Shown: piece by piece, positions 1 through 41,265 of the stretch
Layout of the letters: the number at the start of each line of letters is the position of its first letter
Numbering within the stretch: the stretch's first letter is position 1
NCBI GenBank assembly: GCA_002773135.1
Contig: PFCB01000030.1
Coordinates: 1-41,265, forward strand
DNA: 41,265 bases
DNA from: Candidatus Magasanikbacteria bacterium CG10_big_fil_rev_8_21_14_0_10_47_10
Lineage (GTDB): Bacteria > Patescibacteriota > Patescibacteriia > Magasanikbacterales > UBA922
Direction of reading: 5' to 3'
Position numbers and translations under genes: made by a program
The notes under the pieces: generated by a model
Database searches by the model: none
Seen by the model: only the letters and a program-made list of their open reading frames with translations
What the model was told of the DNA's origin: nothing

Positions 1-1
1 A

Positions 2-217
2 GGTTTAACCGTTAATACGGTTGGAAATACCAATGAGCGTCCATACTTGACCGGCGGCATGTACCTCTTGACAGATGGCCTGGATAATGACAAGGTGACG
101 GCAATTCAGGAAGAATTGCATATCAGTCAAAGAAATACCCCTCCCAGCGGAGAATCAGCTTCCACGAGCACTGACATTCTCATTATTCTCGGCGAAGACT
201 TTATTGAACCCAACTAG
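2..217 (+). CDS. C-terminal fragment of a LytR_C-domain-like protein (5' truncated by window edge)
   Basis: Open frame from base 2 to TAG at 215-217: GLTVNTVGNTNERPYLTGGMYLLTDGLDNDKVTAIQEELHISQRN...DILIILGEDFIEPN*; resembles LytR C-terminal domains. Confidence 0.55.
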   Translation, partial: GLTVNTVGNTNERPYLTGGMYLLTDGLDNDKVTAIQEELHISQRNTPPSGESASTSTDILIILGEDFIEPN

Positions 218-218
218 T

Positions 219-1592
219 ATGAATCCCCTCGTGACTCCAAGCATTCCCAAGATTCCAACCATTGCCCTGGTCGGTCGTGTTAATGTTGGCAAATCAACGC
301 TGTTTAATAAATGTATTGAAAAACAGCGCGCGATTGTTTCCGATATTCCCGGCACAACCCGCACCAGCAATATCGACGTTTTATTGTGGCGCGGCCGACA
401 GGTTCGTGTCATTGATACGGGCGGACTCACGTTTGAAGACAATGTTCCACTTGAAAATGATATTCTTGCGCAATCCGAAAAAGCCATGAAAATGGCCGAT
501 TGTATCATATTTGTCACGGATGCCAGAGACGGCGTCCTGCCGCAAGAAAAAGAGTTGGCAAAAAGGCTCCGTCGCGTCAAAGTGAAACCCGTCATTCTTG
601 TCGCAAACAAGGCTGACACCGGTCGCTTGGAGAAATCACTCACAGAGCCGGAGTGGTATAAACTCGGACTGGGCGAACCCTTTCCCCTGTCCGCGTCCAG
701 CGGCCGGAATATCGGCAATTTTTTGGATCATGTATTTACTGTTTTGACAGAGCATGGACATACTCCCCAACTTATCGCGCCGGAAGCGCCTGCTATTCTT
801 GTCAGCTTGATCGGCAAGCCAAACGTTGGCAAATCGTCTCTCTTCAATAAACTTGTCGGGGAGGAAGATGTGATCGTCAGTGACATGCCGCACACGACAC
901 GAGAACCACACGACACCCTTGTTTCATATGACGACACGCTCATAAACTTTGTCGATACGGCCGGTATCCGAAGAAAAGCAAAGGTTGCAGGAAAATTGGA
1001 ACGCGAAGGAATTTCAAAAAGTATTGACGCGCTCCAGCGTTCTGACATCATATTATTTGTTCTTGACGGATCCGAAACCATTTCATCCCAGGACATGCAG
1101 CTGGGCGGCCTGATAGAACGCCATTCAAAAAGCGTCATTATTTTAATTAATAAATGGGACTTGGCAGAAGAAAATACCGAAACAGCTCAAATAGACGCAA
1201 AAAAACTCGTCCTTGCCCATTTCCCTCACCTTGATTTTGCTGAAATATTGCTTGTCAGCGGTAAAACAGGCTATAGTGTTCATAAGATTTTCCCAGTCCT
1301 CATTAAAGTGTGGAACGCGCGCCACACAAAAGTTGCGAATCGAGCGCTCGAGCAATTTTTGGAGCGTGTGACCAAAGAGCACCGCCCGGCGCGCGGCAAA
1401 GGGACACGGCATCCCAAGCTGCTTGGCATGCGTCAAGTGCATACGGCTCCGCCCATTTTTGAGCTATTTATCAAATACAAAACATCCCTGCATCGTTCGT
1501 ACGTTAAATTTTTGGAAAACCGTCTGCGCGAGCAATTTGATTTTTTTGGAACACCCATTGTGATCAAAATGACAAAGACGAGACGAGACTAA
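219..1592 (+). CDS. der: Ribosome biogenesis GTPase Der (EngA)
   Basis: Two tandem G domains (ALVGRVNVGKSTLFN, VSLIGKPNVGKSSLFN; NKAD, NKWD) plus KH-like C-terminus; ATG at 219 preferred over the TTG at 204. Confidence 0.96.
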   Translation: MNPLVTPSIPKIPTIALVGRVNVGKSTLFNKCIEKQRAIVSDIPGTTRTSNIDVLLWRGRQVRVIDTGGLTFEDNVPLENDILAQSEKAMKMADCIIFVTDARDGVLPQEKELAKRLRRVKVKPVILVANKADTGRLEKSLTEPEWYKLGLGEPFPLSASSGRNIGNFLDHVFTVLTEHGHTPQLIAPEAPAILVSLIGKPNVGKSSLFNKLVGEEDVIVSDMPHTTREPHDTLVSYDDTLINFVDTAGIRRKAKVAGKLEREGISKSIDALQRSDIILFVLDGSETISSQDMQLGGLIERHSKSVIILINKWDLAEENTETAQIDAKKLVLAHFPHLDFAEILLVSGKTGYSVHKIFPVLIKVWNARHTKVANRALEQFLERVTKEHRPARGKGTRHPKLLGMRQVHTAPPIFELFIKYKTSLHRSYVKFLENRLREQFDFFGTPIVIKMTKTRRD

Positions 1593-1645
1593 CAGTTCGC
1601 GTTAGACAGCCCTCGCGCTCGCGATGATGAACCACGAACACGACT

Positions 1646-2185
1646 ATGAAACTTATTGTTGGCCTGGGAAACCCCGGAAAACGGTATGAAAAAACCCGAC
1701 ACAACATTGGTTTTTTTGTGGTTGACGCGTTGCAGACCGCACACGGCACCACCCTTACTCCCTGGCAAATTTCAAAAAAATTTAATGCGCAAATCTCAGG
1801 TGGGATGCTCGGCGGGCAAAAGATTATCCTGGCCAAACCAATGACGTACATGAACCGATCAGGCGAAGCCGTAGGTCTCATCGGTCAGTATTACAAACTT
1901 GCGCCAAAGGATATTATCGTGGTGCATGATGAAAAAGATCTTCCTCTTGGAGAATTGCGCGTGCAAACCGGCCGTGGAGATGCCGGTCACAATGGCGTTA
2001 AATCCATTATTGAGCATGTTGGCAAAGATGAAATAACCAGAATTCGAGTCGGGATTGCATCCGACAACATGAAAAAAATGAAGCACACGGAAAAATTCGT
2101 TCTTGGAAAATTCGGTATTCTGGAAAGAAAGACCGTTGAACAATCGGTGGAGCACGCGATGCAAGAAATTCTTGCACTCTTATAA
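1646..2185 (+). CDS. pth: Peptidyl-tRNA hydrolase
   Basis: MKLIVGLGNPGKRYEKTRHNIGF, KPMTYMNRSGEAV, VVHDEKDLPLGELRVQTGRGDAGHNGVKSI. Confidence 0.96.
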   Translation: MKLIVGLGNPGKRYEKTRHNIGFFVVDALQTAHGTTLTPWQISKKFNAQISGGMLGGQKIILAKPMTYMNRSGEAVGLIGQYYKLAPKDIIVVHDEKDLPLGELRVQTGRGDAGHNGVKSIIEHVGKDEITRIRVGIASDNMKKMKHTEKFVLGKFGILERKTVEQSVEHAMQEILALL

Positions 2186-2206
2186 TTTATCTCTATAGGG
2201 GGGAAT

Positions 2207-3262
2207 ATGACACATCATCATTATTTGGCTTTTTTTTCAAAGCTGACAGCGCAAAGGTACTCGCGATTGAAACAGGCGATGCCGGACATACACGACATTT
2301 TTTCCATTTCGCCGACAGTACTAAAAAAAGCAAAGTGGAATGCGCAAAGCATTGATGCCTTTGTTGCCTGGCAAAAAAATTTTTCCGTGGATTGGGCGGA
2401 CGGGATACTCCGTCAATTACAGGCACACATCATTTGCCGCGAGGACACATCATACCCTCTACTTCTGCAAACAATCTATGATCCTCCGCCTTTTTTGTTT
2501 GTACAAGGAACAATGCCGAAAGCGGATGTCTTCATTTCCATTGTCGGTCCACGAAGGTGCAGCATATACGGGCGCCAAGTGACACGCCGACTCATTGAAA
2601 ATATTGCCCCATCCAGTGTCTGCATCGTTTCCGGAATGGCCAGAGGCATTGATGAGACCGCGCACCAGACTGCGCTTGATGTTTCTTTGCCGACGGTTGC
2701 CGTTCTGGGGACAGGATTACAAGAGCACTATCCCGGACTTGGCGAACAGATACGTTCCACCGGAGCCATTGTGTCGGAATTCCCGCCGGACGTGCGGGGA
2801 TCAAAATTCACATTCCCAAAACGAAACAGGATCATCGCGGGAATGTGCGCGGGAACCGTTGTGGTGGAAGCCGGCGCCTCTTCCGGGGCACTAATAACCG
2901 CGCAATGCGCTGTTGACAATGCGCGCGATGTATTCGCCATTCCTCAAAATATTACCTCCATAACCAGCGTGGGAGTGAATGAACTCATGAAACAAGGCGC
3001 GCATATACTGACAGACGTATCGGATCTCACGCGCGTACTCGGCCTGACAAAACATACAGGACTTGACAGACGCTCTCAAATCAATTTAACTACTGATGAA
3101 AAAACAGTCCTCACCGGCTTGAGTCAAACTCCCCTGCATATTGACCTTCTCACTGCCAGTCTCCCCTTCCAAGCACTTCAAGTGAGCCAAATTATTACCT
3201 TTTTGGAGCTCAAAGGGTGTATACAGGACGTCGGCGGTAAATCATACATTCTATCTAAATAA
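2207..3262 (+). CDS. dprA: DNA processing protein DprA
   Basis: Rossmann DprA core: VSGMARGIDETAHQTAL, VLGTGLQEHYPG, FPKRNRIIAGM, VVEAGASSGALITA; G-rich SD upstream. Confidence 0.93.
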   Translation: MTHHHYLAFFSKLTAQRYSRLKQAMPDIHDIFSISPTVLKKAKWNAQSIDAFVAWQKNFSVDWADGILRQLQAHIICREDTSYPLLLQTIYDPPPFLFVQGTMPKADVFISIVGPRRCSIYGRQVTRRLIENIAPSSVCIVSGMARGIDETAHQTALDVSLPTVAVLGTGLQEHYPGLGEQIRSTGAIVSEFPPDVRGSKFTFPKRNRIIAGMCAGTVVVEAGASSGALITAQCAVDNARDVFAIPQNITSITSVGVNELMKQGAHILTDVSDLTRVLGLTKHTGLDRRSQINLTTDEKTVLTGLSQTPLHIDLLTASLPFQALQVSQIITFLELKGCIQDVGGKSYILSK

Positions 3263-3269
3263 TTTTTGT

Positions 3270-3935
3270 ATGTCCCAGCACTTTAAATTAACCATTCTCT
3301 CGGCGTTGTTCGTTGCCGGTTTGCTCGCGGCGAATATGCTCGGGTCCAAAGTAACCGTCCTCTTTGGCGTATCAGTATCAGTGGGTATCTTCTCATACCC
3401 AATCACCTTCATGATCACGGATGCTATTGCGGAAGTATACGGAGCAAAAAAAACACGGCAGCTTGTATGGGCGGCGCTCATCGCCCAAATTTTCATTCTC
3501 GCGCTCACACTTATTTCAATCGGCCTCCCGGCCTCGCCACGGTACGAACTAAATGATGAATACGGCAAAGTATTCTCAAACGGCGCACGCATTGTCTTTG
3601 CCAGCCTTGTCGCATTTGTTGTAAGTCAGACACATGACATTTGGGCCTTTGAATTCTGGAAACAAAAAACAAAAGGAAAATTTCTGTGGCTGAGAAATAA
3701 CGCCTCCACTATCGTGAGCCAAGGCATCGACTCGCTTATTTTTCTTTTTTTGGCGTTTTATAAAATCAGTGACAAATTCACTGCCGGGTTTATCATGCAT
3801 TTGTTCTTCTCGTACTGGCTGTTCAAAATAGCGTTTGCCGTGTTGGATACTCCGTTTGTCTATGGACTGGTAAAATGGCTGAAAACTCCGGGAAAAGAAG
3901 ATAAAATGTCCGACCCTGTTCCACTGCACGGATGA
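3270..3935 (+). CDS. YhhQ/VUT-family (queuosine precursor-type) transporter
   Basis: Multi-TM protein with FSYPITFMITDAIAEVYGAKKTRQLVW signature. Confidence 0.8.
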   Translation: MSQHFKLTILSALFVAGLLAANMLGSKVTVLFGVSVSVGIFSYPITFMITDAIAEVYGAKKTRQLVWAALIAQIFILALTLISIGLPASPRYELNDEYGKVFSNGARIVFASLVAFVVSQTHDIWAFEFWKQKTKGKFLWLRNNASTIVSQGIDSLIFLFLAFYKISDKFTAGFIMHLFFSYWLFKIAFAVLDTPFVYGLVKWLKTPGKEDKMSDPVPLHG

Positions 3936-5245
3936 CATTCCAAGACGCCCACAATTTTCTGCTCACGCTCTCGAATCTTCCCAGAAAAGAGTACATGGCA
4001 GACCCAAAAAAATGCGATGTCTATATGAAAAGGCTCGCGTTTTTTCTTGATATACTCGGCAACCCGCAGCAACACATCCCCCACATTATTCATGTGGCGG
4101 GGACCAGCGGCAAAGGCTCAGTCACGGCCTTTCTCCACTCCATCTTGCACGCGTCCGGCGCACGCGTGGGATCGACGCAGTCACCGGCTCCGAGTACTGT
4201 GTTGGAGCGATGGAAGGTAGGTACTTCCCACATGGATGAAAAAACATTCATACGACTCTTTGCAATCATAAAAAAAGCATTAGACACGTACGCGCGTACA
4301 TCCCCCTTTGACATGCCATCTTATTTTGAAGTCATGGAAGCCATCGGATTACTTTGGTTCAGCGAGCAGCGGGTGGAATGGCTTGTCCTGGAGACGGGCT
4401 GTGGCGGGCGATTTGATACAGGAAACATTGTCCCGCGAAAGGACGCGGCTGTCATTACAAATATAGGACTTGACCACACGGAAATACTGGGAGAAACAAA
4501 GGAGGAAATAGCCTGGGAAAAAGCAGGCATTATCTCTGTGCAAACCATGGCGTTCACCACAGAGTCAGACCCGGCGCTCATCCGCGTGTTTCAAGCGGAA
4601 GCGGACAAAACAAACAGTTCACTCGAGGTGGTGTCAAATGATACGAGCGACGTGCGTGTATCTCTCAGCGGTACCGCATTTACGTATGACAATCAACGCT
4701 GGCATATTCCCGCCCCGGGGGCTCATCAAGCGTTGAACGCTCGGCTTTGCATAGCCGTGTGCCGCGCGCTGTCTATCTCTGAAAATGCTATCAGGTCAGG
4801 ATTGGAGCAGGCAACGCAGCCGCTTCGCATGGAAATTGTAGGGAAAAATCCAATGATTATTTTGGACGCCGCGCATAACTTGGATAAGATGAAAACGACT
4901 GTAGCCGCCCTCACGGCGCTCGCCAAAGACGCTCGCGTCCACCTTCTTCTTGGATTTAGCGCGGACAAACACGTCGATGAAATGCTTGAACAGCTGTCAG
5001 GTCTGCAGCCCGTCAAGATCGCGTGCACGAGAAACACGGTTCATGCGCTCAGAAAGGTGGCCGACCCTGCGCTGATGGCCGCGAGCCTGCGCAAGCGGTT
5101 ACCGCAATCTCACATTGAAATTTTTATTGACCTGGCAGACGCATTTGACTGGGCAAAAAATGACCTTTCTGACAACGATATTTTGCTGGTGACGGGGTCA
5201 GTCTTTTTGAGCGGGCAGATTCGTGCTATAGTACGTCAAACTTGA
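3932..5245 (+). CDS. folC: Folylpolyglutamate synthase/dihydrofolate synthase-like Mur ligase
   Basis: HVAGTSGKGSVTAFLHSIL, LVLETGCGGRFDTGNIV, ITNIGLDHTEILG, DAAHNLDKM. Confidence 0.88.
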   Translation: MTFQDAHNFLLTLSNLPRKEYMADPKKCDVYMKRLAFFLDILGNPQQHIPHIIHVAGTSGKGSVTAFLHSILHASGARVGSTQSPAPSTVLERWKVGTSHMDEKTFIRLFAIIKKALDTYARTSPFDMPSYFEVMEAIGLLWFSEQRVEWLVLETGCGGRFDTGNIVPRKDAAVITNIGLDHTEILGETKEEIAWEKAGIISVQTMAFTTESDPALIRVFQAEADKTNSSLEVVSNDTSDVRVSLSGTAFTYDNQRWHIPAPGAHQALNARLCIAVCRALSISENAIRSGLEQATQPLRMEIVGKNPMIILDAAHNLDKMKTTVAALTALAKDARVHLLLGFSADKHVDEMLEQLSGLQPVKIACTRNTVHALRKVADPALMAASLRKRLPQSHIEIFIDLADAFDWAKNDLSDNDILLVTGSVFLSGQIRAIVRQT

Positions 5246-5270
5246 CAAAAATAAAATAATCTCTTAAGGT
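5242..5270 (+). promoter_or_regulatory. Predicted sigma70-type promoter for topA
   Basis: TTGACA (5242-5247), 17-bp spacer, TAAGGT (5265-5270), 18 bp upstream of topA ATG. Confidence 0.5.
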
Positions 5271-5288
5271 GCCCCGACATCTCCGCGT

Positions 5289-7607
5289 ATGAGCAAACAG
5301 CTTGTTATTGTTGAATCGCCAACAAAAGCAAAAACCATTTCAAAATTCTTAGGACCGTCATTTATTGTCGAGTCTTCTTTTGGTCATGTCCGTGACCTTC
5401 CCAAAAGTAAAATGGGGGTTGATATTGAAGGTGGTACGTTTGAACCGACATATCGCGTCCCCAAAGAGAAAACCGCTCAGGTAAAAAAATTAAAATCCCT
5501 CGCGGCCAAAGCGGATAGTATCATATTCGCGACAGATGAGGATCGCGAAGGAGAAGCCATATCATGGCACCTGGCGGAGTTGCTTGGCATTGACCCGGAC
5601 AAAGCAAAAAGGATGGTATTTCATGAAATTACAAAACATGCCATAGAAGAGGCGCTTGCCCACCCCCGGAGTCTGGATATGAAGCTGGTAGACGCGCAGC
5701 AGGCGCGGCGTGTATTGGATCGGCTCGTAGGATATGAATTATCTCCTTTTTTGTGGAAAAAAGTTGCGCGTGGTTTATCAGCCGGCCGCGTACAGTCGGT
5801 GGCAGTCCGCATGATTGTAGAGAGAGAACGAGAGCGGAACGCATTTATCACCGAAGAATACTGGACTCTGGACGGAATATTTTTGCCAAAAAAAGACAAT
5901 GACGGGCAACATATTTCAGCGTCGCTCCACAGCATCAATGGCAAAAAAATCGATAAGCTCGCCCTCAAATCAAAAGAGCAGATAGACACTATTCTTGCTG
6001 AACTAAAGGACGCTTCGTATCGTGTCACAGACATAGACAAAAAACAAACAAAACGCAATCCGCCGCCACCATTCCGTACATCAACGCTCCAACAGCAAGC
6101 CAACCAGCGCTTTGGATATTCTTCCAAGCAAACGATGCGTCTGGCGCAGCAACTCTATGAGGGAATAGAACTTGGCAGTGACCAAGTAGGTCTTATTACC
6201 TACATGCGTACGGACTCAACCAACTTGTCAGAAAAATTTTCAGCAGAATCGAAAACATTTATCAATACTGCCTTCGGGGAAAAGTACGCGCTCGATAAAC
6301 CACGCGTCTATGCCAAACAGTCAAAAGGCGCGCAAGAGGCGCATGAAGCTATTCGTCCAACCGATCCGTCTCGTACACCGGAATCTATCAAAGAGTATCT
6401 GGACGGCCAACAATACAAACTATATGAACTCGTCTGGCGAAGAGCTGTCGCGACACAGATGGAACAAGCGCTTTTGGACAAAACGACAATTGATATTGAT
6501 GATGCATCAAAAAAATATCAATTCCGGGCAAACGGACAAGGTATTGCCTTTGATGGATGGCTGCGGCTCTATCCGGAATTGGTAAAGGAGGAGATGCTCC
6601 CGGACGTGGAAAAAGACGATGATCTCAAGTGCGTGGAACTTAAACCGGAGCAGCACTTTACCAAACCGCCGGCACGATATTCCGATGCTACCCTTATTAA
6701 GGCGCTGGAGCAGTATGGAATTGGACGGCCATCCACCTATTCCCCAACCATTGCCACGATTGAGGCACGAAATTATGTTATCCGTGATGATGACAAACGC
6801 TTTCAACCAAATGATGTCGCGATGATTGTTACTGACCTTCTGACAGAGCACTTTGCGGACATTGTGGACTATAATTTTACCGCACAGATGGAGGATAATC
6901 TGGATGCGATAGCGGCGGGAGAAAAAGATTGGAAACCGATTATTTCAACTTTTTATCACCCGTTTCACGAAAACATCGTAAAGAAAACAGATGAAATTAC
7001 ACGCGAGGAAGTATCCCAAGCAAGAGAACTGGGAACCGATCCTGTAACAGGAAAACCCGTCAGCGCGCGCATTGGAAGATATGGACCGTTTGTACAGCTT
7101 GGCTCAAAGGAGGACGAAGATAAACCGCGCTTCGCGTCGCTTCAAGAAGGGCAGCTTATCCAAACAATTACGATCGAAGAAGCCCTGGTTTTGCTGTCAT
7201 TGCCAAAAATACTTGGACAGGAAGAGAATGAAAATGATATTAGCGTTGACATTGGACGTTTTGGTCCGTATGTCAAAGTAGGAAAAGAATATTTTTCATT
7301 GAAGGGAACCACGTATAACCCCTATACCATTTCGCTACAAGAAGCACGCGATGTCATCGCACTGGGGCGTGACGCAAAGGCAAAAAAAATAATTAAAGAA
7401 TTTGAAGAGGACGGCATCAAAATTTTGAACGGCCCATATGGACCATATGTGACGGATGGAAAAAAGAATGCCCGCATTCCAAAAGAAAGAAAAGAAGACG
7501 CGCAAACACTTACGTTGGAAGAATGTCAAGAATTGATAAAAAAAGCCAAGCCATCCCGGCGCCGCAGAGGACAGGCCATGCCCCCAAATAAAAGACCCAG
7601 CCAATAG
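5289..7607 (+). CDS. topA: DNA topoisomerase I
   Basis: MSKQLVIVESPTKAKTISKFLG, TDEDREGEAISWHL, GLITYMRTDSTNLS, C-terminal topo repeats with GRYGPFV/GPYGPYV. Confidence 0.97.
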   Translation: MSKQLVIVESPTKAKTISKFLGPSFIVESSFGHVRDLPKSKMGVDIEGGTFEPTYRVPKEKTAQVKKLKSLAAKADSIIFATDEDREGEAISWHLAELLGIDPDKAKRMVFHEITKHAIEEALAHPRSLDMKLVDAQQARRVLDRLVGYELSPFLWKKVARGLSAGRVQSVAVRMIVERERERNAFITEEYWTLDGIFLPKKDNDGQHISASLHSINGKKIDKLALKSKEQIDTILAELKDASYRVTDIDKKQTKRNPPPPFRTSTLQQQANQRFGYSSKQTMRLAQQLYEGIELGSDQVGLITYMRTDSTNLSEKFSAESKTFINTAFGEKYALDKPRVYAKQSKGAQEAHEAIRPTDPSRTPESIKEYLDGQQYKLYELVWRRAVATQMEQALLDKTTIDIDDASKKYQFRANGQGIAFDGWLRLYPELVKEEMLPDVEKDDDLKCVELKPEQHFTKPPARYSDATLIKALEQYGIGRPSTYSPTIATIEARNYVIRDDDKRFQPNDVAMIVTDLLTEHFADIVDYNFTAQMEDNLDAIAAGEKDWKPIISTFYHPFHENIVKKTDEITREEVSQARELGTDPVTGKPVSARIGRYGPFVQLGSKEDEDKPRFASLQEGQLIQTITIEEALVLLSLPKILGQEENENDISVDIGRFGPYVKVGKEYFSLKGTTYNPYTISLQEARDVIALGRDAKAKKIIKEFEEDGIKILNGPYGPYVTDGKKNARIPKERKEDAQTLTLEECQELIKKAKPSRRRRGQAMPPNKRPSQ

Positions 7608-7682
7608 GCTGAGTCGCTTATGCAGCGGGGAGGATCTACCCCAATGCCAAAAGGTAATACAAGGGCCCTCATACCCGCTACG
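7587..7682 (-). ncRNA. Candidate small structured RNA, convergent with topA
   Basis: Minus-strand promoter TTGCTG-N16-TATAAT (7715-7688), structured body (GUAGCGGG...CCCGCUGC stem), ends in GACTCAGCCTATTGGCTGGGTCTTTTATTT terminator-like hairpin (7594-7615). Confidence 0.45.
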
Positions 7683-7687
7683 CCAGA

Positions 7688-7715
7688 ATTATAGCATATA
7701 TTTGCGGTTCAGCAA
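7688..7715 (-). promoter_or_regulatory. Predicted promoter for candidate sRNA
   Basis: TTGCTG-N16-TATAAT read on the minus strand. Confidence 0.45.
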
Positions 7716-7729
7716 GTTGAGAAATAAGA

Positions 7730-7760
7730 AAAATCCCACGTGAACGTGGGATTTTCCTTT
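7730..7760 (+). terminator. Rho-independent terminator downstream of topA
   Basis: AAAATCCCACGT-GA-ACGTGGGATTTT hairpin with T-rich tail. Confidence 0.75.
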
Positions 7761-7837
7761 TAGCGTTTGGGTTTCTACCTTGTATTACCATTGCTATGGT
7801 AGCACAACTCACTCCCCCTCGTCAAGACATAAACCCG

Positions 7838-7866
7838 TTGAAAAAAGAGGCTGCCAGTGGTATAAC
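7838..7866 (+). promoter_or_regulatory. Predicted promoter for the Rel/SpoT homologue
   Basis: TTGAAA (7838-7843), 17-bp spacer, TATAAC (7861-7866); ATG at 7887. Confidence 0.55.
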
Positions 7867-7886
7867 TATACTACGATATACTCCCT

Positions 7887-9374
7887 ATGTCAGCGGCAAG
7901 AAAACGGCAAACAATCGATGGCCTTTTGGAAAAAGTAGCCCTGTACGACACGGCCGCCAATTTTGATATGATGCGACTGGCCTATGAATTCGCGGCAAAA
8001 GCTCATGAAGGCCAAGTACGAAAGTCAGGCGAGCCATATATCGTTCATCCCCTCGCTGCCGCGCATATGCTTGCGGATATGAGAATTGACCCGGTCATCA
8101 TCACCGCGACCCTCCTGCATGATGTGCCGGAGGACACAGATGTCACTCTGGAAGAAGTGGAAAAAAATTTCGGTCCTGAAATAGGATCACTGGTTCGGGG
8201 CATCACAAAACTGGGAAAATTAAAATATAGAGGCGTCGAGCGCTATATTGAAAATCTTCGAAAAATGTTTGTGGCCATGGCCGAGGACATTCGGGTTATG
8301 ATTATGAAATTTGCCGACCGCATGCACAATTTACAAACCCTTGACGCCCTGCCCCCACAAAAAGCCTACCGGGTCGCGCTTGAAAGTCTCGAAATTTACG
8401 CGCCTATTGCCGGACGGCTTGGCATGGATGAAATCAAAGGAGAATTGGAAGACCTTTCGTTTAAATACGTTTATCCAAAAGAATACCAGAGGATAAAAAA
8501 AATTCGTGATGACAGAATTCGAGGCAAAGAAAAAATTTACCAATTGGTCATGTCTACCGCAAAAGAAGAACTGGAAAAAGCAGGCATTCCCATTCAAAGT
8601 ATCCAAGGACGAAATAAACGACTCTACAGCTTTTATCTCAAGCTGCAACGCAAAGACAACGATGTCAGTAAAGTATATGACTTAATTGCCATTCGTATTT
8701 TGGTTCCAACCGTTGCCGACTGCTATGCCACGCTTGGAATTTTGCACAAGCTGTGGAAGCCCATGAAAGGCCGGATAAAGGACTATATTTCTCAGCCCAA
8801 ACCAAATGATTATCGATCGCTGCACACGACTGTTTTTGCGGGTGACGGCCAGGTGGTTGAATTTCAAATCAGAACTCCAAAAATGGACGAAGAGGCACAA
8901 TACGGTATTGCGGCACACTGGCATTATGATGAAAAAAATGGAAAAAGAAAAAGTAAACGAGAAGTCGCATGGGCAAAAGAATTGGCTGAAATTCAAAAAG
9001 AAGTTCTTACAAAACTTTCTGATCTTGAGGAAATTAAGGTTGATTTTCTTCAAGCGAGAATTTTTGTCTTTACTCCCAAAGGAGATGTCATTGACTTGCC
9101 GGAGGGCGCCACATCTGTTGATTTCGCGTACCACATTCACTCGGAAATTGGAAACAAATGCAGTGGCGCAATCGTCAACGATAAAATGGTCAGTCTTGAT
9201 ACCGAACTCAAAAATGGTGATGTGGTGGAAGTACTAACCGATAAAAATAGAAAAGGCCCGAACGAGGCGTGGATCACCTTTGTTAAAACGCACACTGCCA
9301 AAAGTCACATCAAATCTTTTCAAAAAAAGAGAAAAATCCCCAGTTGGCTCAAATCAGTCCTGCCGGATAAGTGA
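7887..9374 (+). CDS. relA: (p)ppGpp synthetase/hydrolase, short RSH (HD + synthetase + TGS, no ACT)
   Basis: HD: VHPLAAAHMLADM...TLLHDVPEDT; synthetase: IRDDRIRGKEK...KPNDYRSLHTTV; TGS: FVFTPKGDVIDLPEGATSVDFAYHIHSEIGN; ends just after TGS. Confidence 0.92.
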   Translation: MSAARKRQTIDGLLEKVALYDTAANFDMMRLAYEFAAKAHEGQVRKSGEPYIVHPLAAAHMLADMRIDPVIITATLLHDVPEDTDVTLEEVEKNFGPEIGSLVRGITKLGKLKYRGVERYIENLRKMFVAMAEDIRVMIMKFADRMHNLQTLDALPPQKAYRVALESLEIYAPIAGRLGMDEIKGELEDLSFKYVYPKEYQRIKKIRDDRIRGKEKIYQLVMSTAKEELEKAGIPIQSIQGRNKRLYSFYLKLQRKDNDVSKVYDLIAIRILVPTVADCYATLGILHKLWKPMKGRIKDYISQPKPNDYRSLHTTVFAGDGQVVEFQIRTPKMDEEAQYGIAAHWHYDEKNGKRKSKREVAWAKELAEIQKEVLTKLSDLEEIKVDFLQARIFVFTPKGDVIDLPEGATSVDFAYHIHSEIGNKCSGAIVNDKMVSLDTELKNGDVVEVLTDKNRKGPNEAWITFVKTHTAKSHIKSFQKKRKIPSWLKSVLPDK

Positions 9375-9407
9375 CCCGCGTGTTGCTGCGGATCGTCCCA
9401 AGACGAC

Positions 9408-9430
9408 AAAAGAGGCTTATGGCCTCTTTT
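9408..9430. terminator. Bidirectional terminator between convergent rel and parB
   Basis: AAAAGAGGC-TTATG-GCCTCTTTT. Confidence 0.75.
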
Positions 9431-9454
9431 ATCATATTATTCGCTTGCTTCTCA

Positions 9455-10306
9455 TCAGGTAAGTTCGCCGAGCAAACGCTTGAGCTCCTCTCTTGAATGG
9501 TATTCAATAGTAATGGTCCCCCTATCACCTTTTTGTGTGATGCGAACTTTTGTTCCAAACCGCTGTTCAAGCATCTCCTCCTGCGCGATAACATTTGGAT
9601 CGCGCCTCACAGACCCTTTTCGTGATGCACGAGAACGTTGGACCGCGTGCTCCACATCCCGAACTGTTATATCACTTCCGGTAAGGCGTTGAAACATGGC
9701 CATTTGTTCCTTTTCAGTATTTAAACTGAGCAATGCCCGAGCTTTACCCATACTGATTTTCCCGTCAATAAGAGCCCGCTGAATATCGTCCGGAAGCCCC
9801 AGCAGACGCACGGTATTGGCAATGACAGACCGACTCTTGCCAACCTGTTCAGCAACTTCTTGTTGTGTCAGGCCAAATTCCTCCATCAACCGCTGAAAGG
9901 CAAAGGCCTCTTCAATAGCATTAAGTTGCTGCCGCTGAATATTTTCTATAAGCGCTAACTCCAGTTTTTCTTGTTCATTCACCTGCCTGACAATCGCCGG
10001 AATAGTGGGCATCTCCGCAATCTGCGACGCCCTGAATCGACGTTCGCCGGCAACAATTTCATATCCGCCGTCATCCCGTTCACTCACAGTAATGGGCTGC
10101 ATGATACCATGCTTCTTGATAGAAACGACAAGATCCTCCAAATCAGCATGATTAAATTGCTTGCGGGGCTGAGCCGGGTTTGGAGCTATTTCAGATAGTG
10201 GAATGTGCCAAAGTCGCTCACTGTCCCCATGGCCTGTTTCCAAACGAATCTTCTTGCGTGTTTTCTGCTGTGGAATAAGTGAATTGAGTCCTTTACCTAA
10301 AGCCAT
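9455..10306 (-). CDS. parB: Chromosome partitioning protein ParB
   Basis: MALGKGLNSLIPQ, NPAQPRKQF, GERRFRASQIA, HTH QQEVAEQVGKSRSVIANTVRLL. Confidence 0.95.
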   Translation of the reverse strand: MALGKGLNSLIPQQKTRKKIRLETGHGDSERLWHIPLSEIAPNPAQPRKQFNHADLEDLVVSIKKHGIMQPITVSERDDGGYEIVAGERRFRASQIAEMPTIPAIVRQVNEQEKLELALIENIQRQQLNAIEEAFAFQRLMEEFGLTQQEVAEQVGKSRSVIANTVRLLGLPDDIQRALIDGKISMGKARALLSLNTEKEQMAMFQRLTGSDITVRDVEHAVQRSRASRKGSVRRDPNVIAQEEMLEQRFGTKVRITQKGDRGTITIEYHSREELKRLLGELT

Positions 10307-10365
10307 ACGGGAATATGAAATAACATAATTCGAATAACAAATGACAAAAAAATATGAACGCCGTA

Positions 10366-11130
10366 TTACCTCTCCTGTTCCAATATCTCTTGGGCAAGAC
10401 GTTCGTACGCCCGAGCACCCTTGCCCCGCGGTTCATAGTGAAAAATCGATTTGCCAAAACTTGGCGCCTCAGCCAGACGAACAGTCCGCGGAATAACCGA
10501 TCGAAAGATGTTGTTGGGAAAATACTTATACAGCTCCTCCATCACATCGGATGAGAGACGCGTTCTTTTATCAAACATGGTAATGACAGCACCCAGCACG
10601 TTAATCTCGGGTTTAATGTGTTCACGGATCAAATTGATTGTCTCCAGCAGCTGCCCTAACCCCTCTAGAGCGTAATATTCCGCCTGAACCGGAATCAATA
10701 TATGATCAGATGCCGTAAGACTATTCACGGTTAACAATCCCAACGAAGGAGGACAATCAATAATAATGTAGTCATACGCGTGACCCGCCTCTGCCAATAA
10801 GTCAGCCAGCTGGAATTCTCTGCGTTCCACGTCAACCAATTCTATATTGGCGCCGGCCAAGTTGGGCGTACTCGGAAGCAGCCGAAGCCCCTCGTGTGCC
10901 GTATTATAGATAACATCGTGCAGACGCCTCTGCTTGGCAAGTGCTTCATACACGCCCTGCCCGGCATCGGCACGGCTCAGTCCCAAACCACTCGACGCAT
11001 TCCCTTGTGGATCCATATCCACCAACAAGACAAACTTGCCCATTTCGGCAAGCCCGGCAGCAAGATTTACAGCAGTGGTCGTTTTACCGACACCGCCTTT
11101 TTGATTTACTACAGCTATTATTTGTGACAT
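10366..11130 (-). CDS. parA: Chromosome partitioning ATPase ParA/Soj
   Basis: MSQIIAVVNQKGGVGKTTTAVNLAAGLA, VDMDPQGNASSGLG. Confidence 0.96.
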   Translation of the reverse strand: MSQIIAVVNQKGGVGKTTTAVNLAAGLAEMGKFVLLVDMDPQGNASSGLGLSRADAGQGVYEALAKQRRLHDVIYNTAHEGLRLLPSTPNLAGANIELVDVERREFQLADLLAEAGHAYDYIIIDCPPSLGLLTVNSLTASDHILIPVQAEYYALEGLGQLLETINLIREHIKPEINVLGAVITMFDKRTRLSSDVMEELYKYFPNNIFRSVIPRTVRLAEAPSFGKSIFHYEPRGKGARAYERLAQEILEQER

Positions 11131-11196
11131 AAAAACGCTCGTGGTCTATCGTTTGCACGTCATGAGATGCTATGAACGAGGGTAGTATACCCCATA

Positions 11197-11225
11197 TTGA
11201 CAGGAAGCTCAATTCTACCTATACT
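11197..11225 (+). promoter_or_regulatory. Predicted promoter for tRNA-Leu
   Basis: TTGACA (11197-11202), 17-bp spacer, TATACT (11220-11225). Confidence 0.65.
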
Positions 11226-11249
11226 GAGGCAACAAACAATTGCAATCAG

Positions 11250-11333
11250 GCCCAGATGGCGGAACTGGTAGACGCGCTGGACTCAAAATCCAGTGGTGGC
11301 AACACCGTGAGAGTTCGATTCTCTCTTTGGGCA
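11250..11333 (+). tRNA. tRNA-Leu (CAA)
   Basis: GCCCAGATGGCGGAACTGGTAGACGCG CTGGACTCAAAATCCAG TGGTGGCAACACCGT GAGAGTTCGATTCTC TCTTTGGGCA; acceptor, anticodon (CTCAAAA loop), long variable arm and T arm all fold; CCA not encoded. Confidence 0.95.
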
Positions 11334-11383
11334 CACAGAGAATGCCCGCCAAACCGAAACGGTGGCGGGATTCAAATCAGACA

Positions 11384-11890
11384 CTACAACAACCACCGTA
11401 CGGCCCCGCCGGCAGATAGTGTAATGATCGTCACAATTGTTGCGGCCAGGCACACGCCGGCGGCAATAAGTGGAAAGGCTTTTTTAAAGGGTATCTTAAA
11501 AACGAATGAAGCCAGGGAGCCGGTCCATGCTCCTGTCATTGGGAGCGGAATCCCGACAAACACTACCAGTGCAATGGCGCCGTATTTGGCATATCGGCCG
11601 GAAAATTTTTTTTCAGCGCGCTCCAAAAGATGACGCACTTTGGAGCCAAAAAATGGTTGCCTTATGACCCAATCATGCAGCCGAGGCATCAAAAGGAGTA
11701 TAAAAATGGTAGGAAACAAATTCCCCGCCACTGCGAAGAAGAAAGTATGCGCAGCACTCAAACGATATACTTCAATCCCAATCGGGATAGACGCTCGCAA
11801 TTCTGTAATAGGGAGCATGGACAACAGAAAGACAGCCCACTGATGCGGGACACCGGCAAACCATTCAATTGGATTCAAAAAGCTTCCCAT
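11384..11890 (-). CDS. COG2426-type small multidrug export membrane protein
   Basis: LLSMLPITELRASIPIGI, KYGAIALVVFVGIPLPMTGAWTGSLASF. Confidence 0.82.
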   Translation of the reverse strand: MGSFLNPIEWFAGVPHQWAVFLLSMLPITELRASIPIGIEVYRLSAAHTFFFAVAGNLFPTIFILLLMPRLHDWVIRQPFFGSKVRHLLERAEKKFSGRYAKYGAIALVVFVGIPLPMTGAWTGSLASFVFKIPFKKAFPLIAAGVCLAATIVTIITLSAGGAVRWLL

Positions 11891-11893
11891 AGA

Positions 11894-12445
11894 CTAAAAA
11901 AAATGAAATAAACCAAATGCCACGCTGGCATTAAAAAATATATTACCCGCAAGCACGGGCAAAATAACTCTTCGCATGGACGTTTGAACAAATGCAGCCG
12001 GTATAACCACAATTTCATTTGGGAGCGGCATTACAGCCGCATAGATAAAAAGAAAGATTGAAATATAATACGGATTTTTCTCCTGCCAATTTTTCATTCT
12101 TTCAATCGTTTTGCTGTTTTCTATCACCGCAGAGCTGGTTCCCATCCCAATGATATACCCAAAAAAATCTCCTACCGTCATCCCCACTCCTATAATCACG
12201 ACTGTCAGTGGAGCAGAGAGCCCTAGCTCAACAAAAAAAGGAAAAAATGAGACAATCGGAACCGGGATGATGATGTTAAATCCGGACAATACCGCCCCAA
12301 AAAAAATACCAATATACCCGTACCTTTGGGCTGACATGCTGATCACATCTCCTTGCAGTTCCAGGCCATTGATCCAAAAAATAAGCCCAATGAAACCGGC
12401 GACCATGACCGCATTCCGTATCCTTTTAGCTGTCTTCTTTTTCAT
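11894..12445 (-). CDS. VTT/SNARE-associated-like (DedA-related) membrane protein
   Basis: MKKKTAKRIRNAVMVAGF...FGAVLSGFNIIIPVPIVSFFPF...GDFFGYIIGMGTSS...PLPNEIVVIPAAF; start moved in from the ORF start at 12586. Confidence 0.65.
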   Translation of the reverse strand: MKKKTAKRIRNAVMVAGFIGLIFWINGLELQGDVISMSAQRYGYIGIFFGAVLSGFNIIIPVPIVSFFPFFVELGLSAPLTVVIIGVGMTVGDFFGYIIGMGTSSAVIENSKTIERMKNWQEKNPYYISIFLFIYAAVMPLPNEIVVIPAAFVQTSMRRVILPVLAGNIFFNASVAFGLFHFF

Positions 12446-13508
12446 TATTGTCTGTATATTGTGAGTCAAGTATTTTTGATTCATAGTCCGGATCATCGGG
12501 CCAGACCACATTTTCAAACACGGTCTGCGCAATATCGCGTGCCTCTGTAAACCTGGCCTCATGGGAATCTGCCCCCAAAACGACAACGGATACTACATGA
12601 CCTGCTTCGTCCTGTGCTTGCATCATAAAGTTATATCCTGACGCGCCAATATATCCGGTTTTCCCGCCAATAATATCAAACAAACGGTTTGGCACCCAGC
12701 CAAGCAACAGCCAGTTGGTATTCCATAGGTGGTGGGCTTGATCGCGCTCCTCTGAGTACAAATTATACTCATGTGTCAAAAGCCCTTGCCGAATAGACGG
12801 ATGCAGAAGCGCTTCATCCAACAGAAGGCTCAAATCAGATGCTGTGGAGACATCCCCTTGATCCAATCCGGTCGGCTCAAAAAAAATGGAATCACCCATC
12901 CCCAATTCCTGTGCTTTGGTATTCATCCTACTCACAAATGCCTCTCTACTCCACCCGACAGCATCGGATACTGTCATGATCGCTTTATTTGATGAACCAA
13001 TCAATGCCGCGTTCCACAAATCTCTCAAGGTATAGGTATCACCCGCATACATATGCGTATCAATCAAGTCATCCGCAACAACTTGTGTGCTTGTGGCCCA
13101 GTCCGGATTTCGCTCAAGCACTACAAGCGCGCTCATCAACTTGGTGAGACTGGCAATAGGTCGCTGCTCGTATGCGTTTTTACTGTATAGCACAGTCCCG
13201 CTTGAAACATCTTTGACAAGCATTGCTTGCGCTGTAAAGATTTCTCCGCCAGGCAAGTCAGCAATTTGCACAGGCAATTTGGGCGGCTCCGGCACGGGTG
13301 CCGCGGCGTGTATATCACCCCCATATATTGTATCGAGTTTTGTCAATGCATGTGAAAATGTTTGCAAAGGCGAATCCTGCCTCAAAATGACAACCCTCCC
13401 TATTTCATACATTGCCAACCCAAAAAAAACGATAATAACAACAAAAAAACCAGACAAATATTGCCGCTTTTTTGTCGCTTTATACTGTTCTATTTCAAGA
13501 AAGTTCAT
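12426..13508 (-). CDS. D-alanyl-D-alanine carboxypeptidase (peptidase S11/PBP5-like)
   Basis: N-terminal TM; RPIASLTKLMSALV (SxxK), GSSNKAIMTVSDAVG (SxN), GGKTGYIGASGY (KTG). Confidence 0.9.
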   Translation of the reverse strand: MNFLEIEQYKATKKRQYLSGFFVVIIVFFGLAMYEIGRVVILRQDSPLQTFSHALTKLDTIYGGDIHAAAPVPEPPKLPVQIADLPGGEIFTAQAMLVKDVSSGTVLYSKNAYEQRPIASLTKLMSALVVLERNPDWATSTQVVADDLIDTHMYAGDTYTLRDLWNAALIGSSNKAIMTVSDAVGWSREAFVSRMNTKAQELGMGDSIFFEPTGLDQGDVSTASDLSLLLDEALLHPSIRQGLLTHEYNLYSEERDQAHHLWNTNWLLLGWVPNRLFDIIGGKTGYIGASGYNFMMQAQDEAGHVVSVVVLGADSHEARFTEARDIAQTVFENVVWPDDPDYESKILDSQYTDNNEKEDS

Positions 13509-14040
13509 CGTCTGAGGTTTCCGCACTTATGTGAGCGTGATTGTGAAGGTCTTCATAGCCCGATAATTCCTGAACGTGTGACACACCCAAATGAGACAGC
13601 GCCTGCGCTGAAAGCCTATACTCAGGCATCAATTTATCCGTTTCAGACTCCTCTTGAATCAAACCGCGAATAAGCAAATTGCGCAAAATAACAGCACAAT
13701 TGACCCCACGAATATTTTCCAACTCAGGACGCGTCATGGGTCCTGCGTACGCAACCACCGTCAGCGTCTCAAGCTGCGCGCGCGTAAGCTCCCCCCCCAC
13801 TTCATCTTTAATGAAACCATCTATCGCATCGGAATTCTGCGGATTGGTTGCCATTTGGTATTCACTCCCTGTGTCCAAAATATGAATACCTGAATCCTCT
13901 CCATTATATTTCAATTGTAGTTCATCAAGAGCGAGCGCGACATCAGTATCAGCCACGTCAAGCGCTGCAGCTATTTTTTTTTGTGACAGTGGCTTTGATG
14001 CCACAAACAAAATTGATTCAATGCGGCCGGTGAGAGACAT
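13495..14040 (-). CDS. scpB: Segregation and condensation protein B
   Basis: MSLTGRIESILFVASKPLSQKKIAAAL, ETLTVVAYAGPMTRPELENIRGVNCAVILRNLLIRGLI. Confidence 0.93.
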   Translation of the reverse strand: MSLTGRIESILFVASKPLSQKKIAAALDVADTDVALALDELQLKYNGEDSGIHILDTGSEYQMATNPQNSDAIDGFIKDEVGGELTRAQLETLTVVAYAGPMTRPELENIRGVNCAVILRNLLIRGLIQEESETDKLMPEYRLSAQALSHLGVSHVQELSGYEDLHNHAHISAETSDDELS

Positions 14041-14041
14041 A

Positions 14042-14725
14042 TTATTGTTTTGTGACTGTAATGTCGGCAAAGGCCGAGGTTTGCTTTAATAATACATGTC
14101 GCTGTTTAACCAATTCAAGCAAGGCCAGAAAACCGACAATAAGATCACTCTTATTTTTTTTATCGAGAACATCACTGAGCCGGAATGATTTTTTTGAAGC
14201 AAGAAGCGCTCTCAACTGCTGAATTCTCTCTTTCACCGACACTGTTTTTTCAATTCGTATTTGCGGTAATGCCTTAGCAGGCGCCAATCGCTTGATTAAG
14301 TGTACCATACTCTCGTAGAGAGTACCTTTCACAAAATTATCAGGCGGAGAGAAACCCTCTGCCTGGCGTGGTGGTTCATGACGGAAAGACGCGTGCAGCC
14401 CGGACTCCCACGCAGTATTCACGTGCTTGCTGACTTCTACAAACGCCTTATACACCCTCAACTGTTCCTCCAGACTCGGTCCATCGTCTTCGTCCGGCAT
14501 GAGCAGTGGCAATAGGGCTCTTGATTTCATCAATAGCAATCGCGTCGCAATAACCAAAAAATCCGCCATTTCCTCAGGATCCCCTTCATCCAATTGTTCG
14601 ACGTAATTCAAAAATTGATCCGTCACTTCTGAAATAGCTATTTCACTGATCGCTAATTTTTTTTCTTGAAGTAAGGACAGCAACAAATCAAGCGGCCCGT
14701 CGAATTGTGTCAGATGGACTTTCAT
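14042..14725 (-). CDS. scpA: Segregation and condensation protein A
   Basis: FDGPLDLLLSLLQEKKLAISEIAISEVTDQFLNYV, ADFLVIATRLLLMKSRALLP. Confidence 0.94.
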   Translation of the reverse strand: MKVHLTQFDGPLDLLLSLLQEKKLAISEIAISEVTDQFLNYVEQLDEGDPEEMADFLVIATRLLLMKSRALLPLLMPDEDDGPSLEEQLRVYKAFVEVSKHVNTAWESGLHASFRHEPPRQAEGFSPPDNFVKGTLYESMVHLIKRLAPAKALPQIRIEKTVSVKERIQQLRALLASKKSFRLSDVLDKKNKSDLIVGFLALLELVKQRHVLLKQTSAFADITVTKQ

Positions 14726-14731
14726 GCCACA

Positions 14732-16501
14732 CTATTTTTCTTTTCTTAGTTCAATCCCCAGCTCCTTCAGCTGAGCATCATCCACCTCTCCCGGACTTCC
14801 CATCATTGGCTCTTCGGCTTTTTGATTTTTTGGAAATGCCATCACAGCGCGAATATTCGGCTCATTGCGCAACAGCATGACAAGACGCTCTATACCCGGT
14901 GCAAAACCGCAGTGAGGCGGGGCGCCAAACTCGAACGCGTCAATCATGTGACCAAATTTTTCATCAACCTGCTTTTTGCCATATCCGGCCAAGTCAAAAG
15001 CCTTATACATAACCTCTGGGTCTTTATTTCTCACAGCTCCGGAGCTCAGTTCAAGCCCATTGGCAATAATGTCATATTGGTGCGCCAATATATCAAGCGG
15101 ATTCTTTGTTTCAAGGGCGTCCATACCGCCTTGCGGCAGAGAAAACGGATTATGGCCGAAATCAATCTTGCCGGTTTGTTCATTTTTTTCATACATGGGA
15201 AAATCCACAATCCACGCCCACGCAATCATATCCGGATTTTTTAACCCCTGCTTATCACCCACCACGTCTCGCACAGCACCAAGCGCCTTGAGAGAGATTT
15301 CCCAAGTATCCGCCGCAAAGAAAATAATGCATGGCTCTTTCACATCAAGTACCTGTTGTAATGAATTCAATTGCTCATCTGTAAAAAACTTTTTAATAGT
15401 GCCATCAAACGCACCGCCTGCAAATTTGAGCCATGCTAAGCCCTTCGCACGAGCGCGTACGGCAACAGCCGTAAACTCATCATCAATTTCTTTTCGGCTA
15501 AATGTCTCGCCACCCGGGATAACCAGCGCCTGAACATGCTCGGCAGCGTTGAACACCTTAAAATCCGTTGCCGTACCCCATTCACTCACATCTTGTATCT
15601 CCAAATCAAAACGTAAATCCGGCCTATCAGAACCATATCGCTCCATACATTCTTTAAATGGAATTCGTGGAAATGGACGTTGTTTAACCCGTTTCCCTGC
15701 CACGTGTTCGGTAAGCTCCACGAACAATGGCTCCATAAGGTCAAAAAATTCCCCGGGCTCCATAAAACTCACTTCGCAATCCAGTTGATAAAATTCCCCG
15801 GGACTTCTGTCTGCACGAGGGTCCTCATCGCGCATGCACGGTGCGATTTGATAATACCGATCAAATCCGGCGACCATTAAAAGCTGCTTATACTGCTGCG
15901 GTGCTTGCGGCAACGCATAAAATTTTCCGGGATGAATACGGGATGGTACTAAAAAATCTCGCGCCCCTTCGGGGGAACTGACCGTTAAAATGGGGGTTGC
16001 AATATCCAAAAAATCTCGATCCTCCATATACGTGCGAATATGACTGATCATTTTATTCCGAAAGATCATATTGTCTTTCAATCGCTCGCGACGAAGTTCC
16101 AAAAAGCGGTACTTTAAACGCAATTCTTCCTCTTCCTGCCCTTTTGTCGTTTCAAAAATCTCAAACGGCATTGGTTTGGCCTGGCTCAATATTTCTATAT
16201 CAGTTGCTGACAATTCAACCTCACCTGTTTCAATATCAGCATTCACTGTTTCAGCTGTCCGAGCCACAACATGGCCTGTAACTTTCACAATATATTCGTA
16301 CTTCAAAAGCTCGGCTATACCAAAATTTGAAACCTCTTCAGGATGAAACACGACTTGCGTAAGCCCATAGCGATCTCGAAGGTCTATAAAAATAAGACCC
16401 CCCAAATCGCGGCGTCTGTGAACCCAGCCGGATAGGGTTACAGGCTGTCCAACATCGGCCTTTCGAAGCGCTCCACAGGTGTGAGTTCTATACATATACA
16501 A
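14732..16501 (-). CDS. aspS: Aspartyl-tRNA synthetase (bacterial type)
   Basis: YRTHTCGALRKADVGQPVTLSGWVHRRRDLGGLIFIDLRDRYG; class II motifs; GAD insertion domain; FAPGIERLVMLL. Confidence 0.96.
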   Translation of the reverse strand: MYMYRTHTCGALRKADVGQPVTLSGWVHRRRDLGGLIFIDLRDRYGLTQVVFHPEEVSNFGIAELLKYEYIVKVTGHVVARTAETVNADIETGEVELSATDIEILSQAKPMPFEIFETTKGQEEEELRLKYRFLELRRERLKDNMIFRNKMISHIRTYMEDRDFLDIATPILTVSSPEGARDFLVPSRIHPGKFYALPQAPQQYKQLLMVAGFDRYYQIAPCMRDEDPRADRSPGEFYQLDCEVSFMEPGEFFDLMEPLFVELTEHVAGKRVKQRPFPRIPFKECMERYGSDRPDLRFDLEIQDVSEWGTATDFKVFNAAEHVQALVIPGGETFSRKEIDDEFTAVAVRARAKGLAWLKFAGGAFDGTIKKFFTDEQLNSLQQVLDVKEPCIIFFAADTWEISLKALGAVRDVVGDKQGLKNPDMIAWAWIVDFPMYEKNEQTGKIDFGHNPFSLPQGGMDALETKNPLDILAHQYDIIANGLELSSGAVRNKDPEVMYKAFDLAGYGKKQVDEKFGHMIDAFEFGAPPHCGFAPGIERLVMLLRNEPNIRAVMAFPKNQKAEEPMMGSPGEVDDAQLKELGIELRKEK

Positions 16502-16565
16502 AACTTAAACAATAGCTCTAGAGTATCAATTCTTTGCTAACTTTGCAAGAAAAAAAACACAGTAT

Positions 16566-16665
16566 GAACAAAAAAACCCCCAAAGTGTTCGACACGAGAC
16601 AGGAGGTAAAGGAGGGGGTACCTCCGCTCTGCATCGAACACCCCAAGGGTTTATGGCTCAATAAT
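16566..16665 (-). ncRNA. Candidate small RNA / aspS-upstream structured RNA
   Basis: Minus-strand promoter TTGACA-N17-TATAGT just upstream; long hairpin AACCC..GUGUUCGA..GAG..GGAGGUA-[loop CCCCCUCCUU]-UACCUCC..CUC..UCGAACAC..GGGUU followed by U-run. Confidence 0.55.
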
Positions 16666-16669
16666 GCCG

Positions 16670-16699
16670 TACTATATCAAAAAATGAAGATTGTGTCAA
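16670..16699 (-). promoter_or_regulatory. Predicted sigma70-type promoter for candidate sRNA
   Basis: Minus strand reads TTGACAcaatcttcattttttgaTATAGT (17-bp spacer). Confidence 0.6.
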
Positions 16700-16711
16700 G
16701 CCATTGTAAAT

Positions 16712-17695
16712 CTATTTCTTTTTAAGCTGCGCTACAAAAAAACCTTCAATCTCCTTTGTTGGCAATATACGTAGGGTCTTGCTGACATCCGGATGATACA
16801 GCTTTCCCTTCCACTCTTTTACCGCAGAAATTGTTTTCAGGCCTGACAATGATGGCTGGACAACTTCAAGACTATCACCAAATCGTTCTTTTATCTTGCT
16901 CACTCTGGCTTCATTCTCTTCAGGAGCTATGGTACAGGTAGAATATACCAGTGTTCCACCCGGTTTCAAGGCTGATAGAGCCGCCATAATAAGTTTATGC
17001 TGCCGGTAACTCACCTGCTTAATTTTGTGCTCGCTCCAATATCCATATGTTTTAGGATATCCCTCAATGAAGCGAGATTCACCACTGCATGGCGCGTCAA
17101 CCAAAATTTTGTCAAAATATTCCGGGTATTCCAATGAAAGAACAGACCCATCTTCCATTCGCAGTGTAAATATCCAATCATCCTTCTCGGCAATGACTCC
17201 CAAGCCTTCCATGTTATGTTTAAGACGAAAAAATCGGACTTTGTTTAATTCATTCGCAACCAATTCTCCTTTTTGCTCCATACGCGCTGCCATTTGAGAC
17301 GTTTTGCTCCCAGGTGCGGCTGTTAAATCAAGCACTTTTTCTCCGGGTTTTGGATCTAGCACAAGCGGCGGCACCATGCTGGCCAAACTTTGGCAATACA
17401 ACTTTCCTTCCACATACAATGGATGATCAGTCAGTTCGCGCTTTGACTTATTTTGCAAAATGAAGGCGTCCAGATACCACGGGACTTGCTGAATCTTGAA
17501 ACCGTCACGGACCAATATTTGTTTCACATCGTCCCTGCTGGCCTTGATAGTATTCACACGAAACGTCGTTGGCTTGTCCACAAACGTCTTGCGAACTTCG
17601 GTAAATAAAGACGGACCGACAATAGTCGTGAGTCTTTCTAAAAATTTCTCCGGGAGATCTTTTTTTAGCTTTTTCCCTTTTCTCTTTTTTGCCAT
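16712..17695 (-). CDS. NOP2/Sun (RsmB/RsmF-type) RNA m5C methyltransferase
   Basis: VLDLTAAPGSKTSQMAARM, KILVDAPCSGESRF, GGTLVYSTCTIAPEENE. Confidence 0.9.
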   Translation of the reverse strand: MAKKRKGKKLKKDLPEKFLERLTTIVGPSLFTEVRKTFVDKPTTFRVNTIKASRDDVKQILVRDGFKIQQVPWYLDAFILQNKSKRELTDHPLYVEGKLYCQSLASMVPPLVLDPKPGEKVLDLTAAPGSKTSQMAARMEQKGELVANELNKVRFFRLKHNMEGLGVIAEKDDWIFTLRMEDGSVLSLEYPEYFDKILVDAPCSGESRFIEGYPKTYGYWSEHKIKQVSYRQHKLIMAALSALKPGGTLVYSTCTIAPEENEARVSKIKERFGDSLEVVQPSLSGLKTISAVKEWKGKLYHPDVSKTLRILPTKEIEGFFVAQLKKK

Positions 17696-17714
17696 ATTGG
17701 TTCGGATTTTCGGA

Positions 17715-19007
17715 TCACGGCCGCACGCGATTGATCATCCTTGGAAACGGTATGGTTTCACGAATATGTTCTACACCGGACACCCAACGTACCATGCGCT
17801 CCAGCCCTAACCCATAGCCCGAGTGAGGAACAGAACCATATCGCCGTAAATCCAAATACCACTCATACTCAGGCCCCTCCAGACCATGTGATTCAATGGC
17901 CGTTTTGAGAGTTTCGTAATCGTCCTCGCGCTGCGATCCACCGATTATTTCGCCTGCGTTTTCAATGCCGATCAAATCATTATTCAAAACAAGTTCCGGA
18001 TTTCCCGGATCCACTTTCATGTAAAACGGTTTAATGCTCTTTGGCCATTTGTGAATAAATACCGGTACCGCTGAATCTTTAGTCAACAGCTCTTCATCAT
18101 CTGCACCAAGGTCATCGCCAAATTGAATATCTGAACCAAGCGCCTGCAATTTTGGAATTGCCTCAGAATATTCCAATCGTTCAAACGGAAGGTCTTGCAG
18201 ACCGTGCAGCTTAGTCGTGTCACGCTCGAGAATATCAAGTTCCACTTTGCAATTTTCCAAGCATCGTGAAACAACATATTTTACAAGCGCCTCCTGCATG
18301 TTCATATTTTCATCATGCTCCACGAACGCAGCTTCGGCATCCATCATCCAAAACTCGGTTAGATGTTTGCGTGTTTTACTTTTTTCCGCGCGAAACACAG
18401 GACCAAAATCAAATCCACGACCAACAGACATAATAGCGGCTTCCAAATATAGCTGCCCAGATTGAGACAAATGGAGTATTCCCTCATCAAAATATTCTAT
18501 ATCAAATAATTCCGTCGCCCCTTCACACGCATTTGGCGTCAAAATAGGTGTGTCCACTTTCACATACCCGTGTTCATGATAAAAATCATACACAGAACGA
18601 ATAATAACATCTCGAATACGTTGCACAGCCCACTGCCGTTTGCTGCGGAGCCACAGATGTCTGTGATCGAGCAAAAAATCCGGCCCATGTTCTTTTGGCG
18701 TGATAGGATATTCTTGTGCAATCTGAACAATTTCAATATGCGTCACCTGCAATTCAAAAACGTTTTCCTTTTTTGGATGCGCTGTAACAGTTCCGGTCAC
18801 TTTCAATGACGACTCTTGCGTCATATCACCGACGGCCTTCCACGTGGCTTCATCTACAACATCTTCACTCACCACGGCCTGCATGAATCCGGATCCATCT
18901 CTCAATTCCAAAAAAACAATCTTGCCTGATGATCGCTTGTTGTACAACCAGCCGGCTATGGTGATTTCTTTTCCAACTTCTGATGCGATGTTTGATATAT
19001 GGTGCAT
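17715..19007 (-). CDS. asnS: Asparaginyl-tRNA synthetase
   Basis: ITIAGWLYNKRSSGKIVFLELRDGSGFMQ, DTPILTPNACEGATELF, YLEAAIMSVGRGFDFGPVFRAEKSKTRKHLTEFWMMDAE, GYGLGLERMVRWV. Confidence 0.92.
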   Translation of the reverse strand: MHHISNIASEVGKEITIAGWLYNKRSSGKIVFLELRDGSGFMQAVVSEDVVDEATWKAVGDMTQESSLKVTGTVTAHPKKENVFELQVTHIEIVQIAQEYPITPKEHGPDFLLDHRHLWLRSKRQWAVQRIRDVIIRSVYDFYHEHGYVKVDTPILTPNACEGATELFDIEYFDEGILHLSQSGQLYLEAAIMSVGRGFDFGPVFRAEKSKTRKHLTEFWMMDAEAAFVEHDENMNMQEALVKYVVSRCLENCKVELDILERDTTKLHGLQDLPFERLEYSEAIPKLQALGSDIQFGDDLGADDEELLTKDSAVPVFIHKWPKSIKPFYMKVDPGNPELVLNNDLIGIENAGEIIGGSQREDDYETLKTAIESHGLEGPEYEWYLDLRRYGSVPHSGYGLGLERMVRWVSGVEHIRETIPFPRMINRVRP

Positions 19008-19038
19008 ATAATAAAATAAATGATGCGTCAAAACCCTA

Positions 19039-20196
19039 TCATTTTTGACTTATTTTGGCAATATTTGCGCCTTTTTGTGCCCTCCCAAAATAATACGCGG
19101 CCAGAAGGGTTGTAATTGGAACAGCAACAATAAGCGTCATGCTGCCAACAATCATTCGTACTACTTCTTCCATGATAAGCTCACTATTGAGTGTGACCCA
19201 AATAGGCTTTTCGTATAGCTGAAACAAAATAAGAAGCGGCAATGATGCTCCGGTATACGCCAATACCAGTGTATTGACAAGAGAAATAATATGCTCACGC
19301 CCCACTGATATTCCCCGTTCGTATAAATCCCTAATTGATAGGGCGGCATCTGCCCGATGGATTTCCTCGACCGTTGCCGCTTGCGCTGTGGTCACGTCAT
19401 CCAATACACCCAGTGTTCCAATGATAATACCCCCCAAAAGTAATCCCTGTAAGTTTATTGTAATATCATTTGAAAATTGAAGAAAAAAAGCCTCCTCACT
19501 TCCAACACCAAACAAGTGAAGCCCTTTTACTGATACGTACGAAAAAATAAGCGCCAGCAAAAGCGATGCGATAGTACTGACAAATGCAATAACGGTTCGA
19601 CGCTTGAAACCATGCGCTAAAAATAATGCCGTTGACGCGATGACGACGCTGCCACTAAAGCTCACCCACAATGGACTGCCTCCCCCCACTATGCCCGGAA
19701 CAACATACCAAATGATAACGACAAAACTCAGGATTAACCCCAGAAACGCCCGTGCCCCGTAACGGCCGGCAAAGAGCAATGTCACACCCACGAACGCGGC
19801 AAGCAGCCACCACAGCCCACGCAGACGGTTGACATCGGTTATGACATATTCGCGGTCTGATTCCGAGCCATCGGGCTGCACAATGGTGCTCTGCGATACA
19901 ATCACCCGATCCCCCACCTGCAATGCCTGTGACTCACGTTGAGCCGCATCCACTTCGTACACAATTGAAGCGGGGTTCGCGCCACTAAAATCCTTGTCCG
20001 CAATTTCAATGGAAAGGACCTGGCGAAATATTGCAATACCAAAATCTTCCACAGCATCTTCCTTTATCACCTGAATCACGTTTCCTTTATAAAAAACTTC
20101 TTCCAAATGAGGATCTTGCGGCTCCACCGCTTGCGCAAAGGTTATGCCGGGAAGGGCCATGAGTGCCACAAAACAAAAAAGAATGCGTTTCTTCAT
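19039..20196 (-). CDS. YibE/F family membrane protein
   Basis: Signal peptide, extracytoplasmic domain, then multi-TM region with LLLGGIIIGTLGVLDDVTTAQAATVEEIHRAD. Confidence 0.88.
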   Translation of the reverse strand: MKKRILFCFVALMALPGITFAQAVEPQDPHLEEVFYKGNVIQVIKEDAVEDFGIAIFRQVLSIEIADKDFSGANPASIVYEVDAAQRESQALQVGDRVIVSQSTIVQPDGSESDREYVITDVNRLRGLWWLLAAFVGVTLLFAGRYGARAFLGLILSFVVIIWYVVPGIVGGGSPLWVSFSGSVVIASTALFLAHGFKRRTVIAFVSTIASLLLALIFSYVSVKGLHLFGVGSEEAFFLQFSNDITINLQGLLLGGIIIGTLGVLDDVTTAQAATVEEIHRADAALSIRDLYERGISVGREHIISLVNTLVLAYTGASLPLLILFQLYEKPIWVTLNSELIMEEVVRMIVGSMTLIVAVPITTLLAAYYFGRAQKGANIAKISQK

Positions 20197-20227
20197 ATAT
20201 TCCTATAGTACGCTATTCCCATAAAAA

Positions 20228-20254
20228 AACAATCCCGGTACGGCGGGACTGTTT
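20228..20254 (-). terminator. Rho-independent terminator
   Basis: Minus strand AACAGTCCCGCCGTACCGGGATTGTTTTTTT. Confidence 0.7.
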
Positions 20255-20275
20255 CCAATAAAACGCCTGATCAGT

Positions 20276-20662
20276 TTAAGCAAAAAAACCCTGATAGGTT
20301 AGATATGCTCCTGCAACAATCCACACAAGACCGCCGATTGTGTACCACTGAAGCATGAAATTTTTATTCTTAAACATGTCCAAAAGATCCGGGACAAGAA
20401 TCACCAAAGCGCCTTTGACAAACATAATCCAACCCAGCAACGTCACTAACCAGGCGCCACCGGTGGCGGTCCAAATATTGTGTTTCAAAATAATCAACAA
20501 ACCTATTCCCATCACAAATAAAGCAACCACCAAAATTATAGATGGCATTTTCAATAAATCTATGTCTGCATCATGATACTTCTTGCGATTGAGCAATACC
20601 CCGAGTCCCCCGACCAAAAAGAAAATCCCAAAGAGTTGCGCGAGCAATATGGTAAGTTCCAT
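20276..20662 (-). CDS. Small four-TM integral membrane protein, function unknown
   Basis: 128-aa hydrophobic ORF: MELTILLAQLFGIFFLVGGLGVLLNRKKY...GLVWIVAGAYLTYQGFFA. Confidence 0.65.
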   Translation of the reverse strand: MELTILLAQLFGIFFLVGGLGVLLNRKKYHDADIDLLKMPSIILVVALFVMGIGLLIILKHNIWTATGGAWLVTLLGWIMFVKGALVILVPDLLDMFKNKNFMLQWYTIGGLVWIVAGAYLTYQGFFA

Positions 20663-20683
20663 ATGTTATAGGTTAGTGACTAA

Positions 20684-21160
20684 TTAATTTATAAGCCAAA
20701 TCACGGCATTCAAATATGTGGCAAAGGCAACCCAGGCCATATATGGAAGCAAGAGTGCGGCCGCACGTTTGTCCACTCTATCAAACGTTATGGTGGTAAA
20801 ACCAATGAGGGGAAGGAAAAAAATAATAACAATAAGGGCAAAGCCGGGACTCTTGAATCCAAAAAAAACAATAGACCACAAGGAATTCACTGCCAACTGA
20901 ATGAGAAATAAAAAGCTGGCGCTACGAACTCTTTCGCGGTGCCAGCCTTTTTGTAATATCAAATACCACGCGATCCCCATGAGTATGAAAAGAAAAAACC
21001 ATGCCGGCCCAAAAATCCAGTTGGGCGGATTCAATGCGGGCTTATTGAGTGATGCATACCAGTAGTCAATTGCCGGTGCGGTCGCTATGGATCCAATAAT
21101 ACCTGCCAGCTGCGGCAACGCGAGTGCCCCAATAAGGGCGAATGGATGTCTAATTTTCAT
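20684..21160 (-). CDS. TspO/MBR family protein
   Basis: WYASLNKPALNPPNWIFGPAWFFLFILMGIAWYLI, AVNSLWSIVFFGFKSPG. Confidence 0.92.
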   Translation of the reverse strand: MKIRHPFALIGALALPQLAGIIGSIATAPAIDYWYASLNKPALNPPNWIFGPAWFFLFILMGIAWYLILQKGWHRERVRSASFLFLIQLAVNSLWSIVFFGFKSPGFALIVIIFFLPLIGFTTITFDRVDKRAAALLLPYMAWVAFATYLNAVIWLIN

Positions 21161-21181
21161 ATCGCTGTATAGTATACAACA

Positions 21182-21218
21182 AAAAAGAGACCGGAGCGAA
21201 CCCCAGTCTCTTTTTAAC
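21182..21218. terminator. Terminator hairpin downstream of the acidic small ORF
   Basis: AAAAAGAGACTGGGGTTCGCTCCGGTCTCTTTTTT (minus strand). Confidence 0.65.
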
Positions 21219-21225
21219 AGTACAA

Positions 21226-21408
21226 TTACATGGCAGCCGGTGCATCGCCAGCCGGCATTGCTTCGTCCGCGGCTGGTGTCTCCGGTGCTGCCGGTGCCTC
21301 TGGCATTGGCATATCTGAGCCGCCTGCTGGCATTTGTGCGTCGCCAGCCGGTGCTGCCATTGTTGAGTCATCTGACGGCATCGCGCCGTCTCCGTCAAAG
21401 TGGAACAT
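21226..21408 (-). CDS. 60-aa acidic Met/Ala/Pro/Asp-rich low-complexity protein
   Basis: MFHFDGDGAMPSDDSTMAAPAGDAQMPAGGSDMPMPEAPAAPETPAADEAMPAGDAPAAM*; no Lys/Arg; own terminator; co-directional with neighbours. Confidence 0.55.
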   Translation of the reverse strand: MFHFDGDGAMPSDDSTMAAPAGDAQMPAGGSDMPMPEAPAAPETPAADEAMPAGDAPAAM

Positions 21409-21536
21409 ACTCTGTGTGTGTTAAGAATAAACAGTGTATCTATTTAGTATAAAGAAAAATCTTGGATTGAGATACCCGTATGCGCTAAAACTCTGTGGAA
21501 GAACCTAAATACTTTCCTACACGCAGGTAAATATGC

Positions 21537-22241
21537 CTACGTGCGTATGGATACATCATCTACAAATAATGAAAATTTTTTTTGTAACTGTACCATCTCA
21601 TCGTTCGTAAAGGGATGATACAACCCATACGCAGGATTCAATGTTATACCCGGACGAAACGTTTGCAAAAACAATTTTGTAGCTCCGCGAATGTCCTGTG
21701 CCATAGACTCAATCACATCCGGTGTATGAAATTCTCGTACAAGGGTTGATCGAAATTCATACGGCAGCGTCCCATTCATAAGAATCATAACGCTTTCCCG
21801 AAGCTTGTCCGTATCAACGCGTGGCCCCACAAGCCGTGGGTAATCAGCAAGTGCTGTCTTCAAGTCCATTGCCACATAGTCTACCACGTCCTGCTCAATG
21901 AGAGTTGAAAGCACATCCGGATTATTCCCATTGGTGTCCAATTTTACCAAAAATCCTTTATCTTTGATTGTCTGCAAAAACAGGGGAAGATCTTTGTGAA
22001 TGGTTGGTTCTCCTCCGCTGACAACCACGCCGTCGAGTTTGCCTTTTCGTTCATCCAAAAAAGAAAAAAAAGATTCCTCAGGAATAAAGCTGGATTTCAG
22101 ATTTTTCAATTTTTCGGGTAATACAAATTCCGGATTGTGACAGTATCCACACCGAAACTGGCATCCCGGTGTAAACGCTATGCACGCAACATGCTCGGGA
22201 TAATCCAAAATAGTAAATCTTTGAACAGCACTTAGGCGCAT
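21537..22241 (-). CDS. nrdG: Anaerobic ribonucleotide reductase activating protein (radical SAM)
   Basis: CxxxCxxC in FTPGCQFRCGYCHNPEF; VVSGGEPTIHKDLP; adjacent to nrdD. Confidence 0.9.
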   Translation of the reverse strand: MRLSAVQRFTILDYPEHVACIAFTPGCQFRCGYCHNPEFVLPEKLKNLKSSFIPEESFFSFLDERKGKLDGVVVSGGEPTIHKDLPLFLQTIKDKGFLVKLDTNGNNPDVLSTLIEQDVVDYVAMDLKTALADYPRLVGPRVDTDKLRESVMILMNGTLPYEFRSTLVREFHTPDVIESMAQDIRGATKLFLQTFRPGITLNPAYGLYHPFTNDEMVQLQKKFSLFVDDVSIRT

Positions 22242-22411
22242 GTTTCTGAATATTGTGCCACGAATGCCTTATTTGCCGCGGCACATTCGGTAAAGTGCTT
22301 CCTTGAATAGTGTTCGCTTTTCTTTCCAATATTGAAGTGCGATACGGGCCGATGATACCCCATAACCCGTGTCCACACTTCACAACGCGTCCGCTCTTTT
22401 GGTGCTGTCAT
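22232..22411 (-). CDS. Stand-alone glycyl-radical domain of class III ribonucleotide reductase (59 aa, not in ORF track)
   Basis: Translated by hand: MTAPKERTRCEVWTRVMGYHRPVSHFNIGKKSEHYSRKHFTECAAANKAFVAQYSETCA*; RVMGYHRPV..FNIGKKSEH is the NrdD C-terminal glycyl-radical signature; stop overlaps nrdG start. Confidence 0.8.
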   Translation of the reverse strand: MTAPKERTRCEVWTRVMGYHRPVSHFNIGKKSEHYSRKHFTECAAANKAFVAQYSETCA

Positions 22412-22447
22412 ATATGATATATTTACGCATTAAATATTATGTGTTGT

Positions 22448-24562
22448 TTACGCCTGTTTCACTATCTCCATATGTGGAACTCGGATTGCCATTTCAAATC
22501 GCTCGCCGCTTGTCCCATTTTCTTCATCACACCGAGGGCAATAATCAAATTCACCGGCTAAATATCCGTGCTTGGGACAAATGGAAAATGTTGGCGTAAT
22601 GGTGATGTAGGGCAGACGATAGCGACTTAATACTTTTCGAACCAAATCACGACACATTTCCGGGCTGCTGATACGCTCACTCATATAGCAGTGAAAAACC
22701 GTCCCTCCGGTATACTTTGTTTGCAAACTATCTTGCAGATCAAGCGCTTCAAACAAATCATCGGTGTAACCAACAGGAATTTGAGATGAGTTGGTGTAAT
22801 AGGGTGACTCATCTGTCCCCGCCTGCAAAATATCGGCAAATCGTTTTTTATCTTCTTTGGCAAAACGATACGTGGTTCCCTCGGCGGGAGTCGCCTCCAA
22901 ATTGTACATATTCCCTGTTTCTTCCTGAAACTGTTGCAATTTGTCACGCATCATGTCCAAAATTTCTTCGGCGAACGCATGCCCCCACTCACTCGTAATA
23001 TCGTGTTTGTCAGCGGTAAAATTGCGAATGGCTTCATTCAACCCATTGACCCCAACAGTTGAAAAGTGATTTCTCAAATATCCCAAATATCGTTTGGTAT
23101 ATGGAAAGAGTCCCCGATCGATCCATTTTTGAATTTCTTTTCGTTTTATTTCAAGTGATGTTTTGGCCAATTCCATCAAATATGACACGCGTTCAATAAA
23201 CTGTTCTTTGTCCCCCCTGTACAAATACCCTATGCGTGCCATGTTGATGGTAACCACACCGAGTGATCCGGTCATTTCAGCCGAACCAAACAAACCACCT
23301 CCACGTTTTTTTAGCTCTTTAAGATCAAGCTGTAAACGACAGCACATAGAACGCACATCACCGGGATTCAGGTCTGAATTCAAGAAATTCTGAAAGTACG
23401 GCGTCCCGTATTTGGCGGTCATCTCGAATAACGGTATTGTTTTTGGATCGTTCCAGTCAAAATCTTTTGTAATATTGTATGTTGGAATTGGGAACGTGAA
23501 TGTACGACCTTTCGCGTCGCCTTTTGTCATGACCTCTATGAACGCTTTATTGACCATGTCCATCTCTTTTTGCAATTCTCCAAAAGAATACTCAAATTCT
23601 TTACCGCCCAATATCAAACGTTTTGCTTTTAAATCTTCCGGACATATCCAATCAAGTGTGATATTGGTAAATGGCGTCTGTGTCCCCCATCGAGACGGGA
23701 TGTTCATGTTAAAGACGAACGACTGAATGTTTTGGTGAACATATTCGTACACCTGATTGTGCACATACGTCTCCAGGGCATCTGGCGTAGCAAACCGAAT
23801 GCCATCATCCGCCAAACTATTGCGCAGCTCCATTTCAAACTTTTTCACAAAAGGCGCCATGTAGGTGTCAAAACTGGAAAATGCTTGTGCGCCGGCCCAT
23901 TCATTTTGAAGCGTTCCTAAAAAATTGACCATCTGCGCAACCGCTGAGCTCAAATGCTTCGGTGGCCCTGATTCTATCTTGTTGCTCACGCCATTAAACC
24001 CTTCTTCAAGAAGGGCGCGGAGACTCCAGCCGGCACAATAGCCGGACAACATATCCAAATCATGAATATGCACATCAGCATTACGATGCGCATCACCAAT
24101 CCCTTGCGGATACACATGCGACAACCAATAGTTCGCGGTGACCTTGCCGGCCGTATTCAAAATCATACCGCCCAAGGAATATCCCTGGTTGGAATTTGCG
24201 TTTACGCGCCAGTCCAATTTTTGCAGATACTCATCAATCGTCTTTTCCACGTCAACCACGACATTTCTATCCTGCCGTCTTTCTTCTCGCTTTGCCCTGT
24301 ACAAAATGTATGCTTTGGCTGTCGTGGCATAGCCGGCCTGAATAAGAACCTGCTCCACTAAATCCTGAATTTCTTCTACAGAGGGAATACGATCCGGAAA
24401 CATGTCATTTCCCTGAACCAACACGTCCTGTGTCAGTACAAACGCAGCAGAGTGGTCTCCGCTATGTGTCGCCTTGAGCGCGGCATGCAATGCCCGTTCT
24501 ATCTTTCTGCTATCAAAGTCAACCACTTCACCGTTTCTCTTTTGTATCTTGTACAATGGCAT
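22448..24562 (-). CDS. nrdD: Anaerobic ribonucleoside-triphosphate reductase, large part (ATP-cone + barrel + Zn motif, no glycyl-radical domain)
   Basis: ATP-cone YKIQKRNGEVVDFDSRKIERAL; RSMCCRLQLD; YYTNSSQIPVGYTDDLFEALDLQDSLQTKYTGGTVFHCYMSERI; CPKHGYLAGEFDYCPRC; ends MEIVKQA* with no RVxGY...GK motif. Confidence 0.93.
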   Translation of the reverse strand: MPLYKIQKRNGEVVDFDSRKIERALHAALKATHSGDHSAAFVLTQDVLVQGNDMFPDRIPSVEEIQDLVEQVLIQAGYATTAKAYILYRAKREERRQDRNVVVDVEKTIDEYLQKLDWRVNANSNQGYSLGGMILNTAGKVTANYWLSHVYPQGIGDAHRNADVHIHDLDMLSGYCAGWSLRALLEEGFNGVSNKIESGPPKHLSSAVAQMVNFLGTLQNEWAGAQAFSSFDTYMAPFVKKFEMELRNSLADDGIRFATPDALETYVHNQVYEYVHQNIQSFVFNMNIPSRWGTQTPFTNITLDWICPEDLKAKRLILGGKEFEYSFGELQKEMDMVNKAFIEVMTKGDAKGRTFTFPIPTYNITKDFDWNDPKTIPLFEMTAKYGTPYFQNFLNSDLNPGDVRSMCCRLQLDLKELKKRGGGLFGSAEMTGSLGVVTINMARIGYLYRGDKEQFIERVSYLMELAKTSLEIKRKEIQKWIDRGLFPYTKRYLGYLRNHFSTVGVNGLNEAIRNFTADKHDITSEWGHAFAEEILDMMRDKLQQFQEETGNMYNLEATPAEGTTYRFAKEDKKRFADILQAGTDESPYYTNSSQIPVGYTDDLFEALDLQDSLQTKYTGGTVFHCYMSERISSPEMCRDLVRKVLSRYRLPYITITPTFSICPKHGYLAGEFDYCPRCDEENGTSGERFEMAIRVPHMEIVKQA

Positions 24563-24579
24563 AGGCACGGGTTATCAAT

Positions 24580-24605
24580 AAAAAAAGACTCCTTGTATAA
24601 GGAGT
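24580..24605 (-). terminator. Rho-independent terminator/attenuator between the sigma factor and nrdD
   Basis: Minus strand ACTCCTTATACAAGGAGTCTTTTTTT. Confidence 0.75.
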
Positions 24606-24635
24606 AAACACACCAACACGGTAAAAGGTGTCACG

Positions 24636-25676
24636 CTAGTCGTGCAACAAATCTCGGAGTTTTTTCCTGGAACGTGATAAATGTAACTTTATGGCATTTT
24701 CTGTTTTATTCAAGTGGCCGGCAATTTCTTGGACACTCCAATCCTTTTTATATTTTAGCTCAAGAACAGTCTGTTCGGTCTCGGATAACGTCCCTATTTG
24801 ATTCCAAAGTAAGCATATCTGCCCATAGGATTCAGATGTAGGATCAACGAAGAGACAATCGTCCTCCAAAGGAACTGTCCCCTTTTTTCTATAAAAATTC
24901 ACCAACACATTGTGTGCTATTCGTAACAAATACGTCTTGTAACTGGCATTTCCCACCACAAACGTCTGAAGCGCCTCATACGCCCGAATAAAGACATCCT
25001 GCGCCAGATCAGACGCCACCTCACCACTGCTTACCCGTCGAAAGAAAAATCGCTGTATGTCCTCATGGTATTTTTCAAAAATTTTACCAAAATCCGCAGA
25101 ATCTCGCTGTGCCATTACAACAAGAACAGCGTCGTCGTGACGATCTGAAAAATCTTCCCGGGTAGGAGCAATTAAAAGATGCTGAAGCACCCTATCGAGG
25201 GTATCAGGTATATCATGCGGCAGCTGTGCCCCCAACCAACCGCCCAAAACCGACAGAGTTAAAGCCTTAGGGTCACCCGCAACAGCCGCTTTCACCCGAC
25301 AATAAAAATTATCAGAAAACGACGCGGACTGCTCTACGGGATGTACCTCCATAAAATAGGCAATGCTTTTGTCCGGCCGAACAATGGGCGCAATATGAGC
25401 GGTATCGTAGATGATAGTCCCATTCTTTTTTTTATTCTCTATGGCGCTCACAAATGGCTGCCGTTCCCTTTCGATAGTGCCCCACAAATCTCTGTAGTAC
25501 TGCCTTGGCATATGCCCTCCCCACACATTACCCGGTTTAAGACCAATAGCCTGAGCTGGCATAAAGCCGGTACGCTTCTCTATGGCCCCGTTTACATACA
25601 AAATGACCCCATGGGGATCTGTTATGCACAGGGTGCCAGGAGCAGTGTCTAGGGAGTGTTTGAGCGCGGTATCCAT
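24636..25676 (-). CDS. PAS domain-sigma70 (ECF-like r2/r4) fusion
   Basis: PAS: LDTAPGTLCITDPHGVILYVNGAIEKRTGFMPAQAIGLKPGNVWGGHMPRQYYRDLWGTIERERQPF; sigma r2: FEKYHEDIQRFFFRRVSSGEVASDLAQDVFIRAYEAL...YLLRIAHNVLVNFYRKK; r4: LSETEQTVLELKYKKDWSVQEIAGHLNKTENAIKLHLSRSRKKLRDLL. Confidence 0.85.
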   Translation of the reverse strand: MDTALKHSLDTAPGTLCITDPHGVILYVNGAIEKRTGFMPAQAIGLKPGNVWGGHMPRQYYRDLWGTIERERQPFVSAIENKKKNGTIIYDTAHIAPIVRPDKSIAYFMEVHPVEQSASFSDNFYCRVKAAVAGDPKALTLSVLGGWLGAQLPHDIPDTLDRVLQHLLIAPTREDFSDRHDDAVLVVMAQRDSADFGKIFEKYHEDIQRFFFRRVSSGEVASDLAQDVFIRAYEALQTFVVGNASYKTYLLRIAHNVLVNFYRKKGTVPLEDDCLFVDPTSESYGQICLLWNQIGTLSETEQTVLELKYKKDWSVQEIAGHLNKTENAIKLHLSRSRKKLRDLLHD

Positions 25677-25704
25677 ACATATATATGGTACCATATTTCC
25701 CCTC

Positions 25705-25731
25705 AAAAAACCCCGTGTGAACGGGGTTTTT
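25705..25731. terminator. Terminator after the RND permease
   Basis: AAAAACCCCGT-GTGA-ACGGGGTTTTT. Confidence 0.8.
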
Positions 25732-25733
25732 GT

Positions 25734-28700
25734 CTAGTCCTGTATCCACCGTTTGTAGAGCATGGGGACAAAAAAGAGTGTCAAAAATGTTGAAAAAATA
25801 AGTCCGAAAATAATGGCAAATCCCAAAGATCGCCATACTTCTTCTGTCAGCGCCAAAGGAAGGATTCCCAAGACTGTGGTAATAGTCGTCATGATAATCG
25901 GTTTGAGTCGCGATTCTCCGGCATCGGCAATCGCAGCATCAGTGCTCATGCCTTCTTGTTTGGCCGCATTAATTCTATCAATAAGAATAATGGCGTTATT
26001 CACCACAATGCCCACAAGCGCAACAATACCGATAATCCCCGGAAAACTCAGCGGCAAATTCAACAACGTAAGCCCCGGGAACACGCCAATCATAGCAAGT
26101 GGAATGGTGGTCAAAATAATCAAACTTTGTTTAAACGAATTGAATTGAAGCACAAGCAGTGCGGCAATCAAGAAGACAGACAAAATCATGGCACGAAACA
26201 TGTCTGTAAATGACTGATTAATATCTTCATTTTCTCCACCAAGCTGAATAGTGTATCCGTCAGGAATATCAATTTCATCCATTCTGGAATCTATGCCAGC
26301 AAAAATATCAATGGCGGTTGCTTTTCCTTCGGTAAAACCGGTCACCTTTGCAATCCGTTCACTATCTTGATGTTCAATACGCGCTCGGCTATTGTCCAGT
26401 GTAATGTCCGCAATGCTTGATAGTGGAACTTCTCCCGTTGGCGTTGTGATAGTTAACCCACGGATTGTTTCAATATCTGTTTTGGCAGCTTTTTGCTGCT
26501 TACTATTGAGTGCTGTTCGAACCACAATGTCAACATCATCGCCGCCCTGGTTCACCGATGTGGCAACAGTACCTGCAATGGCATTGCGAAGTGACAGAGC
26601 AACATCAATTGTAGACAATCCATACCGCGCAGCTCTGACACGATCAACATGCAGCACAAACTCTCCATTTGTTTGTTCAACCGTACTCTGTACATTTCGA
26701 GTGCCATCAATTGTTTTAAGCAACTGTTCAAAATCACGCGCCAACCGATCAAGTGTATCCAAATCCTCTCCCAATATTGTTACCACAACTGGGGCTTCAC
26801 TTGGTGGACCAAAATTCCCTTGGCTTACTCGAACAATACCGGGCTGCAGCTGATCAAGTTTTTTTTGATAGGTATCAACGAACTCGCTGCTTGTCGGACG
26901 ATCTTTTTCCACCAGCTTCACTGTAATATACCCTTGATGCCCGTTTCCAGTGCTGGCAGTACTTCCGGCTCCGGATGCCTGTCCAACATTAACAACATAC
27001 GATGTAATACGCGGATCTTGCTGTAATTGCTGCTCAATACGCTCAATCAATTCGCTTGTGCGCTCAACCGGTGTTCCAATCGGCATTTCAAAATCAATGG
27101 CAAACTGTGGCTCATTTGAATTTGGAAACATGTTGACCTTGAGCGCGCCAAGGGCCGGTAACGAATAACTGATAATCATCATCAACACAGTCCAACGGAT
27201 AATTCGTTTATGCATTTTTCTATCTAAAAGCATGCCTTCCACAAAAACGCGATATCTTTTTTGCAACCCTTCCACATACACATCAATGCGAGCGAGCCGA
27301 GCCGGCCGTGCATAGTCCACAGCTCTTTTTTTACGCTGATAGGTAGCCACCACAGCCGAGAGAGTCGTTACCAAGCCAAGAGCAACAAACAATGACGAAA
27401 TGAGAACACCACTGACAGTGAGTGGAATACTTTTGATATATTGACCAATAATACCACTGGTTAACAACATTGGGACAAAGGCAAAGACCGTGGTTAATGT
27501 ACCTGCAATAAGGGGCCACTGGTATTCGCGCACCACTTTTTTTGCCGCGTCAAATGGATTGAGACCGCTTTTGAGTTCTCTATTCATCCCCTCATTAATC
27601 ACAATAGCACTGTCGACCAAAATTCCGAGCGATAAAATGAGAGAAAAAAGTGTCATAAAATTGATCGTTAAATCAATATATGACAAGTACGCAAACGTCA
27701 TTAAAAATGAAAACGGTATGGCAATAGCCGCCATAATGGCTTCACGAAAGCCCAAAATTACAAACAAAATAAGAAAGACAATGACAACCGTCGCAATGCC
27801 GTTTCTCGATAGTGACGTCAAATCACTTTTCACATATTCCGCAAGATCGATGATTTCGAGGGTCTTTACACCATCTGGCAATTCTTCATCAACAATTTGC
27901 TGCATTGTTTTTTTTACTGCAGCCGATGTCTTCACAATGTCTCCTCCTGATTGTTTATACATCAAAAGGGTAACAGCAGGTTCTGCTGTTTTATTATCTA
28001 TGGTCATGCGAGAGATGCTCGTCTGCTCGCTCACACCTTGCACAACAGTCGCAATATCTGAAATACGGACAGGCACACCGCTTACGCTGGCAACGGGCAC
28101 CCGTTCAATATCTTGCAAATTTTCAAGGCGTCCGGCCAACCGGATATTAAACGCTTCACCGGCAGTTTCAATCGCACCAATCGGAATATCACTGTTTGCA
28201 GAAGATACAGCGCGCGTAACTTGCGCAATTGAAATACCAAATGTATCAAGCTGCGCTTTATTTACGACAATTTGAATTTGCTTTTCGTGCCCACCAATGA
28301 CTTGCACCTTTGACACGCCACTCACACGCTCAATTTCATCCTTGATTTGATTGGCGAATTCAGTCAATTCCGCTGTCCGAAATGGTCCACCAAGTGACAT
28401 TTGCAAAAAAGCAGAATCGCTTACAGTTATTTCTTGAATAATCGGATCTTTTGCCTCTTCTGGTAAGTCAACAACCGCTTCATCTACAGCATCCTTGAGG
28501 TCTGCGATAACTTGCTCTCTGTCTGCCTTTGCTTCAAATTCAACCACCACGGAAGATACACCCCCACGAGAAGTTGAATCAATACTTTTTATATCCGAAA
28601 GACCGCTTATTTTATCTTCCAACGGATTGGTCACAAGCTCTTCCACGTCAATTGGGCTGGCACCGGGAAATGGTGTTGCCACAACCACAATAGGGATATT

Positions 28701-28835
28701 CACTTCCGGATCTGATTCTTTTGGTAGCTGCACAATGGCAAACAAGCCAAATAAAAGAATTGCGGTAGACAAAATAAACGTAAACCGATAATGGTCAATA
28801 AAAAAATCCCAAATTGTTTTGCCTTGCATGTCCAT
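25734..28835 (-). CDS. RND (AcrB/HAE1-type) efflux permease
   Basis: 1033 aa; VQLPKESDPEVNIPIVVVATPFPGASPIDVEELVTNPLE, SLILSLGILVDSAIVINE, VALVGIVVNNAIILIDRIN. Confidence 0.95.
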   Translation of the reverse strand: MDMQGKTIWDFFIDHYRFTFILSTAILLFGLFAIVQLPKESDPEVNIPIVVVATPFPGASPIDVEELVTNPLEDKISGLSDIKSIDSTSRGGVSSVVVEFEAKADREQVIADLKDAVDEAVVDLPEEAKDPIIQEITVSDSAFLQMSLGGPFRTAELTEFANQIKDEIERVSGVSKVQVIGGHEKQIQIVVNKAQLDTFGISIAQVTRAVSSANSDIPIGAIETAGEAFNIRLAGRLENLQDIERVPVASVSGVPVRISDIATVVQGVSEQTSISRMTIDNKTAEPAVTLLMYKQSGGDIVKTSAAVKKTMQQIVDEELPDGVKTLEIIDLAEYVKSDLTSLSRNGIATVVIVFLILFVILGFREAIMAAIAIPFSFLMTFAYLSYIDLTINFMTLFSLILSLGILVDSAIVINEGMNRELKSGLNPFDAAKKVVREYQWPLIAGTLTTVFAFVPMLLTSGIIGQYIKSIPLTVSGVLISSLFVALGLVTTLSAVVATYQRKKRAVDYARPARLARIDVYVEGLQKRYRVFVEGMLLDRKMHKRIIRWTVLMMIISYSLPALGALKVNMFPNSNEPQFAIDFEMPIGTPVERTSELIERIEQQLQQDPRITSYVVNVGQASGAGSTASTGNGHQGYITVKLVEKDRPTSSEFVDTYQKKLDQLQPGIVRVSQGNFGPPSEAPVVVTILGEDLDTLDRLARDFEQLLKTIDGTRNVQSTVEQTNGEFVLHVDRVRAARYGLSTIDVALSLRNAIAGTVATSVNQGGDDVDIVVRTALNSKQQKAAKTDIETIRGLTITTPTGEVPLSSIADITLDNSRARIEHQDSERIAKVTGFTEGKATAIDIFAGIDSRMDEIDIPDGYTIQLGGENEDINQSFTDMFRAMILSVFLIAALLVLQFNSFKQSLIILTTIPLAMIGVFPGLTLLNLPLSFPGIIGIVALVGIVVNNAIILIDRINAAKQEGMSTDAAIADAGESRLKPIIMTTITTVLGILPLALTEEVWRSLGFAIIFGLIFSTFLTLFFVPMLYKRWIQD

Positions 28836-28836
28836 G

Positions 28837-30624
28837 TTACAAAATATTCACTGTTTGCCCCTCTTCAATACCACGGACTGACGCAACAATAAATTCAATA
28901 TCCTCAAGCCCACTGGTAATTTCGACTTTATCCCCTGAAATTCTGGCAACCTCCACTGATCTTGCTTCAACAACACCACTTTCATTTACAATAAATACAG
29001 CTTTTCGATCAGCGCCAATTTGAACAGCGGCAAGCGGAATATATATACTTTCTTGAGGTGAAAGATCTACTGTCGGTTCAATGGACACGTCAACAAAATC
29101 ACCAACAACGATTGGGGCATCGGTCTCCGTCACAATAACAATCACTTCCACTTTACGCGTTGCCGGATCAATACTTGGTGCAACATGTGACACAACGGCA
29201 TCAAATCGATTGTCAACGCGGACACTGCCGTTCACCGAAATCCCGTTTATCTCGTCAGCACCTAAATAGGCACGAATCTGCAATCCTTTGGTATTTACAA
29301 CCGATGCGACAACAGAACCGGAATTCACCAACTCACCGACGCGAACAGGCAAAACTCCGATAGTTCCGCTGATAGGCGTCCGAATGCTTGTTTTACCAAG
29401 TGAGGCGTTTATACTACGAACCTGCGCCCGTGCGCCAGCAATCAGCGCATCTTGCGATGCGATAGCCGCCCGTGCTTGCGCCAGCTGCGCTTCCGCAGTG
29501 GCCACCTCCGCTTTGGCCTGTGCTTCCACGGCCTGAAGATTTCGCACTGCCTGATTGTATGTCACTTCTGTATTATCAGCTGCATTTTTTGCGTTGGCAA
29601 TGGCCTGCTGCTGCGCGATGACCGCGCTATATTGACCGGTCACGATACCGCGAGCGCCTTGGATGTTCCCAACCAATCCATCATACACCGCCTGACTCAT
29701 TGCTCCTTCAGGCGAGGGAGCTGTGTTAGCCAATACATCCGAGACGTCGGACATCAGACGTTGATATTCCAAAAGAAGATCCGCTGTTTGCCCCAATGCA
29801 TCTTCAATATTTTGATCCGGAGCAATCCCATTGGTGAATGTCACATCAAAGGATCTTTTTTGAGCACGTATTTGACGATACGTTCGCTTTGCGCGGCTGA
29901 GCGTATTGAGGTCATACCCGGCCAGCTTCGCTTCATACGAATCATTGATACCTTCATTATCAATTCCAACAATTGAGTCCGCCGTCATCAATACGGTGGT
30001 CATCGCGCTTTGCGCACTCACAAACGTACCACGCGCGTTATCAAACGCATCTTGAACAATACGACTGTTTAGTGTGTCATGATTCAGTAACAAATTATTT
30101 TGAGCAAGCGCAAGCGCACTTTTCGCTGCAGCCACAGCATTTTCAGTGGCACTCTTTGTTCTATCCAGTGATGCCTCGGCAACCGAAACCTGCGCCTGCA
30201 ATTGTGCCTTCGCCGCAATGGCTCTATCTACTTCGGCAGCCGCTTGATCACGCTGTGCAGCCAAATTTCCTGCGTCAAAATTCATAAGCAACTGACCGGC
30301 TGAAACTCGTTGACCCAAGGTCACATGCACGCGCGTTATTTTTGCGAATACTTCACTTTTTAACTCCACCTGTTGCAACGCTTCCACCTCTCCCGTGGTC
30401 TGTACAGCGGATAATTCCTGGTTTATATCACTCACGCGCATCAATTCAACAGATTTTATTTGCTCTGCCCGCTCAGGAACTGCTTCCGGACGAAGGGCGG
30501 CAAGCACCCGGCCGGCGAGAAAAATTAAAAAGATAAGGGCAATGGCCGTCAATAACGGATGTTTTTTTATAAAACGAATGCTTGGACGATCTCTGTGAAA
30601 CAATTTTTTGGCTCTATTTAGCAT
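28837..30624 (-). CDS. RND/HlyD-type periplasmic adaptor (membrane fusion) protein
   Basis: TM anchor; VELKSEVFAKITRVHVTLGQRVSAGQLLMNFD; long Ala/Gln coiled coil; SIRTPISGTIGVLPVRVGELVNSGSVVASVVN. Confidence 0.9.
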   Translation of the reverse strand: MLNRAKKLFHRDRPSIRFIKKHPLLTAIALIFLIFLAGRVLAALRPEAVPERAEQIKSVELMRVSDINQELSAVQTTGEVEALQQVELKSEVFAKITRVHVTLGQRVSAGQLLMNFDAGNLAAQRDQAAAEVDRAIAAKAQLQAQVSVAEASLDRTKSATENAVAAAKSALALAQNNLLLNHDTLNSRIVQDAFDNARGTFVSAQSAMTTVLMTADSIVGIDNEGINDSYEAKLAGYDLNTLSRAKRTYRQIRAQKRSFDVTFTNGIAPDQNIEDALGQTADLLLEYQRLMSDVSDVLANTAPSPEGAMSQAVYDGLVGNIQGARGIVTGQYSAVIAQQQAIANAKNAADNTEVTYNQAVRNLQAVEAQAKAEVATAEAQLAQARAAIASQDALIAGARAQVRSINASLGKTSIRTPISGTIGVLPVRVGELVNSGSVVASVVNTKGLQIRAYLGADEINGISVNGSVRVDNRFDAVVSHVAPSIDPATRKVEVIVIVTETDAPIVVGDFVDVSIEPTVDLSPQESIYIPLAAVQIGADRKAVFIVNESGVVEARSVEVARISGDKVEITSGLEDIEFIVASVRGIEEGQTVNIL

Positions 30625-30667
30625 AATAATTTTGTTAACCCGTAAAAAGAGATTATCGGATCGTATC

Positions 30668-30700
30668 AAAAAACGCCCATCATGTCAATGGGCGTTTTTT
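30668..30700. terminator. Terminator after typA
   Basis: AAAAAACGCCCAT-CATGTCA-ATGGGCGTTTTTT. Confidence 0.75.
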
Positions 30701-32508
30701 TACTTTTTTCGCGTCGCGCGAACCCGCTCGACTTCTTTAAGATGCTGTTTCCGAAGCCGGACACTATTGGGCGTTACTTCCAAATATTCATCTTCCGACA
30801 TGATTTCAAGCCCCGATTCCAGTGTTAGTTCTTTGGGCGGTGTCAGATTCAACGCATCGTCCGAGCCGCTCGCGCGCATGTTGGTCAGCTGCTTGCCCTT
30901 GATCGGATTCACGGTCATATCAAGTCCTTTGGCGGTATTGCCGATCACCTGTCCTTCATAGACGTCGACATTCGGTTCCACATACAGCGTGCCGCGTTGC
31001 TGCAAATTTGCCAATGAATATCCCAATACTTTACCGGTCTCGCCCGAAATCATGGAACCGACATCGCGCTTTTCTATGTCACCAACATGTGGACGAAACC
31101 CAATCACTTCACTGCACAAAATGCCTTCACCACGCGTATCCACCACAAACTCACTTTTGTATCCCAAAAGTCCGCGTGTCGCAATTTCAAAAATCATGCG
31201 CGTGTGCGACTGCTCCGGCAGCATGCTGGTCATTTGTCCTTTGCGCTTTGCCATTTTTTCTATAACCACGCCCGAATACGCTTCCGGAACATCAATCGTA
31301 ACCGCTTCAAACGGCTCATTCTTTACACCGTCTATATCTTTGATAATAACCTGTGGTTGAGACACTTGGACTTCAAATCCCTCACGGCGCATATTTTCCA
31401 AAAGCACGGCAATATGCAGCTCGCCTCGGCCATACACCGTACTATACTCACCGGCGCCAAAATCAATTTTTAATCCAACATTCACTTCCAACTCTTTTTC
31501 AAGTCGTTCCTTCAACTGTTGCCCTGTCACATATTTCCCTTCACGCCCCGCAAACGGAGAATTGTTCACCAAAAAACGAAGCGAAATCGTTGGCTCGTCA
31601 ATGCGAATCGCCGGCAGCAATTCTGTATTTTGTTCAACGCAGACTGTGTCACCGATATAAATATCAGGCAGCCCGGCAATCATAACAATATCTCCTGCCA
31701 CCGCTTCCGTGGTTTCTTTTCGGCTCATGCCTTCAAAGGTAAAAAGCTTGGTAATGGTGCCCGGAATTACCTCTCCGGAATGTTTTTTTACAAACACTTT
31801 ATCGCCCTGATTTAACACGCCTTGATACACGCGCCCAATACCCATGCGTCCCAAATAATTATCGTATGCCAAGTTGAATGGCTGAAACGCAAATGGTTTT
31901 GCCACATCAGATGGAGCCGGTGGCACATGTTGCAAAATCATATCAAGAAGCGGTGTCAAATCTTTTGACTCATCTTCCAGCTTATATTTGGCAACACCCT
32001 CTTTTGCAATGGCATAAATTGTTGGAAAATTGAGCTGCTCATCGTTCGCACCCAAATCCATAAACAATTCAAGTACTTTGTCATGCGCCCACTCGGGTCT
32101 GGCAGCTGGTTTGTCGATTTTGTTTAGCACAACAATAGGCTGTAACCCAAGCTCAAGTGACTTGCGAAGCACAAATTTTGTCTGCGGCATTGGTCCTTCT
32201 TGCGCGTCTACGACCAGCAATACGGAATCAATGGAGCGCAGTACCCGTTCCACTTCTGAGCCAAAATCCGCATGGCCCGGCGTGTCCACAATGTTGATCT
32301 TGGTAGGCTCTTTTCCGGAGCCTGCCGATGGATAAAAAACTGATGTATTTTTTGAATAAATCGTAATGCCACGCTCTTTTTCAAGATCGTTGGAGTCCAT
32401 GCTCACAGAATCATCCGTAATCATGCCTGTCTGACGCATCAACGCGTCCGTCAACCGTGTTTTCCCATGGTCCACGTGCGCGATAATCGCAATATTTCGT
32501 ATTTGCAT
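30700..32508 (-). CDS. typA: Ribosome-associated GTPase TypA/BipA
   Basis: [60 protein letters not shown]. Confidence 0.96.
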
Positions 32509-32604
32509 ATAAAAGAAAATGACTCCCATGTATCATTGCTCACCAGCGGTGAAACAGTGACAACATCGAGAGCCACCAGAGTATAGACGAAACATAGCGA
32601 TCTG

Positions 32605-33819
32605 TCAAGGCGACGGAGTCGTCGTCGCCTCAACGGTCAGTTCATCACGCAAAAGAAGGAGCGCTTGCTGCTGCCATGATACAAGACCCCGATACTCCAT
32701 TTCCAATATATAATCACCCAAAATACGATCTCTTTCTTCTTTATTTTCAAGTGATGCCAGATAGCGCGTCGTGATATCGTACTGCATTTCATCACGTGTT
32801 TGTTCATCTTCAACTTGGAGCCAAATATGATTGTCAAACGCCCACACAACAAATTCTGAATCATTTTTATGCTCTGCCACTGTTGCAAGAAGCACGTCTT
32901 GAACCGTCTCCACATCGGCTCCTGAATAGTCGTTGGGAGATAACCTTTTTTTAATGGGTTCAATCATGCCGGCTACATATTCACTCACCTGTTCCGGATC
33001 ATAGGCAATGTCTTGCACACTGTACGCCGGCCGCATAGAGAGCGCAATACGCTCCGGATGGTCGGTAAGTTGCATAGACGAAAGCGCGTCAACAATCCGC
33101 TCTGCGCCTGAAAAAGAAAGATCTGTCTTTACTGTTTTGTATACTATATATTGCAAGGCCGTATCAAACGTCGAGGTCTCATCCGGTGTATACCGAACCA
33201 ACATTTCTTTCAAAAACGTGGAATGATTGCGCGCTCGCTGCGGCTCACCAATGGCATACCCCTGCCTATGACGAAGCCATTGCAGTGTTTCGGTGGTTGG
33301 CAATTTAAGATACCGTAATATTCCCAAGGTTTCTGAAAAACCGACAATAACCAAATGATCGGCTTTTTTCCCAAGTATTCGTTCTATTTGGCCGATACCA
33401 TATTTCAAACCGCCAAGACCGCACGCATTGGACACATAATAATCCGTCGATGTAGTGCCCGTACCCGGCGGCAGCGGTGAATACGTCCCGCGCGGAACCG
33501 CGGTGATGTTCACTGTCTGCGATTCTCTATTTATTTCAAACAGTTGAATGGCATCACAGTGTCCCGCGCTGTCACCTGCGCGCGAGTCAAGCCCCACAAG
33601 CAACACACGTACCAAATCATCATCTCCAAACGGATCAACATCCGTTCCCTCGAGCTGCGACGCACGCCGCTGCTCCAAAAAATCATCAATAGCTTGCTGC
33701 TCGGCTTGTTCACGCAATTGATCTTCTGTTGGCTCCACTGTTTTTGCACGTAAAAAATAGGCCGCGCAGAGCCCAACGATCAAACACATGACTACAATAA
33801 AATACCACCTTTTTTTCAT
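32605..33819 (-). CDS. LCP (LytR-CpsA-Psr)-like membrane-anchored protein, divergent
   Basis: N-terminal TM; VRVLLVGLDSRAGDSAGHCDAIQLFEINRESQTVNITAVPRGTY; GGLKYGIGQIERILGKKADHLVIVGF. Confidence 0.72.
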   Translation of the reverse strand: MKKRWYFIVVMCLIVGLCAAYFLRAKTVEPTEDQLREQAEQQAIDDFLEQRRASQLEGTDVDPFGDDDLVRVLLVGLDSRAGDSAGHCDAIQLFEINRESQTVNITAVPRGTYSPLPPGTGTTSTDYYVSNACGLGGLKYGIGQIERILGKKADHLVIVGFSETLGILRYLKLPTTETLQWLRHRQGYAIGEPQRARNHSTFLKEMLVRYTPDETSTFDTALQYIVYKTVKTDLSFSGAERIVDALSSMQLTDHPERIALSMRPAYSVQDIAYDPEQVSEYVAGMIEPIKKRLSPNDYSGADVETVQDVLLATVAEHKNDSEFVVWAFDNHIWLQVEDEQTRDEMQYDITTRYLASLENKEERDRILGDYILEMEYRGLVSWQQQALLLLRDELTVEATTTPSP

Positions 33820-33877
33820 GGTGGTATTCTACAATATTTCAGCTCATTGGCAAGAGGGACTCATTCAGCACATTCCA

Positions 33878-35293
33878 CTATATAACACGGACAACCACCG
33901 GTGCCACCATACCCATAGTGCAAGAAATTTTATATGTCCCTTTTTTTGGTTTGCCCAAGTCTATGGTGTTCATGCCCGGGGTCAATGCAACAGACCCAGG
34001 AATAAGCCCACGTGATGCCATATACAGGCCGCATCCCACCATCCCCTGATTATCCACAAGCAATGTGGTAGGGATCCCGGATTGAATGCTTGCCCCGCTT
34101 GTCAGGGTATATTCAAATCCTTTCGCGGTAATGCTAAGAATCTGCGTTCCCTTTGGGGAGTCTGGTGATTTCGAAACTGCCGCGCGAGATTCGGTGTTCC
34201 CTCGAGCCAACACGTCACTGACACTTGGCCACCCCAGCACATTGAACTGCGCGTTTGTGTTATACAGTGCAAACAACACAAGAACCACACCGGCGTAAAA
34301 AGAAAACATCCTTTTTCGTTTGGGTTGTTCTGTTCCTTTAATGCTTGCCAATCCAATCAAAAATAATGGAATGGCTGTCCCCAACACAAACAGGATCATC
34401 ATACTTGCACCACGAGCCGCGCTACCACTTGACAGGGCGATGGCTTCTGCCGCCAACGTAAACCCGCATGGCAGCAATATGGTGCCGGCACCAACAGCAA
34501 AGGGCATGTGCCTATGGAGGGCATGGTCGGAGACACTAATGCGACGAGTGATACTTTTTGGCAGTCGAATTTGAAATCGTTCTGCCCACTCGACACCTGC
34601 CATTTGTAATCCAATCAACAGCATTATAAGCGACACGCTCATGGTTACTATGGCATAAAATATAGCAGAATCAAACGAGAATATCTGACCAATACCACCC
34701 AATATCGCGCCAAACACTGCGTACGAAAACAAACGCCCACCGTGAAAATACAGGTGCGGAACCAATTTTACGGGGAGCGATGCCTCTTTTGGTAAAGCCT
34801 CATTCCACGCTTTTGTCATGGAAAGCAGCACCCCTCCCACCAAAGCGGCACAACTTGAGAGCCCCGCCACCACGCCAAACACAAAAAACAATCCAAGCGC
34901 GGAGCTGTTTCCAAGATTGACATATTGAGACAACCCCAGCCGTGACACCAACCACAGCACAGCAATAACAATGGCCACCCGACCAAGCATATGAAATCGA
35001 CGCGAAAGCTCCCGCCTGTCCAGCTGAATGCCTTGCTTGCCTTCGACAACATACAATAATGGCTCTCGCTTTTTTCGTATTGGTGTTCTGCCAAAGGTAT
35101 ACCCGTCTTCTTTAAACCAAGCATTCAGTTGATCAACCGACGGTACCCAATTTTTGCCAATAATCGTGACCGTCTTATTTCCTATGGACGCATCCGCGGC
35201 CGTCACGCCTTTTTCTTCCAATATCCGCTGCTCAATCAAAAGCTCGCACGACGCGCAATGCATGCCATCGATACAATAGGTTACTTGTTTCAT
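33878..35293 (-). CDS. HMA - TauE/SafE-like membrane - cupredoxin-like fusion
   Basis: HMA GMHCASCELLIEQ; TM core FGVVAGLSSCAALVGGVLLS...PFAVGAGTILLPCGFTLAAEAIAL; C-terminal beta domain with GMVGCGLYM and YKISCTMGM. Confidence 0.82.
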   Translation of the reverse strand: MKQVTYCIDGMHCASCELLIEQRILEEKGVTAADASIGNKTVTIIGKNWVPSVDQLNAWFKEDGYTFGRTPIRKKREPLLYVVEGKQGIQLDRRELSRRFHMLGRVAIVIAVLWLVSRLGLSQYVNLGNSSALGLFFVFGVVAGLSSCAALVGGVLLSMTKAWNEALPKEASLPVKLVPHLYFHGGRLFSYAVFGAILGGIGQIFSFDSAIFYAIVTMSVSLIMLLIGLQMAGVEWAERFQIRLPKSITRRISVSDHALHRHMPFAVGAGTILLPCGFTLAAEAIALSSGSAARGASMMILFVLGTAIPLFLIGLASIKGTEQPKRKRMFSFYAGVVLVLFALYNTNAQFNVLGWPSVSDVLARGNTESRAAVSKSPDSPKGTQILSITAKGFEYTLTSGASIQSGIPTTLLVDNQGMVGCGLYMASRGLIPGSVALTPGMNTIDLGKPKKGTYKISCTMGMVAPVVVRVI

Positions 35294-35294
35294 A

Positions 35295-37670
35295 CTATGA
35301 TCGGTATTTGATTCGAATACTGTTGAGCACCACCGAGACAGAACTGAGCGCCATGGCCGCGCTGGCGACAATAGGTGAGAGTAGCAGCCCGAATGCCGGA
35401 TACAACAGTCCGGCGGCAAGAGGGACAGCAATGATGTTATATCCAAAGGCCCAAAACAAATTTTGCTTGATAATAGTCAGCGTGCGCTTGGATATTTTGA
35501 CTGTTTCAATAACCTTATCCAGTGTCCCTTTTACCAAAACAATATCCCCGGCCTCTATGGCGACGTCGGTTCCCGTCCCCATGGCAATGCCGATATCGGC
35601 CTGTGCCAAAGCCGGCGCGTCATTGATGCCATCACCCACCATCGCCACAATGCCATCTGTTCTTTTCTGAAGTTCTTCCAGGTTTCGCGCCTTGTCTTGC
35701 GGCAACACGTCAGCCATGATTTCATCTATCCCCAATTGTTTGGCAATGGCATTGGCCGTTGCGCTGTTATCCCCTGTCATCATCACCACGCGAATCCCCA
35801 GCCCGCGCAGTGCCTGAATGGCTTCTTTTGACTCGTTTTTTATTGTGTCAGCAAGCGCAAAGACTGCTACATGCGCTCCATCAACACTCATGTAAATCGG
35901 TGTTTGCCCTTTTTGAACGAATTCATCCGCTCGTTTCTTCAGATCCTCGCTCAAAGAAATATCGTGTTCACTCATGAGCCGAGCGTTTCCGATCAATACC
36001 TTTTTACCGCCGGCCACACCGGAGACACCACGGCCTTCCACTGCCAAAAAATCCTTAACAGGCAGGCCTTTGTCACCACTTCCCTTAGATGCCGCATGCT
36101 TCTCAATCGCATCCGAGAGTGGATGCTCGGACAAATGCTCAAGCGCGTATGCCATGCCAAGCAGCGTGTTCGCTTCCTTCTCATCTGTGTACGCAGAGCC
36201 GACCACTTCCGGCTTGCCTTGTGTCAATGTTCCGGTTTTGTCAAACACAATCGCTTTTATTTTATGCGCGCGCTCCAATGCTTCCGCGTCCTTTATCAAA
36301 ATACCATGACGCGCGGCCTTGCCGGTTCCCACCATGACGGCCGTGGGCGTTGCCAACCCCAACGCGCATGGGCAAGCGATAATAAGCACGGTTGTAGCTA
36401 TGTACACGGCCAACTGGAGCATGCCGGTATCTACAGCGACAAGACCAAGCGACGGGGCGGCATACAACCAAAACAAAAACGCAAGCGCGGCAATCGCAAT
36501 CACAATCGGGACAAACACACCGGACACTTGATCCGCAAGCTTTTGAATCGGCGCAGTGCTCCCCTGCGCTTCCTGCACCATTTTTATGATCTGTGAAAGC
36601 ATGGTCTCACTGCCCACATGCTCTGCGCGAAACCGAAACGCGCTCGTTTTATTGATAGTCGCGCCAACCACCGCGTCTCCGACTTTTTTTTCCGAAGGAA
36701 TAGACTCGCCCGTCACCATGGATTCATCAATCGTACTGGCACCCTCTATAATGACACCATCCACCGGCACCTTTTCACCCGGACGAACCAATATAGTGTC
36801 GCCTTTCACCACGTCTTCAATCGGTACCTTCATTTCTTTTCCATCACGAATGACTGTTGCTTCTTTTGCCTGCAGCTCAAGCAGTTTCTTTATAGCCTCG
36901 CCCGCCTGTCCCTTTGCCCTGGCTTCAAGCAGACGGCCAAGCAAAATGAAAAACGTAATAAAAACGGCTGCTTCAAAAAAAGTGTCACCGCCATGTTCCC
37001 CCAAAAGTCCCGGCGCAAAAGTGACAATGCTTGAAAAAAACCAGGCGGTAAAGGTGCCAAGTGCGATCAAGGTGTCCATGTTCGCGCTCTTTACCTTCAG
37101 CGCGCGCCACGCGCTGACGAAAATTTGTGATCCGCCCCAAAACAAAATCGGAGTTGTCAGCAAAAATTGCATCAAAAACAACGTACTGAGTGCGAAACCG
37201 CCGGAAAAAAGTACAGTGCCAAACGCATCCGATATATCTTTGCCCGCAAGATCCAGTATCATGAGCGCCAAAAAAGGCAACGCCCCAATCCCCACAAACA
37301 GTACCGTCTTTTTCAACTTTTGATATTGTTCTTTTTTGAGCATGGATGCGTGGTCGTGGTGTCCTTTTTTCATCCCGCCTTTCATGCCGGCCATATCATG
37401 CTGATCTGTCTGCATTTTTTTTGCCTCCGGCATTGATGCTACCACCAACCCGGCATCACTCATCACCATGGTGTATCCACCGGCTTTTTTGACCGCGGCG
37501 GCAATTCCCTCCAATGTGTCTACCGATCCGTCGTACTCCACAGTCATGACTTCGGTACCGTAATTCACGTTCACACTCTGTACACCATCAAGTTTCCCAA
37601 CCATGCGCTCTATATTTTTTTTGCACGATGCGCAGTGCATGCCGACTATTGGATATAGTTCTTTTTTCAT
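35295..37670 (-). CDS. copA: Copper-type P1B ATPase
   Basis: [17 protein letters not shown]; Met/His-rich linker; [58 protein letters not shown]. Confidence 0.93.
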
Positions 37671-37713
37671 ACACAGTAATTTTGATATAAAGTAATTCAC
37701 TTCTTTTACACAC

Positions 37714-37768
37714 AATAAGAACGCGGATAGAGGCAAAACGTATTTTGCCTCTGATCTGCGTTCTTATT
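37714..37768. terminator. 55-nt strong hairpin in the DUF5676-like/copA intergenic region
   Basis: AATAAGAACGC-GGAT-AGAGGCAAAA-CGTA-TTTTGCCTCT-GATCT-GCGTTCTTATT; T-run only on the + side. Confidence 0.6.
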
Positions 37769-38039
37769 TTTTTTCGCACGATCCGCTCTTAAGGCAGCAA
37801 CCGGTCACATGCCAAATCCCAACTCCGATATATGCCCAAATGTACGTCTGAATCGCGCCGGCAATAAAGCTGACAATATTCATACCGTCAAATCCAAAGT
37901 ACGAGAGCCGCAACAATCGCAGATGCAAATCTGGTTCAACCGGATGAACAAAAAACCAGGCAAAACAGATAACGTACAATGCGACAAGGAAGAGTCCAAC
38001 CCGGTTGGAACACTTCCACATGTTACAATGTTCTTTCAT
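37764..38039 (-). CDS. Small membrane protein, DUF5676-like
   Basis: MKEHCNMWKCSNRVGLFLVALYVICFAWFFVHP...SYFGFDGMNIVSFIAGAIQTYIWAYIGVGIWHVTGCCLKSGSCEKK. Confidence 0.6.
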   Translation of the reverse strand: MKEHCNMWKCSNRVGLFLVALYVICFAWFFVHPVEPDLHLRLLRLSYFGFDGMNIVSFIAGAIQTYIWAYIGVGIWHVTGCCLKSGSCEKK

Positions 38040-38062
38040 AATGTCACCCCCTTTCTCAGGTG

Positions 38063-38518
38063 TTATATTACTTTTTTTAACCATGTTATTTTTTTAAGCC
38101 GTACATCCGCGCCACACACATGACCCGATTTGGTCGCGTAAAGAACCAACAGGGCGGCTGCATAAATAACATGCTCGTCAACAATGTAGCCATGCGCGCC
38201 GACCGTCGGGAAATCGAGAATAGGAAGATAGTACAGCACCATGAGCACGACTCCAAGCACGCTGGAGACACGGACAAACGCACCGACGATAAGCGAAACA
38301 CCAATCAGTGTCAGCCCCCATTCGTTGAGTACGTTTACCACATCTATGACGCCGGGCGTGGTGAACCATGAATACAACCCACCAAATGTCTTGGCTGCTG
38401 ATATGTACGGCGCGGCGCTCCACGCGGGGTTGACCAATTTGGTGATGCCTGCATAGAAAAAAAGCCAGCCCAATGCCATACGAAGAGCGACAATGTAGAT
38501 GCGCGCCTGTTTATCCAT
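38063..38518 (-). CDS. DoxX family membrane protein
   Basis: LRMALGWLFFYAGITKLVNPAWSAAPYI...WGLTLIGVSLIVGAFVRVSSVLGVVLMVLYYL. Confidence 0.85.
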   Translation of the reverse strand: MDKQARIYIVALRMALGWLFFYAGITKLVNPAWSAAPYISAAKTFGGLYSWFTTPGVIDVVNVLNEWGLTLIGVSLIVGAFVRVSSVLGVVLMVLYYLPILDFPTVGAHGYIVDEHVIYAAALLVLYATKSGHVCGADVRLKKITWLKKVI

Positions 38519-38573
38519 ATGATTCAAATTATTTAGTGTAGTATACAGCACCGACAAAGCACTTCCAAGCGCT

Positions 38574-39509
38574 CTATGCCCCGCTGTCAGGAGCAACCGT
38601 TTTACCTATTTCCAGGTCTTTATAGGTAGCGCCAACTCGGGCGGGATCCCGAAAGACAAAGACCCCGTCTTGTTCAACCGTCCCGACCTGCCCCCATACT
38701 TGTTCCAGCGCGCTATACGCACTCGCTTGCGACGAAAGGAGCAGAGCCGGGACGCGTGTCATTGTGTACTTCTCAACCAATTCCTTTCCACGCGCGTCTG
38801 ATACATCAACAATATCCTCGGACACAATCACCACGCCAAACTGTTGCAGTATGGGTCGCATGATTTTTTGCACATCATAACACTCTATGCAGTCTTTATC
38901 CGTTAGATACGTGGCTCCCACAAGTCCTGTCACTTCTGTTGATTGAGCATCCATGTACGGAGGCTGCTCCTGTTCCCAAAGAAGTGTGTTCTCTCCAACC
39001 GGGCGCGCCCCCTGCTCAAGCGCGCGAGCAAGCCGGTCTTTTATTTTCTCATCCGTCACAAATACCAGCGCCGGAAGCTTTCTGATACCAAATTTCTCAA
39101 TGACAGTCTTCCCTTCGGTACTGTCGGCGGAAACCACCCGATCGTCGAGCAGTTCGATATTTTGAGAAGACACCATCTTTTTTTGAGCGGACAAATCTCC
39201 GCACACCGGACAGTTTGATGGAAGAACAAGTGTCAGTGTTCCTTCCTGCGGCCGTACCAACTCAACCGCGTCACTCAGCTTGCTGTTTACGGTAACCGTA
39301 AAGAAGGTCATTGCCGCTATATTGGCCACAAGCACGACCACAAGAATCACCCACAGCGCCTTGATTGGATTTTTTTTAGCAAGAGCGGAAAACCGACTGT
39401 TTTTTTGAACCTGTTCTCCATGATCTTTACCACAACAATCATCCGAAACCGATTCTCTCATCTCCTCGTCGGCATCAATGTGATTCATTTCTTTTTCTTC
39501 TGTTTTCAT
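38574..39509 (-). CDS. Membrane-anchored tandem thioredoxin-fold protein (CPVC and CIEC)
   Basis: N-terminal DDCCGKDHGE, one TM, then NCPVCGD...RKLPALVF and DCIECYD...TRVPALLL (two CxxC + cis-Pro units). Confidence 0.65.
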   Translation of the reverse strand: MKTEEKEMNHIDADEEMRESVSDDCCGKDHGEQVQKNSRFSALAKKNPIKALWVILVVVLVANIAAMTFFTVTVNSKLSDAVELVRPQEGTLTLVLPSNCPVCGDLSAQKKMVSSQNIELLDDRVVSADSTEGKTVIEKFGIRKLPALVFVTDEKIKDRLARALEQGARPVGENTLLWEQEQPPYMDAQSTEVTGLVGATYLTDKDCIECYDVQKIMRPILQQFGVVIVSEDIVDVSDARGKELVEKYTMTRVPALLLSSQASAYSALEQVWGQVGTVEQDGVFVFRDPARVGATYKDLEIGKTVAPDSGA

Positions 39510-39541
39510 ACATCAAAATTAAATAAAAAATGTATATTCGT

Positions 39542-39727
39542 TTAGCAGCCGCCAACCATGGCCGGAGAGGATCCATCATCCGTAAAACTGACAGTCGCGG
39601 GAGAACCACCCACCCCAATTTGCGCGTCTTCCAATTGACGGCTCATGCCGGCAAGCGCCGCTGTCTGATACGACAAGACACCAATAGTGATTGCCAGCAT
39701 AATTGTTAGGTTTTTTTGTGAAAACAT
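39542..39727 (-). CDS. 61-aa secreted/anchored peptide ending in MVGGC
   Basis: MFSQKNLTIMLAITIGVLSYQTAALAGMSRQLEDAQIGVGGSPATVSFTDDGSSPAMVGGC*; signal-like N-terminus, single Cys at the C-terminus. Confidence 0.6.
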   Translation of the reverse strand: MFSQKNLTIMLAITIGVLSYQTAALAGMSRQLEDAQIGVGGSPATVSFTDDGSSPAMVGGC

Positions 39728-39767
39728 ACAAGAAATAATTATGAAACTCGGTAAAAATAAATATCTT

Positions 39768-40925
39768 TTAACATCCCCCCACCATACCGGGATTTTCTTC
39801 CGGCTCAAACCCGGACGTCTTGGCTTTTTTTTGCAAATCCGTCAATTCAGACTCTGTCAAATTCATGGTTAAATATTTAATATCCGGCTTGAATTCAGCA
39901 CGGTCACCCGCAAGCGAACTTGCCATGCGCTGCTGTAGCTGTACGGGAAAGTACAGCCCCTTCTGCCGGACAATCTCGTACGCGATCTGTGCGTCCGTCA
40001 TTTCAGGATATGTCCGTATAAGATACGCGGCTGTTCCGCGCATCGCAATTGAATGAGCGCAACCACAGGTTGGCGATCCGTCTTCTCGTACTAAAGTCGT
40101 AACACCGCAACAAAACTCACATGTCACATACGGCTCAGTGCCTATTTTAATGTACCGCTTCATTTCCTCTTCACTCAGCTGAATTGGATTTGATCCCTGC
40201 ATTGGAGCCATAATGCCGAGTTTTCGAATGGACGCATTGATCGCGTTCAAATTCGACATATCAAGACCAAGCTCGCTTCCGTAAAATGGAAGCGTTGTTG
40301 GGGTAACAAGCGCGGCAATATCCCGCGCAAATTCTCCTGTAAGGACGACACCGTCAGCCATATCCATGCCGATCATTTTTTTCCCCACCTGCATGGCAAG
40401 CGCCTGATTGGACACAAACAAAATACCAACGACGATAACCGCCACTTTCTGAAATATCAGATGTCCACTTTTGGTGGGCACGTCTTTTGGTTCAAATCGA
40501 CGCGCCAGTAACGCGATACCCGCAATAAGAACGACAAACGCTATCACACGCATCCACCAAAAATATGGTGAAAAGGCCATCACCGTTGCCGACAGGCCAA
40601 AATACGTGAGAAAGAATACAGGGCACACAGGACAAAGCATGGTAAAAAACGCAAGCAGTCCTGACCCGCCACCAACCGCGCACGACGCGGCTTTACCCTT
40701 TCGCGCAAGCGCAAAAAGTGACACACCAAATCCAAAGGCAACCGCAAACGACCCCGCAAACAGCAGGTCGAACGTGGTGACCTCATTCATATAGGGGATG
40801 CGGTACCCGATAATCGGAATCGTCCACAGACCCAAAAGCAATGTCTCAATGGCAAAGACAAGAAGACCACCGCCAATGAACCAAAGCCAAAACGTTTCCG
40901 TTTTTAACAGTGATACTGTTTTCAT
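39768..40925 (-). CDS. Cys-rich multi-TM protein ending in MVGGC
   Basis: TM CPVCP; soluble VTCEFCCG...PTCGCAHSIAMRG; C-terminus NPGMVGGC*. Confidence 0.75.
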   Translation of the reverse strand: MKTVSLLKTETFWLWFIGGGLLVFAIETLLLGLWTIPIIGYRIPYMNEVTTFDLLFAGSFAVAFGFGVSLFALARKGKAASCAVGGGSGLLAFFTMLCPVCPVFFLTYFGLSATVMAFSPYFWWMRVIAFVVLIAGIALLARRFEPKDVPTKSGHLIFQKVAVIVVGILFVSNQALAMQVGKKMIGMDMADGVVLTGEFARDIAALVTPTTLPFYGSELGLDMSNLNAINASIRKLGIMAPMQGSNPIQLSEEEMKRYIKIGTEPYVTCEFCCGVTTLVREDGSPTCGCAHSIAMRGTAAYLIRTYPEMTDAQIAYEIVRQKGLYFPVQLQQRMASSLAGDRAEFKPDIKYLTMNLTESELTDLQKKAKTSGFEPEENPGMVGGC

Positions 40926-40950
40926 AGGCACTCTATTACACATTAAATAA

Positions 40951-41265
40951 TCACACCGATACACCCTCCGCGCATCCCGTACGCCGCTGTTTATTCACCC
41001 TACGCCACATATACGCGACACCAATGACATTCACCAACACACCAATGGCAAGGAACACATCCTGATATTTTGTGATTGCGGCGGCACCGGCAAAACCTAC
41101 AAATGGTAGCCAATCAGCGACGTGGTGCGCGCAGCAAGCAGCCATGGCAAAACCGCTTGTACCGGCAGAGACACCGGCCATTGCGGCTTGATGTTCATGA
41201 ATCAAGAATCGTAATTGCTGAAACAAAAACATCTGGTATGTAAATCCGGCAAACAAGGGGGCAAG
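40951..41265 (-). CDS. Membrane protein with AACCAHH motif (N-terminus beyond window)
   Basis: Frame stays open to the window edge: ...LAPLFAGFTYQMFLFQQL...MAACCAHHVADWLPFVGFAGAAAITKYQDVFLAIGVLVNVIGVAYMWRR. Confidence 0.6.
   Translation of the reverse strand, partial: LAPLFAGFTYQMFLFQQLRFLIHEHQAAMAGVSAGTSGFAMAACCAHHVADWLPFVGFAGAAAITKYQDVFLAIGVLVNVIGVAYMWRRVNKQRRTGCAEGVSV

Follow-up and report, generated by a model that had tools for sequence, protein, structure and literature searches.

Two tagged proteins and their gene neighborhood

The window (the whole stretch of DNA that was analyzed, 41,265 nucleotides) encodes two adjacent and otherwise unrelated proteins, a small peptide and a larger envelope protein, that end in the same pentapeptide, MVGGC (Table 1). 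The initial annotation had pointed out this identity, and re-reading of both ORF ends bore it out; comparison of the codons confirmed that all four degenerate third positions differ between the two tags, and the terminal Cys is indeed the sole Cys in the sequence of the small peptide. The small protein had also been described as signal-peptide-like, which did not stand: in the alignment of its family (A2), homologs have hydrophilic extensions of up to ~50 aa N-terminal to the hydrophobic stretch, and no signal-peptidase site is conserved. These long hydrophilic N-termini and the lack of a common cleavage site mark the hydrophobic stretch as a membrane anchor rather than a cleaved signal; the C-terminal tail is probably extracytoplasmic. 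The 61-aa reading of the small ORF is supported by the homologs, which start at the ATG at 39727. Some of the tagged peptides have Cys/His-rich cytoplasmic N-termini, e.g. HHDHCANC and MSCCNKG (L009:2168-2479 and L078:6522-6827).

Table 1. Tagged gene pair of the window, sequence motifs of the encoded proteins, and neighboring genes
Feature	Position	Strand	Details
385-aa envelope protein	39768..40925	-	multi-TM part with CPVC, Cys/His domain, tail; ends in NPGMVGGC
CPVC in TM helix, N-terminal part of large protein	40623..40634	-	from sequence
CEFCC motif, large protein	40107..40121	-	three Cys invariant in A1
CGCAHS motif, large protein	40050..40067	-	C, C, H invariant in A1
MVGGC tag with stop, large protein	39768..39785	-	ATG GTG GGG GGA TGT TAA
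61-aa single-TM peptide	39542..39727	-	ends in PAMVGGC; 14 homologs aligned (A2)
MVGGC tag with stop, small peptide	39542..39559	-	ATG GTT GGC GGC TGC TAA
Tandem thioredoxin-fold membrane protein, 311 aa	38574..39509	-	Pfam HyaE above cut-off; A3 alignment
CPVC, active-site-like, Trx domain 1	39201..39212	-	A3 alignment
CIEC, active-site-like, Trx domain 2	38880..38891	-	A3 alignment
DoxX-family membrane protein, window gene cluster	38063..38515	-	
CopA-type copper-translocating P-type ATPase, N-terminal GMHCASC domain	35295..37670	-	TIGR01511, 622 bits vs cut-off 397
HMA domain, DsbD_2 membrane domain and C-terminal extension	33878..35446	-	

Some homologs of the large protein cover its N-terminal CPVC part only. 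The Cys/His domain was defined by the last 180 residues of the large protein (alignment A1), and its invariant positions are CxxCC, CxCxH and an Arg, a Glu and a Pro; the His-bearing motif occurs as CGCAHS, CACAHS, CSCAHS, CGCAHA and CGCRHA. The large protein matches no Pfam or NCBIfam family above the cut-off, and neither tagged family was found in these two collections. An assignment to CopD (PF05425) was rejected at 16.8 bits against a cut-off of 32.1. PCYCGC proteins (PF13798), which are likewise extracytoplasmic, Cys/His-rich and of unknown function, were rejected because the window protein does not match the Pfam model; that model matched none of 97 genomes of the phylum, and the control genomes were silent too. 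A PDB search with the Cys/His domain, by sequence and by fold, returned no relative; its fold was modeled with only moderate confidence (mean pLDDT 66), and the tail is not resolved in the model.

A gap of 32 bases separates the gene of the tagged peptide from the tandem thioredoxin gene downstream. The CxxC pair and the prolines of each Trx domain are invariant in A3, and the predicted fold matches the Pyrococcus furiosus protein disulfide oxidoreductase (1a8l, E 1.3e-6), as well as QSOX and PDI. The protein thus has the makeup of a tandem thioredoxin or protein disulfide oxidoreductase, two Trx folds each with a CxxC and a conserved proline; the overall TM-score to 1a8l is low because the domain packing is uncertain. 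The thioredoxins of related loci are tandem or triple and membrane-anchored, and are separated from the peptide gene by 20 to ~100 bases. A conserved CC pair, perhaps a cytoplasmic metal site, was also observed in the cytoplasmic N-terminus of the tandem thioredoxin (DDCCGKDHGE at 39420-39450 in the window; also in L061, L022, L023 and L063).

Conservation and distribution of the MVGGC tail

We scanned 384 Patescibacteria genomes for M[VIM]GGC followed by a stop, using the reversed pattern as a control. The pattern gave 25 matches versus 2 for the control, an enrichment over chance in related genomes on which the initial proposal depended. Twenty of the matches end ORFs of >60 aa, and all 20 fall into two families, those of the two window proteins: envelope proteins with a CxxCC...CxCxHS domain and single-TM peptides of 61-110 aa. 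The other five end frames of <25 aa and were rejected as chance. VGGC followed by a stop occurs three times in the genome of the window; two occurrences end ORFs of the two families, and the third (G000:C6:3582), which ends no ORF of at least 40 aa, was also attributed to chance. A literature search for the MVGGC motif gave no paper on it.

The 24 tags compared are encoded by 21 different codon strings and read MVGGC in 23 cases and MIGGC (V to I) in one, in agreement with the earlier suggestion of constraint at the protein level rather than recent duplication. The tag is found in both proteins across other genera and families, and the linkers that precede it diverge; a situation in which the homologs of both proteins lack it was not seen. 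Within the small-peptide family (A2, 14 homologs), conservation is limited to L11, Q21 and MVGGC. Identity reaches 100% in the five tag columns and stays <60% in most columns ahead of them, in an alignment whose members were collected partly via the tag itself. Two further peptides were found via neighboring genes, independently of the pattern, and end in KQVGGC (G327) and QVGGCG (G068), which marks V-G-G-C as the firmer core of the tag. QVGGC without the stop anchor was tried as a pattern and set aside, since its matches are near background and only the G068 peptide is truly C-terminal.

The adjacency of the two genes would agree with a chance resemblance, or with a 3' end that was recently duplicated or transferred. 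These explanations are already refuted by the codon saturation and by the persistence of the tag in both proteins across several families of the phylum, and we assign them a negligible probability. The C-terminal place of the tag, the flexible linker ahead of it and the membrane location of its carriers would also suit a signal by which a general enzyme recognizes proteins for sorting, lipidation or proteolytic processing. Such a signal is very unlikely, given that the tag is found on two proteins in the genome of the window and in two families in 384 genomes, rather than on many unrelated exported proteins, and that both carriers are membrane-anchored already. The general processing or attachment signal put forward in the initial annotation therefore has to be abandoned, the tag having no proteome-wide spread.

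A profile search detected the Cys/His domain in 15 of the 384 genomes. All 15 encode a protein ending in [MQ][VI]GGC at the locus (the 15th, ending in KQVGGC, was found by neighborhood), and no genome without the domain has a real pattern-tagged protein; the corresponding Fisher p of ~1e-24 is partly trivial, as in eight genomes the tag belongs to the domain protein itself. One domain gene (L054:7816-8274, in G303) lacks the cysteine core, owing to an internal deletion or an assembly error, and the adjoining tagged-peptide gene is intact. The tandem-thioredoxin profile also matches 15 of the 384 genomes; it co-occurs with 11 of the 12 pattern-tagged peptides (p 2.8e-17), and the 11 genomes that share the two genes all have them side by side. 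Homologs of the tandem thioredoxin in G336 and G353 are located elsewhere and have no tailed peptide, thus the thioredoxin alone does not imply the tag. Neither is it obligatory, since G112 and G121 possess a cis tail with neither tandem thioredoxin nor small peptide. The genome samples were drawn evenly within the phylum, which makes the family counts estimates; other phyla were covered by plasmid records only.

The Cys tail is exchangeable between proteins

The Cys tail can be carried by the large protein, by a separate small membrane peptide, or by both. All tails have a single Cys on a variable Gly/Ser/Pro-rich linker. Seven genomes possess a domain protein without a Cys tail, and a tagged small peptide is encoded alongside in 7 of 7. 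Six of these tail-less proteins end in HGGAGxxGxHG, and one is degenerate. This common C-terminus (L050-L053, L055 and L078) is possibly a His-type tail instead.

A1 aligns (hhalign probability 96, E 4.5e-9) with a second family, which is marked by the signature RPCCGNSTxFPDCNHG and is present in 20 of 221 genomes. Its members end, in 22 of 23 cases, in a Gly/Ser/Ala-rich linker with a Cys at or near position -3 (e.g. GGGGCGA, GGSCGA). Upstream of the sole tail-less member (G068), a small single-TM peptide ending in QVGGCG is encoded; a tandem thioredoxin lies between the peptide and domain genes, and a metal P-type ATPase lies downstream. For this family ~1.5 kb of flank was inspected. Taking both families together, a tailed peptide is found next door in 8 of 8 tail-less proteins versus 6 of 30 tailed ones (p 6e-5, a value that overstates independence because the genomes are related). 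A DsbA-like membrane protein encoded in the module operon of two loci ends in AGGCGG (L056:7200-8030 and L057:8976-9806) and represents a third protein type with a Cys tail.

These tails also bear on the possibility that MVGGC with its free carboxylate is a short linear motif docking into a pocket of a common partner, such as the tandem thioredoxin or a chaperone, with the Cys chemistry being secondary. In its favor, a thiol would not require the near-invariance seen for Met, Val and the free C-terminus, and one pentapeptide occurs on two unrelated scaffolds. The RPCCGNSTxFPDCNHG family, however, keeps only the Gly-Cys part, with its Cys at -3, and the variants QVGGC and QVGGCG occur; both points argue for a deeper constraint on Cys and Gly, and we regard a docking tag as quite improbable. 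A thiol alone does not account for how strictly Met and Val are kept; a docking pocket would fit this, and so would a Cu(I) site assisted by Met.

The plasmid search gave no match for the window domain; the RPCCGNSTxFPDCNHG family has matches on Burkholderia and Paraburkholderia plasmids (WP_202821866.1, from a B. thailandensis plasmid, WP_027810704.1 and WP_028197075.1, all hypothetical proteins). The gene for one of these homologs immediately follows that of a heavy-metal P-type ATPase; cueR is ~7.5 kb away, and genes for DUF411, DsbD, TlpA and Sco lie close by. The second sits in a similar island. The third, from Paraburkholderia, is near further metal ATPases and merAB; thus another soft metal is possible. 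The plasmid proteins have a Cys-containing Ala/Ser-rich tail, retained as ASCG, and lie in islands with CueR, P-type ATPase and DUF411 genes. They differ from the tagged proteins in that MVGGC is absent, the tail Cys lies farther from the C-terminus in the Burkholderia forms, and the small tagged peptide was not seen. With these relatives in copper islands, the copper link rests on two phyla.

Copper context and a candidate envelope relay

Besides the CopA of the window, copper ATPases were recognized by sequence resemblance near the modules of L061, L063 and L101. CsoR-family (CsoR/RicR-like) regulators were assigned by Pfam in L058 and L060 and by resemblance in L059, and BlaI/CopY-type repressors with M56 peptidases by Pfam in L050 and by resemblance in L051 and L055-L057. 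A linked Cu(I) exporter and a copper-type regulator, as in copper operons, are thus represented by the window CopA, the CsoR-family regulators of L058 and L060, and the CueR in the island of the Burkholderia relative; the BlaI/M56 and CsoR-family regulators near the module can respond to other signals too. DUF411 (CopG-like) proteins are encoded in L061 (by Pfam) and L078 (by resemblance); a DUF411 protein of P. aeruginosa is copper-responsive (PMC6444534). DsbD- and DsbA-like genes are also close to the module. The clustering with tandem-thioredoxin and CopA genes envisaged in the initial annotation is therefore seen in related loci.

The conserved tail, its saturated codons, its cis/trans exchange, the structure of the module and its copper context are the observations on which our interpretation builds. 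We give about even chances to the proposal that MVGGC is the end of a flexible, membrane-tethered Cys arm by which Cu(I) or thiol equivalents travel between the Cys/His domain and the tandem thioredoxin. Three proteins would make up the module, namely a membrane protein that exposes its CxxCC...CxCxHS site outside the cytoplasm, a small peptide that spans the membrane once and has MVGGC at the tip of a disordered outer segment, and a tandem thioredoxin anchored in the membrane; CopA, CsoR- or CopY/BlaI-type regulators, or CopG-like DUF411 are usually encoded nearby. Placed singly on a Gly hinge, the Cys has no means of forming a disulfide of its own, hence it is proposed to be a mobile ligand or thiol acting on another site. 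On the most economical view, the tail Cys may visit the Cys/His site transiently, where it would complete or empty a site for Cu(I), and may also meet the CxxC of the tandem thioredoxin through a mixed disulfide or copper transfer. The arm would be built into the domain protein (in cis), supplied by the small peptide (in trans), or both. Cu(I) is the putative cargo, and the partner of the tail Cys and the direction of transfer are likewise putative. That these parts constitute a copper/thiol relay of the Patescibacteria envelope that has not been described before, with an interchangeable single-Cys arm that, fused to the domain or as a stand-alone peptide, serves the domain and the tandem thioredoxin, appears slightly less probable than the arm itself.

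The same module could instead be a pure redox system, in which the tail Cys resolves or shuttles thiols, forms mixed disulfides with the tandem thioredoxin so that the CxxCC/CxCxH site is reduced or oxidized, and carries no metal; the copper genes would then adjoin the module because copper oxidizes envelope thiols. The adjacency of peptide and tandem thioredoxin in all 11 shared genomes found by the pattern, the CxxC and prolines kept in both Trx domains, the fold shared with protein disulfide oxidoreductases, QSOX and PDI, and the nearby DsbD- and DsbA-like genes are consistent with it. Nevertheless, the cis-tailed proteins of G112 and G121 occur without this thioredoxin, and the adjoining CsoR/CopY-type regulators, CopA and CueR favor a metal, which makes a metal-free arm somewhat unlikely.

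For the proposed metal- or thiol-passing arm several analogies exist. In MerA and thioredoxin reductase, flexible C-terminal Cys or Sec tails hand metal or electrons to another site; these are Cys pairs or Cys-Sec on flavoenzymes, and the enzymes have no homology to the MVGGC proteins. SelK is a small single-pass membrane protein with a Gly-rich disordered segment and a near-terminal reactive chalcogen residue. SelS, another small protein that crosses the membrane once, likewise has a Gly-rich segment that is disordered, and its reactive chalcogen residue lies beside the C-terminus (PMC3628699). Both selenoproteins differ from the tagged peptides in using Sec for Cys, in residing in the eukaryotic ER and in having no copper operon, and they are an analogy only. 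Domain III of CCS, the copper chaperone for superoxide dismutase, is a short, mobile, thiol-bearing C-terminal tail with a role in the Cu(I) transfer and disulfide chemistry that occur on the partner (PMC6383938). It resembles the MVGGC arm in its way of working, without sequence relation: CCS is eukaryotic and soluble and has a CXC pair, always in cis, whereas the MVGGC arm has one Cys in an MVGG context, is membrane-tethered and can sit on a separate peptide. Accordingly, no tail has the CXC of a CCS-domain-III-like arm, all of them being single-Cys.

The proposed arm offers a function that can be tested for two families missing from Pfam and NCBIfam, whose bacterial hosts are hard to manipulate, and the idea can be tested via the related copper-island proteins of culturable Burkholderia. 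It presents a redox- or metal-active tail as an exchangeable cis/trans module and hints at how ultra-small bacteria with reduced genomes deal with copper outside the membrane. Past the end of the window (L062, G000:C26), the operon runs on upstream with a 5-TM HCPLCTAGAGA protein and more Cys-rich membrane proteins, and this locus likely holds a copy of the DUF411 gene of L061.
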